Shown: one piece after another, positions 1-55,365 of the stretch
How positions within the stretch are numbered: position 1 is the stretch's first letter
Layout: each line of letters starts with the position of its first letter
Assembly: GCA_016873275.1 (NCBI GenBank)
Contig: VGXO01000016.1
Coordinates: 1 to 55,365 of the forward strand
Length of the DNA: 55,365 bases
DNA from: Phycisphaerae bacterium
Lineage (GTDB): Bacteria > Planctomycetota > Phycisphaerae > Phycisphaerales > SM1A02
Direction of reading: 5' to 3'
Position numbers and translations under genes: made by a program
The notes under the pieces: model-generated
Told to the model about the DNA's origin: nothing
The model's database searches: none
The model's input: only the letters and a program-made list of their open reading frames with translations

Positions 1-2
1 CC

Positions 3-998
3 CGCGCCTTTCTCGCAAGATTCCCGCAGGGAGCGATTCTCGACGAAGTGCAGCGAGCGCCGCACCTGCCGTCCTATCTGCAAGGACTCATCGACGCTGA
101 TCCTTCGCCAGGTCGCTGGATCCTGACCGGCTCGCAGAACCTCTCGCTCGTCGAGTCGGTGGGTCAGTCGCTGGCGGGGCGGACCGCCGTGCTGCACCTG
201 CTGCCGCTCGCCCGAAGCGAGGCGATCCGCTTTCCGGAGCATCCGCGAACCGCCGACGAGGCGATGCTCGCGGGCGGCTATCCGCGCATCCTCGATCGCC
301 AGCTCGATCCGAGCGACTGGGTGCGTTCCTACGTCGCCACCTACCTCGAGCGCGATGTCCGATCGATCGCGAACATCGGCGACCTGGTCGCCTTCCAGCG
401 GTTCGTCGAACTGTGCGCGGGCCGGACGGGGCAACTCCTCAATCTCTCGGCGCTCGCTTCGGATGCAGGCATCTCCCAGCCGACCGCCAAGGCGTGGCTG
501 AGCGTGCTCGAAGCGAGCTTCCTCGTGGTCCGCCTGCCGGCGTTCCACTCGAACCTGCGGAAGCGCCTCGTCAAGATGGCGAAGCTCCACTTCGTCGACA
601 CCGGCGTCGCGTGCTGGCTCCTCGGGATTCGAAGCGTCGAGCAGCTCCGAAGCCATCCGCTGAGGGGCGCAATCTTCGAGACCTGGGTCGCGACGGAGAT
701 CCTCAAGCACCGGACCAATCTCGGCGAGGTCGGAGGACTCTCGCACTACCGCGATCGCGACGCGGTCGAGGCGGATCTGGTGGTCGACGGCCGCGCAGGT
801 CGCACGGTCGTCGAGGCGAAGGCGGCGATGACGGCGTCGACCTCGCTGTTCGATGGCGCTCGTCGCGTCGCATCGCTGCTGACCGAGACCGGCCAATCGT
901 GTCGCGCGATGGTGGTCTATGCAGGCGACGATCCGCAGACGCGAAACGGCGTCGATCTGGTGCCGTGGCATGCGCTGCACGAGCAGCCGCTGACCTAG
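3..998 (+). CDS. AAA/DUF4143 ATPase, 5'-truncated by the window edge
   Basis: The frame is open from base 3, so the start codon lies outside the window. The first visible residues include FPQGAILDEVQRAP, which is the Walker B strand (ILDE) of the AAA_14 ATPase fold; the Walker A motif must lie upstream. A sensor-like segment (WILTGSQNLSL) follows at about residues 36-48. The C-terminal two thirds match the DUF4143 nuclease-like domain, including a winged-helix part (about residues 130-170) and FVDTGVACWLLG. These proteins are common, variable and often accessory; their substrates are mostly unknown. The neighbours give no functional clue. Family assignment is firm; function is open. Confidence 0.85.
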   Translation, partial: RAFLARFPQGAILDEVQRAPHLPSYLQGLIDADPSPGRWILTGSQNLSLVESVGQSLAGRTAVLHLLPLARSEAIRFPEHPRTADEAMLAGGYPRILDRQLDPSDWVRSYVATYLERDVRSIANIGDLVAFQRFVELCAGRTGQLLNLSALASDAGISQPTAKAWLSVLEASFLVVRLPAFHSNLRKRLVKMAKLHFVDTGVACWLLGIRSVEQLRSHPLRGAIFETWVATEILKHRTNLGEVGGLSHYRDRDAVEADLVVDGRAGRTVVEAKAAMTASTSLFDGARRVASLLTETGQSCRAMVVYAGDDPQTRNGVDLVPWHALHEQPLT

Positions 999-1327
999 CA
1001 GGCTGCTGCGAGCCGTCGGCACAGGAGTTCGATGAATCCAGGGAGATGCAATCCGCGCTCGGCGGCGTTTGGGCCCAATCGTCCCGGCTACCCTCCTCGC
1101 CTTCCGAGACGCTCCAATCGAACGCATCCGCAGACCATCCTGCGGTGCTCCGATGTCCATTGGGTCCACTGGGTCCACCGGGTCCACCGGGTCCACCGGG
1201 TCCACACCGCGCCGGTCCGCCGAGCGCCGCGGGCGATCACCGCGTGACGCGACCGCGCCGCCCGCCGACCGCAGCGAGCGATCATCGCGAGACGCCCGCC
1301 CGCGGGCCGTCGAACCGCGCGAGGTCC
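999..1327. other. Convergent intergenic region with a 9-bp repeat
   Basis: This stretch lies between the ends of the ATPase gene and of the minus-strand sorting-signal gene. Apart from the five-unit 9-bp array described separately, I see no convincing coding region, terminator with a U-tract, or RNA gene. Open frames here have the Arg/Pro-rich composition typical of shadows in GC-rich DNA. Confidence 0.6.
1161..1205. repeat. 9-bp tandem repeat (5 units)
   Basis: Five contiguous 9-bp units: two copies of TGGGTCCAC followed by three of CGGGTCCAC. A degenerate unit precedes them. Because the period is a multiple of three, every frame gives a regular peptide, including a Gly-Pro-Pro collagen-like one, but no frame has a plausible gene around it. 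Confidence 0.9.
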
Positions 1328-2134
1328 TCAGCGAGTCCGGCGCCGTCGGCGCAGACCCGACGCGCCCACCGCGAGCGCCGCAAGACCCGCCCCGCCGGGA
1401 ACCGCCGACGTCTGCCCGGCGAGGATCGCGGCGCCGGTGTCGTCGTACGCCCAGGCGTGGATCGTCAGCGAGAAGTAGCTTGGCGTCCCGACGGGCTGAA
1501 AGGTGGCGGGTCCGACGGTGCCGCCCGCGTGACCGGTTCCGTCACGGCTGACCGTGACGTCGAACCATCCGAAGTAGAAGCCAGACGCGCCGTCTGGAAT
1601 GCGGAACCCGAGATAGCCACGGACCGAGGCGGCGCCGGTGCCCGGGGCGAGCGACCAGGGGTAGCCGGCTCCTCCGTGGTAGCGCTGGAAGGGACCATTC
1701 GTGGCCGCGACGCTCGCCGCACAGGGCACGGTCATGTGAAAGGTCACCGTCGTCGAGATGCCCACGGCGGCGCCCGTGGCAAGCCGATTCCGCATGAACT
1801 CCGCGCCACCCACCCTGCCGACCATCACCGCAAACCGAGCGAGCGGAAAGGCGCCGACGCTGCCCTGGAAGACGCGACCATACAACGCCGCGTCCAGACG
1901 CGCGTCGCCGAAGGTGGTCCGATCGGAGATGGAGGGAGTGGCGGAGATCGCGCCGCCCACGGTGTTGGTCCCGCCAAGCCAGCCCACGGCCGTGGAGGAG
2001 ATGATCGCGGCATCGACCTCCGCGGCGCCGAGGCTCGCCGACGCGGCCGCGACGGCGTAGCAGGTCAGTCGACCTCGGCGGCGCTTCTGGGCGGCGGAGT
2101 CCCCAAGGTTCGGGTTCGAGTCGAGGTCTGTCAT
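1328..2134 (-). CDS. Exported protein with PEP-CTERM-like VPGG sorting signal
   Basis: The 268-residue product starts MTDLDSNPNLG and has a long charged n-region (QKRRRGR) followed by a hydrophobic Ala/Ser segment ending near LGAAEVDAA, a signal peptide. Its last 25 residues are VPGG, a hydrophobic Ala/Leu/Val stretch and an RRRRRTR tail, the layout of PEP-CTERM-type sorting signals processed by exosortases. The middle is probably a beta-rich secreted domain; I do not recognise its family. The frame stays open upstream through an in-frame 15-bp repeat, so translation could instead start at 2227, adding 31 residues with D-(Q/R/K)-T-x-S repeats. Neither ATG has a good Shine-Dalgarno. No exosortase gene is in the window. 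Confidence 0.75.
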   Translation of the reverse strand: MTDLDSNPNLGDSAAQKRRRGRLTCYAVAAASASLGAAEVDAAIISSTAVGWLGGTNTVGGAISATPSISDRTTFGDARLDAALYGRVFQGSVGAFPLARFAVMVGRVGGAEFMRNRLATGAAVGISTTVTFHMTVPCAASVAATNGPFQRYHGGAGYPWSLAPGTGAASVRGYLGFRIPDGASGFYFGWFDVTVSRDGTGHAGGTVGPATFQPVGTPSYFSLTIHAWAYDDTGAAILAGQTSAVPGGAGLAALAVGASGLRRRRRTR

Positions 2135-2203
2135 GGTCTTGTCCGAGTTGGTCCTGTCCGATCTGGTCTGGTCCGAGTTGATCTGGTCCGAACTGGTCTG
2201 GTC
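2129..2203 (-). repeat. 15-bp in-frame tandem repeat at the gene's 5' end
   Basis: Five degenerate 15-bp units (2129-2143, 2144-2158, 2159-2173, 2174-2188, 2189-2203). On the minus strand each reads GAC-CAG-ACC-x-TCG-like codons, giving the five-residue motif Asp-(Gln/Arg/Lys)-(Thr/Ile)-x-Ser directly in frame with the sorting-signal protein. The array overlaps the ATG at 2134 and may be the translated N-terminus or the leader. Confidence 0.8.
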
Positions 2204-2620
2204 CCTCGTGGTCGTGATGTTCCGCATCCGAGCTCGAGAGCGCGACCGCTCGTTCGATGAAGGTCGTCGCGACCCGATCCAAGCGGGTCGCATGCGACGA
2301 CCCCGGGAGCATGCCACGGCGGCGGTTCGGTGGCGGTCCCGCGTCGCGAGTTCGCGCGACATCGTCATGGCACCCTCGTGCTCGGAAGCCGCCTCGGCTG
2401 GGTTCGACGCCGGAACGACCCGCTGCACGCCGGTTCCGGGACCCTCACGGGAGTCGGGAGCGGGGGGCGCCGGATCGCCGGGTCGAAGGCACGCCGCACC
2501 TCGAAGCCGGACGCGCCCCCGGGGGGTGGACGTCTTCATCCACGACGAGCCGACGAGCGAACCACCGCGTGGTCGCCGCGACGCCCGACCCGGCTACGCT
2601 CATCGCTTCGGCTGCATCGC
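2204..2620. other. Divergent intergenic region upstream of lipA
   Basis: This region lies between the minus-strand sorting-signal gene and lipA. The minus-strand frame is open to 2539, but its translation is Arg/Pro-rich and unlike a protein. A possible -10 hexamer for lipA lies at 2595. I see no RNA gene. Confidence 0.5.
2595..2600 (+). promoter_or_regulatory. Candidate -10 element of lipA
   Basis: TACGCT, the same hexamer seen 6 nt before the thioesterase start at 7435. Transcription would begin near 2607, just before the 11-bp repeat. No clear -35. Confidence 0.35.
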
Positions 2621-2653
2621 CATGACCACGCCATGACCACGCCATGACCACGC
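2621..2653 (+). repeat. 11-bp repeat forming coupled MTTP-stop mini-ORFs before lipA
   Basis: Three copies of CATGACCACGC at 2621, 2632 and 2643. The 11-bp period puts an ATG in each of the three frames (2622, 2633, 2644). The first two open four-codon frames reading Met-Thr-Thr-Pro-stop, and each stop overlaps the next ATG as ATGA (2633-2636 and 2644-2647). The third ATG is the lipA start. No Shine-Dalgarno precedes any of them. Confidence 0.85.
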
Positions 2654-3738
2654 CCTCCCCCGAACCCGCCCCGAACTCGCCGCTCGCGAGGACGCTCGCG
2701 CGGCATCCTCGGCCCTTGGGCGGCGACACTGCCCGAAGCGTCGGCCCGGCGGCGGTCAGCCTCACCGGCTTCGTCCTCAACAACCTCGAGAAGGAGGCGC
2801 AGACCCTCCGGATCGGTCGGAAGCCCGACTGGCTCCGCGCCCGGATGCCCGGCGGCGACGGCTACCGGCGGATGAAGTCGATCATCGACGAGCACCGCCT
2901 CCACACCGTCTGCGAGGAGGCAAGCTGCCCCAACATCGGCGAGTGCTGGGCCCGCGGCGCCGCGACGATCATGATCCTCGGCGACACCTGCACGCGGAGC
3001 TGCGGCTTCTGCAACGTGAAGACCGGGCGGCCCGCCGAGCTCGACCTCGACGAGCCGCGCCGCGTCGCCGCGAGCCTCAAGCTCGTGGGGCTCCGGCACG
3101 TCGTGATCACCTCGGTCAACCGCGACGAGCTGCCCGACGGCGGTGCCGCGATCTGGGCGGAGACGATCGAGCGGGTGCACGAGGCGTGCCCGGAGATGTC
3201 GGTCGAGGTCCTCGTCGGGGACTTCTGCGGCGACGAGCGGGCGCTCCAGAAGGTGATCGACGCGCGACCGGAGATCCTCGCCCACAACATGGAGACGGTG
3301 CGGCGCATGCATCCGGCGGTGCGTCCGCAGGCACGCTACGAGCGGAGCCTCGCGGTGCTCGCCCAGATCAAGGCGGGCGGGCTCGTCGCCAAGACCGGGA
3401 TCATGGTGGGGATCGGAGAGCACGAGGAGGAGGTGCACCAGCTCCTCGACGACGTGCGCCGCACGAGCGACGCGGACGTGATGACGATCGGGCAGTACCT
3501 CCAGCCGACGCGGAACCACCTGCCGATCTCCCGCTGGGTGCACCCCGAGGAGTTCGAGCGATACCGCATCGCCGGGCTCGCGAAGGGCTTCAAGGTCGTC
3601 GAGAGCGGTCCGCTGGTGCGGTCGAGCTACCACGCCGACGACCAGGCGGCGCGGCTCGCGGGACCCCGCGGGGACGCCGCGCGGGCGATGCAGTCGATGA
3701 TCGACGCGGCGTCGCGGGCGAGGACCGAGGGTCGCTGA
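2644..3738 (+). CDS. lipA: Lipoyl synthase
   Basis: This is the radical-SAM enzyme that inserts two sulfurs into protein-bound octanoate to form lipoyl groups on 2-oxoacid dehydrogenases and the glycine cleavage system. The 364-residue product has the auxiliary-cluster cysteines in the LipA spacing C-x4-C-x5-C (C90, C95, C101), the SAM-cluster motif C116-x3-C120-x2-C123, and the C-terminal RSSYHAD motif that carries the auxiliary-cluster serine. It is somewhat longer than usual (about 290-330) because of a Pro-rich N-terminal extension. The start at 2644 is the last of three overlapping ATGs made by an 11-bp repeat. LipB and the target complexes are not nearby. Function is very secure; the start is less so. 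Confidence 0.97.
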   Translation: MTTPSPEPAPNSPLARTLARHPRPLGGDTARSVGPAAVSLTGFVLNNLEKEAQTLRIGRKPDWLRARMPGGDGYRRMKSIIDEHRLHTVCEEASCPNIGECWARGAATIMILGDTCTRSCGFCNVKTGRPAELDLDEPRRVAASLKLVGLRHVVITSVNRDELPDGGAAIWAETIERVHEACPEMSVEVLVGDFCGDERALQKVIDARPEILAHNMETVRRMHPAVRPQARYERSLAVLAQIKAGGLVAKTGIMVGIGEHEEEVHQLLDDVRRTSDADVMTIGQYLQPTRNHLPISRWVHPEEFERYRIAGLAKGFKVVESGPLVRSSYHADDQAARLAGPRGDAARAMQSMIDAASRARTEGR

Positions 3739-3955
3739 GCGGTCGCCGCGGGGCATCTCGGACCTCGGGGTCCCGTGCAGACCTCGGGAGCCTCCGAGGA
3801 GAGCCGCCGCCGAGAGGGTTGGTGGGTCCTCGCAGACCGCCGAGCACCCAAATCATCGGAAACCTCGAGGTCGACCATCGGCGAGAGCCCGTTCGTGTTC
3901 TAGGCTCTGCCTCATACGCCACCCTCCGAGCGTGCCTTCACCCCGGGAGATGCCC

Positions 3956-4204
3956 ATGCACGCGTTCGTCCTCTTCGCCCTCCTCAGCAACTCGCTCGCC
4001 GAGGCACCGTCCTCGAGGGCGCTTCTTGCCTGCGCCGCCGACCTCAACGGCGACGGCAAGGTGGACGGCGCCGACCTCGGCATCCTGCTCGGCAACTGGG
4101 GCAAGCCTGGGGCATCCGACCTCAACGGCGACGGCACCACCGATGGCGCCGACCAGGCGATCCTGATGGGGCAGTGGGGTCCGTGCCCGACGCCGCAGTC
4201 CTGA
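3956..4204 (+). CDS. Miniature secreted protein made of two dockerin-like loops
   Basis: The 82-residue product consists of a short signal-peptide-like N-terminus (MHAFVLFALLSNSLAEA) and one tandem pair of calcium-binding dockerin-type loops (DLNGDGKVDGADLGILLGNWG and DLNGDGTTDGADQAILMGQWG). Nothing else is attached. The start at 3956 is chosen over ATG 3950 and GTG 3932 because GGGAG at 3945-3949 is 6 nt upstream. In related bacteria such loops are normally C-terminal tags of large exported proteins, so a free-standing pair is unusual. No cohesin gene is present. It could be a decay remnant, but the good ribosome site and intact loops argue against that. Confidence 0.75.
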   Translation: MHAFVLFALLSNSLAEAPSSRALLACAADLNGDGKVDGADLGILLGNWGKPGASDLNGDGTTDGADQAILMGQWGPCPTPQS

Positions 4205-4360
4205 CCGACGCGTGCTGGCTCGCCCGAAGCCGCTCCGCGGGCTCTCGGACCTCGCGCTCCCGTCCGGGGAGGCGCGTCGAATCCGGGATTCACTTCCATC
4301 CCTCTGGACCGACGCTCGTCGCGGACCGATCCATCGGGGTCGCTCTGACCACGGTGGGTC

Positions 4361-5563
4361 ATGCTGCATCAGAAGATCTTCTACGTCGCCCCCGACTCGC
4401 CATGGAGCCGCTGGACCAACAGCGGCATCACCAGGCGCTTGGTGGACGGTCTTCGCGAGCGAGACATGCTCGAGGGCGCGATCTCGCGGCACGCGAGGCT
4501 GCCGCTCTTCCTGCGGACGCCGCCCGGGCGTTGGATGGCAAGGCTCCTCGAGACGGGCCTGCTGCGTCGCCGCGACGCGTGGAGCGACGAGCGGCGCGGA
4601 GCAGTGGGTCGGGCGCTTCACCGCCTTCCCGAGGGATCCGCGGCGCTCTACGTGTTCATCTATCCCGAGATCGATGAACGCCTGCCGATCCGCCGCTTCC
4701 TCCTGCAGGACCTTCCGGCTCGGCTCGCCTATGAGAGGCAGGCGTTTGGTCACGTGGGCGACGATCCTGCGGTGGTCGAGCGGGCGATGCGCCTGCAGGA
4801 GGAGAAGAACCGAGCCGTGGACGGGACCATCGCCTTCGGCAACTTCGTCGGCGAGGCGTTCGAGGAGGACTACGGCATCCCGCGTTCTCGGGTGACCGCC
4901 ATCGGCTGCGGACCATTCCTCCGCCCGAGCCGTCGTCCGGTGACCCATGAAGGTCGCTACCGCACGCGGCGGATCCTCTTCGTCGGTCGGGACTGGGAGC
5001 GGAAGGGCGGCCCGGAGCTTCTCCGGGCGTTCTCCCTCGTCCGCGATGCGCTGCCGGACTCGGAGCTGGTGATCGTCGGGGTGCGCGACCGGGAGATCGC
5101 CGCGCCGGGCGTGCGGCAGATCCCCTTCGCGGTCGGCAGCGAGCTCGAGGAGCTGTTCCGCTCGGCGTCGGTCTTCTGCGTGCCGTCGCGCTGCGAGACG
5201 TGGGGACTCGTGTACAGCGAGGCGGCGCACTTCGCCCTGCCCATCGTCGGCTTCCGCGAGTGGGCGATTCCCGACATCGTCATCGACGGCGTGACCGGTC
5301 TCATCGCGCCGAGGCGCACCGTCGAGTCGCTCGCGGACTCGCTGATCGAGGCACTCGAGGATCCCGCGAGGCTCCGCTGGATGGGCGAGTCGGCGCTGCT
5401 CTACGCGCGGGAGAGCCTCGACTGGTCGGTGGTCGTCGATCGCCTGCAGGCCGCCATGCTCCCGGAGTCGTGGGAGGGCGAGCTGCCGCTGCCGCTCGGC
5501 GAGGTGCCATCGGTGCTCGTCGAGCGCGTCGCGGCGGCGGCGCCACGGCGACGGGCGGCGTAG
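4361..5563 (+). CDS. GT4-family glycosyltransferase
   Basis: The 400-residue GT-B fold protein has the C-terminal nucleotide-sugar domain starting near ILFVGRDWERKG and the family's E-x7-E motif in SRCETWGLVYSEA, where the two Glu contact the donor sugar-nucleotide. These are retaining glycosyltransferases; the donor and acceptor cannot be read from sequence. The N-terminal half (FYVAPDSPWSRWTNSGITRRL) is the acceptor side and is less conserved. It stands alone between a dockerin protein and a YceI gene, away from the main polysaccharide region. The start has only a weak GGTGGG upstream. Confidence 0.88.
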   Translation: MLHQKIFYVAPDSPWSRWTNSGITRRLVDGLRERDMLEGAISRHARLPLFLRTPPGRWMARLLETGLLRRRDAWSDERRGAVGRALHRLPEGSAALYVFIYPEIDERLPIRRFLLQDLPARLAYERQAFGHVGDDPAVVERAMRLQEEKNRAVDGTIAFGNFVGEAFEEDYGIPRSRVTAIGCGPFLRPSRRPVTHEGRYRTRRILFVGRDWERKGGPELLRAFSLVRDALPDSELVIVGVRDREIAAPGVRQIPFAVGSELEELFRSASVFCVPSRCETWGLVYSEAAHFALPIVGFREWAIPDIVIDGVTGLIAPRRTVESLADSLIEALEDPARLRWMGESALLYARESLDWSVVVDRLQAAMLPESWEGELPLPLGEVPSVLVERVAAAAPRRRAA

Positions 5564-5725
5564 GTCCTCCCCGACGAGCAGATCGACTCCGGCGTCAGGC
5601 GGCGGGCCGAGACGACGAGCAGGTTGCCGTCGCCCGGTGCATCCAACGCCTCCGCGATCCCGTACAACGGGGACTTCCGGCCGACGCGTCGTCGGCGATC
5701 ACCCTCTCGATCCTCGGAGTCCCCC

Positions 5726-6394
5726 ATGCGTTCCACCGCGTTCGTCGCCCTCGCCCTCTCGATTCCCGTCGCTCTCGCCCTCGCGCCTCGGCAGGGAGCC
5801 CCGACCGGTGGGGCCCGCCCGGCCGCTGGATCGACTCCCGCCGTCGGCAGCGCCGCCGCGACCTCGACGATCCCCGCGACCGCCGCGGGCACCTACGCGG
5901 TGGACGACGTCCACTCGAACGCTCACTTCCGCGTGCAGCATCTCGGCGCGGGCAGGTTCTGGGGCCGCTTCGAGCTCGTGGACGGCACCATGAAGTACGT
6001 TCCCGAGGGCGCCGGCTCGCTCGAGTTCGACATCAAGATCCCGATCGCCGGCGTGCACACCGGGAACGACAACCTCAACAACCACCTCAAGAGCCCGGAC
6101 TTCTTCAACATGAAGGAGTTTCCGGAGATGACCTTCAAGAGCACCAAGGCGTCGCCCGCCGGCGGCGCCATGTGGAAGGTCGATGGCGACCTCACCCTCC
6201 TCGGCGTGACCAAGCCGGTCACCGCGATGGTCGAGTTCACCGGCGCCTCCTCCGCCCGCGGCAAGGAGCTCATCGGCTTCGAGGCCGCCTTCACGATCAA
6301 GCGGAGCGACTTCGGGATGACCTACGGCGTCGAGCAGGGCTCGATCGGCGACGAGGTGATGGTCGTGGTCGGTCTCGAGGGCATCAAGTCCTGA
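5726..6394 (+). CDS. YceI-family exported protein
   Basis: The 222-residue product has an N-terminal signal peptide (MRSTAFVALALSIPVALALA), an Ala/Thr/Pro-rich linker to about residue 50, then a YceI lipocalin-like beta-barrel: TYAVDDVHSNAHFRVQHLG at the start, HLKSPDFFNMKEFPEMTFKS in the middle, and GDLTLLGVTKPVTAMVEF plus a C-terminal IKRSDFGMTYG. YceI proteins bind polyisoprenoid or other amphiphilic molecules in the periplasm; the ligand here is unknown. The start at 5726 has GGAG at 5716 and fits the signal peptide; the frame is open further upstream to 5624 but gives no sensible N-terminus. A strong hairpin follows the stop. Confidence 0.92.
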   Translation: MRSTAFVALALSIPVALALAPRQGAPTGGARPAAGSTPAVGSAAATSTIPATAAGTYAVDDVHSNAHFRVQHLGAGRFWGRFELVDGTMKYVPEGAGSLEFDIKIPIAGVHTGNDNLNNHLKSPDFFNMKEFPEMTFKSTKASPAGGAMWKVDGDLTLLGVTKPVTAMVEFTGASSARGKELIGFEAAFTIKRSDFGMTYGVEQGSIGDEVMVVVGLEGIKS

Positions 6395-6417
6395 GACCGG
6401 CTCGGATCGGTCGATCC

Positions 6418-6450
6418 ACGAGGAGCGTGCCCGAGCGGCACGCTCCTCGT
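6418..6450 (+). terminator. Perfect 14-bp hairpin after the YceI gene
   Basis: Stem 6418-6431 pairs without mismatch with 6437-6450 around a 5-nt loop (CGAGC), 24 nt after the stop. There is no long U-tract (CGTTCC follows), so it may act as a Rho-aided terminator or RNA 3'-end stabiliser. Confidence 0.7.
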
Positions 6451-6468
6451 CGTTCCGAGGTCGAGATC

Positions 6469-6478
6469 GGAGGTGATC
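6469..6478 (+). promoter_or_regulatory. Full-length anti-Shine-Dalgarno match
   Basis: GGAGGTGATC is a 10-nt perfect complement of the conserved 3' end of 16S rRNA. GGAGG is 7 nt before GTG 6481, which fixes the start of the following gene. Confidence 0.85.
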
Positions 6479-6480
6479 GC

Positions 6481-7404
6481 GTGAGTCCAGGCGAGATCGT
6501 GATGAAGGGCGTGATGCTGCCGATGGCGGCGGGGCTCGTGCCGCTCGCGGTCGGCACGAGGATCTGGCGTCGCGACGAGGGTCGGTCGGGGATCGGCGCC
6601 GGACTTGCCATCGCGGTGCCGACGACGCTCGCCGTCGCGCTCTGGGCGCAGGAGGGCGAGGCGATCTGGAGCCTGCGGCAGAAGTGGCAGTGGCTGTGGG
6701 TCGCCGCGTGCGGTGCCGGCGTCGGGGCGGCGGCGGTCGGGCTCATGCTCGACCGGCTCGCGCCGAGGGCGCCGGCGGTCGCGATGAGGTCGGCGGTCGC
6801 GATCGTGATCGGGCTCGCCGCGATGCTCCTCCTCAAGGCGCCGGGATTCGAGGACGCGAGGGGACGCATGATCGTCCTGCTCGCCGCGGCGGTGCCGGCG
6901 TGGCTTGCAGCGTCGTCGCGGCGGGCGATCGGCCGCGAGGTCGATGGCGCCTTGCAGTCGTCGCCAGCCGCGGTCCCGGGCTGGGTGCAGGGGACCTGCC
7001 TGTGGCTCGCGGCGTCGGGACTCTCGGGAGTCGTGCTCGCCTCGGGCTTCGCGAAGCTCGCGGTGCCGCTCGGCGCGATCGCGGCGCTCTCGATGGCGGC
7101 GGCGGTCCTCTCGCTCCGTGGTCGCCGATCGCTCGGCGCGGCGGGCGTCGCGGTGGCGGCGGGGACCCTCGGCATGGCGGCGGTGCTCGGATGGGCGTAC
7201 GACGACTCGCCGGTTGCGCCCTGGTGCTTCCTCGCGATGCCGCTCGCGCTCGTCGCGCTCGCGGCGCCGATGCCGGCGCGTGGCGCGGTCGGCTCGCTGC
7301 TTCGGATCACGCTCGTCCTCGTCGTGGTCGGGATCGCCGCCGGCGTGGCGGTCGCCGAGAGCGGCATGCTCGCGCCGAGGAGCGCCGAGGCCGAGCAGTA
7401 CTGA
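6481..7404 (+). CDS. Polytopic membrane protein of unknown function
   Basis: The 307-residue product is almost entirely hydrophobic helices (I count about nine) separated by short Arg-containing loops, with an Ala/Leu/Val/Gly composition. I recognise no family motif. The GTG start at 6481 is supported by the strongest ribosome-binding site in the window, although the gene sits just after a strong hairpin, so it may have its own promoter or rely on read-through from the YceI gene. The last helix is followed by a short polar tail (SAEAEQY). The hot-dog thioesterase begins 30 nt downstream with its own promoter-like sequence. Confidence 0.7.
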   Translation: MSPGEIVMKGVMLPMAAGLVPLAVGTRIWRRDEGRSGIGAGLAIAVPTTLAVALWAQEGEAIWSLRQKWQWLWVAACGAGVGAAAVGLMLDRLAPRAPAVAMRSAVAIVIGLAAMLLLKAPGFEDARGRMIVLLAAAVPAWLAASSRRAIGREVDGALQSSPAAVPGWVQGTCLWLAASGLSGVVLASGFAKLAVPLGAIAALSMAAAVLSLRGRRSLGAAGVAVAAGTLGMAAVLGWAYDDSPVAPWCFLAMPLALVALAAPMPARGAVGSLLRITLVLVVVGIAAGVAVAESGMLAPRSAEAEQY

Positions 7405-7422
7405 CCGCGCGGCTCGATCGAA

Positions 7423-7428
7423 TACGCT
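7423..7428 (+). promoter_or_regulatory. -10 element of an apparently leaderless thioesterase gene
   Basis: TACGCT ends 6 nt before ATG 7435, so transcription would start at the A of the start codon. There is no Shine-Dalgarno. Confidence 0.45.
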
Positions 7429-7434
7429 GCCCGC

Positions 7435-7833
7435 ATGCAGCCAGGTTCGCAGGGCGTCATCGAGATCCGCGTGCGCTATGCCGAGTGCGACCCGATGGGC
7501 GTCGCGCACCACAGCGCGTACCCGCCGTGGTTCGAGATGGGTCGCACCGAGCTCCTCCGCGCAAGCGGGCGGAGCTACCGCGACCTCGAGGCGGAGGGGA
7601 TCCTCCTCGCCGTGGTGCGGCTCGAGGTCCGCTACAAGAAGCCCGCCCGCTACGACGACCTGCTCTCGCTCGCGACGCGGATCACCTCGCTCGGGCACGT
7701 GAAGATCGAGCACGCCTACGAGCTGCGCCGCGGGAGCGAGCTCCTCGCGACGGCGGAGACGACGCTCGCGTGCCTCGACCGCGAGGGTCGCGCCAGACCG
7801 CTGCCCGAGTTCCTCTCGCAGGCGGGGTCCTGA
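7435..7833 (+). CDS. YbgC/FadM-type acyl-CoA thioesterase
   Basis: The 132-residue single hot-dog-fold protein has the signature RVRYAECDPMGVAHHSAYPPWFE, in which the Asp is the catalytic residue of the 4-hydroxybenzoyl-CoA thioesterase family (YbgC, FadM). Length and motif are typical. It should hydrolyse acyl-CoA or acyl-ACP thioesters in the cytoplasm. In many bacteria a ybgC gene sits with tol-pal genes; none is here, so the physiological substrate is open. It converges on RNase Y, 31 bp away, with only a 5-bp hairpin between them (TCCCC-GCA-GGGGA at 7846-7858). Confidence 0.9.
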   Translation: MQPGSQGVIEIRVRYAECDPMGVAHHSAYPPWFEMGRTELLRASGRSYRDLEAEGILLAVVRLEVRYKKPARYDDLLSLATRITSLGHVKIEHAYELRRGSELLATAETTLACLDREGRARPLPEFLSQAGS

Positions 7834-7864
7834 CCGATCCGTCGCTCCCCGCAGGGGACCGCGG

Positions 7865-9481
7865 CTAGCGAGCGGTCGCCTCGGCGCGGACCTCGCGGAG
7901 CACGGTCACCTTGATCTCGCCGGGGAAGGTCATCTCCTCCTCGACCCGCTTGGCGATCGCGGTGGCGATCGCGAAGGTCTGCACGTCGTCCGCCTGCCTC
8001 GCGTCGACGATGACCCGCACCTCGCGACCCGCCTGGATCGCGTGCGCCTCCTCGACGAAGGGCTGCTCGCGGGCGATCGACTCGAGCTGCTCGAGCCGCT
8101 TGATGTAGAGCTCCATCGACTCGCGGCGGGCGCCGGGGCGGGCGCCGGAGACCGCGTCCGCCGCCATCACGATCGGCGTGTAGGGCGTGGTCGCGGGGAT
8201 GTCGCCGTGGTGACCGCCGATCGCGTTCAGGACCGCCTCGGACTTCTCGCCGTACTTGCGGGCGAACTCCATGCCGATCGCCGGATGCCCGCCCTCCATC
8301 TCGTGGTCCATCGCCTTGCCGATGTCGTGCAGGAATCCGCAGCGGCGGGCGACCTGTCCGTCGAGTCCGAGCTGGTCCGCGATGATCTGGCTGAGGTAGG
8401 CGACCTCGATCGAGTGACGCAGCACGTTCTGCCCGTAGCTCGTGCGGAAGTGGAGCTTGCCCATCGCCTCGGCGACCTTCGGGTGGAGCCCCCGGATGTT
8501 CGCCTCGAGCACCGCGTCGTTGCCGTGCTTGATGATCCGCTCCGCGACGTCCCGCTTGGTCTGCTCGACGATCTCCTCGATCCGCGAGGGATGCACCCGC
8601 CCGTCGGCGACGAGCTTCTGCAGGCTCTCCGCCGCGATCGCCTGGCGCACGCGGTCGAAGCAGGAGACGCTGATCACGCCGGGAGTGTCGTCGACGAGGA
8701 TGTCGACGCCGGTCGCCTTCTCGATCGCGCGGATGTTCCGGCCCTCGCGGCCGATGATGCGGCCCTTCATGTCGTCGGAGGGGATCTTGATCGAGCGGAC
8801 CGTGCTGTCGGCGACGTGCTCGGCGGCGAAGCGCTGGATCGCCATCAGGGTGATCTCGCGGGAGCGCTCCTGCGCCTTCCGCTCCGCCTCGTCGACGATC
8901 CGCTGGGTGAGGGCGGCGGCGTCGTGCTCCGCCTCGATCCGCACCTCCGCCATGAACGCGTCCACCGCCTGGTCGCGGGTCATGCCGGCGACCTCCGAGA
9001 GGCGCCGGGAGAGCTCGCCGCGGTCGCGGGCGACCTCCTGCTCGCGGGCGTCGAGCTCGCTCGAGCGGGCCTTCAGCGCCTCGTCGCGTCGGTCGATCGT
9101 CTTCTCCCGCTCGCCGAGCTGCTCGAGCTTGCGGTCGAGGACGTCCTCCCGCTTCGCGGCGCGGGACTGGCTCTGCTTCAGCTCCCCGAGGGTCGCGGCG
9201 ACCTCCTTGTCGAAGGCGTCGCGGCGCTCGGCGGCCTTCCGCTCCGCCTCGAGCTCGGCGGTCTTCGCGAGGGTCTCCGCCTCCGCCCGCGCCTCCTTGA
9301 GGATGAGCTCCGCCTCCATCCGCGCCCGCGAGCGGCGGGGCGCCATCACCAGCGCCGCCACCACCACGCCGAGGACCAGCCCGAGCAGGCCCGAACCGGT
9401 CATGAAGAGCCACCAAGACCCGCTCGGCGGGGGTGCCGCCGCAAGCAGGATGGGGAGGGAATCCAGGGTCAGCAAGGTCAT
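7865..9481 (-). CDS. rny: Ribonuclease Y
   Basis: This membrane-anchored endoribonuclease starts bulk mRNA decay. The 538-residue product has one transmembrane helix (about 20-47), a long charged coiled coil (about 50-195), a KH domain with the GRIIGREGRNIRAIE motif (about 225-290), and an HD domain with FLHDIGKAMDHE and GGHHGD (about 350-450) carrying the metal ligands. Length matches the family (about 520). The start at 9481 is set by AGGAGGT six nt upstream; the frame extends to 9646, but that extension is Arg/Pro-rich and lacks a ribosome site. An RNase Y gene fits a lineage that does not rely on RNase E alone. Confidence 0.97.
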   Translation of the reverse strand: MTLLTLDSLPILLAAAPPPSGSWWLFMTGSGLLGLVLGVVVAALVMAPRRSRARMEAELILKEARAEAETLAKTAELEAERKAAERRDAFDKEVAATLGELKQSQSRAAKREDVLDRKLEQLGEREKTIDRRDEALKARSSELDAREQEVARDRGELSRRLSEVAGMTRDQAVDAFMAEVRIEAEHDAAALTQRIVDEAERKAQERSREITLMAIQRFAAEHVADSTVRSIKIPSDDMKGRIIGREGRNIRAIEKATGVDILVDDTPGVISVSCFDRVRQAIAAESLQKLVADGRVHPSRIEEIVEQTKRDVAERIIKHGNDAVLEANIRGLHPKVAEAMGKLHFRTSYGQNVLRHSIEVAYLSQIIADQLGLDGQVARRCGFLHDIGKAMDHEMEGGHPAIGMEFARKYGEKSEAVLNAIGGHHGDIPATTPYTPIVMAADAVSGARPGARRESMELYIKRLEQLESIAREQPFVEEAHAIQAGREVRVIVDARQADDVQTFAIATAIAKRVEEEMTFPGEIKVTVLREVRAEATAR

Positions 9482-10082
9482 GCCGCACCTCCTCGACCGC
9501 CCGCCGATCAGTCGGCGGGACGCGGACCGGGCGACGACCCCCTCCGGGGGAGTCGTGCCGGCGGAGGCTGCCGGCCCGAGATGCACGCGAGGTTCGACCG
9601 GACGCCTCGGGGGGCGTCGGAGCTCAACCGCGACCGAGCGGATCAACGCCCGACGAGCCGACGAGGGTCCCGATGGACCGTGGGGGCTTCATCTGGGGCG
9701 TCGATGCGGGCACGAAGGGGTCTCGGAGGAGGACGGAGGGAAGAAGGTCGAATCGTCGCGTGAATCTATCTCGATCCTCCTCGTCCGCCGGGGGTCCGTC
9801 GGGACTCCTCGGGCGTCGAGACTGCCGCACAGACGGCTGGATCGGGGCTCGACCGCGTGGTCCGCGGGCGGTCCGTGAAGAACCCGGTCGGAGTGACCGG
9901 GAGAACGACCCAAGTATTCCGGTGCCGATCGACATGTCAAGGAAGGAACGAGGATCGGGCGGGATCCCGACCGATGCCTCGACCACGGGGGCGACGATCG
10001 GCGACCGTAGCGGAGGACTTGTCCTCGATCGTGGAGCGGGGAGACTGCGGTCTTCCACTGCCCGCGGCGACCCGAGCACCCG
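9482..10082. other. Long divergent intergenic region (601 bp)
   Basis: This region separates the rny start (minus) from the ABC permease start (plus). It holds a 7-bp perfect hairpin (CCCGGTC 9883-9889 with GACCGGG 9895-9901) and a GAGGAC-TT-GTCCTC inverted repeat (10013-10026), the latter 57 bp before the permease start. No convincing small gene or RNA gene is visible; open frames here look like shadows. Confidence 0.5.
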
Positions 10083-11906
10083 ATGCCCGCCTTCCTCGAC
10101 TGGTTCCTCCGCCTCGTCCCCCTCAACCCGATCGCGGTCCGCCTCGTCGAGGGCGGCGGTCGGCGGGCGCGGCACCTGACGATCCGTGCGGGCTACCTCG
10201 CAGGCATGATCCTGCTCCTCCTCGTCGCGCTCCTCGGTCCCAGCACCTCGCTCCGCGAGCTCGCCCAGCGGGGCGCCGGGGCGTTCACGCTGGTGAGCTT
10301 CGGGCAGGTCGCGCTGATCTGCCTGCTGACCCCGGTCTTCATGGCGGGAGCGATCGCGCAGGAGGCGAGCCCGCGCACCTGGGACATCCTGCTGACCACG
10401 CCGCTGCGACCGCTCCAGATCGTCCTCGGGAACCTCTTCGGGCGGCTCTTCTTCGTGCTCGCGCTCCTCCTCTCGACGCTGCCGCTCTTCGTGTTCCTGC
10501 AGGCGTTCGGGGGCGTGCCGCCGGGGAGCGTCGCGGGGAGCTACGCGATCGCCGCGACGAGCGCCCTCGTGGTCGCGGCGGTGGCGGTGACCCTCGCGGT
10601 CACCCGCACCGCGGGACGACGGGCGGTCCTCGTCTTCTACGTGACGGTCCTGATGATCCTCGCGGTGACCTTCGCGGCGGACCTCTGGCTGCGCGAGCCG
10701 ACCTCGCCCGGCTCGCTCGCGGACCGCACGACCGTGCTCACGCCGCTCAATCCCTTCCTCGCCCTCGAGGCGCTCCTCCTCACCAACCGCTACCAGCCGT
10801 GGGATCCGGCGACGGCGCCGGGCGGGGCGATCGGGCGGCTCTGGTTCGCCTCGCCAAGCGCGGCGTTCGTCTGGACCGGCGTCCTCCTCAGCACCGCCCT
10901 CGCGGTGTTCGGCGCGGCGAGGCTGCGGATGATCGGCGAGCGACCGGAGCGGGCGAAGCGGAGCGGCGGATGGCTCTCCCGCCCGGTCGAGGCGCTGCGG
11001 GCGCGATCGCGGGTCGGCACCAACCCCATCGCGTGGCGCGAGCGGACGCTGCGGGGACTCACCGTGGGAGGTCTCGTCGGACGGCTCGGCTTCGCCCTCG
11101 CGGGGATCGCGGCGGCGCTGGTGCTGCTGCTCCTCCATCGCCAGGGGACGCTCGACGGCTACGGGCTCCGCCTCGCCCTCGTCGCGGCGGTCGGCGCGGA
11201 GGTGGTGATCATCGTCCTCACCGCGCTCAACCTCGCCGCGACCTCGGTGAGCCGCGAGCGCGAGGACGGCAGCCTCGACATCATCCTGACCACGCCGATC
11301 CAGCCGGGTCCCTACCTCGCGGGGAAGCTGCAGGGGCTCGTGCAGTTCCTGCTCCCGATGATGCTCGTGCCGGTCGCGAGCCTCGGGCTCGCCTCGCTCT
11401 ACGTCGCGACCTCCGGCTTCGGCGGCGGCGTGGCGGTGACCGTGGACGAGGCGGTCGACGTGAGCACGGTCACCGTGCCGCTCGTCCTGCCGGAAGCCGC
11501 GCTCGAGCTCGCGGTCGTCCTCGCCGGCTTCGTCGGCTTCGCGGTGATGGTGGGGCTCCAGTGGTCGGTGCGGAGCCGCGGCAGCATCGGCGCGGTGGTC
11601 GGGGCGGTGGCGATCCTCGTCGCGGTCGGGGGCGCGGTCGGTCTCTGCGGCACGGCGGCGGGTCGCGGGATCCCCGTCCTCGGCGCGGTGATCGCCGCGG
11701 CGAGCCCGCTCAACCTCGTGGCGGCGGCGGCGTTCCCCGCGTCGGCGCTTCCGGCGAGCCTCCTCGATCCGGTCGCGGCGCGCTGGTCGCTCGCGGTGGG
11801 ATCGCTGCTCGCCGGCGCCGCGTGGGTGGGGCTCGTCTTCGCGATGCACTCGACGCTGAAGCGAACGTTCATGACGACCGTGCGTCAGCTCGCGGGCAGG
11901 AACTGA
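10083..11906 (+). CDS. Fused two-copy ABC-2-type transporter permease
   Basis: The 607-residue membrane protein has about twelve transmembrane segments. It carries the ABC-2 permease coupling motif twice: AQEASPRTWDILLTTPLRP near residue 100 and SREREDGSLDIILTTPIQP near residue 400, each followed by helices resembling GNLFGRLFF / GKLQGLVQF. This is an internal duplication, so one chain could form the whole transmembrane dimer. A cytoplasmic ATPase partner is required, but none is encoded on either side. ABC-2 permeases export polysaccharides, drugs or lipids, or assist gliding and secretion; the substrate is unknown. The start ATG 10083 has no Shine-Dalgarno. The gene converges on the cytochrome gene, 33 bp away. 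Confidence 0.85.
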   Translation: MPAFLDWFLRLVPLNPIAVRLVEGGGRRARHLTIRAGYLAGMILLLLVALLGPSTSLRELAQRGAGAFTLVSFGQVALICLLTPVFMAGAIAQEASPRTWDILLTTPLRPLQIVLGNLFGRLFFVLALLLSTLPLFVFLQAFGGVPPGSVAGSYAIAATSALVVAAVAVTLAVTRTAGRRAVLVFYVTVLMILAVTFAADLWLREPTSPGSLADRTTVLTPLNPFLALEALLLTNRYQPWDPATAPGGAIGRLWFASPSAAFVWTGVLLSTALAVFGAARLRMIGERPERAKRSGGWLSRPVEALRARSRVGTNPIAWRERTLRGLTVGGLVGRLGFALAGIAAALVLLLLHRQGTLDGYGLRLALVAAVGAEVVIIVLTALNLAATSVSREREDGSLDIILTTPIQPGPYLAGKLQGLVQFLLPMMLVPVASLGLASLYVATSGFGGGVAVTVDEAVDVSTVTVPLVLPEAALELAVVLAGFVGFAVMVGLQWSVRSRGSIGAVVGAVAILVAVGGAVGLCGTAAGRGIPVLGAVIAAASPLNLVAAAAFPASALPASLLDPVAARWSLAVGSLLAGAAWVGLVFAMHSTLKRTFMTTVRQLAGRN

Positions 11907-11939
11907 CGACGCGGCGTCGGCTTTCCTCGTGGTCGAGGA

Positions 11940-13913
11940 TCAGCCCCAGTTGGCGAGCTGCGTGGCGAGGTCGGCGCCGTTGACGACGCCGTCGCCGTTG
12001 AGGTCGGCGGGACAGGGACCCTTGGGCGGGCAGTTGCCCCACGCCGCGAGCAGCATGCTGAGGTCGGCGCCGTTGACGACGCCGTCGTGGTTCAGGTCGC
12101 CGACGATCGCCGGCGCGAGCTCGATCTCCGCCGCGTCCATGTCGACGGGGGCGCTCTTGCCCGCCCACTCCCAGAGGGCGTGCACCTCGTCGCCCGCGTC
12201 GTTGGTCACGTTCGCGTCGCGGAGGAACTCGATGTACTCGCGCGAGCTCGTCTGGTAGTAGAGGACCACCACCGCCCGCTCGGCGTTCGCGGGGATCGGG
12301 AAGGTCGTGTCGTCCCAGTACTGACCGTCGGCGTAGGAGTACGCCACCGGCTCCGCCTGCACCGCGAGGAAGCCCTTGTTGGTGAAGCCCCGCGGCGGGA
12401 TGCGGTTGTCGGAGAAGACCTTGTTGTTGAGGGCAAGGTGGAAGCTCTTCCCGGCGGGGAGTCCGGTGACCTTCGCCATCGCCCCGTCGAGACCGTGCTT
12501 CGCCTCGTAGACCTTGGTGTCGTCGCCATGGAGCGTCGCGCTCGCGAAGTCGTAGCGACCATGCTCCCTGACCACCTGACCGCCCGCGTCGAGGAAGCGC
12601 ACGTTGAGCCACATGCGGCGACCCTCGGGATAGCCGGTGGGGAGCTTGTGCCCGGTCTGGTTGATCACCCGCACGCGGATCGAGGAACCTTCCCGCACGA
12701 GCTCGAGGTCGGAGGCGTTGCGGAGGCTCTGCACGGTGCGGCTCATCGCCTGCTCGAGGCGCTCCTCGGTGATCCCGAAGAAGTCCGCCTCGTCGTCGAG
12801 GGCGTAGCGGATCGCCTTCATGACCCAGGTGTTCGCGCCGTTGAAGGCGTGCTGCGGCAGGTGCTGCCGCTCGAAGAAGGGCGGGTCCTGCCAGAAGGCA
12901 CAGCCGCCGCCGACCTGGTCGGGCATGTGGCAGTCCTGGCAGGTGGAGATCACGCCGGTGGGATGGTTGCCGCCGAAGCGGTCGTCGGGGAAGACCACGC
13001 CCTCGGTCGCGAAGAGGCTCATCCGCCACTCGCTGTAGGTGCGCTGCTCGGGGAACATGTCCCGCGGGTCCTGCGTCGGATGAGGGGCGTCGAGCGGCGC
13101 GAGGGCGTAGGAGACCTCGCCCCTCTTGCCCACCTTCTTCATCGTGAGCGGGTTGCTCACGTCGTGGCAGGTCGCGCAGAACTCGCTCGTCTTGTGGAAG
13201 GGCGAGCTGATGAGCCGCACCGGCTGCCCGAGCGCGTCGAGCCCGTGCAGGTTCACCGGCACGTCGTCGGCGGGGGCGCGGCGGGTGTCGATCGGATCGA
13301 CCACGTAGCGGGCGTTGCCGAAGCCGGTCGGCAGCAGCCCTTGCTTCGCGAGCGAGGAGAGGATCGGGGTGTCGGGGTCAGGCTCGTCGCCGGGGTAGCC
13401 CACGGCGGGCAGCTTGCCCGGCACCGGGTTCACCGCGCGATGGCAGAAGTTGCAGTTGACCCCGTCGAAGTCGGAGAACTGGAAGTGGTCGGTGGTGCCG
13501 TCGAAGGATCGCCCGCCGAGCCACGCGCCTGGCGCGTGGCAGCGAATGCAGGTCTCGCCGCCAAGGTTGACGTCCTGGTTCGCGATCGCGAGCGCTGCGT
13601 GCCACACCGGATCCCGCGCTGACTGCCCCTTCAGGCTCACCACCCACGTGTCGTAGGGGGCGTCCTCGATGTCGTAGTCGGAGTGGCAGTAGGTGCAGGA
13701 GTTGCTCTCGAGGATCGGCTGGAACGCGAACGCGTCGGGCTCCGGCTGGGTGCCGGTCTGGCGGAAGTCCTCTTCGGTCGCCGGGATCCGCTTCTGACCA
13801 CCTGGAGGTCCGCCGCCCGCGACGAGCACCGGCAGCAGCGCGAGACCCGCCGCGCCCGCGGCGAGGAGCAGCGTGCGTCGGATCGTTCGGCGGCGGGGCG
13901 GCAGGTCGGGCAT
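11940..13913 (-). CDS. Five-heme cytochrome c with C-terminal dockerin tag
   Basis: The 657-residue exported protein has a signal peptide after RRRTIRRT (residues 1-35) and five CxxCH heme-binding motifs at C73 (CTYCH), C122 (CIRCH), C154 (CNFCH), C246 (CATCH) and C325 (CQDCH). A beta-rich region follows (about 395-590; VRVINQTGHKLPTGYPEGRR is typical of the C-terminal part of multiheme proteins of the cytochrome c554/NrfA-related group). The last 60 residues are two dockerin-type calcium loops (DLNHDGVVNGADL, DLNGDGVVNGADL). It probably works as a periplasmic or surface electron carrier or oxidoreductase. The start at 13913 is the best fit to the signal peptide but has no Shine-Dalgarno; the frame is open to 14207. 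No quinol-linked partner is adjacent. Confidence 0.88.
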   Translation of the reverse strand: MPDLPPRRRTIRRTLLLAAGAAGLALLPVLVAGGGPPGGQKRIPATEEDFRQTGTQPEPDAFAFQPILESNSCTYCHSDYDIEDAPYDTWVVSLKGQSARDPVWHAALAIANQDVNLGGETCIRCHAPGAWLGGRSFDGTTDHFQFSDFDGVNCNFCHRAVNPVPGKLPAVGYPGDEPDPDTPILSSLAKQGLLPTGFGNARYVVDPIDTRRAPADDVPVNLHGLDALGQPVRLISSPFHKTSEFCATCHDVSNPLTMKKVGKRGEVSYALAPLDAPHPTQDPRDMFPEQRTYSEWRMSLFATEGVVFPDDRFGGNHPTGVISTCQDCHMPDQVGGGCAFWQDPPFFERQHLPQHAFNGANTWVMKAIRYALDDEADFFGITEERLEQAMSRTVQSLRNASDLELVREGSSIRVRVINQTGHKLPTGYPEGRRMWLNVRFLDAGGQVVREHGRYDFASATLHGDDTKVYEAKHGLDGAMAKVTGLPAGKSFHLALNNKVFSDNRIPPRGFTNKGFLAVQAEPVAYSYADGQYWDDTTFPIPANAERAVVVLYYQTSSREYIEFLRDANVTNDAGDEVHALWEWAGKSAPVDMDAAEIELAPAIVGDLNHDGVVNGADLSMLLAAWGNCPPKGPCPADLNGDGVVNGADLATQLANWG

Positions 13914-14263
13914 CACGTCGGGCTCGGGACGGCGATTCAAGCGGAAGGAGGCGTTGGTTTCAACGGGGCGTGAAATCCGACCTCGGGTCCTTCGTGCCGG
14001 CGGCATCGGATGATCCGCCGGGGATCCGAACTTCTTCCCTCGTCGGAGGGTGCTGGTTCGCGTCGGAGTCGCACAGGGGGACTTGTCCCCCCTCTCGACG
14101 CGAGAAGGGGGGAGTTCGGGAGCGGCAGGACCTGCCCTCCGCCCGTCGATCGTGACTCGTTCGGCGGTCGGCGACGCCGCCTCCCGGCGAAGAACCTCGG
14201 GATCCACCTCGCCGACTCCGCGCGACCGCGCCGCCCTCGCGAAAGGGGTGTTCGGAGGTCCGA
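13914..14263. other. Divergent intergenic region with two competing hairpins
   Basis: This region lies between the cytochrome start (minus) and the lipoprotein start (plus). GGGGGAC 14076-14082 pairs with GTCCCCC 14085-14091. The same C-run (14087-14092, continuing to 14097) can instead pair with 14101-14112 (CGAGA-A-GGGGGG, one bulge). Only one of the two can form at a time. I see no coding region. Confidence 0.5.
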
Positions 14264-14269
14264 TAGACT
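14264..14269 (+). promoter_or_regulatory. -10 element of an apparently leaderless lipoprotein gene
   Basis: TAGACT ends 7 nt before ATG 14277, so the transcript should begin at the start codon. GGAGG at 14254 is too far (about 17 nt) to act as a Shine-Dalgarno. Confidence 0.5.
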
Positions 14270-14276
14270 CGCGTCG

Positions 14277-14999
14277 ATGCCGGATCGGCGACGAGCCTCA
14301 GCGTGGTCGGGGGGCGGTGCCGCCCTCCTCGGGCTCCTGCTTGCCGGGTGTGGAACGGCTCCCTCGACCGAGGCGTCGCGGCCCCTCGTCGTGCCGCCCG
14401 AGCGCTATCCGGAGGCGTTCGATGCCGCCGTCGCCGCCGCGCGGGACGCGGGGCTTCCGCCCTCGGTCCGCGACCGAAGCGGCGGGATCATCGAGACGGA
14501 GCCGCGGGTCGCGGGATCGGTGCTCGAGCCGTGGCGCTGGGGCGACGAGACGAGCGGGCAGGTCATCGAGAGCACGCTCCTCTTCCAGCGGCGCCGCGCG
14601 AGGATCGAGTTCGCCCCGGAGTCGCAGGTCGCGCCCCAGCTCGCCGATCCCGGCGAGGAGATCGAAGGACCGGCGCCGCCCGGTCGCCGCGGCGGCGGAC
14701 CGATCGACGTGACCGCCGCGAAGGAGCCGATCGAGGTGCGGGTCCTCGTCTTCATCGATCGCGCCTTCGTGCCCGGTCTCAAGAAGAACTCCTACAGCAA
14801 CACGCTCCGCACGACGTACACCGATCCGCTCCGACCCAACCGCGAGACGTGGACGCCGGTCGGTCGCGATCCGACGTGGGAGTCGCGGATCCGCGCGGAC
14901 CTCGAGCGGCGGCTCGCCCTCGGCGCCGCGGCGCCCGCGCCGCCCGCCGACGATCCCGACGACTCGGATGCCGACGCCGACGGCGAGGGAGCGTCCTGA
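14277..14999 (+). CDS. Lipoprotein of unknown function
   Basis: The 240-residue product has a classic lipoprotein signal: RRR near the N-terminus, a hydrophobic core and the lipobox LLAGC, so Cys would be lipidated. The mature part contains PERYPEAFDAAVAAARDAG and a beta-rich segment with RIEFAPES and IEVRVLVFIDRAFVPG, ending in an acidic, low-complexity tail (DDPDDSDADADGEGAS). I do not recognise a domain. The start is chosen at 14277 because the lipoprotein signal begins there and a -10 hexamer is correctly placed for a leaderless mRNA. It converges on the oppB-like gene with 9 bp between stops. Confidence 0.75.
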   Translation: MPDRRRASAWSGGGAALLGLLLAGCGTAPSTEASRPLVVPPERYPEAFDAAVAAARDAGLPPSVRDRSGGIIETEPRVAGSVLEPWRWGDETSGQVIESTLLFQRRRARIEFAPESQVAPQLADPGEEIEGPAPPGRRGGGPIDVTAAKEPIEVRVLVFIDRAFVPGLKKNSYSNTLRTTYTDPLRPNRETWTPVGRDPTWESRIRADLERRLALGAAAPAPPADDPDDSDADADGEGAS

Positions 15000-15008
15000 C
15001 GCAGGCGT

Positions 15009-15962
15009 TCAGCCGAGCTCGATCCGCGGATCGACCCATCGGTAGAGGACGTCGACCGCGAGGTTGAGGAGGACGAGCAGCGTCGAGTACGCGAGCACCA
15101 CGCCCATGATGAGGGTGAGGTCCTTCGCGAGGACGCCCTCGACGAAGAGCCGACCGATGCCGGGGATCGAGAAGACCTTCTCGATGACGAAGGAGCCCGT
15201 GAGGACCGCCGCCGAGGCGGGACCGAGGTAGCTGAGGATCGGGAGGAACGCGTTCCGCATCGCGTGGTGCCACGCGGCGCCGAGGCGGGACCGTCCCTTC
15301 GCGCGGGCGGTGCGGACGTGGTCGGAGGCGAGCTGCTCGAGGAGCCCGAAGCGGAGGAGCCGCGCGACGTACGCCGCCATGGGAAGCGACAGCGCGAGCG
15401 CCGGCAGCCACACGTGCGAGATCCCGCCCCAGCCCGCGACGGGCGCGATGCGCCACGAGACGCCGAGCCACACGAGGAGCCCCGAGCCGACCACGAAGGG
15501 CGGCACGCTGATCCCGACGAGCGAGATCACTTGCGCGACGAGGTCGCGCCAGGAGTCGGGGCGAAGCCCGCCCGCGAGACCCGCCGCGGTGCCGATCGCG
15601 AGACCGATGAGGATCGCCGCGGTGCCGAGCGCCAGCGACGTCGGGAGTCCCGCCGCGAGGATGTCGTTCACCGACTGGTCGGGGTGCCGAAGGCTCGGAC
15701 CAAGGTCGAAGACGCGGCTCGATCGACCGAGGAGCCACGCGGCGCCGCTCGCGCGGAAGAGGTAGTCGCCGGCGAACGCGACGGGATCGTCGAGGCGGTA
15801 CTGCGCCCGCATCGCCTTCTCGACCTCGGGCGGCGGGCGGCGCAGCTCGTCCTGCTCGATGGGATTGCCCGGCACGAGCCACGCGAGCGAGAAGGTCAGC
15901 AGGAAGACCGCGAGGAGGATCAACGGCAGCTGCACGAGGCGGCGGAGGACGAAGGCGATCAC
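15009..15962 (-). CDS. Peptide ABC transporter permease (DppB/OppB type)
   Basis: The 317-residue product begins IAFVLRRLVQLPLILLAVFLLTF, the standard first helix of DppB/OppB proteins, and carries the BPD_transp_1 domain with the EAA-type loop (RTARAKGRSRLGAAWHHAMRN) near residue 215 and the end motif VDVLYRWVDPRIELG. It forms half of the membrane channel of a peptide or nickel importer. The GTG start at 15962 overlaps the stop of the substrate-binding gene as GTGA, indicating translational coupling. The usual second permease (OppC) and ATPases (OppD, OppF) do not follow; a convergent lipoprotein gene lies immediately downstream. Confidence 0.93.
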   Translation of the reverse strand: MIAFVLRRLVQLPLILLAVFLLTFSLAWLVPGNPIEQDELRRPPPEVEKAMRAQYRLDDPVAFAGDYLFRASGAAWLLGRSSRVFDLGPSLRHPDQSVNDILAAGLPTSLALGTAAILIGLAIGTAAGLAGGLRPDSWRDLVAQVISLVGISVPPFVVGSGLLVWLGVSWRIAPVAGWGGISHVWLPALALSLPMAAYVARLLRFGLLEQLASDHVRTARAKGRSRLGAAWHHAMRNAFLPILSYLGPASAAVLTGSFVIEKVFSIPGIGRLFVEGVLAKDLTLIMGVVLAYSTLLVLLNLAVDVLYRWVDPRIELG

Positions 15963-17839
15963 GGCGACCACTCCGCCGCCGACGCCGCGGGACCGGTGCT
16001 CCGCGGGGTGCGCAGGCGGTCGAGCCATTGGTCGCGCATCGCGCCGCGGGCGAGGCCCCTGAACGACGCTGGATCATGCATCCCCACCGTCACGAAGCGG
16101 CAGATCGGGAGCACCGGCAGGTCCTCCTCGACGATGATCCGCTCCGCCTCGGCGAGCAGCCGCAGGCGCGCCGCGCGGTCGCGCTCGCGGTCCGCGCGGG
16201 CGAGGAGATCGTCGACCCGAGGGCTCGAGTAGCCGCGCACGTTGTTCCCGTCGCCGGTGCGGCAGAGGTCGAGGAAGGTCAGCGGGTCGAGGAAGTCGCC
16301 GTACCAGCCGCCGCGGCCGATCATGAAGCGTCCGCGACGGAGGTCATCCTTGTAGAACCGCTGCTCCTGCCCGCGCGGCTCCACGTCGACGCCGAGCTCC
16401 TGCTCCCAGGTCCGCTCGAGGGCGAGCGAGAGGTCCCGGTAGCGCGGGGAGTTCGTCGAGTAGAGGAGGTCGATGGTCGGGAAGGGACCCCCGTCGGCGT
16501 CCTCCACGCGGCCGTCGCCGTCGCGGTCGATCCAGCCGGCGGAGGCGAGCTCGCGCCGCGCGTGGTCTGGATCATGGAGAAGTCCCTGCGGTCCCGCGTA
16601 GCCGGGCACGGCGCCGGGCGGGACGAGGGTGCGGGCGATCGGCTCGTCGAGCCGGGTCACCCGCGAGGTGAGCAGGTCGCGGTCGACCGCGAGCGAGAAC
16701 GCGCGGCGCACCGCGGCGTCCGCGAAGGGGTTCGGGCGACCGTCGGGAAGCGCCGCGTTGCAGTTGAAGTGGAAGAAGTCGGTCCCGAAGCGGGGCACCG
16801 CGTGCACGTCGCGGCGCTCGTCGGGACCCGGCGCAGGCAGCGCCGCGAGCACCGCGTCGTCCTCCGCCGACGCCGGATCGAGCGCGGGCGCGTGGCGCTC
16901 GATCCACCGCCGACGCGACTCGAGGAGGTCGGCGCGGTAGCTCGCGCTCACGTCGGTGAGCCAGTCCACCTCGCCCGCGACGAAGGCGAGGACCGAGGTC
17001 GACGGATCCTCGATCACCACGACCTCGATCGAGCGGCTCGCGACGCGTCCGGCGTCGCGGAAGAAGGGGTTCGGCTCGAGCCGGAGGTCGCGCTTGAAGC
17101 GCCGCCGCGCGAGCACGTAGGGTCCGTTCGAGACGAGCGTGCCGGGTCGAAGCCAGCCCGGATCCTCGCGGCGGCGGCCGGTCTCCGGATCGAGCGAGGC
17201 GAACTGCTCGAGCGTCGGGCGGTGCACCGGGCTCGCGACCGGGAACGCGAGGAGGGAGAGGAACGTCGGCACCGGTCGGGCGAGCCGGATCGCCAGCGTG
17301 CGGTCGTCGGGGCATTCGATGCCGACGGTCTGGTCGAACCGATCCAGCGTCTCCTCCCAGAGCGCCTCCGCGGCGCCCTCGCCGGGCACGAACGAGGCGA
17401 GGCGCTCGGCACGCCAGCGGAAGAACTCCTCGGCGCCGGCGATCGGCATGAGGAGCCCGGAGTAGTCCGCGGCGAGGTCGGGCAGGAGCGCGCGTCGAAG
17501 CCCGGCGCGGAAGTCCCCGCTCGTGACCGGGTCGCCGTTGCTCCAGCGTGCGTCTGGATCGATCTCGAACCGCCACTCGAGCCCGTCGGGCGAGGAGGTC
17601 CACGACCGCGCCGCGGCGGGGACCGGCTCGTCGGTGTCCGGGTCGCTCGCCACGAGTCCCTCGTAGAGCCCGGCGGCGATCCGCAGGTCCTGCTGGTAGG
17701 TCATCCGCTGCGGATCGAGCGTGTAGCAGTCCGCCGACTGGGCGAGCACGACCTCGGCGCGCGGACGGCGGTCCTCCGCGGCGATGACCGCGGCGAGCAT
17801 CCCGCCGAGGAGGATCAGGACGGCGAGCGCGAGGCGCAC
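15959..17839 (-). CDS. Peptide ABC transporter substrate-binding protein (OppA/DppA type)
   Basis: The 626-residue family-5 extracellular solute-binding protein has an N-terminal membrane-spanning signal segment (LALAVLILLGGMLAAVIAA) without a lipobox Cys, so it may be anchored by the uncleaved helix or released. The SBP_bac_5 domain is complete, from LDPQRMTYQQDLRIAAGLYEGL, through a central AFSLAVDRDLLTSRV, to the C-terminal RADRERDRAARLRLLAEAERII. It captures oligopeptides in the periplasm and hands them to the permease encoded next to it. TACACT sits exactly 6 nt before the GTG start, as for other leaderless genes here, and no Shine-Dalgarno is present. Confidence 0.93.
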   Translation of the reverse strand: MRLALAVLILLGGMLAAVIAAEDRRPRAEVVLAQSADCYTLDPQRMTYQQDLRIAAGLYEGLVASDPDTDEPVPAAARSWTSSPDGLEWRFEIDPDARWSNGDPVTSGDFRAGLRRALLPDLAADYSGLLMPIAGAEEFFRWRAERLASFVPGEGAAEALWEETLDRFDQTVGIECPDDRTLAIRLARPVPTFLSLLAFPVASPVHRPTLEQFASLDPETGRRREDPGWLRPGTLVSNGPYVLARRRFKRDLRLEPNPFFRDAGRVASRSIEVVVIEDPSTSVLAFVAGEVDWLTDVSASYRADLLESRRRWIERHAPALDPASAEDDAVLAALPAPGPDERRDVHAVPRFGTDFFHFNCNAALPDGRPNPFADAAVRRAFSLAVDRDLLTSRVTRLDEPIARTLVPPGAVPGYAGPQGLLHDPDHARRELASAGWIDRDGDGRVEDADGGPFPTIDLLYSTNSPRYRDLSLALERTWEQELGVDVEPRGQEQRFYKDDLRRGRFMIGRGGWYGDFLDPLTFLDLCRTGDGNNVRGYSSPRVDDLLARADRERDRAARLRLLAEAERIIVEEDLPVLPICRFVTVGMHDPASFRGLARGAMRDQWLDRLRTPRSTGPAASAAEWSP

Positions 17840-17845
17840 GGACGG

Positions 17846-17851
17846 AGTGTA
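17846..17851 (-). promoter_or_regulatory. -10 element of the leaderless oppA-like gene
   Basis: On the minus strand TACACT ends 6 nt before the GTG at 17839, putting the transcription start on the start codon. Confidence 0.45.
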
Positions 17852-17887
17852 CGGACGCGTCGGCTCAGGACTTTGGTCAGGAGATGG

Positions 17888-18811
17888 TCAGGGCTTGGAG
17901 AGCCCCGCGAGCTGCTGGGCGAGCGTCGCGGTGCGCTCGAGGCTCGCCTTCGCCTCGGGCGAGAGTCCCGCGGCGGAGGCGGCGGACTTGGTCGTCGTCT
18001 CGATCGACGCGAAGACCGGTCCGAACTGCGAGGCGAAGGTCGCTCGTTGCGACGCGCCAAGGCGGAGCATCTGGTTTCGGAGCTCGAGGAGACCTCGATA
18101 GAGCGCCTCGGCGAGCCGGGGATCGCCGCCCTCGCTCGTCGCGCGGCGCAGGGTCGACTCGAGGGTCGCGACCTGGCTTCGGCGTGCGAGATCGACCGAG
18201 GGGGCGGGGAGACCCTTGAGCCCGGCGATCGCGTCGAGCGTCCCCATGAACTGGAGAAGCGTCATCCAGTCCGCCTCGACCGCGGCGAGCGAGGCGACGC
18301 GCCGGGTGACGCCGTCGAGCTGCGCGGGGTTCATCGCCGCGTCCGAGATCGCCGCGCCGAGGAGTCCCGCGGCGACGAGCCGGATCGAGGCGGAGGACTC
18401 GGTCTGCGGGTCCGCATGGGAGAGGATCGCGTCGACCGCCTCGGGCGTGCGGAGGAAGCGGATCACCTGCAGGGCGTTGATCGAGCGGAAGTCGTCCTCG
18501 CCCGCGGCGACCGGGGCGACCGCCCCGAGGACGGCGCCCGAGTACGCGTTGACGAAGATCGGCGTCGCGGAGGGCGACCGCGCCGGACCCACCAACTCCG
18601 CCCGCGCCCGGTTCACGTCGCGGGGCTCGCCCGACTTGAGGACCTCCGACCACGCGGAGGCGTAGGCGGCGACGGTCTGGGAGTCCTTCGCAGAGAGCGT
18701 GGAGGTCGAGGAGACGATCGAGGAGGGGAGCGAAGGCGGCTGCTGGGCGCCCGCCGTGGAGGCGGCAAGCAGCAGGGGCAGCATCACTCGGAGGCGCAGC
18801 AGGGTGGACAA
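17888..18811 (-). CDS. Secreted helical protein of unknown function
   Basis: The 307-residue product has a signal peptide (STLLRLRVMLPLLLAASTAGAQ) and a mature part that is Ala/Leu-rich, mostly helical and without cysteines, for example LQVIRFLRTPEAVDAILSHAD and RLVAAGLLGAAISDAAMNP, which resemble HEAT-like helical pairs. I recognise no family. The start is uncertain: TTG at 18811 gives a normal positively charged n-region and has GAGGAAG upstream, whereas ATG 18784 would leave the signal peptide without one. The frame is open much further upstream, but that is antisense to the neighbouring gene. Divergent from the TPR-like protein at 19019. Confidence 0.65.
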   Translation of the reverse strand: MSTLLRLRVMLPLLLAASTAGAQQPPSLPSSIVSSTSTLSAKDSQTVAAYASAWSEVLKSGEPRDVNRARAELVGPARSPSATPIFVNAYSGAVLGAVAPVAAGEDDFRSINALQVIRFLRTPEAVDAILSHADPQTESSASIRLVAAGLLGAAISDAAMNPAQLDGVTRRVASLAAVEADWMTLLQFMGTLDAIAGLKGLPAPSVDLARRSQVATLESTLRRATSEGGDPRLAEALYRGLLELRNQMLRLGASQRATFASQFGPVFASIETTTKSAASAAGLSPEAKASLERTATLAQQLAGLSKP

Positions 18812-19018
18812 GGGGGCTTCCTCGACGTCGCGACGGCGCTCGGCGGCGTCCGGCGGACCAGCGTTCAGCGGTCCCCCGGCATGGAGCGGGACGGACGGTA
18901 TCGACGCCATGGGGTGGGTGTCAATGACCGCCGCGGTGCCGACGAAGGGCGCCGATTCGCCGCGTCGAGGCGAAGAATGGCGAGTAGGACCCGCGGCAAC
19001 GCCGAGGAAGGGAACCGG

Positions 19019-21547
19019 ATGCGCACCCGTCGGCACTCGATCGGTCGGACCTTCATGCTTGGGGTCGTCGTGGGGTTCGGCTCGTGGACCTCCGCCGCCG
19101 CGCAGGAGGCTCCCGCCGAGCCGGCGCCAGTGCAGGACGCGCCGGACGCACCGGCCGCGCCGCCGGCGGCGCCAAGGGCTCCCTCGGAGGAGGTCGCCGC
19201 CGAGGGTCGCATGCGCCTCGCGAGGCTGCTCGTCAGGTCGGCGCTCGAGCTCGTCCGCGCGGAGGAGCCGCGCACCGACGACTATCGGGTCGCCTTGGCG
19301 ATGACCGAGTGGGCGACCGAGCTTGCCCCCGAGTGGACCGACGCCTGGCGGGTGCTGGTGCAGCTCGCCTCGCTCGGGGAGGGGCTCGACGAGTCGGGCG
19401 CGGATCGACTGCAGCGGGCGCTCACCGCGATCGTCCGACAGGACCCGACCGACGAGGTCGCGAGGCTCCGGCTGCTGAGCCTCGCGATCGACCGCTTCCC
19501 CACCGCGGAGCAGCGGGTCGCGGCCTACCAGCGGATGCTCGACCCGGCGAACCGGGGACGCCTTGGCGGACCGGTGGCGGCGCGGCTCGCGTTCGAGCTG
19601 GCGCTCCTGCTCCACCGCTCGGGCGACGTCGAGGGCTATGCGAGGTGGCTTGCCGAGTCGGTGGCGCTCGACCCCACCTTCGCGGCGGCGACCGAGGCCG
19701 CCGCGGGGTTCCTCCGGCACCGTGCGGTCGATCCGGTCGCGGAGGCGGAGCTCTTCGTCGCGGCGATGCTCGCCAATCCGGTCAACCCGCTCCCCCGCGA
19801 GCTGCTCGCGTCGATCTGCCTCCGCGAGGGCGCCTTCGCCGCGGCGTCGCGCCTTCACGACCTCACCATCGCCACCACGCCCATCACCGAGCCGGCGTCG
19901 GCCGGGTTCGTCGCGGCGAAGGCGCTCGCGCTCTGGGCGCAGGGGACGCCCGACCGGGCGATCGCCCTGATCGACGCGAGGCAGAAGGAGCTTGATCAGC
20001 TCGCCCGGATGCAGGCCCGCGCGCAGGATCCCGAGATCGACCTCGCCGGGCTCGAGCAGGTGCGGGCCCGACCGGACCGCCAGATCTCGACCCTTCGGGC
20101 GATCATCCTCCGGAGCACCGGCTCGCCGGAGGCGGACGCCGCGGTCGGCACGGCGATGCTCGCGATGCAGCTCGAGTTCGAGGAGGCGGAGCAGCTTGAC
20201 CCGGATCCCGAGATCACCCGGCGCCTCGCCGAGCTCGGGATCGACTCGATCGGCTTCCTGCTCTGGATGAGTCCGGATCCCGAAGGTCCGACCCGAATGC
20301 TCGCGGAGGTCGCGACGCAGGTGGAGCTCTCGGAGCGCGTCCGCCGTCGACTCGATGGCTGGATCGCCCTCCGTCGCGGCGAGGTCGATGCCGCCATCGC
20401 CCTGCTCGAGCCGGCGACGGACGATCCGCTCGCGATGCTCGGACTCGCCGATGCCTACCTTGCCGCGGGTCGCCGCAGCGACGCGGCGCGCACCTATCTC
20501 GCGGTCCATCGCGCCGGTCCCGGCACCGCGCTCGGGGTCTGGGCACGCGACCGGCTCGCCGAGATCATCGCGCGACCGGTCCCGGCTTCCGACGTGGCGA
20601 CCCGGCTCGACGCGCTCGTCGGCACCGTCCCCTCGACCTACGACCGCCTGGTGCTCGGCGAGGGACGATCGGTCGGCGTCACGCTGCGCTCCACGAAGCC
20701 CTCCTACGCCCCCCTCGAGCCGGTCCAGCTCGTGGCGGAGATCGTCAACGCCACCGACCTTCCGCTCGCCATCGGCAGCGAGGGTCCGATCGAGCCGAAC
20801 CTCGCGGTGCTCGCCCAGGCGACGATCGCCCAGCTCAATCGACCCGTCGCGGCGCCTCCCATGGTGGTGCCATTGCAGCGGCGCTTCCGGCTTGGTCCGC
20901 GCGAGCGGCTGGCGGTCCCGATCGACCTCAGCCTCGGCGGCTTCGGCGAGGTGCTCGACCGCACCGCCCTCGCCGGCTCGAACATCTCCGTCCGGGCGAT
21001 CTCGAACTTCCGTCCGGTCGAGGGCGGCGCGCTCCAGCCCGGGGTGCTCGGGGCGAAGGGCGAGGCGTCGCAGGTCCGCGTCGAGGGGGTGCGGGTCACG
21101 AGCGGATGGATCGAGGACGCCGTGGCGGCGGTGCGGGTGGCGGACCGCGCGGAGGATCTTCCCCTCATGTCGCTCCTCGCCGCCGTCGGCGTCGCCACGG
21201 AGGGAGCGACGCAGCTTCCCGAGGGCGAGTTTGTCGCGATCGAGCAGATCTGGGAGGCGATGCAGGAGGGCTGGACGCACCTCGACCCCGCGGGCCAGGC
21301 GTGGCTGCTGACCTCGCTTCCGGCGACGCCCTCGCCGGGCATGACCGCCCTCGTGGACAACGCCCGCATGAGCAACGACCGGGTGGTCATGCTCGGCTAC
21401 ATCCTCGGTCGGTCGCGCGGCTCGGATGACCCGGTGCTGCGGAGGGCGATCGCCTCGGACGACGCCCGCCTGTCGATGATCGCCCGGCTCGTCGCCGAGC
21501 GGCTCGACCGCCGGCAGCCGTCGCCCGCCGACCGCCCGACGCCGTGA
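19019..21547 (+). CDS. Large secreted TPR-like protein
   Basis: The 842-residue product has an N-terminal signal peptide (RTFMLGVVVGFGSWTSAAAQ), an Ala/Pro-rich linker (about 30-60), then a long helical region with TPR-like spacing, such as ALAMTEWATELAPEWTDAWR and DPLAMLGLADAYLAAGRRSD, to about residue 530. A beta-rich section (SVGVTLRSTKPSYAPLEPVQ onward) and another helical C-terminus follow. TPR proteins of this kind are scaffolds in the periplasm; the partner is unknown. GAGGAAGGG lies 6-8 nt before ATG 19019. The gene ends in a GTGA overlap with the next membrane-protein gene, so the two are translationally coupled and probably work together. Confidence 0.75.
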   Translation: MRTRRHSIGRTFMLGVVVGFGSWTSAAAQEAPAEPAPVQDAPDAPAAPPAAPRAPSEEVAAEGRMRLARLLVRSALELVRAEEPRTDDYRVALAMTEWATELAPEWTDAWRVLVQLASLGEGLDESGADRLQRALTAIVRQDPTDEVARLRLLSLAIDRFPTAEQRVAAYQRMLDPANRGRLGGPVAARLAFELALLLHRSGDVEGYARWLAESVALDPTFAAATEAAAGFLRHRAVDPVAEAELFVAAMLANPVNPLPRELLASICLREGAFAAASRLHDLTIATTPITEPASAGFVAAKALALWAQGTPDRAIALIDARQKELDQLARMQARAQDPEIDLAGLEQVRARPDRQISTLRAIILRSTGSPEADAAVGTAMLAMQLEFEEAEQLDPDPEITRRLAELGIDSIGFLLWMSPDPEGPTRMLAEVATQVELSERVRRRLDGWIALRRGEVDAAIALLEPATDDPLAMLGLADAYLAAGRRSDAARTYLAVHRAGPGTALGVWARDRLAEIIARPVPASDVATRLDALVGTVPSTYDRLVLGEGRSVGVTLRSTKPSYAPLEPVQLVAEIVNATDLPLAIGSEGPIEPNLAVLAQATIAQLNRPVAAPPMVVPLQRRFRLGPRERLAVPIDLSLGGFGEVLDRTALAGSNISVRAISNFRPVEGGALQPGVLGAKGEASQVRVEGVRVTSGWIEDAVAAVRVADRAEDLPLMSLLAAVGVATEGATQLPEGEFVAIEQIWEAMQEGWTHLDPAGQAWLLTSLPATPSPGMTALVDNARMSNDRVVMLGYILGRSRGSDDPVLRRAIASDDARLSMIARLVAERLDRRQPSPADRPTP

Positions 21548-22437
21548 GCGGGTCCGCCAGAGCTCTCGCGCGGACCCTCGCGCGACCGGTGGCGCTTCTC
21601 CTCACGCTGCTTGCGGCTTGGGGAGTGTGGCGGCACCGGGAGGCGGTGACCGCGTCGCTGCAGGCGCTCCGCGACCCGCCGGTCTGGACCCTCATGGCGC
21701 TTCCGCTCGCGACTGCCGCCTCGATCCTGCTCGGCGGGGTGATCCTCAAGAGGCTTCTCCGGGACCGCCCGCTGCCGCTTCTCGACCTCGTCTCGCTCAA
21801 CGCCGCGGCGACCCTCTTCAACCTGCTGCCGCTCAAGCCGGGACTGGTCGGGCGGGTCGCATGGCAGCGCCGCTACCAAGGCGTCCCCGTCGGGACCTCG
21901 ATCCGGGTGGCGCTCGCGGCAATCTCGCTCTCCGGAGGCGTGCTCGCGATCGCCGTGGCGTCGCTCCTCGCCGGTCGCGCGACGGGGCTTCCCGGCGCGG
22001 CGATCCTCGCGGTGGCGGCGGTCCTGCTGGGCGTGCTGACGCTCGCGCCGAGGGTCGGGCGGGTCGCGGAGCTCCTCTGGTGGAGGTCGCTCGACCTCGG
22101 GGCGTGGACGCTCCGGATCCTCGCGGGGTTCGCGGCGCTGGGGACGGACCTCTCGGGGGAGTCCGCGGTGGCGCTCGCGTGCGTGGCGATGGCGACCGGT
22201 CTCATCCCGGTGGTGGGGTCGGCGCTCGGCGTGAGGGAGTGGGTGATCGCCCTGCTCGCGCCGAGCCTCGCGGGCGTGGAGTGGGAGCAGGCGCTCGCGG
22301 CGGAGATCGTCGCCCGCGGGGCGGAGGTCGCGGTGGTCGCGCTCTCGGGCGGCGCCGGCGCCTGGCGGCTGTGGAGGGTCGCGTCGCGCCATGGCGGGCC
22401 CGCGGCCGACGCCTCGGCGGAGCATCCGGCACGCTGA
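21544..22437 (+). CDS. Flippase-like membrane protein (LPG-synthase TM region, UPF0104-like)
   Basis: The 297-residue product has seven or eight transmembrane helices and resembles the membrane domain of lysylphosphatidylglycerol synthase / UPF0104 proteins: LLRDRPLPLLDLVSLNAAATL, then NLLPLKPGLVGRVAWQRRY and, late, TGLIPVVGSALGVREW, where such proteins have P-x-x-G-x-x-G-x-x-E-like patterns. These membrane domains often accompany glycosyltransferases and may flip lipid-linked intermediates. The GTG start overlaps the stop of the TPR-like gene (GTGA), which suggests co-translation. It marks the left boundary of the polysaccharide region. Assignment is by pattern, not by a catalytic motif. Confidence 0.65.
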   Translation: MSGSARALARTLARPVALLLTLLAAWGVWRHREAVTASLQALRDPPVWTLMALPLATAASILLGGVILKRLLRDRPLPLLDLVSLNAAATLFNLLPLKPGLVGRVAWQRRYQGVPVGTSIRVALAAISLSGGVLAIAVASLLAGRATGLPGAAILAVAAVLLGVLTLAPRVGRVAELLWWRSLDLGAWTLRILAGFAALGTDLSGESAVALACVAMATGLIPVVGSALGVREWVIALLAPSLAGVEWEQALAAEIVARGAEVAVVALSGGAGAWRLWRVASRHGGPAADASAEHPAR

Positions 22438-22476
22438 GGTCGTCCGAGGCTCGGCGCGTGGAAGGTCATGCCCCGG

Positions 22477-22482
22477 TATCCT
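22477..22482 (+). promoter_or_regulatory. -10 element before the GH57 gene
   Basis: TATCCT ends 10 nt before ATG 22493, predicting a leader of only about 3 nt. No Shine-Dalgarno is present. Confidence 0.4.
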
Positions 22483-22492
22483 CCGCCCCGCG

Positions 22493-23722
22493 ATGGCGTC
22501 GGTCTGCTTCTACTTCCAGGTGCACCAGCCGTTCCGGCTGCGGAGGTACTCGGTCTTCGACCGCGACCCCTTCTACTTCGACAACGAGGCGAACGAGCGG
22601 ATCTGCCTGAAGGTGGCGGACAAGTGCTACCGACCGACCACCCGCAAGATCCTCGACCTGATCCGCCGGCATGACCGCCGCTTCCGGGTCTCCTACGCGA
22701 TCACCTCGACGGCGCTCGAGCAGTTCTCGCTCTGGGCGCCGGACCTCATCGAGATGTTCCAGGAGCTCGCCGCGACCGGCGCCTGCGAGTTCATCGCGGA
22801 GACGAGCCACCACTCGCTCAGCTTCCTCTACTCGCGGGGGGAGTTCGACGAGCAGGTCGCCAATCACGAGCGCCGCCTGCTCGAGCTCTTCGGGGCGCGA
22901 CCGGAGACCTTCCGCAACACCGAGCTCATCTACTCCGACCAGCTCGCCGAGCACGTCGCGGCGCTGGGGCGCCACCGCGCCGTGATCTGCGAGGGCGTCG
23001 ACTCGCTGCTTGGATACCGCTCCCCGAACTACCTCTACCAGCCGCCGGTGCCGGGCGGGGAGAAGCTGCGGCTGCTCCTCAAGAACTACCGGCTCTCCGA
23101 CGACATCGCCTTCCGCTTCTCCGACCGGAACTGGAAGGAGTGGCCGCTCGACGCGCATCGGTTCGCGCGATGGGTCAACCAGATCAACGGCGACGGCTTC
23201 GTCTGCAACCTGTTCATGGACTACGAGACCTTCGGCGAGCACCAGTGGGCGGACACGGGGATCTTCGAGTTCCTCGACGCGCTCCCGGGGGCGATCTACG
23301 ACGTGAACCCCGGCAACAACGACTTCCAGATGCCCTCCGAGGTCGCCCGCCGCTACGAGTCGGTGGGCACCTACGAGGTGCCGCGGTGGATCTCCTGGGC
23401 GGACACCGAGCGCGACCTCACCGCATGGCTCGGCAACCCGATGCAGGAGCACGCCGCGAGGGAGCTCTACTCGCTCGAGGCGGCGGTGAAGGCGAGGCAC
23501 GCCGCGGGCGATCCGTGGATCCTCGAGGACTGGCGGAAGCTGACCACCAGCGACCACCTCTACTACATGTGCACCAAGTACTGGGCGGACGGGGACGTCC
23601 ACAAGTACTTCAGCCCTTACGACAGTCCCTACGACGCGTACATCAACTTCATGAACGTCGTGGACAACATGCGGGCCCGCGCCGCGGGCGCGAGCGGGGC
23701 GACCACGGCTCAGACCCGGTAG
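22493..23722 (+). CDS. GH57-family glycoside hydrolase / alpha-amylase-like
   Basis: The 409-residue product starts [17 protein letters not shown], the conserved first motif of GH57 (HQP). It also carries the family's E-rich second region ([10 protein letters not shown]), NTELIYSD, and [10 protein letters not shown], which corresponds to the Asp-containing catalytic region. Members cleave or rearrange alpha-glucans such as starch or glycogen in the cytoplasm. It matches the short, single-domain GH57 type often annotated as alpha-amylase. The 3' end overlaps the convergent epimerase gene by 13 bp. Whether it acts on storage glucan or on the polysaccharide made by the surrounding genes cannot be told. 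Confidence 0.9.
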
Positions 23723-24717
23723 TACTCGCGGTACCAGCGGACGAACCGCTCGACGCCGACCTCGACCGGCGTCGCGGGGCGGTAGCCGCAGTCGCGCTCG
23801 AGGTCGGAGACGTCGGCGGCGGTGTCGGGCACGTCGCCCGCCTGCATCGGCAGCAGCTCCATCGTCGCCTTCCGACCGAGGCACTGCTCGATCACCTCGA
23901 TGTAGCGGAGGAGCTCGACCGGCTGGCTGTTCCCGATGTTGTAGACCCGCCAAGGCGCCTTGCTCGTGCCGGGGTCGGGATGGGCGCCACTCCACGACGG
24001 ATTCGGCGCCGCGACGTGGTCAAGCGAGCTGACGACGCCGCGGGCGATGTCGTCGACGTAGGTGAAGTCGCGGCTGTGCCGACCATGGTTGAAGACCTTG
24101 ATCGGCGTGCCCTCGAGGATGCTCCTCGTGAAGAGGAAGAGCGCCATGTCCGGGCGACCCCATGGACCGTAGACGGTGAAGAACCGCAGCCCCGTCGTCG
24201 GCAGCGCGAAGAGGTTCGAGTAGGCGTGGGCGAAGAGCTCGTTCGCCTTCTTGCTCGCCGCGTAGAGCGAGAGCGGATGGTCGACGTTGTGGTGGACCGA
24301 GAAGGGGAGCGTGGTGTTCGCGCCGTAGACCGAGCTGCTCGAGGCGTAGACGAGGTGGCGGCAGCCGTGGTGGCGGCAGCCCTCGAGGATCGACTGGAAG
24401 CCGACGATGTTGCTCTCGACGTACGCCCAGGGGTTCGTGAGCGAGTAGCGCACGCCCGCCTGCGCCGCGAGGTGCACCACCCGCTCGAAGCGGTGCCGCG
24501 CGAAGAGCGCCTCCATCCCCGCGCGGTCCGCGACGTCGAGCTTCACGAAGGAGAAGCCCTTCTTCGGCTCGAGCCGCGCGAGGCGGGCGATCTTGAGGCT
24601 CGGGTCGTAGTAGTCGTTCAGGTTGTCGATCCCCACCACCTCGTCCCCCCGGTCGAGGAGCAGGTGCGCGACATGGGACCCGATGAAGCCGGCGGCGCCG
24701 GTGACGAGGATGCTCAT
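23710..24717 (-). CDS. NAD-dependent sugar epimerase, UDP-glucuronate 4-epimerase-like
   Basis: The 335-residue extended short-chain dehydrogenase has the NAD-binding motif GAAGFIGSH at residues 8-16, [12 protein letters not shown] (the insertion typical of UDP-glucuronate/UDP-galacturonate 4-epimerases), the catalytic Ser run before VYG (SSSSVYG) and Y-x3-K in YAASKKANE. The length is exactly that of the LspL/Cap1J group. It would supply UDP-galacturonate for the polysaccharide. GATAGACG lies 5 nt before the ATG, consistent with a leaderless mRNA. The 3' end overlaps the GH57 gene by 13 bp. Confidence 0.9.
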
Positions 24718-24782
24718 GGCAGCGTCTATCGGTCGCGGATGCCTCGACGCTTGGGCGCCAATCGAACGGAGGACTCGTCCCG

Positions 24783-24788
24783 TACCAT
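24783..24788 (+). promoter_or_regulatory. -10 element before the GT4 gene, with upstream inverted repeat
   Basis: TACCAT ends 10 nt before ATG 24799. Directly upstream is GGAC-TC-GTCC (24771-24780), an inverted repeat also seen at 10015 and 14079. Confidence 0.45.
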
Positions 24789-24798
24789 CGCTGCAGCC

Positions 24799-25908
24799 AT
24801 GCGCATCGCCGTCGTCGCGCCCTTCGCGGAGGGCGTCCTCAAGTTCCGGGGACCGCTGCTTCGGGAGATGCGGCGGCGCGGTCACGAGGTCGAGGTGCTG
24901 CTTCCTCCTCCGCCCGCGGAGGTCGCCGCAGGACTCGAGGCGATGGGCGTCGCGGCGAGGATCGTGCCCCTCGGACGGGCGTCGATGAACCCGCTCCGCG
25001 ACCTCGCGGCGCTCGCGGCGCTTCGGCGGGAGCTGCGGCGGTTCCGACCGGACCTCGTCTTCTCCTACAACCCCAAGGGGGTGATCTACGGGACCCTCGC
25101 GGCGTGGCTCGCGGGCGTCCCGCGGCGGTTCGCGATGGTGACCGGGCTCGGCTTCGCCTTCACGACGAGGAGCGCCCGCTCGGGGGTCGCCCGGACCGCG
25201 GCGTCGCTCCTCTATCGCCTCGCGGTCCCGCGGGCGACGGGACTCTTCTTCCAGAATCCCTCCGACCGCGAGGTCTTCGCCGAGCGCGGGCTGCTTCCCA
25301 AGGGCGTGCCCGTCGAGGTCGTGCCGGGCACCGGCGTCGACGCGGAGTCGTTTCCGCCCGCGCCGATCCCAGCGCCGACCTCCTTCCTCATGATCGCGAG
25401 GCTCCTCCGCGACAAGGGCGTGGTCGAGTACGCGGACGCCTGCCGCGCCGTGCGGGACCGTCTCGGCGAGGTCCGCTGCCGGCTCGCTGGATGGCTCGAC
25501 GTCAATCCTTCGGCGGTCTCGGAGACGGAGCTTGCCGGCTGGGTCGAGTCCGGTCGGCTCGAGTTCCTCGGTCGCCTCTCCGACGTGCGACCGGCGATGC
25601 GGGAGGCGTCGGTGTTCGTGCTGCCCTCCTACCGCGAGGGCTTCTCGATGGTGCTCCTCGAGGCGATGGCGATGGGTCGCGCGATCATCACGACCGATGC
25701 GCCGGGCTGCCGCGACCTCGTGCGGCACGGCCGCGAGGGACTGCTCGTCCCGCCCCGCGACGCCGCGGCGCTCGCCGCCGCGATGCTCGAGCTCGCCGGC
25801 GATCCGGGGCGGATCGCGTCGATGGGCGCCGCCGCGAGGCGCCGCGTCGAGGAGGAGTTCGACTCACGCGCGGTGTGCGGTCGCCTGCTCGACCGGATGG
25901 GCGCCTGA
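24799..25908 (+). CDS. GT4-family glycosyltransferase
   Basis: The 369-residue protein resembles the PglA/WbnE-like branch that adds the second sugar to a lipid-linked first sugar: N-terminal [20 protein letters not shown], a central [32 protein letters not shown], and the E-x7-E motif in [17 protein letters not shown]. It acts on the inner face of the membrane. The neighbouring minus-strand gene encodes a WecA-like initiating enzyme, so the pair could make the first two steps of one oligosaccharide. The 3' ends of the two genes overlap by 45 bp. Confidence 0.9.
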
Positions 25909-27789
25909 TCCGGCATCGGTCGCGGGACCGACCGACTCGGAGATCCGCACGTCGAGCCGGCGGACCACCACCTCGTCGCCGAGCATGCGGCGGAACTGCT
26001 CGACGCGATCGGCGGGCACGAGCGGCGAGGACACCCAGATCTCGACCTGTGGAGGGCGCCGTCGCGAGATCCATGCCTCCGGCGCGGCGACGCGGATGCC
26101 GTGGATCCGGCATCCCTGCTTCGACTCGTCGTCGTCGATGAACCCGACCACCCGCACGGGACCATCGAGGAACGCCGCTTCGGTGGCGAGGAGCCGCCCG
26201 GCGCGACCGGCGCCGTAGATGACGACCGCCTTCGCCTGCCCGGAGCGCGCCCGCAGCCGCGCGGAGATCTCGTCGAGGAGCACGAAGCTGAATCGGGAGA
26301 GGACCGTCGCGAGGACCCAGAGGACGCCGAAGATCACGAACGCGCCTCGCGAGAAGCCGGGCGGCAGGCCGAACGCCACGACCACCGCCGCGACGCCCGC
26401 CGCAGCGCCGACGACCGCGGGCAGCGCGTGGTCCACCATCTCGCTCGCGCTGCCGGATCGCCAGGAGCGGGTGTAGCTGCGGAACGCGAGGTGCGCGAGC
26501 AGGCAGCAGGCGAGGACGAGCGGAAGCGACCGCACCACCGCGAGGCGGGTCGGATCATCGAGCGAGAAGTCGAAGCGAAGGAGGTACGCGCCGTAGTAGC
26601 AGGCGGAGACGATCATGGCGTCGAGCAGCGCCTTGATGAGCTGGATGATGGGGGTCCGCCGCCGGCTCAGGAAGGACTGCACCGTCCCCGTCGCCTCGCT
26701 CACCACCACCGGCACCCGGGAGAGCCAGACTCCGACGAGGAGGAGCGCGACGAGGTACAGCCCGAACAGCGGGTAGATGATCGATGGCGACCCGACCATG
26801 AAGAAGCCGGCGAGCCCGCTCGCCGCCGCGAGGGCGAGCACCGTTCCCAGCGTCTGCCAGCCGTCGAGCCCGAGGCGGGCGAGGCGGTGCGTCGAGTGGT
26901 CCTTGCCGCCGACCGCGGGGCTCTGGCTGCGCCAGAGGCGGGTCACGGTCACGAGGACGGTGTCGAGGATGGGGATCCCCGCGAAGGAGACCGCGACCAG
27001 ACCCTGCTGCAGCGAGGAGAGCGGGCGGTCAGGGGAGATGGTCCAGCGGTCGTTGAGGGCGCCGGGCAGCGTCAGCGTCGCGAGCATGAAGCCGAGGAAC
27101 AGGCTTCCGGAGTCGCCCATGAAGACCCGCGCGGGCGGACGGTTGTGGAGCCAGAACCCGAAGGTCGCCGCCGCCATCAGCGCCGCCATCCACGCCGCGG
27201 GCGGCGCGGCGCCGGGCATGTGCACCGCGAGCGTCGCGGCGATCGACGCGAAGGCGACGGTGCAGACGCCTGCGCTGATCCCGTCCATGTTGTCGAGCAG
27301 GTTCACCGCGTTGGTGACCCCGACGATCCAGGCGTAGGTGACGAGCAGGTCGATCGCCATCCAGCCGGTGAGGGAGAAGGGACCCACCACGACCATCAGC
27401 GGCGCCGCCGCGACGATCTGACCGGCGAGCTTCGTCGCGGGACGAAGGCGCTTGAAGTCGTCGACGAGCCCGAGGAGGAACATCGCCGCGGCGCCGACGA
27501 GGACCACCGCCGGCTCGAGCAGACCCGAATCCCGGACCGCCTTGAGCGACTCGAGGTCGAGTCGCGCCCCCATCGCAAGGAGGATCCCCGCGGCGATCAG
27601 CAGGAACACCGGCGCGAAGCCGACCCCTCCGTGGAGCGCCGTGACGCGGGTGTGCCAGCGGTCGGCGCGGGGCATCGCGACGAAGCCGAGCCGAAGGACC
27701 ACTCGGATGACCACCGCCGTCGTCGCCGCGGAGGCGGCGACCGCGGCGAGGAGCACGAGGGGCGGGATCCAGGGTGAAGTCGGAGGCAT
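25864..27789 (-). CDS. WecA/MraY-like sugar-1-phosphate transferase fused to a CapD-like N-terminal half
   Basis: The 641-residue product has two parts. Residues about 1-350 are a polyprenyl-phosphate sugar-1-phosphate transferase of the WecA/TagO type: VDDFKRLRP, NAVNLLDNMDGISAG, VFMGDSGSLFLG and the late KDHSTHRLARLG loop. Residues about 370-480 are four membrane helices starting LLRFDFSLDD, followed by a Rossmann nucleotide-binding domain (VVIYGAGRAGRLLATEA, VVGFIDDDESKQG, about 515-600). This is the N-terminal half of CapD/PglF/WbpM dehydratases, but the catalytic SDR half is absent. The start has GGAGG 8 nt upstream. The gene would initiate polysaccharide synthesis; the second module may bind a nucleotide sugar as a regulator or docking site. 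Confidence 0.88.
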   Translation of the reverse strand: MPPTSPWIPPLVLLAAVAASAATTAVVIRVVLRLGFVAMPRADRWHTRVTALHGGVGFAPVFLLIAAGILLAMGARLDLESLKAVRDSGLLEPAVVLVGAAAMFLLGLVDDFKRLRPATKLAGQIVAAAPLMVVVGPFSLTGWMAIDLLVTYAWIVGVTNAVNLLDNMDGISAGVCTVAFASIAATLAVHMPGAAPPAAWMAALMAAATFGFWLHNRPPARVFMGDSGSLFLGFMLATLTLPGALNDRWTISPDRPLSSLQQGLVAVSFAGIPILDTVLVTVTRLWRSQSPAVGGKDHSTHRLARLGLDGWQTLGTVLALAAASGLAGFFMVGSPSIIYPLFGLYLVALLLVGVWLSRVPVVVSEATGTVQSFLSRRRTPIIQLIKALLDAMIVSACYYGAYLLRFDFSLDDPTRLAVVRSLPLVLACCLLAHLAFRSYTRSWRSGSASEMVDHALPAVVGAAAGVAAVVVAFGLPPGFSRGAFVIFGVLWVLATVLSRFSFVLLDEISARLRARSGQAKAVVIYGAGRAGRLLATEAAFLDGPVRVVGFIDDDESKQGCRIHGIRVAAPEAWISRRRPPQVEIWVSSPLVPADRVEQFRRMLGDEVVVRRLDVRISESVGPATDAGSGAHPVEQATAHRA

Positions 27790-27833
27790 TGGAAGCCCTC
27801 CGAACGCGGCATGGGCCGCCTCGGAGGGGTCGC

Positions 27834-27840
27834 TACGATA
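27834..27840. promoter_or_regulatory. Symmetric bidirectional promoter between two polysaccharide genes
   Basis: The 7-bp sequence TACGATA reads as a -10 element on both strands (TACGAT on plus, TATCGT on minus). It lies 47-49 bp from both divergent starts (27789 and 27886). Each mRNA would have a leader of about 40 nt with a Shine-Dalgarno-like site. Confidence 0.45.
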
Positions 27841-27885
27841 TCCGCCCCTCGGCGGGACTCACCCCGCCTCGGAGACCCATCACGC

Positions 27886-28875
27886 ATGAGATTCCTCGTG
27901 ACCGGCGGCGCCGGCTTCATCGGGAGCCACGCCGCGGACGTGCTGCTTGCCCGCGGAGACGAGGTCGTCGCCTTCGACAACCTCAGCACCGGGCGGCTCG
28001 ACAACATCCGCCACCTCGCCGACCGACCCGGCTTCCGGTTCGAGCTTGGCGACGTCCTCGACGAGGACCGGCTCGAGCCGCTCGTCCGCGCCTGCGACGT
28101 GGTGCTCCACCTCGCGGCGGCGGTGGGCGTGCGCCTCATCATGGAGAACCCGGTCCGCACGATCGTGACCAACGTGCAGGGCACCGAGAACGTCCTGCTG
28201 CTCGCGAACCGGCACCGCAAGAAGGTGTTCGTCGCCTCGACCTCCGAGGTCTACGGCAAGCTGATGGACGACGCGTCCGTGGAGCGGCTGCGGGAGGACT
28301 CCGACTGGCGGCTCGGTCCGACGAGCAAGCGGCGGTGGGCGTACGCGTGCTCGAAGGCGATGGACGAGTTCCTGGCGCTCGCCTACTTCGACGAGAAGCG
28401 CCTGCCGGTGGTGGTCGCGCGGTTCTTCAACACCGTCGGCCCGCGGCAGACCGGCCGATACGGGATGGTCATCCCGAACCTCGTGCGGGCGGCGCTGATG
28501 CGCCGACCGCTGCGCGTCCACGGCGACGGCACCCAGACCCGCTGCTTCACCCACGTCCACGATGCGGTGCGGGCGATGCTCGCCCTCGTCGCCTCGCCCG
28601 CCGCCGAGGGGCAGGTCTTCAACATCGGCAGCGACGAGGAGATCTCGATCAACGACCTCGCGCGGCGGATCATCGCGATGACCGGCAGCGACTCGACGAT
28701 CGAGCACGTGCCCTACGAGCAGGTCTTCGGGGCGGGCTTCGAGGACATGCGCCGCCGCACGCCCGACCTCTCGAAGATCCACGCGGCGGTCGGCTATCGC
28801 CCGTCGCTCGGGATCGAGGACATCCTGCGGGCGATCATCGAGGGCGCGAAGGCGGACGCCGAGGCGACGCTCTGA
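27886..28875 (+). CDS. NAD-dependent sugar-nucleotide epimerase/dehydratase
   Basis: The 329-residue extended SDR protein has GGAGFIGSHAADVL at residues 7-20, DNLSTG, the catalytic STSEVYG and Y-x3-K (YACSK), and the C-terminal substrate part with RCFTHVHDAVRAM and VFNIGSDEEISI. It looks closest to the UDP-glucose 4-epimerase / UDP-glucuronate decarboxylase-like branch; substrate cannot be fixed by eye. It lies upstream of, and in the same direction as, the amidotransferase gene (36 bp gap), so the two probably form an operon driven by the bidirectional promoter at 27834. Confidence 0.9.
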   Translation: MRFLVTGGAGFIGSHAADVLLARGDEVVAFDNLSTGRLDNIRHLADRPGFRFELGDVLDEDRLEPLVRACDVVLHLAAAVGVRLIMENPVRTIVTNVQGTENVLLLANRHRKKVFVASTSEVYGKLMDDASVERLREDSDWRLGPTSKRRWAYACSKAMDEFLALAYFDEKRLPVVVARFFNTVGPRQTGRYGMVIPNLVRAALMRRPLRVHGDGTQTRCFTHVHDAVRAMLALVASPAAEGQVFNIGSDEEISINDLARRIIAMTGSDSTIEHVPYEQVFGAGFEDMRRRTPDLSKIHAAVGYRPSLGIEDILRAIIEGAKADAEATL

Positions 28876-28911
28876 GCCCCGCGGTCGCGCGGACGACGCC
28901 GAGGCTTCTTC

Positions 28912-30912
28912 ATGTGCGGACTCGCCGGCTTCGTCGATCGCGGCTTGCTACGGGATGATCCGAGGCGCGTGCTTGCCTCGATGGCGGACGCGATCCGCCA
29001 CCGCGGTCCGGACGACGAGGGATCGTGGTGGAGCCCCGAGGCGCGGGTCGGGCTCGGCTTCCGGCGGCTCTCGATCCAGGATCTCTCGCCGCTCGGGCAC
29101 CAGCCGATGGCGTCGGCGTCGGGGCGCTTCGTCATCGCCTTCAACGGCGAGGTCTACAACTTCCGCGACCTCCGCGGCGGGCTCGAGGCGAAGGGGCACC
29201 GCTTCCGCGGGCACTCCGACACCGAGGTCATGCTCGCGGCGTTCGAGGAGTGGGGCGTCGCGGGCGCCGTCGCCCGATTCGTCGGCATGTTCGCCTTCGC
29301 GGTCTGGGACGAGCGCGAGCAGGAGCTGCTGCTCGTCCGCGACCGACTCGGCGTGAAGCCCCTCTACTACGGGATCGCCTCCCGCGCCGGGCGCGCCGCG
29401 ACGAGCCCGCGGCTCGAGGTCGCGGAGGGCGAGGCGCTCGTCTTCGCGAGCGAGCTGAAGGCGATCCGGCGGTTCCCGGGGGCGAGGCTCGACCTCGACC
29501 GCGGCGCCGCGGCGCTCTACGCGCGTCACGGCTACGTTCCGGGGCCGTGGAGCATCCACTCGGCGCTCCGCAAGCTCCCGCCCGGACACCTGCTCCGCTG
29601 GCGGCGGTCGACCGGCGGGGCGGCGCTCGAGCGCTACTGGTCGGCGAAGGAGGTGGTCGAGCGCGGCCTCGCCGAGCCGTTCCGGGGCACCGAGGAGGAG
29701 GCGATCGAGGCGCTTGCCGCGCGGCTCGACGACGCGGTCCGCATCCGCATGATCGCGGACGTGCCGCTCGGGGCGTGGCTCTCGGGCGGCATCGACTCGA
29801 CCGCCGTCGCCGCGACGATGGTGCGGCTCTCCGACCAGCCGGTGCGGACCTTCACGATCGGCTTCCGCGACTTCGGCTTCGACGAGGCGCCCGCGGCGGC
29901 GGCGGTCGCGCGGCACTTGGGCACCGCGCATCACGAGGAGTACCTCCGTCCCGAGGCGGCGCTCGCGCTCGTGCCCGAGCTGCCGCGGATCTGGGACGAG
30001 CCGTTCGCGGACTCCTCGCAGCTGCCGACCCTCCTCGTGTCGATCGCCTCGCGCCGCGAGGTGACGGTGATCCTCTCCGGCGACGGCGGCGACGAGATGT
30101 TCGGCGGCTACGAGCGATATCGATGGACGCAAGCGGCGTGGGCAGCGCTCTCGCGGCTCCCGGCGCCCGCGCGGCGCGCGGCGGCGGGCATGCTCCGGGC
30201 GGTGCCGCGCGGCGTCCTCGACCGCGTGCTTGGTCCCATCACCCGCCGGCTTCCCGCCCGCTGGGCGACCGGGGCGCCGGGCGACCGGCTGCACAAGCTC
30301 GCGGAGCGGGCGTCGGTCGACGACGCGTGGCAGCTCTACCGCGGGCTCGTCTCGGTCGCGAGCCGACCGGGCGAGCTTCTCGTCGATGCCAATGAGCCGG
30401 AGCATCCGCTGACGGACCCGCAGTGGGTCATGGAGGAAGGCGACCTCGACCTCCGGATGATGCAGGCGGACGTGGTGACCTACCTCGTCGACGACATCCT
30501 CGTGAAGGTCGATCGCGCGACGATGTCGCAGTCGCTCGAGGCGCGGAATCCGCTGCTCGACCATCGGCTCGTCGAGTTCGCCTTCACGCTGCCGCTCGTG
30601 ATGAAGATCCGCGGCGGCGTCTCGAAGTGGGCGCTGCGGCAGCTCGCGTTCCGGCGGGTGCCGCGGGAGCTGCTCGAGCGGCCGAAGATGGGCTTCGGCG
30701 TCCCGGTCGACCGCTGGATGCGCGGACCGCTGCGCGAGTGGGCGGAGTCGCTGCTCGAGCGGCGCGAGCTCGAGTCGGTGGGCGTCTTCCGTCCCGAGGC
30801 GGTCGAGCGGATCTGGCGCGAGCACCTCGAGGGTCGCACCTCGCACGCGCCGCAGCTCTGGATGGTGCTGATGCTGCAGGCGTGGGCGCGCTGCTGGTCG
30901 CGCGAGGGCTGA
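28912..30912 (+). CDS. asnB: Asparagine synthase-like glutamine amidotransferase
   Basis: The 666-residue AsnB-type enzyme has nucleophile Cys2 (MCGLAGF), glutaminase motifs RHRGPDD and FNGEVYNFRDLR, DRLGVKPLYYG, and the ATP-pyrophosphatase motif SGGIDST at residues 291-297 with SGDGGDEMFGGYERY. The glutaminase part (1-210) feeds ammonia to the synthase part (230-640). Length is at the upper end of the family. In polysaccharide loci such proteins usually amidate sugar acids rather than make asparagine, and exosortase-linked clusters commonly carry one, so a modifying role is plausible here. GAGG 7 nt upstream supports the ATG. The gene converges on the next GT4 gene, with a hairpin at the junction. 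Confidence 0.93.
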   Translation: MCGLAGFVDRGLLRDDPRRVLASMADAIRHRGPDDEGSWWSPEARVGLGFRRLSIQDLSPLGHQPMASASGRFVIAFNGEVYNFRDLRGGLEAKGHRFRGHSDTEVMLAAFEEWGVAGAVARFVGMFAFAVWDEREQELLLVRDRLGVKPLYYGIASRAGRAATSPRLEVAEGEALVFASELKAIRRFPGARLDLDRGAAALYARHGYVPGPWSIHSALRKLPPGHLLRWRRSTGGAALERYWSAKEVVERGLAEPFRGTEEEAIEALAARLDDAVRIRMIADVPLGAWLSGGIDSTAVAATMVRLSDQPVRTFTIGFRDFGFDEAPAAAAVARHLGTAHHEEYLRPEAALALVPELPRIWDEPFADSSQLPTLLVSIASRREVTVILSGDGGDEMFGGYERYRWTQAAWAALSRLPAPARRAAAGMLRAVPRGVLDRVLGPITRRLPARWATGAPGDRLHKLAERASVDDAWQLYRGLVSVASRPGELLVDANEPEHPLTDPQWVMEEGDLDLRMMQADVVTYLVDDILVKVDRATMSQSLEARNPLLDHRLVEFAFTLPLVMKIRGGVSKWALRQLAFRRVPRELLERPKMGFGVPVDRWMRGPLREWAESLLERRELESVGVFRPEAVERIWREHLEGRTSHAPQLWMVLMLQAWARCWSREG

Positions 30913-30938
30913 GCGGAGCCCGGCAGCCGACGCAGGGT

Positions 30939-30955
30939 CGCCGCCTCAGGCGGCG
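30939..30955. terminator. Hairpin at a convergent junction with a stop codon in its loop
   Basis: CGCCGCC (30939-30945) pairs with GGCGGCG (30949-30955). The 3-nt loop (TCA) is the complement of the TGA stop of the minus-strand glycosyltransferase. It may stop transcription from both directions; there is no U-tract. Confidence 0.4.
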
Positions 30956-32178
30956 TGGTCCGCGGCGACCAGCTCGCGGAGGAGCGACGCATAGCGGTCG
31001 ACCACCGCGTCGAGGGAGAACTCCCGGCGGATCCGCTCCCTCGCGAGCCCGCCGCGGCGGGCCCGCTCCGCGGGGTCGAGCGAGAGCACCTCGCGCCACG
31101 CCGCCGCCATCAGGTCCGGGCGCCTCGGAGGGACCACCACGCCTCGGTCGCCGACGATCCGTGCCGAGTCGCCGACGTCGGTGACGACCGGAATCACCCC
31201 GAACGACATCGCCTCGCCGACCGCGTTCGAGAATGCCTCGGTGATGGAGGTCGACGCGAAGAGGTCGCCCGCCCGCCAGACCTCCGTGAGGTCGGAACCG
31301 CGACGCTCGCCGAGCCAGCGGAAGCGGTCGGCGATCGAGGCGGGGATGCTCCATCGTCCGGCGCGATCCGCCTCGAAGCCGCGCCCCGCCACCACGTAGG
31401 TCGCGTCGCCCTGCGAGGCGTGGGCGACCGCCGCGCGGAGGAAGTCTTCGAAGCCCTTGTCGGGATGATCACGTCCGACGAAGAGGACGACGGGGCGATC
31501 CTCGGGGAGCAAGAGCCGGCGCCGCGCCGCGAGGCGTTCGGCGCCGCTCGGCGCCTCGGGAACCACGAAGCCGTTGCCGATGACGAGCTCGCGGCGGGCG
31601 GCGTAGCCATGCGCGACGTGGTCGAGTCGACCTCGCTCGGAGTTGTAGACGACCGCATCGATCCAGCGCGACGCCCGCGCGGCGATCGAGATGCACGCCC
31701 GCGAGTGCAGCGGCATCGCCGCGAGCTCCGCGAGGGTCTGGCGGACGTTGAAGACGATCCGCGGCGCGCCCACGATCCGGCGGACCACGGGCGCGACCGC
31801 ATGCGCGTGCGGCATCCATGCCATCAGGACGTCCGGTCGCCATCGCCGCATCGCCCGAAGCCGGCTGGGGGATGCGACGAGCGCGGCGAGGGGGTCGATC
31901 GCGACCCCCGCGTCATGGAAGCTCGACTCGAGCGTCCCGCCCGAGGTCAGCGTGATCACCCGCGACTCGACGCCGGTCCGGATCAGACCGGACGCAAGGC
32001 GGAGGAGCGCCACCTCCGCGCCGCCGGTGCCGAGACCGACGATGAGGTGCAGCACCCGGATCGATCGGTCGTCGCCGGCGGGCGGTCGATCCCGTCCGAG
32101 CTGCCCGGCGCTGATCGTGGCGGATCGAGAGGTCATCGTCGTCGGCGCTGCGCCGCGGTCAAGTCCTTCTTGATCCAT
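30946..32178 (-). CDS. GT4-family glycosyltransferase
   Basis: The 410-residue GT-B protein has the N-terminal motif VLHLIVGLGTGGAEVALLRL typical of GT4 enzymes of exopolysaccharide clusters, the donor domain VVLFVGRDHPDKGFEDFLRA, and E-x7-E in SITEAFSNAVGEAMSFG. The start is placed at 32178 because a minus-strand -10 hexamer (TATCCT, 32199-32194) gives a leader of about 9 nt; ATG 32136 would give 396 residues and has no ribosome site. Donor and acceptor are unknown. Confidence 0.9.
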   Translation of the reverse strand: MDQEGLDRGAAPTTMTSRSATISAGQLGRDRPPAGDDRSIRVLHLIVGLGTGGAEVALLRLASGLIRTGVESRVITLTSGGTLESSFHDAGVAIDPLAALVASPSRLRAMRRWRPDVLMAWMPHAHAVAPVVRRIVGAPRIVFNVRQTLAELAAMPLHSRACISIAARASRWIDAVVYNSERGRLDHVAHGYAARRELVIGNGFVVPEAPSGAERLAARRRLLLPEDRPVVLFVGRDHPDKGFEDFLRAAVAHASQGDATYVVAGRGFEADRAGRWSIPASIADRFRWLGERRGSDLTEVWRAGDLFASTSITEAFSNAVGEAMSFGVIPVVTDVGDSARIVGDRGVVVPPRRPDLMAAAWREVLSLDPAERARRGGLARERIRREFSLDAVVDRYASLLRELVAADHAA

Positions 32179-32193
32179 GCCGTCCGGCGGCGG

Positions 32194-32203
32194 AGGATAC
32201 CTT
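32194..32203. promoter_or_regulatory. Second bidirectional promoter (overlapping -10 elements)
   Basis: AGGATACCTT contains TACCTT on the plus strand (32198-32203, leader of about 35 nt to TTG 32245) and TATCCT on the minus strand (32199-32194, leader of about 9 nt to ATG 32178). Confidence 0.4.
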
Positions 32204-32244
32204 CGACCGCCCCGCCGCCGCGACCTCCACGGGAGTCCACGCCT

Positions 32245-33018
32245 TTGCCTCAGCTCGACGACGTCGAAGCAAACGTTCCCCGCGTCGACGCGGCGTACTG
32301 GGATGGCGTGTGGTCGGACGCCGACCGCCGCCTGCTCCCCAACTTCCTGAACGTGGGCAACCGGAACCTGCGGTCGGTGCTGTCTCGCTCGCTCGAGGGA
32401 TGCCATCGCGTCCTCGAGGTGGGCTGCGCGCCAGGCAAGTGGCTCGCGTGGCTCGGGCGCCGCGGGCACGAGGTCGCGGGGCTCGACTTCGCGCCGGGCG
32501 GCGTCGAGTCGACGCGGCGTCGCCTCGCGGCGGCGGGGGTCAGGGGCGACGTGCGCTGCGAGGACCTCTTCGCCACCAGCTTCGAGCCGGCGGCCTTCGA
32601 CGCGGTCTACAGCGCCGGAGTCGTCGAGCACTTCGACGATCCCCGTCCGTGCCTCGCGCGGCACCTCGGGCTCGTGCGACCGGGCGGGCGGGTGGTCGTG
32701 CTGATCCCGCACTACGGCGGCATCTACGGGAGCATCCAGGGTTGGCTGGACCGCGAGAAGCTCGACATCCACAACCTGTCGATCATGAGCCCGGAGGCGA
32801 TGGCGTCCGCGATGCGGGACGCCGGCGGCGCGAGCGTCGTGGCGTGGTCGTGTGGCCGCGCGAGCCCGTGGATCCTGACCCTCGAGGAGCGGATGCCTCG
32901 AGCCATCGCCCGCGTCGCGAGCCTCGGGCTCAACGCCCTCGCGCTGCTCCAGCCCTGCGAGGTCAGGGCGCTTCGTCCGCTGATCGCGGTGACCGCGATC
33001 CGTCCGCCGTCGGGCTGA
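32245..33018 (+). CDS. SAM-dependent methyltransferase
   Basis: The 257-residue class I methyltransferase has motif I VLEVGCAPGKWLAWL, a following acidic residue in VAGLDFAPGGV, and AFDAVYSAGVVEHFDDP with post-motif LVRPGGRVVVLIPHYGG. In this setting it probably methylates a sugar or lipid-linked glycan. The start is inferred as TTG 32245 because GGGAG lies 9 nt upstream and the frame upstream of it is Arg/Pro-rich; no ATG exists near the expected N-terminus. Its 3' end overlaps the convergent flippase gene by 56 bp. Confidence 0.85.
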   Translation: MPQLDDVEANVPRVDAAYWDGVWSDADRRLLPNFLNVGNRNLRSVLSRSLEGCHRVLEVGCAPGKWLAWLGRRGHEVAGLDFAPGGVESTRRRLAAAGVRGDVRCEDLFATSFEPAAFDAVYSAGVVEHFDDPRPCLARHLGLVRPGGRVVVLIPHYGGIYGSIQGWLDREKLDIHNLSIMSPEAMASAMRDAGGASVVAWSCGRASPWILTLEERMPRAIARVASLGLNALALLQPCEVRALRPLIAVTAIRPPSG

Positions 33019-34321
33019 TCGCCCGGCGCCCGACCGCGGCGCAGGCGACCATGCCGACCGCCATCGAGAGGAACGTCGCCCAGGCGAGACCGAGGGCGGT
33101 CGAGCCGAGCAGCGCTCCCGCGGCGAGGAGGGTTCCCTCGCGCGGGATCACGATGAGCAGGAGCGACCGCCACATCCGCCCCGCCGCCTGCACGCGCTGG
33201 AAGAGCGATTGCGCGACGACGTCGAGGGCGCCGGCGGCGAGCAGGACCAGCAGCACGCCCGCCCCCGACTCGAAGCCTGGTCCGAAGACTCCCATCGCCC
33301 ACGAAGCCCCGGCGGCGAGCGGCAGCGCGACGAGCAGGAAGCCCCCGACCGCGACGAAGGCGTTCACCCGCACCCCGGCGCGAAGCGCGTCAGGCCTCAC
33401 CGCCCGCGCGGCGACGATCGCCGAGCCGATCCGGTTCGCCTGCGACGGGATGAAGAGCGCGATGGCACGAAGGGTGATCGCCGCGTTGAAGAGCCCCACC
33501 TGGGCGGGACCTCCCTCCTGCCGGAAGAGCCACGCGAGCACGACCCAGGCGATCGGCTGCATGAAGATGCCGGACAGACCGAGCGGCGCGATGAAGTGGA
33601 GGAACTCCCGCCTCGACGGGGCGTCGGGTCGAGTCCAGCCTCCGCAGCGACTTCGAAGCGCCCTGCTCGCCGCGGCGGCGAGGACCGCCACTTGCGCCCA
33701 CGTGATCGCGGCGTAGATCACGAGCACGGTCGGCAGCGGAAGCCCGCGGAGGACGACCACGGCGAGCCCGGTCAGGGCGAGCCCGCCGACGAGCGACCCG
33801 AGCACCCAGCCGCGGACCGCGCCGAGGCCGATGAGCACCCCCTGCAGCGGGAAGGAGACCGCGAGTCCGGCGAGGAGCAGCGCGGTGGGGAGCGCGAGCG
33901 GGACGAGGTCCGGTCGCTCCATCCACCCCGCGACGATCGGACCTCGGACGGCGAGGAAGATGCCGGCGCCGACGATCGTCAGCGATCCAACGATCACCGC
34001 GGCGAGGGTGGCATGGGCGGCGGCGAGGCGGGGGGCGTCCGTGGCATGGCGGGCGACGAGGCAGGTCGTGCCGTAGCCGGTCCCGAACTGGAGGAACGAC
34101 GCGAGGGCAGCCGCGAGTCCGGTCATCACCGCGAAGTCGCCGAGTCCGGACTCGCCCGAGGCACGGGCGACCGTCCAGGTGAGGATCAGGAGGGGAACCT
34201 GCGTGAGCGCGCTCGCGACGCCCGAGAGCGCCGTGCCCGAGAGCATCCGGTGAAGCAGGTCGGCGCCGATCCCGAGGCGGTCTCCGATCGCGGCGATCGT
34301 CCGTGCGGCGTGGTCGATCAC
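32963..34321 (-). CDS. Polysaccharide flippase (Wzx/MATE-like)
   Basis: The 452-residue protein has 12-14 transmembrane helices and the layout of the oligosaccharide flippase family: N-terminal amphipathic region followed by MLSGTALSGVASALTQVPLL, GYGTTCLVARH, and a central FIAPLGLSGIFMQPIAWVV. It would move lipid-linked repeat units across the inner membrane. The GTG start at 34321 is fixed by GGAGG 6 nt upstream. A Wzy polymerase is not obvious nearby unless the next membrane protein serves that role. The 3' end overlaps the methyltransferase gene by 56 bp. Confidence 0.87.
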   Translation of the reverse strand: MIDHAARTIAAIGDRLGIGADLLHRMLSGTALSGVASALTQVPLLILTWTVARASGESGLGDFAVMTGLAAALASFLQFGTGYGTTCLVARHATDAPRLAAAHATLAAVIVGSLTIVGAGIFLAVRGPIVAGWMERPDLVPLALPTALLLAGLAVSFPLQGVLIGLGAVRGWVLGSLVGGLALTGLAVVVLRGLPLPTVLVIYAAITWAQVAVLAAAASRALRSRCGGWTRPDAPSRREFLHFIAPLGLSGIFMQPIAWVVLAWLFRQEGGPAQVGLFNAAITLRAIALFIPSQANRIGSAIVAARAVRPDALRAGVRVNAFVAVGGFLLVALPLAAGASWAMGVFGPGFESGAGVLLVLLAAGALDVVAQSLFQRVQAAGRMWRSLLLIVIPREGTLLAAGALLGSTALGLAWATFLSMAVGMVACAAVGRRAISPTADGSRSPRSADEAP

Positions 34322-34451
34322 GACGGACCTCCGCGGCGGACCCCGCAGGATCGCCGCCGGTCCGGTGGGAAGCGCTGCTCGAGGAGGTTCTCGACGATGG
34401 GAGGTTCTCCGGGGTCGACGCGATCGCCCCGTCGCGTGTCGAGGGCGACGT

Positions 34452-35900
34452 TCAGTCGACGAGGGCGACCCCGATCGGCGATCGTTCGAGCGCCGCCCGG
34501 GGAGCCATCAGGCGCTCGCCCGCGCCGACCGGAAAGTGGACGGCGAATGCGCGAAGCGCCGCGAGGGACGACGTGATCGCGATCGCGATCGCGATCAAGG
34601 CGAAGATCCTCGGACGACCGATGCCGCCCTCGAGCGCGCCGAACAGCACGCCGAAGACCGCCGGAATCGACGCGACGAGGAGGAGCACCGGATACACGTA
34701 GGGATGGATCGCGAAGGCGTTCGAGAAGACCAGCACGAATCCGCCGAAGGTCCCGAGGGCGACCGCGATCGGCAGCGCCGTCGGTCGCAGCCGTGGTCGG
34801 ACCGCCGCGAGGATCAGCGCGACGAAGGGGACCGCCAGCGCCGTCGACCAGAAGAGCGGGTCCGTTCCGGCTCGACCTCCGCCGTAGAGCACCGGACCGC
34901 GGATCAGCCGGACGAAGCCGTCGAGCACGCCCGACTGCGACGCCACGTCCCCGTCGAGCCCCGTCCTCGAGAGGATGCCGCTGCCGAGGAACCTCGCCTC
35001 GGGATGCATCCACTTCGCCACGAGGAACTGCAGCGCGACCACCGCGACCACCGCGACCGCCGGGAGCACCGTCGCCGCGAGCCGTCGCCCCCGCAGCTCC
35101 TCGGACCGCAGCAGCCACGAGGCGACCGCCCAGGACCCGAGGGCGATCGCCGCGTGGGGCACGTCGACCGCCGTCATGCCCGCGACCCCCACGACGCGGA
35201 GCACCGAGGAACGCCGGGGTTCCGGATCGGTCAGACCGATCAGGAACAGGCAGAGCGGGGCGACGAACACGTGCTGCGGGCAGAGATCCCAGTAGGCGGC
35301 GAGGTTCAGGGGATTGGTCTGGAAGACCAGCTGGGCGGACAGTCCCAGCACCAGCGAGGCGCGGGAGTCCGCTCCGGCGAGCAGCGCCAGCCGGCCCGCG
35401 AGGAGTCCGACCAGGGCGGCGCCGACCATCACCACGATCTGCGAGGTCAGCACGACGACGAGCCGCTGCTCGCCGTCGGCACCAAGCAGCCGACCGATCG
35501 CCTTCGCCGCGGCGATGGGCAGCACGAAGAGCGCGGAGTTGGACCGGTAGTAGTGCGGCGCGTCGGGCTCGTAGGTGGCTGGGTCGAACCACTGGTTGGC
35601 TCCGCCATCCGCGACGCCCTGCTGGAACCACTCGTCCCGGTCGAGCCGCCAAAGTCCGCCATGCCGCCAGTAGCCCTCTTCGACCCAGAGGTCCGCGAGT
35701 CGTCCCCAGCGGTCGGGAAAGATCCCGCTCCAACGCTCGTCGAAGTGGACGGTGTCCACCCTTCGGTTGTGCACCGTCATGAACAGCGCGGCGAGGACCA
35801 ACAGGCCGAACACGAGGTGGACGAGGACTCGGGACCAGCCGATCCCCTCGCGAGCGATCGGCTCGGGCGTTGGTTGCTCCGTCGTGTCTCGTTCGGCCAT
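34452..35900 (-). CDS. Polytopic membrane protein, possibly a GT-C glycosyltransferase or polymerase
   Basis: The 482-residue product has about 10-11 helices. After the first helix comes VDTVHFDERWSGIFPDRWG and then a long extracytoplasmic loop rich in Trp/Tyr/Asp. An acidic pair just after helix 1 (here DE) is the hallmark of GT-C enzymes that use polyprenyl-phosphate sugars, but no further motif confirms it. It lies upstream of the flippase gene on the same strand (130 bp apart), so polymerase or sugar transferase roles in the same pathway are plausible. GGAGG is only 2 nt before ATG 35900, too close for normal use, while TAGACT is 12 nt upstream. A (GCGATC)n run lies near 34576-34600. Confidence 0.65.
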   Translation of the reverse strand: MAERDTTEQPTPEPIAREGIGWSRVLVHLVFGLLVLAALFMTVHNRRVDTVHFDERWSGIFPDRWGRLADLWVEEGYWRHGGLWRLDRDEWFQQGVADGGANQWFDPATYEPDAPHYYRSNSALFVLPIAAAKAIGRLLGADGEQRLVVVLTSQIVVMVGAALVGLLAGRLALLAGADSRASLVLGLSAQLVFQTNPLNLAAYWDLCPQHVFVAPLCLFLIGLTDPEPRRSSVLRVVGVAGMTAVDVPHAAIALGSWAVASWLLRSEELRGRRLAATVLPAVAVVAVVALQFLVAKWMHPEARFLGSGILSRTGLDGDVASQSGVLDGFVRLIRGPVLYGGGRAGTDPLFWSTALAVPFVALILAAVRPRLRPTALPIAVALGTFGGFVLVFSNAFAIHPYVYPVLLLVASIPAVFGVLFGALEGGIGRPRIFALIAIAIAITSSLAALRAFAVHFPVGAGERLMAPRAALERSPIGVALVD

Positions 35901-35912
35901 GACCTCCGCCGG

Positions 35913-35937
35913 AGTCTAGCGAGGGCTCGACTATCCT
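35913..35937. promoter_or_regulatory. Back-to-back -10 elements of a divergent pair
   Basis: TAGACT on the minus strand (35918-35913) serves the gene starting at 35900. TATCCT on the plus strand (35932-35937) serves the FkbM gene at 35994. The two hexamers are 13 bp apart. Confidence 0.4.
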
Positions 35938-35993
35938 CTCGAACTGCGTTGCGTGCGCCTCGCCCCGACGCGCTCCCGCGGAGCCGGAGTCTC

Positions 35994-36833
35994 GTGCGGA
36001 CCAGCACCAAGATCGCCCTTGCCCGGATGATCCGGGCCGCATACCTGTCGTGGTCGAGGCTCCGCGGAGGTCCTCCGCCGGTCGTCGAGCGCCGCGGGAT
36101 CCGGTGGACGATCGACTGGGACGACGGCATCGACCTCTCGATCGCGCTGCTCGGATCCTTCGAGCCCCGGGTGCGGAATGCCTGCGCCGCGTTCGCCCAT
36201 TCCGGCGCGGTGGTGCTCGACGTGGGCGCGAACGTCGGCGCGCTGAGCCTGCCGCTCGCCGAGATGGTCGGCGACACCGGACGGGTGCACGCCTTCGAGC
36301 CGACCCGGCGCGGCGTCGATCGCCTGCGGGCGAACCTCGCGCTGAACCCGCGGCTCGCGGCGCGGGTGTCGGTGCATCAGGCGTTCCTCGGACGCAGCGA
36401 GGGACGTGCGCCGAGCGAGATCCGCGCCCAGTGGCCGGTGGTCGGAAGCGACGCCGGTCGAGGCGAGCACGGCGGAGTCCCCTGCGCGACCGATGGCGCT
36501 CGAGCGACCTCGCTCGACGCGCTCTGGCGCGAGGGCAAGTTCTCCGCGGTCGACCTCGTCAAGATGGACGTCGACGGCTACGAGTCGGAGGTCCTCGAGG
36601 GCGCGACGGCGCTGCTTCGGCACGCTCGGCCGCCCATCGTCATGGAGCTCGCGCCCTCCGCCCACGACGAGATCGGACCCCGCCGATTCGGTCGGATGGT
36701 CGAGCTGCTCCGCGACCTCGGCTACCGGTCTCGCAGCCTGAGGGGTCAGGAAGTCCCGTTGGACGAGCGGGGGCTTCGGGCGATGCTGCCGGCGGGAAGC
36801 GGCATCAACGTGGTGGCCCGAGTCGAGTCCTGA
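35994..36833 (+). CDS. FkbM-family methyltransferase
   Basis: The 279-residue FkbM-type SAM methyltransferase has motif I VVLDVGANVGALSLPLA, the adenosine-binding acidic residue in VHAFEPTRRGVDRL, and the family's late motif VDLVKMDVDGYESEVLEGA. FkbM enzymes O-methylate hydroxyls of sugars or polyketides. The GTG start at 35994 has GGAG 4 nt upstream and sits about 50 nt after a -10 hexamer; there is no better start. A second FkbM gene converges on it from the other side, 21 bp away, so the glycan may carry two O-methyl groups. Confidence 0.88.
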   Translation: MRTSTKIALARMIRAAYLSWSRLRGGPPPVVERRGIRWTIDWDDGIDLSIALLGSFEPRVRNACAAFAHSGAVVLDVGANVGALSLPLAEMVGDTGRVHAFEPTRRGVDRLRANLALNPRLAARVSVHQAFLGRSEGRAPSEIRAQWPVVGSDAGRGEHGGVPCATDGARATSLDALWREGKFSAVDLVKMDVDGYESEVLEGATALLRHARPPIVMELAPSAHDEIGPRRFGRMVELLRDLGYRSRSLRGQEVPLDERGLRAMLPAGSGINVVARVES

Positions 36834-36854
36834 TCCACCCCGGATGTTCGCCGC

Positions 36855-37742
36855 TCAGCCTCGCGCCGCCCGCTCGCGCCAAGTCGTCGGGTCGCGGGCG
36901 AGGACCAGGTCGCAGAAGCTCCGAGATTCCGCTGCCGCGACGACCTCGCCCGGGCGCCGGAGATCGACCGCGCGCGGGGAGTCCGTCTCGACGACCGCGG
37001 CGGCGAAGCCTCGCGCGTGCCACCCGCGGAGCAGCGACTCGGGATCGGTGCCGCAGCGGCGGAGCGCCGCGGGCCAGAACTCCATCAGCACGGCGATGCG
37101 CGGGTTGGCGGCGATGGTCGCCTCGAGTCCGGCGAGAGCGAGACCCTCGGCACCCTGGATGTCGAGCTTGATCGCGGAGACCTCGAGGTCGCGGTCGATC
37201 ACGGAGTCGAGGCGACGGCAGGGGACCATGCTCCGGCGCCGTGCCGGATCGTCCGCCATGACCTGGTGGTCACCCGCGTGGTCGTCACGCGTCCCGAGCT
37301 CGACCTCGCCGTCCCGGTCGAGCGCGGCGATCCGAAGCAGCCGGACGTGGCGGGCGTCGGCGAGCCTGAAGCTGCGATCCGCGGCATCGGCGTTGCGGTG
37401 GTCGACCTCGACCGCGATCACGCGTCCGGCCGGACCGACCTCCTCGGCGGCGACCAGGCTGTAGAGACCCATGTTCGCGCCGACGTCGATCGCGCAGGTG
37501 CCCGGTCGGCAGAGGCGGCGCCAGATCGCGATCCCCGGGTCGTGGTCGATCGATCGACGCATCACGAGGAGCGCGGCGAGCCGGTCGACGGTCGGGGCGT
37601 GCAGCGTCCAGCGTCCGACGCGCACTCGGAACGGCGCGAAGGGCACGCCGAGGGCGTTCGCCCACCGCATCGCCCGACGAGCGATCGGGCTGGCGTTGAG
37701 CCGCATCGAGAGGCGTGTGGAGTGCCGCGGCGCCGAGTTCAT
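36855..37742 (-). CDS. FkbM-family methyltransferase (second copy)
   Basis: The 295-residue product has an Arg-rich N-terminal region (MNSAPRHSTRLSMRLNASPIA), motif I CAIDVGANMGLYSLVAAEE, IAVEVDHRNADAA and the FkbM late motif AIKLDIQGAEGLALAGLEA. It differs strongly from the neighbouring FkbM protein, so the pair is not a recent duplication. It likely methylates a sugar of the same polysaccharide. The start at 37742 has AGAGG immediately upstream, too close to be ideal. Confidence 0.88.
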   Translation of the reverse strand: MNSAPRHSTRLSMRLNASPIARRAMRWANALGVPFAPFRVRVGRWTLHAPTVDRLAALLVMRRSIDHDPGIAIWRRLCRPGTCAIDVGANMGLYSLVAAEEVGPAGRVIAVEVDHRNADAADRSFRLADARHVRLLRIAALDRDGEVELGTRDDHAGDHQVMADDPARRRSMVPCRRLDSVIDRDLEVSAIKLDIQGAEGLALAGLEATIAANPRIAVLMEFWPAALRRCGTDPESLLRGWHARGFAAAVVETDSPRAVDLRRPGEVVAAAESRSFCDLVLARDPTTWRERAARG

Positions 37743-37794
37743 GCCTCTGATGCTAAGGAGCGGCGACCGGACGGACCCGGCAGCCGCCAACGAA

Positions 37795-37824
37795 GAAGGG
37801 CCGACCCGGTGGGGTCGGCCCTTC
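37795..37824 (-). terminator. Strong 13-bp hairpin terminator
   Basis: 37795-37807 pairs perfectly with 37812-37824 around a GGTG tetraloop (CACC on the minus strand). On the minus strand the stem is followed by TTCGTT. It lies 26 bp beyond the stop of the BACON-repeat gene. Confidence 0.8.
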
Positions 37825-37849
37825 GCGTGGATCACGCTCGTGGCGGCGA

Positions 37850-40800
37850 TCAGCCGCGGATGCGCCAGGCGTTCGAGACGCCGAGCGTCGGAACCTCGAT
37901 CGCGGTGACGCTCAGCCCGAAGGTCTGCGGGTCGAAGCCCATGTACCAGACGCCGAAGGTGCCTCCGCTGACCTGCTGCCAGAGGAGGTCGGGAACGCCG
38001 TCGCTGTCCAGATCGGAGAGACCGACGATCGCCCAGGAGGGGCTTCCCGCCGTCGCGACGAGACCGATGTTCTGGATCGCCAGGCCGTCGGCGCCGCCGA
38101 GGTACCAGACGCCCATCTGTCCGCTCGTCTGATTGCGCCAGAGGAGGTCCGATCGACCATCGTCGTTGAAGTCGGCGCTGCCCTCGCAGAGCCAGCCCGC
38201 GGGCGGCTGGGTCGGCATCGAGACGAAGGAGGCGGGCTGCCCGTTCGCGCCGAAGTACCACACGCCGGTCTGACCGGTCGAGAGGTTCTGCCACACGAGG
38301 TCGTCGATCCCGTCGAGGTCGAAGTCTCCGCTTGCGGAGACTCGCCAAGCGAGCGAGACGGTGGGATTCACCACGTAGGCGGAGGTGAAGTCCGGTCCGT
38401 CGAGCAGCCAGTTTCCGACGACGCCGCTGACCTCGCTGCGGAAGCAGATGCTGGGTCGACCGGGCGCGCCCTGACCCCAGAAGCCGAGCGCCCTCGCCCG
38501 CCACTCGGCGCCGGCGGTCTGACCCGTCGAGAGGTAGCCAGCCGCCTCGCCGTCGAGCAGGAGCTGCACGCCGGTCTCTCCGGTCGAGGGGTTCTGCACC
38601 ACGAGGTCGTTCCAGCCGTCGCCGTTGAAGTCGGGCTGACCGGTCTGGCAGAACTCCGAGGGGATGTTGAACTGCAGCTGGTCGAACTGGTAGGTGCCGC
38701 CCGGGGGATCGAACGACACGGCGATCTGGCTGACGCCGTTGAACCACTCCACGCCCACGAACTGGTTGTCCGAGGGATTGGTCGGGTCGTTCGCCGTCAC
38801 GGGCAGGATGGCGATCGCCTGCACGCCGTTGGGGTCGGTGACGGTGACCGTCGCGGAGGAGGCTGGACCGCCGGTGAACACGATGCCGACCGCCATCGGC
38901 GGCTGACCGCCTGCCGCGATCGCCGCGTCGATGGTGAAGCCGACCTGACCGCCCACGGACTGCAGCACGAAGCCACCGGGCGCGACGCCGACGCCGGGCA
39001 CGATCTCGCCGGGGGCATAGGTCACGCCGTCGACCGCGGTGCCGCCGCTGGGATAGAACTCGACCTCGAAGCAGGAGATGCCCTGACCGAAGAAGGGGCT
39101 GTCGGTCAGGCTCAAGTAAGGCTGGTCCGGGATCACGAACACCGCCGCCTGTGGCGAGGACTGCGTGATGGTGAAGTCGAGTCCGCCGACGGTGATGGTG
39201 CCAGTCCTCGACTCGGCGCCGGTGTTCTCCGCGACCGCGTACTCGACGAGGCTGCTCCCGGTCCCGGAGGGAGTCGTCACGGTGATCCACGGATCGGTGG
39301 TGCTCGCCGACCAGGGGCACGTCGGTCCGTTGGTCGTGACGAGGAACGAGCCCGTGTCTGCGGCGGGGGCGTAGCTCGCCGAGGTCGGACTGATCTCGAC
39401 GACGGCGCAGGCAGCGCCGTCCTGCGTGACGGTGAAGGTGAGACCCTCGACGGTGATGGTGCCGGTCCTGGCGATGGTGACGGTGTTCTCGGCGACGGTG
39501 TAGCCGACGGTGCCGTTGCCGGTGCCGGAGGCGGTGGTGAGGGTGATCCAGGCATCGCCCGTCGTGGCGCTCCATGCGCAGGTCGCGCCGTTGGTGGTCA
39601 CGGCGAAGGAGCCGGGACCGCCGGCGGCGCTCGCCGACGCGGAGGTCGGGTTGATCGCGGTGACCGCGCAGGGGACGCCGCCCTGGGTGACGGTGAAGGC
39701 GAGTCCGCCGACGGAGATGGTGCCGGTGCGGGCGTCGGTGGAAGTGTTCGCGGCGATCGCATAGGCAACGTTGCCGTCGCCGGTGCCCGAGCCGGTCGTC
39801 AGCGTGATCCAGGCATCGCCCGTCGTGGCGCTCCAGCTGCACTCCGCGCCATTGGTGGTCACGGCGAAGGAGCCGGGACCGCCGGCGGCGCTCGCCGACG
39901 CGGAAGTCGGACTGATGCCGGTGACGGCGCAGGCAGCGCCGTCCTGCGTGACGGTGAAGGCGAGACCCTCGACGGTGATGGTGCCGGTCCTGGCGATGGT
40001 GACGGTGTTCTCGGCGACGGTGTAGCCGACGGTGCCGTTGCCGGTGCCGGAGGCGGTGGTGAGGGTGATCCAGGCATCGCCCGTCGTGGCGCTCCATGCG
40101 CAGGTCGCGCCGTTGGTGGTCACGGCGAAGGAGCCGGGACCGCCGGCGGCGCTCGCCGACGCGGAGGTCGGGTTGATCGCGGTGACCGCGCAGGGGACGC
40201 CGCTCTGGGTGACGGTGAAGGCGAAGCCGCCGACGGAGATGGTGCCGGTGCGGGCGTCGGTGGAAGTGTTCTCGGCGATCGCATAGGCAACGTTGCCGTC
40301 GCCGGTGCCGGAGCCGGTCGTCAGCGTGATCCAGGCATCGCTCGTCGAGGCGCTCCACGTGCAGGTCGCGTTGCTGACGGTCACGGCGAAGGAGCCGGGA
40401 CCGCCGGCGGCGCTCGCCGACGCGGAGGTCGGGTTGATGCCGGTGATGGCGCACTCGCCGCTCGCGGCCTGTGCGATCGAGATCGAGAGACCACCGCCGG
40501 TGCCGCTCACCGAGATCGAGCCCGTTCGAGCCGCGCCGGTGTTCGCGGCGACCGAGTACTGGACGGTGCCGTTGCCGAAGCCGGAGCCGCTGGTGATGGA
40601 GATCCAGGGATCAGTCGTGGTCGCGGTCCAGCCGCATCCGGCGCCGTTCAGGGTCACGGCGGAGGAGCCGGTGCCGCCGGCGGCGTCGTAGTTCGCCGAG
40701 GCAGGTTCGATCGCGGTCACCTTGGAGGCGAGCGAGAACTGGATGTCGTCGACCTGGTTGGGAATGGTCGGAGAGAAGGGGTTGAACGCGAGCCGGACCT

Positions 40801-41314
40801 GCTGGACCCCAGTGCTCCATGTCACTCCGAAGAACCTGTTGTCCTCGGGCAGCGCGGGGTCGTTGTAGGGGAGGTTCGTGTACTGCTGCGAGACCGCCTG
40901 ACTGCCGCCGGAGATCACGGTGACGGTGAGCTGCGAGCCGATCTCCGGGGTGCCGCCGCCCGTCCAGATGAAGCCGACCTGGGTCGGGTACTGACCGGTC
41001 GAGGCGTCCGGCGCGAAGTTCATCTGGATGACGCCGAGCGAGCTTGCCTGCAGCACGAAGCCGCCGGGAGGAACTCCGACGCCAGGGACGATCGCCGCGC
41101 CGTTGGGGCTGAACGAGAACCCGGGGACGGAGATCGCCCCCTGCGGGAAGGTCTCGAGGGCGTAGCACACCTGGCCGCTCGAGAAGTAAGGGCTGTCCTG
41201 GATCCCCTGATACGGCAGCGGACCCGTGAAGGCCGGAGCCTGTCCGGAGGCGACGGACGCCATGCCGAGGCAGGCGGCGACGGTCAGCGACGCGACGGTT
41301 CGATCAACGTGCAT
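37850..41314 (-). CDS. Giant secreted protein: two DSPF-type domains around a six-unit BACON array, with FG-GAP-like repeats
   Basis: The 1154-residue exported protein has a signal peptide (residues 1-25) and four regions. Two homologous domains of about 160 residues (about 30-190 and 720-880) share PY..L.DSP(Y/F)F, VPGVGV.PGGFVLQ and DN.F.GV.W..GV.Q. Between them lie six BACON-like Ig repeats of about 87 residues, each with PTSAS-(Y/A)-...AAGG.GS..VTTNG..C.WSA...D.WI..T..SGTG (about 200-715). The C-terminus has four FG-GAP/VCBS-like repeats with Ca-binding loops (DFNGDGWNDL, DFDLDGIDDL, DFNDDGRSDL, DLDSDGVPDL). BACON domains bind carbohydrate or mucin, so adhesion or polymer binding at the surface is likely. 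AAGGAG lies 6 nt before the ATG, and a hairpin terminator follows. Confidence 0.88.
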   Translation of the reverse strand: MHVDRTVASLTVAACLGMASVASGQAPAFTGPLPYQGIQDSPYFSSGQVCYALETFPQGAISVPGFSFSPNGAAIVPGVGVPPGGFVLQASSLGVIQMNFAPDASTGQYPTQVGFIWTGGGTPEIGSQLTVTVISGGSQAVSQQYTNLPYNDPALPEDNRFFGVTWSTGVQQVRLAFNPFSPTIPNQVDDIQFSLASKVTAIEPASANYDAAGGTGSSAVTLNGAGCGWTATTTDPWISITSGSGFGNGTVQYSVAANTGAARTGSISVSGTGGGLSISIAQAASGECAITGINPTSASASAAGGPGSFAVTVSNATCTWSASTSDAWITLTTGSGTGDGNVAYAIAENTSTDARTGTISVGGFAFTVTQSGVPCAVTAINPTSASASAAGGPGSFAVTTNGATCAWSATTGDAWITLTTASGTGNGTVGYTVAENTVTIARTGTITVEGLAFTVTQDGAACAVTGISPTSASASAAGGPGSFAVTTNGAECSWSATTGDAWITLTTGSGTGDGNVAYAIAANTSTDARTGTISVGGLAFTVTQGGVPCAVTAINPTSASASAAGGPGSFAVTTNGATCAWSATTGDAWITLTTASGTGNGTVGYTVAENTVTIARTGTITVEGLTFTVTQDGAACAVVEISPTSASYAPAADTGSFLVTTNGPTCPWSASTTDPWITVTTPSGTGSSLVEYAVAENTGAESRTGTITVGGLDFTITQSSPQAAVFVIPDQPYLSLTDSPFFGQGISCFEVEFYPSGGTAVDGVTYAPGEIVPGVGVAPGGFVLQSVGGQVGFTIDAAIAAGGQPPMAVGIVFTGGPASSATVTVTDPNGVQAIAILPVTANDPTNPSDNQFVGVEWFNGVSQIAVSFDPPGGTYQFDQLQFNIPSEFCQTGQPDFNGDGWNDLVVQNPSTGETGVQLLLDGEAAGYLSTGQTAGAEWRARALGFWGQGAPGRPSICFRSEVSGVVGNWLLDGPDFTSAYVVNPTVSLAWRVSASGDFDLDGIDDLVWQNLSTGQTGVWYFGANGQPASFVSMPTQPPAGWLCEGSADFNDDGRSDLLWRNQTSGQMGVWYLGGADGLAIQNIGLVATAGSPSWAIVGLSDLDSDGVPDLLWQQVSGGTFGVWYMGFDPQTFGLSVTAIEVPTLGVSNAWRIRG
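39240..40620 (-). repeat. 261-bp BACON tandem repeats with a 522-bp higher-order duplication
   Basis: Units are 261 bp (87 codons). Units 2 and 3 have been copied as a block to make units 4 and 5. Bases 39440-39681 and 39962-40203 are identical over about 242 bp at a spacing of exactly 522 bp. Outer units (1 and 6) are much more diverged. Confidence 0.9.
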
Positions 41315-41653
41315 GTTCGACTCCTTACTGGATCACCGGGTCCGCCAAGTCCTCACGAGCAGGTCCGGTGAGCCTTCGCTCGTTCCAAGGGCGACGCATG
41401 ATCGCCGACGCGTTCCACCGATCGCGACGGTCCCGCGACCGTCACGAGTCGACCTTCACCGCCGACGAGCTCCCCCTCCGGACCCTCGACGATATGACGT
41501 CTTGGGCAGGGCCGACCCCGTCGATCGCTTGAGAACTCTCCTCCAGTTCCCTCAGATCGTCCTCCGTGCCCCGAAATCTTGCCTCGCGTCCGCGAAGGGC
41601 GTTATCCGGTCACGTGAGGGTTTGTGTTCCTCGCTCGCCCGTGGGTCGGTGCC
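41315..41653. other. Intergenic region between BACON gene and sigma54 activator
   Basis: This 339-bp stretch is the 5' side of the BACON gene and the 3' side of the activator gene, both on the minus strand. It holds one 7-bp perfect hairpin (GACGGTC 41426-41432 with GACCGTC 41437-41443). I found no sigma54 promoter with the GG-N10-GC core reading toward the BACON gene, and no small gene. Confidence 0.45.
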
Positions 41654-43057
41654 TCATGCGACGCGTCCCTCCGCCCCGATGCCGAGCCGGCGCATCCGCT
41701 TGTAGAGGGTCGTGCGGTCGATCCCGAGCGATGCCGCGGTGCGGGTGCGGTTCCAGCCGTTCGCACGAAGCGCCTCGGTCAGGATCCGACGCTCCGGTTC
41801 GGCAAGCGCCTCCTCGAGGGTCGGGCGAGCAGGCGCCGACTCGACTCGGACGTCGGCGGAGGTCTCCGATGGACTTGGTCGCAGCGTCTCGGGAAGGTCG
41901 GCGAGGGTGACGAGGTGTCCCCTGGCGAGGACCACCGCACGCTCGACGAGGTTCTCAAGTTCTCGGACGTTCCCCGGGAAGTGGTAGGAGACGATCGCCC
42001 GCGTCGCCTCGGCGTCGAGTCCGGCGATCGGGCGAGCATGCTCGACCGCGAAGCGCTGGAGAAACGCCTCGGCGAGCTCAGGAACGTCCTGACGCCGGTC
42101 CCGGAGTGGAGGGACCTCAAGGGGCACCACGTTGATCCGGTAGTAGAGGTCCTGCCGGAACCGTCCCTCCGCGACGAGCCGCTCGAGCGGCTGGTTCGAG
42201 GCGAGCACGATGCGGACGTCGACCTCGATGGGGTCGTTCGATCCGACGGGCTCGAAGGTCCGCTCCTGCAGGACGCGGAGCAGCTTGAGCTGCAGCGCTG
42301 GGCTCGCGGAGTTGATCTCGTCGAGGAAGAGCGTGCCGCCGTGCGCGGCGAGGAGCCGTCCGCGCCGGTCGGCGATGGCGCCGGTGAACGCGCCCTGCAC
42401 GTGCCCGAAGAGCTCGCTCTCGAGGAGCGTCTCGGCGATCGAGCCGCAGGAGATCTCGATGAACGGGCCGCTCGCACGCGGCGAGGCGCGGTGGATCGCC
42501 CGGGCGATGAGGCTCTTGCCGGTGCCGGACTCGCCGGTGATCAGCACGGTCGCGCGGGTGCCCGCCACCGACGCGGCGAGCGACTGGAGCTTGATCATCC
42601 GCGGATCGCGACCAAGCACCTCCGGAAGGGTGCTTGAGGTCGAGATCGAGAGGCGGGGACTCGGGGACGAAAGGCGCCGGCGGTCGATGGCTCGCCGCAG
42701 CGAGGCGAGGAGCTCGCGGTCCACCACCGGCTTCACGAGGTAGTCGTCGGCGCCCTCCCGCATGGCGGCGACGGCGCCCTCGACCGTGCCGAAGCTCGCG
42801 ATCGCGAGGATCGCGGTGCCGCGCGCCCGTCGTCGCAGGTCGCGAAGCGTCGCGAGGTCCTCCGGTCCGGACAACTCAAGGAGCGCGGCGGTCCACGCCG
42901 CTTCCTCGGACGCCGCCGGCTCCCGAGGGTCCGCAGTGCCGACCGCGAAGCCGGCGGCACGCAGGCAGTCGGCAAGCGCCGCGGCACCACGCGGATCCGA
43001 GTCGAGGACCAGCACGTAGCCGGCGTCGGTGGGAGTTGGTTCCGGGGTTTGGTCCAT
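41654..43057 (-). CDS. NtrC-family sigma54 activator with a non-canonical receiver
   Basis: The 467-residue enhancer-binding protein drives transcription by sigma54 RNA polymerase. It has an N-terminal receiver (15-120), an AAA+ domain with Walker A GESGTGKS (175-182), the sigma54-contacting GAFTGA loop (222-227) and Walker B GTLFLDE, and a C-terminal Fis-type helix-turn-helix (ANGWNRTRTAASLGIDRTTLYKRM). In the receiver the acidic pair (D19, D21) and K109 are present, but the phospho-acceptor position in ALLELSG is Glu61 rather than Asp, and the switch Thr is Ala87. No histidine kinase is adjacent. It may regulate nearby secreted-protein or polysaccharide genes. The ATG at 43057 is the natural start; there is only a weak ribosome site. 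Confidence 0.94.
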   Translation of the reverse strand: MDQTPEPTPTDAGYVLVLDSDPRGAAALADCLRAAGFAVGTADPREPAASEEAAWTAALLELSGPEDLATLRDLRRRARGTAILAIASFGTVEGAVAAMREGADDYLVKPVVDRELLASLRRAIDRRRLSSPSPRLSISTSSTLPEVLGRDPRMIKLQSLAASVAGTRATVLITGESGTGKSLIARAIHRASPRASGPFIEISCGSIAETLLESELFGHVQGAFTGAIADRRGRLLAAHGGTLFLDEINSASPALQLKLLRVLQERTFEPVGSNDPIEVDVRIVLASNQPLERLVAEGRFRQDLYYRINVVPLEVPPLRDRRQDVPELAEAFLQRFAVEHARPIAGLDAEATRAIVSYHFPGNVRELENLVERAVVLARGHLVTLADLPETLRPSPSETSADVRVESAPARPTLEEALAEPERRILTEALRANGWNRTRTAASLGIDRTTLYKRMRRLGIGAEGRVA

Positions 43058-43562
43058 CGTCGAGGCGGAGGATCGCCATGGTCAGCCACGGGCGACCTCC
43101 GATCGGGGGAGGATTCGGCGTTCGCCGAGGCGGGCTTGATCGGCGACCGCTGCCGTGGTCTCTCGTGGTTGATCGCGGGCAGGATGGGCAGTGCAGATCG
43201 CCTAGACCGCATCGACTCGACCGGATCAACGAGACCGGACAAGCGTGACCGGATCGCCGGGGGGTTACCGGACCCGCCCGGCGTCGAACCCGGTTGATTT
43301 CGAGACTTGGGACTTCGATCGAGGGTGGGGGGGCGGTAGTCTCGTCCGCTTCGACGAGTCCGGAGACGGTGTTGGAGGAGACACCGTTGCCGGGCTCGTC
43401 GTGTTTTTGTCCCCGCTCGACCCGGCGAAGGCGAAGCTTCCTCGCGACGATTCGCGACGAAGCGACCAGGTCGCTGCCATAACCTAAGGGCGACACCCGT
43501 TGGCGACGCTCCACGACGATCGTCGTGGAGTTCGCCCCGTCATCCCTCGGAGCACCCTGACC
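43058..43562. other. Long divergent regulatory region (505 bp)
   Basis: This region lies between the sigma54 activator (minus) and the Gly-rich EF-hand protein (plus). It contains a 14-bp iteron array (43205-43260), a 7-bp stem (ACGGTGT 43366-43372 with ACACCGT 43381-43387), a weak GG-N10-GC pair (43377/43389) and a possible -10 TAACCT (43480-43485). A T-arm-like sequence near 43285 is not a tRNA. I see no gene in it. Confidence 0.5.
43205..43260. repeat. Four 14-bp iterons upstream of the sigma54 activator
   Basis: GACCGCA at 43205 and GACCGGA at 43219, 43233 and 43247 are spaced exactly 14 bp apart. The second half of each unit is less conserved. The array lies about 150-200 bp upstream of the activator start, where enhancer or autoregulatory sites would be expected. 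Confidence 0.65.
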
Positions 43563-45413
43563 ATGGATCGGATCCCCGCATCGTCCCTTCGTCGCTCGCT
43601 TCGCGCGACGGGCGTGCCGCTCGTCGCGCTCTCGTTGACCTTCCTCGCCCCTGTCGAGGGACCGCTCGGCGTGCTCTCCTCGCGATCGCTTGCCCAGGAT
43701 CAGGGTGCTTCGCAGGGAGACACCGGGCAGCAGGGTCGGCGAGGTCGAGGTGGTCAGGACGCCCAGCAGGATGGCGGCGGGGGTCGCGGTCAGGGTCGCG
43801 GTCAGGAAGGCGGCCGCGGTCAGGGCGGGCGCGGCATGGGCGGTCGCATGGGTGGCATGGGCGGCGGCATGCGAGACGTCCGCGAGCTGATGGAGCCCGA
43901 CTTCATGCGGCGCGACGTGCCGTTCTTCGTCTCCCAGCTCGGGCTCGACGACACGCAGACCCTCGTCGTCGAGACGCTGATGGGCGACTACGAGGCGGAG
44001 TACGGCGAGGCGATCGGCGGCGTGACGGAGCAGATGGCCGACATGGGTCGCCAGCTCTTCAGCAACATGGTCACCCCCGAGATGCGGACCCGCTTCGAGG
44101 AGGAGGCCCGCAGCATCCAGGAGGAGCTCCAGCGGATGCGCGACGCCGCCGGCGGCGAGCTCGACCCCGAGCAGGTCCGCGGGATCTGGCGCGAGCGCAT
44201 GGGCAAGCTCCAGCAGCAGATGCTCGAGGAGCAGGGCGACGGCGGGATGGGCGCGCAGATCCGCGCCGCGATGGGCGAGATGTTCGCCCGGCTCGAGGAC
44301 TGGCAGAAGCGGAAGGCGGCGATGCGCAGCGAGTTCGTCGACGGGCTCAAGGCGCAGCTCCGCGACGAGCAGCTCGCGGTCTGGCCGTCCTTCGACCGGT
44401 TCCTCGTCCGCGAGAAGAGCCTTCCGAAGTCCCGCCTCGCCGGCGAGGGCGTGAACCTCTTCCTCGTCGTCGACGAGGCGGAGATCTCCGACGAGTCGCG
44501 GGCGAAGCTCGATCCGATCCTCGACCAGTACGAGGTCGTCCTCGACCAGGCGCTCCGCCAGCGCGACGACGCGGTGGTGCAGGGTTCGACCCAGATGTAC
44601 CGGGCACTCGAGCAGGCGGACGTCACCGGCGCGATGCGGGCGATGGAGCGGCAGATGCAGCTCCGCACGGCGCTCCGCGACGTGAACGAGCTCTACCGCG
44701 GCCAGCTGGTCTCCGCGCTCGGCGAGACCGACGAGGCGAAGGCGCTCGACGCGGCGATCCTCGCCGCCGCCTTCGAGCGGATCTTCGCTCCGACCCAGAC
44801 CGAGCGGGCGTTCGACGTGGCGATCGGGATCGAGGGACTTGACGCGTCGGTGCTCGAGAGCGTGCTCGCGCTGCAGGTCGCCTACGAGATGGAGCTCGCC
44901 TCCCGCAACGAGCAGATCCTCGCCCAGACCCGTCGCCTCGAGCCGCAGCAGCAGCTCCTCGAGGCGGAGCGCTTCGTCTCCACGATCGCGACCGCCATGG
45001 CGGGCGGAGGCTTCGGCTTCGGCAACTTCGGCGGGGAGCAGGGTCCCAACCCGGTCCGCGAGGCGATCGACGCGAAGAACGAGACCGACCGTCAGTACCG
45101 CGACCGACTCGAGGGGCTCCTCACGCCCGAGCAAGTCGCGCTGCTTCCGGAGCGGAGCCGTGGTCGCGGGCAGGGCGGCATGCAGTTCTCCCCCGAGATG
45201 CGGGAGCAGATGGTCAAGCGATTCGACAAGGATGGCGACGGCGAGCTGAGCGGCGAGGAGCGCCGCGAGATGATGCGCGTTCTCCGGGAGGAGGGCGGCT
45301 TCGGAGCTGCTGGCGGCGGCGGTGGTGGTGGGGGTCGCGGCGGCAATGGCGGCGGTGCTGGCGGTCGCGGCGGTGCTGGCGGCGGCAACGGTGGCGGCGC
45401 CGGCGGCAACTGA
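43563..45413 (+). CDS. Exported Gly/Arg-rich protein with EF-hand loop
   Basis: The 616-residue product has a signal peptide (about 1-42, ending near SRSLAQ), a low-complexity Gln/Gly/Arg-rich segment (about 43-100), a long helical, charged region (about 105-540), an EF-hand calcium loop (FDKDGDGELSGEE, about 565) and a C-terminal Gly-rich tail (about 590-616). The helical part contains many Met and Glu residues and pairs of similar segments, such as ELMEPDFMRRDV and FVSQLGLDDTQ. I do not recognise a family; proteins of this layout are common in planctomycetes. ATG 43563 is preferred over 43500 because the signal peptide begins there. A possible -10 (TAACCT) at 43480 gives a leader of about 70 nt. 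Confidence 0.72.
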   Translation: MDRIPASSLRRSLRATGVPLVALSLTFLAPVEGPLGVLSSRSLAQDQGASQGDTGQQGRRGRGGQDAQQDGGGGRGQGRGQEGGRGQGGRGMGGRMGGMGGGMRDVRELMEPDFMRRDVPFFVSQLGLDDTQTLVVETLMGDYEAEYGEAIGGVTEQMADMGRQLFSNMVTPEMRTRFEEEARSIQEELQRMRDAAGGELDPEQVRGIWRERMGKLQQQMLEEQGDGGMGAQIRAAMGEMFARLEDWQKRKAAMRSEFVDGLKAQLRDEQLAVWPSFDRFLVREKSLPKSRLAGEGVNLFLVVDEAEISDESRAKLDPILDQYEVVLDQALRQRDDAVVQGSTQMYRALEQADVTGAMRAMERQMQLRTALRDVNELYRGQLVSALGETDEAKALDAAILAAAFERIFAPTQTERAFDVAIGIEGLDASVLESVLALQVAYEMELASRNEQILAQTRRLEPQQQLLEAERFVSTIATAMAGGGFGFGNFGGEQGPNPVREAIDAKNETDRQYRDRLEGLLTPEQVALLPERSRGRGQGGMQFSPEMREQMVKRFDKDGDGELSGEERREMMRVLREEGGFGAAGGGGGGGGRGGNGGGAGGRGGAGGGNGGGAGGN

Positions 45414-45446
45414 GTCGCTGGCCTCGATCACCCGAAGGAACCTCAT

Positions 45447-45474
45447 CGACCGCCGCCCGCGAGGGCGGCGGTCG
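45447..45474 (+). terminator. 12-bp hairpin terminator after the EF-hand protein gene
   Basis: 45447-45458 pairs perfectly with 45463-45474 around a GCGA (GNRA) tetraloop, 34 nt after the stop. There is little U-tract. Confidence 0.7.
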
Positions 45475-45673
45475 TCGCTTGGGAGCCTTCACGCGGCGCT
45501 CGCGCGATCCTCGACCTCCCCTCATCTGGCGATCGCGCCGGCGACACGACTTCCACGCGGATCGATGACGCGTCGCTCGCGCCGGTCATGCGCGATCCGG
45601 ATGCACTTCCGAAGGACCTCGACGGAGCGGGGCGGATCCCCTCCGGCGCTTGGTCCCCAGGAGGGTCTCGGAC

Positions 45674-47587
45674 ATGAAGGATGCACGAATCGGATGGCGG
45701 CGGGTCGCCGTCGCTGGGCTCGCCGCCGGTCTCGCCGGTCCGGCGTGGGCGGACGGCAAGGGATCGTTCACGCTGACGATCCTCCACAACAACGATGGCG
45801 AGTCGAAGCTCATCAGCGCGAGCCCGAGCACGCCCGACTTCGGGGGAGTCGCCCGCTTCGCGACGGTGATGGCGAACGCGAAGGCGGCGGCGCCGGGCGG
45901 AGTGCTCACCCTCACCTCCGGCGACAACTTCCTCGCGGGACCGCAGTGGAACTGCAGCCTCGAGCATGGCGTGCCCTACTACGACTCGATCGCCCTTGAC
46001 CTGATCGGCTACGACGCCCTCTGCCTCGGCAACCACGACTTCGACTTCGGACCGCCGGTGCTGAGGAACTTCATCGATGGCTTCTCGCCGGAGGTGCCCT
46101 TCCTCTCGGCGAACATCGACGTCTCCGCGGATCCCGACCTCGCACCGCTCGCGGCGTCGGGTCGGATCGCCCCCTCGGTCATCATCGACGTGCAGGGTCG
46201 CTCGGTCGGCGTCATCGGGGCGATCACGCCGGCGCTGCCGTTCATCTCGAGTCCCGGCGACGTGACGGTCGATCCCGACGTCGCGGGCGTGGTCCAGGCG
46301 CAGATCGACCTGCTCGTCGCGGCGGGCGTCCGCATCATCGTCCTCACGAGCCACCTCCAGGGCGTCTCGGAGGACCTCGCCCTCGTGCCGCTGCTGCGGG
46401 GCATCGACGTGGTGATCGCCGGTGGCGGCGACGACCTGCTCGCGAATCCGGGCACGCCGCTCCTGCCGGGCGAGGTGCCGGTCGGTCCCTACCCGATCAT
46501 CGTGAACGACGCCGATGGTCGCCCCGTGCCGGTCATCACCACTGCAGGCGACTACCGCTACGTCGGTCGCCTGCAGGTCAGCTTCGATGCGGCGGGCGAG
46601 ATCACCGCGATCGACCCCACGAGCGGTCCGATCCGCGTCGTGGGCGGCGCGTTCCCTGACGCGGTCGCGCCAGAGCCGACGATCCAGTCGCTCGTGGTGC
46701 AGCCGGTCGAGGCGTGCGTCGCCGCGCTTGGCGCGAACGTCATCGCGAACAGCGAGGTCCCGCTCGACGGTCGGACCGCGCAGATCCGCTCCCGCGAGAC
46801 CAACGAGGGCAACCTCTGCGCCGACGCGCTGCTGTGGCAGGCCCGCCAGATCGCGCTCGAGGACGGGCTGCCGCTTCCCCAGGTCGCCCTGCAGAACGGC
46901 GGCGGGATCCGCAACAACTCGATCATCCCGGCGGGTCCGTTCACCGAGCTCAACACCTTCAGCATCCTTCCGTTCTCGAACTTCGTCTCGATCTTCCCCG
47001 CCGTGCCCGTCCCGCAGTTCAAGGAGATCCTCGAGAACGCGGTGTCGCGGGTCTCGCCGCCGCCGGGCTTCCCCGCCTCCGGCAACGGTCGATTCGCCCA
47101 AGTCGCGGGCTTCCGCTTCACCTACCTCGTGGACGCGCCGCCCGGCGAGCGGGTGATCGGGGTGGTGCTCGACGACGGGAGCGTCATCGTGCAGGACGGT
47201 CTGCCGGTCGAGGGCGCGCCGCCGGTGGTGGTCGCGACGATCGACTTCCTCGCCCGCGGCGGCGACCAGTACCCGTTCGGCGAGCTTCCCTTCGTGAACC
47301 TCGGCGTGAGCTACCAGCAGGCGCTCGCGAACTACGTCGCGCAGGGCCTCGGCGGCACCATTCGCCAGTCGCAGTATCCGGTCGAGGGCACCGGCCGCAT
47401 CGTTCGGCTCGAGAACCCCGCCGACCTCAACAACGACAGCGTGATCAACGCGGTCGACCTGTCGCTGCTGCTCGGGCTGTGGGGGCCTTGCCCCGCGAGC
47501 GGCGCCTGCCCCGGCGACATCGACCGAGACGGCTTCGTCGGCGCGTCGGACCTGACCATCCTGCTCACCTCGTGGTCGTCGTTCTGA
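45674..47587 (+). CDS. 5'-nucleotidase/UshA-like metallophosphatase with dockerin tag
   Basis: The 637-residue exported protein has a signal peptide (ending near GPAWA), a calcineurin-like metallophosphatase domain (about 28-300: LTILHNNDGESKL, SGDNFLAG, LGNHDFDFGP, LTSHLQG) and a 5'-nucleotidase C-terminal domain (about 340-560; RETNEGNLCADALLW, LQNGGGIRNN, FLARGGDQYPF). The first metal motif is ND-x-E rather than the usual ND-x-H, a variant I believe occurs in this subfamily. The last 65 residues are two dockerin-type loops (DLNNDSVINAVDL, DIDRDGFVGASDL). It should hydrolyse nucleotides or related phosphoesters outside the cell. AGGAGGG is 8 nt before the ATG; a U-rich terminator follows. 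Confidence 0.92.
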   Translation: MKDARIGWRRVAVAGLAAGLAGPAWADGKGSFTLTILHNNDGESKLISASPSTPDFGGVARFATVMANAKAAAPGGVLTLTSGDNFLAGPQWNCSLEHGVPYYDSIALDLIGYDALCLGNHDFDFGPPVLRNFIDGFSPEVPFLSANIDVSADPDLAPLAASGRIAPSVIIDVQGRSVGVIGAITPALPFISSPGDVTVDPDVAGVVQAQIDLLVAAGVRIIVLTSHLQGVSEDLALVPLLRGIDVVIAGGGDDLLANPGTPLLPGEVPVGPYPIIVNDADGRPVPVITTAGDYRYVGRLQVSFDAAGEITAIDPTSGPIRVVGGAFPDAVAPEPTIQSLVVQPVEACVAALGANVIANSEVPLDGRTAQIRSRETNEGNLCADALLWQARQIALEDGLPLPQVALQNGGGIRNNSIIPAGPFTELNTFSILPFSNFVSIFPAVPVPQFKEILENAVSRVSPPPGFPASGNGRFAQVAGFRFTYLVDAPPGERVIGVVLDDGSVIVQDGLPVEGAPPVVVATIDFLARGGDQYPFGELPFVNLGVSYQQALANYVAQGLGGTIRQSQYPVEGTGRIVRLENPADLNNDSVINAVDLSLLLGLWGPCPASGACPGDIDRDGFVGASDLTILLTSWSSF

Positions 47588-47621
47588 TCCGACCTCGTCG
47601 ATCCCCTCGCCCGTGCGTCGC

Positions 47622-47655
47622 GACCTCCGGCGTTCCGCCGGAGGTCGCTTTCTTT
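47622..47655 (+). terminator. Rho-independent terminator after the metallophosphatase gene
   Basis: GACCTCCGGCG (47622-47632) pairs with CGCCGGAGGTC (47636-47646) around a 3-nt loop, followed by TTTCTTT. It is the only hairpin in the window with a real U-tract. Confidence 0.9.
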
Positions 47656-47692
47656 CCATCGAGCGTGCTGCCTCGCGACCGATGAACCGCCG

Positions 47693-48550
47693 GTGCGTGA
47701 ACCGCCTCCGGACTCCCGGCGATCCTCGCGCGAGGGCGACGTCCGGCGACCCCCGTCGATCCCCGACGACGAGGCGCTCGCCCGATGGCTGCAGTCGCTT
47801 CGGCGAGTGGTCCTCGCCCCGGCGCTCGATCCGTGGGCAGGTCCGCCCTCCGCAAGCGACGAGGAGGTCGCGGCGCTGCAAGGGGATCTCGTCGGGCTCC
47901 TCGCGGGCGTCGCCGCGATCGATCCGAGGGAGGTCGGATCGATCGACCCGACCCAGGAGTCCGTTGCGATCCTCCGCGAGCTGCCCGAGATCGCGCGGCG
48001 CATCCACCTCGACGTCCGGGCGGCGCTCGAGGGCGATCCCGCCGCGGTCAGCCTCGCCGAGGTGGTCGCCTGCTATCCGGGTCCGAGGGCGCTCGTCGCC
48101 CACCGCGCCGCGCGGGTGCTGCACGACCGCGGCCACCGGGTGCTCGCGAGGATGCTCGCCGAGAGCGCGCACCGGGAGACCGGCATCGACATCCATCCGG
48201 GCGCGACGATCGGGGAGTCGTGCTTCATCGACCACGGGACCGGCGTGGTGATCGGCGAGACCGCCGTGGTCGGCGCCCGCTGCCGGATCTACCAGGGCGT
48301 CACCCTCGGCGCGAGGTCGATCGAGCGCGGCCCGCAGGGCGTCCTTGGTCGAGGCACGAAGAGGCATCCGACGCTCGAGGAGGACGTGGTCGTCTACGCG
48401 GGCGCGACGATCCTCGGCGGCGACGTGGTCGTCGGACGGGGCTGCGTGGTCGCGGGAGGCACCTTCGTGACGCGGAGCGTGCCGGCGGGTCACCTGGTCG
48501 CGGGACCGCGTGCGCAGGTCCGGCTCATCGCGACCAGCGGCGCCCCGTGA
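47693..48550 (+). CDS. cysE: Serine O-acetyltransferase
   Basis: This enzyme makes O-acetylserine, the precursor of cysteine. The 285-residue product has the helical N-terminal SAT domain (about 60-150) and the left-handed beta-helix of hexapeptide repeats (about 160-270), including [20 protein letters not shown] with the catalytic His, [12 protein letters not shown] and QGVTLGARS. Length is close to typical (about 270). GTG 47693 is the first start after the upstream terminator but has no Shine-Dalgarno, and the first 25 residues are Arg/Pro-rich, so the true start may be downstream. It precedes aconitase by 67 bp on the same strand; cysK is not in the window. Confidence 0.93.
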
Positions 48551-48578
48551 GCCGGCGGGACCGCCGCAAGGGCGTCCG

Positions 48579-48584
48579 TATACT
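48579..48584 (+). promoter_or_regulatory. -10 element of the aconitase gene
   Basis: TATACT (5 of 6 to consensus) is 33 nt before ATG 48618, so the leader would be about 27 nt. No -35 is clear. Confidence 0.45.
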
Positions 48585-48617
48585 CGACCCTCCGACTCGA
48601 CGAGGACTCGACCGACC

Positions 48618-51323
<2,706 letters not shown>

Positions 51324-51327
51324 CCAC

Positions 51328-52308
51328 GTGCCCACGCTCGCGCGAACGGAGTCGCCGCGAGGTCACGAGCCCGTCGATCCGACGGCGCGAGTGGACGTGA
51401 TCGTGCCGACCCACGACAGCGGCGAGGTGGCGCGGGAGTGCCTGCGTCGGCTCGGCGCGGACCCGCGGGTCGGGAGGATCCTCGTCGTCGACGCGGCGAG
51501 CCGACCCGAGCACGTCGTCGCCCTTCGTCGCTGGTGCCGCGAGTGCGGCGGGGTCGCGGAGCTCCGACCGCTGCGGCGGAATCGGGGCTTCGCCGCGTCG
51601 GTGAACGAGGGGCTCCTCGCGACGACCTCGCCGTTCGTCCTGATCCTGAACCCGGACTGCCTCGTGGCGCCAGGCGCGATCGGAGTCCTCGTCGATGCCC
51701 TCGAGGCGCGCGCGGACTGCGGTCTCGCCGGAGGACTGCTGCTCGACGAGCATGGTCGCGAGCAGCGCGGCTCGCGCCGCGACCTCCCGGGGCGGCGCCA
51801 GGCGATCGGTCGCGGAGTCGGTCTGCGCGGCGCCGGGTGGGACTTCGACCACCTCGGACGACCGATGCCCGAGGCGCCCGTCCGCGTGCCGGCGATCTCG
51901 GGAGCGTTCATGCTTGCGCGCCGCGCGTCGATCGAGCGGGTCGGCGGGCTCGACGAGCGGTTCTTCCTCCACTTCGAGGACCTCGAGTGGTGCGCGAGGT
52001 TTGGGGACCATGGACTCGGCATCCTCTTCGTGCCGCAGGCGACCGCGCTGCACGAGCAAGGCAGCTCCTCGCGGGCACGCCCGCACTTCGTGCGGTTCCA
52101 GAAGCATCGCTCGATGTTGCTCTTCGACCGTCTTCGGTGGAGGTCTGCGTGGCATCGGGCGACCCGACCGCTCTTCGTCGCCGCGGTGTGGACCGCCTTC
52201 GTGCTCTCCACCGCGCCGCGCCTGCTGCGGCGAGCGGCGAGGATCAACTCGGCGACCTCCCCGGCGAGGACCGCTCGGCGACCCTCGTCCGTCGCGACCG
52301 CGGGCTGA
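51328..52308 (+). CDS. GT2-family glycosyltransferase
   Basis: The 326-residue GT-A enzyme of the rhamnosyltransferase-like branch has VDVIVPTHDSGEVARECL, ILVVDAASRPE, FVLILNPDCLVAPGA (donor-binding Asp) and the late acidic motif FFLHFEDLEWCARF near a predicted amphipathic C-terminus. It transfers a sugar, possibly rhamnose, to a lipid-linked acceptor. GTG 51328 has GGAG 9 nt upstream and follows the aconitase stop by 4 nt. The convergent gene 6 bp away encodes a related GT2 enzyme. Confidence 0.9.
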   Translation: MPTLARTESPRGHEPVDPTARVDVIVPTHDSGEVARECLRRLGADPRVGRILVVDAASRPEHVVALRRWCRECGGVAELRPLRRNRGFAASVNEGLLATTSPFVLILNPDCLVAPGAIGVLVDALEARADCGLAGGLLLDEHGREQRGSRRDLPGRRQAIGRGVGLRGAGWDFDHLGRPMPEAPVRVPAISGAFMLARRASIERVGGLDERFFLHFEDLEWCARFGDHGLGILFVPQATALHEQGSSSRARPHFVRFQKHRSMLLFDRLRWRSAWHRATRPLFVAAVWTAFVLSTAPRLLRRAARINSATSPARTARRPSSVATAG

Positions 52309-52314
52309 ATGCGT

Positions 52315-53307
52315 TCAGGGAAGCCGTCCGCGATCAGGCCAAGGGCTCCACTCCAGCGCGCGAGCGATCTCGAGGATCGACGCCTCGCGCCCGCGCTGAA
52401 TCGCCCGACGCGAACGCATGACCGCGGGAAGACCGCGCAGCGCCTCGAGCTTCGCGGAGATCATCGTCCTCCCGCGACCCGTCGCGAGCCCGTGAAGGAG
52501 GCAGGTCAACTGCCCGGCGAGGAAGGGAACGAGCAGCGGAACCGCGAGGAGACCCGGCATGTTTCTCGCGTAGCACCAGACCATGTTGCGGTGCCCAAGA
52601 CGGGTGGCGAGATCGCTTCTTGCGCCTCCCGACGACGCGCCGCCGGCATGCTGGCATCGCGCGGACGCGACGAGGATGCACCGACCACCGGCGAGCCGCT
52701 GGCGGAATCCCAGGTCGAGGTCCTCGTAGTAGCAGAAGAAGGACTCCTCGAAGCCGCCGACCGACTCGAACGCCTCGCGACGATGCACCGCGGCGGCGCC
52801 GCAGGCTGAGAAGACCTCGACGTCGCGATCCACCGGTCGGACCCTCGCCCGATGCCCTCGACGCCACGCGACCCCGCTCGCGTGGTAGGCGTCGCCGACG
52901 CCGTCGAAGCGAGGCGGGTCGCCGGGGAGGATCTGCACGGACGCGAGGCTCGTCGCGCTTGGGTGGCGCTCGGCGGCCGACGTCATCTCGGCGATCCAGT
53001 CCGGCTCGAGCTCGACGTCCGGGTTGACGAGTCCCACGAGGGGCGCGGTGGTGAGCCGAACCGCGAGGTTGTTCGCGGTCGCGAAGCCGACGTTCCGCGG
53101 CAGCGCGACGACCTCGACGTCCCGACGACCGTCCAGCAGCCCGAGCGTGCCGTCGTCGCTGGCGTTGTCGACCACCACCACCTCGCGGGGAGGGACGGTC
53201 TGCCGATCGATCGAGCGGAGGCATGCCTCGATCTCGCGGCGCGACCGGTGGGTCACGATGCAGACCGAGAGGCGAGCGTCCCTGGAGTCTGGTTTCGATC
53301 GGGTCAT
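52315..53307 (-). CDS. GT2-family glycosyltransferase
   Basis: The 330-residue product has the GT-A start LSVCIVTHRSRREIEACLRS, VVVVDNASDDGT, the donor motif VGLVNPDVELEPDW and FFCYYEDLDLGFR, where ED is the acidic pair near the catalytic site; the C-terminal part has a hydrophobic segment (LLAVPLLVPFLAGQLTCLL). It is related to but clearly different from the converging GT2 protein. ATG 53307 is taken as the start; the frame continues one codon to a TTG. Together with the WbpL-like gene beyond the repeat it forms a small glycan group. Confidence 0.9.
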   Translation of the reverse strand: MTRSKPDSRDARLSVCIVTHRSRREIEACLRSIDRQTVPPREVVVVDNASDDGTLGLLDGRRDVEVVALPRNVGFATANNLAVRLTTAPLVGLVNPDVELEPDWIAEMTSAAERHPSATSLASVQILPGDPPRFDGVGDAYHASGVAWRRGHRARVRPVDRDVEVFSACGAAAVHRREAFESVGGFEESFFCYYEDLDLGFRQRLAGGRCILVASARCQHAGGASSGGARSDLATRLGHRNMVWCYARNMPGLLAVPLLVPFLAGQLTCLLHGLATGRGRTMISAKLEALRGLPAVMRSRRAIQRGREASILEIARALEWSPWPDRGRLP

Positions 53308-53389
53308 CAAGATCGCCGCTCGTCTGATCGAAGGGCAAGATCCCGCTCGACGCGGTTCATCATCCGGCGACGGCGGTCCATCGTCGAGT

Positions 53390-53432
53390 CATGGTCGAGT
53401 CATGGTCGAGTCATGGTCGAGTCATGGTCGAG
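53390..53432. repeat. 11-bp tandem repeat between divergent glycan genes
   Basis: Four copies of CATGGTCGAGT (53390, 53401, 53412, 53423; the last one ends in G). It has the same period as the array at lipA and also carries CATG, but its ATGs do not form a start/stop cascade into the gene at 53461. Confidence 0.9.
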
Positions 53433-53448
53433 GAGGGCACCGCGTCGG

Positions 53449-53454
53449 TAGCAT
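53449..53454 (+). promoter_or_regulatory. -10 element of a leaderless WbpL-like gene
   Basis: TAGCAT ends 6 nt before GTG 53461. The 11-bp array ends 16 bp before this hexamer, so it covers the region where a -35 should be. Confidence 0.5.
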
Positions 53455-53460
53455 CGACTC

Positions 53461-54441
53461 GTGCCGCCCTGGTTCTTCATGCTCGGCGGGGTTGCGCTGG
53501 CGTCCGGACTTCTGTCGCTTCCGGCGTCGCGGCTCGGGATCGCCCGCGGCGTGCCGCCCCGCGATCGAGATCTGCACGACCTCCCGCGATCGAGGCTCGG
53601 AGGGGTCGCCATGGCGCTTCCGGCACTCCTGGCAATGGCATGGCCCATGATCGGCTCGCCGCCGGCGCTCGCGAGCTCGACGGTGCTCGCCTTCGCCCTT
53701 GCCGTGATCGTCGGCACGCTCGACGACCTCGCCGACCTGCCCACGTTGCCCAAGCTCCTCGGCGAGGCGATGGTCGGCGGACTTCTCGCCGCGTCGGCAT
53801 GGCTCGACGGCGCTTCCGCCTGGACGGTCACGAGCCTGGCGCTGCTGCCCCTGATCACCCAGAATGCCTTCAACTTCGTGGACGGGAGCGACGGGCTGCT
53901 CGCCTTGGTCGCGCTGGGCATCTTCGCGGCAGGCGCGGTCCTCTCGTGGTCCGTGCGGGATGCGGGGGGAGTCACCTTCGTCGGGGCGGTCGCGGCGGCG
54001 GCGGTCGCGGGATTCCTGCCGTGGAACCTCCCCCGCGCCCGAGTGTTCATGGGGGACGGCGGGAGCCTGTTGCTCGGCGCGGTGTATGCCTGGTGCACGG
54101 TCCGCGCGTTCGATGCTCGATGGGAGCTCGGCTGGGCATGGCTCGCCCTCGGCACGCCGATCGTCGGCGACGTCGCCGCGTGCCTCCTGCGACGGATGGC
54201 TCGGGGCGCCGAGTGGTGGCGGGCGCACCGGGAGCACGCCTACCAGCGGGTCGTCGCACGGACGGGATCCCATGGGTCGGCGCTTGCGTGGGCGATGGGG
54301 TTGGAGCTGCTGGTCGCGATCCCCGCGGCGATCGCTTGCATGAGGTTCGGGTCCATGCCCGCCATGCTCGCGTTGGCGGTCTGCGCAATGGTCGCGTGGT
54401 GGGGCGGCTCAGGACGTGCCGCGGTGCCCAAGAAGATCTAG
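53461..54441 (+). CDS. WbpL-like polyprenyl-phosphate sugar-1-phosphate transferase
   Basis: The 326-residue membrane enzyme of the MraY/WecA superfamily has about ten helices and the metal and substrate motifs VGTLDDLADLP, NAFNFVDGSDGLLA and ARVFMGDGGSLLLG. The late loop REHAYQRVVAR ends with YQR as in WbpL and other Fuc4NAc/QuiNAc-type transferases, rather than the HHR loop of WecA. It should start synthesis of an O-antigen-like glycan on undecaprenyl phosphate. It is distinct from the WecA-like fusion at 25864, so the region has two initiating enzymes with different late loops. Confidence 0.9.
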   Translation: MPPWFFMLGGVALASGLLSLPASRLGIARGVPPRDRDLHDLPRSRLGGVAMALPALLAMAWPMIGSPPALASSTVLAFALAVIVGTLDDLADLPTLPKLLGEAMVGGLLAASAWLDGASAWTVTSLALLPLITQNAFNFVDGSDGLLALVALGIFAAGAVLSWSVRDAGGVTFVGAVAAAAVAGFLPWNLPRARVFMGDGGSLLLGAVYAWCTVRAFDARWELGWAWLALGTPIVGDVAACLLRRMARGAEWWRAHREHAYQRVVARTGSHGSALAWAMGLELLVAIPAAIACMRFGSMPAMLALAVCAMVAWWGGSGRAAVPKKI

Positions 54442-54467
54442 GCGGGCGGCGTCGATCGGTGACCGCG

Positions 54468-54491
54468 GCGAGATGCCGTTTGGCATCTCGC
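54468..54491 (+). terminator. 10-bp hairpin after the WbpL-like gene
   Basis: GCGAGATGCC (54468-54477) pairs with GGCATCTCGC (54482-54491) around a GTTT loop. There is no U-tract. It may also sit in the leader of the comF-like gene. Confidence 0.55.
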
Positions 54492-54518
54492 TCGGTCCGA
54501 GACGGGATCTCCGAGATC

Positions 54519-55235
54519 ATGGGAGCCATGTTCCTCGATCGCATCGTGCGACCGATGCTCGTGCGGCTCGAGTCGGAGTGGCTGATCGCGGCGGGAACGG
54601 ACCCAGGGGAGACGCCGAGCCGGAGGCAGGACTGGTGCGTTCGCTGCGGATCGACCGTCGCGGTCGGCGAGTCCGGTTCCCCGTGCGCCCGCTGTCGCGG
54701 ATCGCGAGCCGCGGGCGCGGATCGGGTCGTCCGCATCGGCGAGCTGTCAGGTCGACTTCGACGCTTGGTGCTCGACTGCAAGTACCGGCGGGACGTCCTC
54801 GCGGCGGAGGAACTTGGGCAGGACCTCGCGACCCGGACGAGGGAAGCGGGTTGGGTCTGGGGGGCGTCGGACGCCGCCTGCTCGGTCCCGATGCCGCTGC
54901 TCCGGCGCCTGCGACGGGGCATCGATCATGCCGGCGAGATCGCCCGGATCGTCGCCTCCGAACTCAGGATCCCACTCATTCGACCCCTCCGGCAAGGCGG
55001 GGGTCGACCCCGCGCCCGACAAGATCGAGCGGGCAGGGGCGTCGCACGGGTCGCGCCGCGATGGGGCGTTGCGAGCGGCGACCTCCGAGGTCTGCGGGTC
55101 CTTCTCGTCGATGACGTATCGACGACGGGCAGCAGCCTTCGCGACTGCAGCGATGCGCTTCGACGCTTGGGCGCGGCGGAGGTTTGGGGTCTGGTGGCGG
55201 CCGTGACGCCGGATCCACGGCGGGGCACGGCGTGA
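54519..55235 (+). CDS. comF: ComF-family phosphoribosyltransferase-like protein
   Basis: The 238-residue product has an N-terminal zinc-binding part with two C-x2-C pairs (CVRC about residue 44, CARC about residue 60) and a PRTase domain ending in VLLVDDVSTTGSSL (about 195), the PRPP-binding loop that identifies the ComF family; RLVLDCKYRRD is the usual central motif. ComF proteins are linked to DNA uptake or to damaged-fork repair. Two ATGs are possible (54519 or 54528); GGGAG lies between them and fits neither well. No other competence gene is nearby. Confidence 0.88.
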   Translation: MGAMFLDRIVRPMLVRLESEWLIAAGTDPGETPSRRQDWCVRCGSTVAVGESGSPCARCRGSRAAGADRVVRIGELSGRLRRLVLDCKYRRDVLAAEELGQDLATRTREAGWVWGASDAACSVPMPLLRRLRRGIDHAGEIARIVASELRIPLIRPLRQGGGRPRARQDRAGRGVARVAPRWGVASGDLRGLRVLLVDDVSTTGSSLRDCSDALRRLGAAEVWGLVAAVTPDPRRGTA

Positions 55236-55264
55236 CTGGACCCGGAAAAAAGTCTTCAAGGTGC

Positions 55265-55292
55265 TTGACAGGGGTCGGGAAACCCCTACCAT
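55265..55292 (+). promoter_or_regulatory. Near-consensus sigma70 promoter firing out of the window
   Basis: TTGACA (55265-55270), a 16-bp spacer and TACCAT (55287-55292). An A-rich segment (GGAAAAAAGT, from about 55247) precedes the -35, like an UP element. The spacer contains an inverted repeat, GGGGT...ACCCC. This is the only perfect -35 in the window. Confidence 0.7.
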
Positions 55293-55298
55293 CCCCTC

Positions 55299-55365
55299 CC
55301 GCTCGTGCCTCGGGCGTCCCTGCGGATGTCCGAGGTATCGCCTTCTCGGCGACGAGCCTTACCTT
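55299..55365 (+). ncRNA. Candidate structured RNA, truncated by the window edge
   Basis: From the predicted transcription start (about 55299) the RNA can form a three-way junction. P1 is GCTCGT 55301-55306 with ACGAGC 55352-55357. P2 is 55308-55319 with 55324-55335 (12 bp including two G-U, CTGC loop). P3 is CGCC 55339-55342 with GGCG 55348-55351. It could be a stand-alone RNA or the leader of a stable-RNA or protein operon. I could not match it to a known family, and the rest lies outside the window. Confidence 0.4.

Follow-up and report, generated by a model that had tools for sequence, protein, structure and literature searches.

We analyzed 55,365 nucleotides of a Phycisphaerae bacterium (contig VGXO01000016.1 of assembly GCA_016873275.1; hereafter, the window). 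The gene for lipoyl synthase (lipA) begins inside an exact tandem repeat, and a second repeat of the same design lies on the other strand, upstream of a glycosyltransferase-like gene. The features discussed here are as follows (G001 and G002 are genomes from the same genus):

2595-2600, + strand: TACGCT, which lies within the block CCCGGCTACGCT (2589-2600) and is a putative -10 element for lipA
2618-2654, + strand: tandem array across the start codon of lipA, with 3.4 exact copies of the 11-bp unit CGCCATGACCA
2622-2636, + strand: mini-ORF 1, Met-Thr-Thr-Pro-stop; its ATG is 21 nt past TACGCT, the position of the lipA ATG in relatives (22 and 24 nt)
2633-2647, + strand: mini-ORF 2, Met-Thr-Thr-Pro-stop, with a 4-nt ATGA overlap with mini-ORF 1 and another with lipA
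2644-3738, + strand: lipA, lipoyl synthase, 364 amino acids, above the cut-off of TIGR00510; start conserved in G001 and G002
52315-53307, - strand: glycosyltransferase-like gene; NCBIfam glycosyltransferase models score below their cut-offs; G002 has a 53% identical relative
53307-53363, - strand: short ORF MMNRVERDLALRSDERRS-stop, with overlaps at both ends: ATGA joins its start codon to the stop of the ORF from 53392, and TGATG joins its stop codon to the start codon of the next gene
53383-53432, - strand: second 11-bp array, unit ATGACTCGACC, 4.5 exact copies, with the same architecture as at lipA

Tandem Repeats Finder reported the array at lipA with period 11, 3.4 copies, and 100% matches, and our own script found the same exact run. 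The array holds three ATGs (at 2622, 2633, and 2644). The original prediction, which was made from the sequence alone, described three exact 11-bp units that put ATGs in all three frames, and both the units and their coordinates were right. It also described two MTTP-stop mini-ORFs, each with a stop that overlaps the next ATG as ATGA. The peptides and the overlaps (2633-2636 and 2644-2647) are as described, and these are the 4-nt stop/start overlaps of termination-reinitiation pairs. LipA itself does begin with MTTP: the N-terminus from the ATG at 2644 is MTTPSPEPA..., which agrees with the N-termini in the two same-genus genomes, and the protein scores 357.4 bits against TIGR00510 lipA (cut-off 310.25). 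By direct reading of the sequence ahead of the ATGs at 2622, 2633, and 2644, we found no Shine-Dalgarno-like tetramer, as had been claimed. The leader RNA of lipA folds no better than its shuffles (z = -0.07), which rules out a structured leader. The position of the array, at a coding start, is one of those (promoter, leader, or coding start) where tandem arrays lie in phase-variable loci.

Much of this pattern follows from the unit. Because the 11-bp unit contains ATGA, the frames are of the form M-x-x-x-stop, they overlap as ATGA, and the ATGs occupy three frames. The next ATG is 3n+2 bases on and its TG-A completes the stop, so any 11-bp repeat that holds ATGA would chain in this way. Since the features of the chain are arithmetical given the unit, they amount to one coincidence and not several. 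Similarly, LipA begins with MTTP because the same unit was copied. The remarkable point is that a repeat lies across a start codon, not the chain of mini-ORFs as such. (Tandem Repeats Finder also reported an 11-bp repeat at 2658-2681. We left it out of the expansion: it lies within lipA codons, and G002 has a similar stretch.)

Relatives and the putative promoter

We searched for lipA in this genome and 60 relatives and found matches in 58 of the 61 genomes. In both of the same-genus genomes, lipA has a single ATG and no repeat (LipA is 91% and 88% identical). All three genomes carry CCCGGCTAC[CG]CT upstream of lipA, and the block CCCGGCTACGCT is common to G001 and G002, with one base different. 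The congeners' lipA ATG lies 22 nt (G002) or 24 nt (G001) after the TACCCT of their shared CCCGGCTACCCT block. These comparisons are based on lining up the CCCGGCTAC block by eye and measuring the gaps; an automatic alignment of the three leaders did not align this block. Within 2541-2700, TACGCT is the only TANNNT, and it ends 21 nt before the ATG at 2622 and 43 nt before the lipA ATG at 2644. In other words, the first ATG keeps the spacing of the congeners, and the lipA ATG is 22 bp, or two units, farther from the putative promoter.

We fetched 27 lipA loci from the 55 further matching genomes, and none of them has ATGA-N7-ATGA between -150 and +60 of the lipA match. A conserved regulatory upstream ORF would be kept in relatives, and this array is absent from 2/2 congeners and 27/27 further loci. 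This excludes a conserved device, though a species-specific one is still a candidate. The original prediction was to be refuted by relatives without the repeat, and all of the relatives that we compared are without it. The comparison indicates that the repeat at lipA is young. (Because we have a single genome of this species, the age of the repeat and its neutrality are judged from differences between species.)

TACGCT may be part of the lipA promoter. A generic scan of 2450-2700 found no sigma-70 consensus promoter, including at TACGCT. Because the gap from TANNNT to the start is longer in this genus, the predicted leader would measure about 15 nt up to the first ATG and about 37 nt up to that of lipA. 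At leaderless genes, the expected distance from the end of the -10 element to the start codon is about 6-8 nt, and the gaps of 21 and 43 nt do not fit.

To describe the kinds of starts in this genome, we used a home-made hexamer caller on the window and 19 other readable stretches, which gave 221 genes. Among 212 genes, TANNNT ends 6 nt before a candidate start in 14 cases, 7 nt before it in 7, and 8 nt before it in 4; for internal start-like codons, the counts are 1, 2, and 0. This peak is a signature of leaderless starts in the sampled genome. Also, SD-like tetramers precede 85 of 271 ATGs near gene starts and 120 of 810 internal ATGs. Given both the TANNNT peak and the enrichment of SD-like tetramers, both kinds of starts exist in this genome. 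For the one planctomycete analyzed in PMC5397173, fewer genes with SD sequences and leaderless or S1-type signals are reported. At lipA in 27 more distant relatives, TANNNT is found 6-13 nt upstream of the candidate start in 24 cases, and in the next four 8-nt ranges in 1, 1, 2, and 3 cases. By this measure, lipA in the wider family is mostly of the short-leader kind, with a longer gap in this genus.

Other repeats in the genome and the phylum

The pattern ATGA-N7-ATGA-N7-ATGA forms just two arrays in the 3.23-Mb genome, and both are in the window (the reversed-pattern control gave 0). With only two matching arrays, a genome-wide family of lipA-like cascades was rejected. In the second array, the ATGs at 53425, 53414, and 53403 open three overlapping MTRP-stop mini-ORFs, and the ATG at 53392 opens MTRRWTAVAG-stop. 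Stop/start overlaps continue unbroken from the array, through the MMNRVERDLALRSDERRS ORF, to the ATG of the glycosyltransferase-like gene (53307). The relative of this gene in G002 (53% identical) lacks the array and has a TAGCAT-6nt-GTG start instead. There is no TANNNT upstream of the second cascade on the minus strand.

Across 294 genomes from the phylum, three-ATGA arrays of period 10, 11, 13, and 14 matched in 70, 63, 41, and 89 genomes, respectively. For periods 10, 11, and 13, we counted the exact arrays by hand, requiring two identical full units. This gave 11 arrays of period 11 (in 9 genomes), 19 of period 13, and 21 of period 10, of which 14 belong to one dispersed ATGAAC[GA]C family and 7 are others. 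Because period 11 has no more exact arrays than period 10 or period 13, the self-coupling period is not preferred, and we rejected selection for such periods. The period-11 pattern is found at 93 places, versus 26 for a backwards control (a hand count, and ATGA and its reverse are perhaps not equally common).

Do these arrays lie at gene starts? From the 93 listed places, we chose 20 foreign period-11 regions by eye. A frame of at least 80 amino acids begins at the last ATG in 0 of the 9 foreign exact arrays and in 3 of the 11 inexact arrays that we fetched (L180, L182, and L183); these frames are mechanical, not curated genes. Among the 11 exact period-11 arrays, the one at lipA is alone in that its last ATG opens a long frame. 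As none of the 9 foreign exact arrays does so, we rejected the idea that the same cascade recurs at gene starts elsewhere in the phylum.

Two other kinds of ATGA repeats are worth recording. 10-bp repeats of the type ATGAAC[GA]C.. are dispersed in several unrelated genomes of the phylum (G045, G099, G234, and G325). In the genome studied here, a long open frame has a 13-bp ATGA array (L211; G000:C52:8650-8679, - strand) near its 5' end.

We then considered tandem arrays of any sequence, with at least 2.9 exact copies and at least 24 bp, leaving out a masked stretch. There were 20 exact arrays in 394,061 sampled bases of this genome, versus 5 in 390,090 bases of the two congeners (P = 0.004); the sampled stretches are mostly contig starts and not random draws. 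The congeners' arrays were split as 4 in 218,159 bases and 1 in 171,931 bases, and a complete genome from the same family had 0 in 120,000 bases. If neighboring arrays are merged by hand, then there are 15 loci versus 5 (P = 0.041), or 12 versus 5 (P = 0.053) if the window is excluded. Five third-order Markov copies of the sample contained only five period-4 rows, one per copy. We take these rows to be the masked all-N stretch, so that chance gives no arrays. By a hand count in the window and L151-L169, 12 of the 20 arrays have a called gene start no more than 150 nt away. Since the units differ from place to place, the genome has a tendency to expand repeats, rather than one spreading element. 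The many minisatellites close to gene starts in this genome make a better subject for study than the lipA array by itself.

Several individual repeats illustrate the variety. In L159 (17578-17630), a 14-bp array of 3.8 copies lies directly before a called gene start; its unit has no ATG and is unrelated in sequence. Arrays are clustered at L152 3520-3904. Within the window, an imperfect 15-bp array (2134-2204, - strand, 4.7 copies, 80% matches) directly adjoins the start codon (near 2132) of an ORF on the minus strand; this ORF matched no NCBIfam family and may have the look of a PEP-CTERM protein. A 9-bp array of 4.9 copies lies between two gene ends (1162-1205), so there are three arrays within 1.5 kb. 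Finally, a 261-bp tandem repeat (39377-40453, 4.1 copies, 83%) lies in a large minus-strand gene and probably encodes protein repeats.

How the array might be translated and might have arisen

We think that the array at lipA is probably a young minisatellite: slippage would have expanded a repeat across the start of lipA, and the expansion would have been tolerated, rather than being a conserved control device. We base this on the anatomy of the array, its absence from relatives, a promoter-like block whose spacing to the first ATG is kept, and a genome that is rich in repeats. We see no sign of selection for the array as a regulator. From here we infer the promoter and transcript start, the entry of ribosomes, restarting, and tolerance.

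Specifically, slippage or unequal copying would have added two 11-bp units across the lipA start codon in this species. The lipA ATG would thus have moved 22 bp farther from the promoter, with two ATGs between. As the 11-bp unit contains ATGA, each extra ATG would open a frame of four codons, with its stop at the next ATG. On a transcript made from TACGCT, the AUG at 2622 would come first. With no SD sequence, the 5'-proximal AUG would be the natural point of entry, so ribosomes would most likely enter at or near it. A ribosome might then make MTTP, stop on the UGA, find itself at the overlapping AUG, and start again; two such rounds would bring it to lipA. Starting directly at the second or third AUG is an equally possible route to lipA, as is a mix of routes. 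The AUGA overlaps would keep the insertion nearly harmless, and so it may persist in a housekeeping gene.

The original prediction also held that ribosomes could terminate and restart in series. This part stands as plausible: there is no SD sequence and no leader structure, and 4-nt overlaps are the commonest close spacing in this genome (11 of 68 close same-strand pairs can start exactly at -4, which is the largest single class; the next has 6 pairs, at +35). In E. coli, removing the SD sequence reduced restarting in 4 of 5 gene pairs (PMC6728339), which argues for some loss at each step.

Several observations count against a tolerated expansion. Both of the ATGA cascades in this genome, alike in design, fall within the 55 kb of the window, and both give peptides that end in Pro-stop, which would not be favored by a purely random process. 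Among the exact period-11 arrays, only that at lipA has a last ATG that opens a long frame. This species does use some SD-like signals (85/271 versus 120/810, as above), and the effect of SD removal in E. coli and the negative promoter scan at TACGCT also count here.

Alternatively, the mini-ORFs might never be read, and the array might be an inert spacer. Translation would then begin at 2644 and nowhere else: the transcript might start downstream of 2633, or ribosomes might recognize just the third ATG. Leaderless-type starts are common in this genome, and a 5'-terminal ATG at 2644 would suffice. However, the sole nearby TANNNT is 21 nt from 2622 and as much as 43 nt from 2644, so the transcript would have to start inside the array without a visible promoter. 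Also, the contexts of the three ATGs are nearly identical. We consider this explanation unlikely.

It seems quite unlikely that the array is a species-specific tunable or phase-variable device, in which the number of units sets the number of restarts and slippage varies this number from cell to cell. Exact repeats can slip, the number of mini-ORFs would change with the number of units and leave the LipA protein untouched, and the genome has a similarly built cascade ahead of another gene. There is a precedent in surface-protein genes of Moraxella, where tandem repeats between the promoter and the start vary expression (PMC4679880). However, the congeners lack the array, and period 11 is not favored over 10 or 13 among ATGA arrays in the phylum. 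Adding a unit always leaves lipA in frame, so there would be no on/off switch, and LipA is a housekeeping enzyme. We found no positive support for the tunable or phase-variable control that was originally proposed.

We doubt, too, that the minisatellite works as a ribosome relay, a chain of self-coupled mini-cistrons in which every unit imposes one more restart and the unit count thereby sets how much is made from lipA. In such a scheme, the MTRP-stop units would do the same for the glycosyltransferase-like gene, and slippage would change the output without ever breaking the frame of the protein.

The two remaining alternatives are both very improbable. The units could be phased operator sites for a transcription regulator, as 11 bp is about one helical turn and the array would begin about 11 bp past the predicted transcript start, where a bound protein could block RNA polymerase, but the 23-base double unit is found nowhere else in the genome, the units of the two arrays differ, and the congeners lack the array. 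An assembly artifact or chance could be suspected in one draft genome of 136 contigs, but the whole array of 37 bp is below the usual read length, the genome has many arrays of other units, and the Markov copies give none.

Comparison with known systems

If restarting is efficient, then the lipA array offers a naturally occurring test of termination-reinitiation, in series and with no Shine-Dalgarno sequences. It would also suggest why some repeat expansions at start codons are survivable, as a 3n+2 unit with ATGA terminates and restarts by itself. If restarting is inefficient, then lipA in this species bears a cost that is absent in its congeners. Our literature search, which left most subscription journals outside, found no paper on a repeat-built cascade of ATGA mini-ORFs.

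The array shares its 4-nt ATGA stop/start overlap with the gene pairs that are coupled by termination and reinitiation (PMC6728339, PMC10666635). In PMC10666635, this overlap is by far the most common distance and is needed for coupling. Those pairs are ordinary genes, whereas the frames at lipA have four codons, are serial, are built from a repeat, and lack SD sequences.

In E. coli, AUGs near the 5' end of a transcript, ahead of the start of the gene, can bind ribosomes and affect the downstream gene (PMC4965119). In those mRNAs, the gene has an SD sequence and the AUG is 5'-terminal, while at lipA the first AUG is predicted to be about 15 nt in and there is no SD sequence. In the axe-txe system, a very short upstream frame (a minigene) changes gene expression, and both its distance and its frame matter (PMC8708949). 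The axe-txe minigene has two codons and is present once, in a plasmid toxin-antitoxin operon; the frames at lipA have four codons, are repeated, and overlap.

Another parallel is the heptamer TAACTGA, which forms direct repeats before start codons at 169 places in marine Beggiatoaceae (PMC4679880). Two Cyanothece strains differ by indels in steps of one unit, and regulation of translation was suggested there but is unproven. Like the lipA array, these are short direct repeats close upstream of start codons, mostly in intergenic regions. Unlike them, the lipA repeat has an 11-bp unit (CGCCATGACCA) rather than the 7-bp TAACTGA. The heptamer is one fixed sequence, whereas the units in the genome studied here vary in both sequence and length, and the unit at lipA contains the start codon itself.
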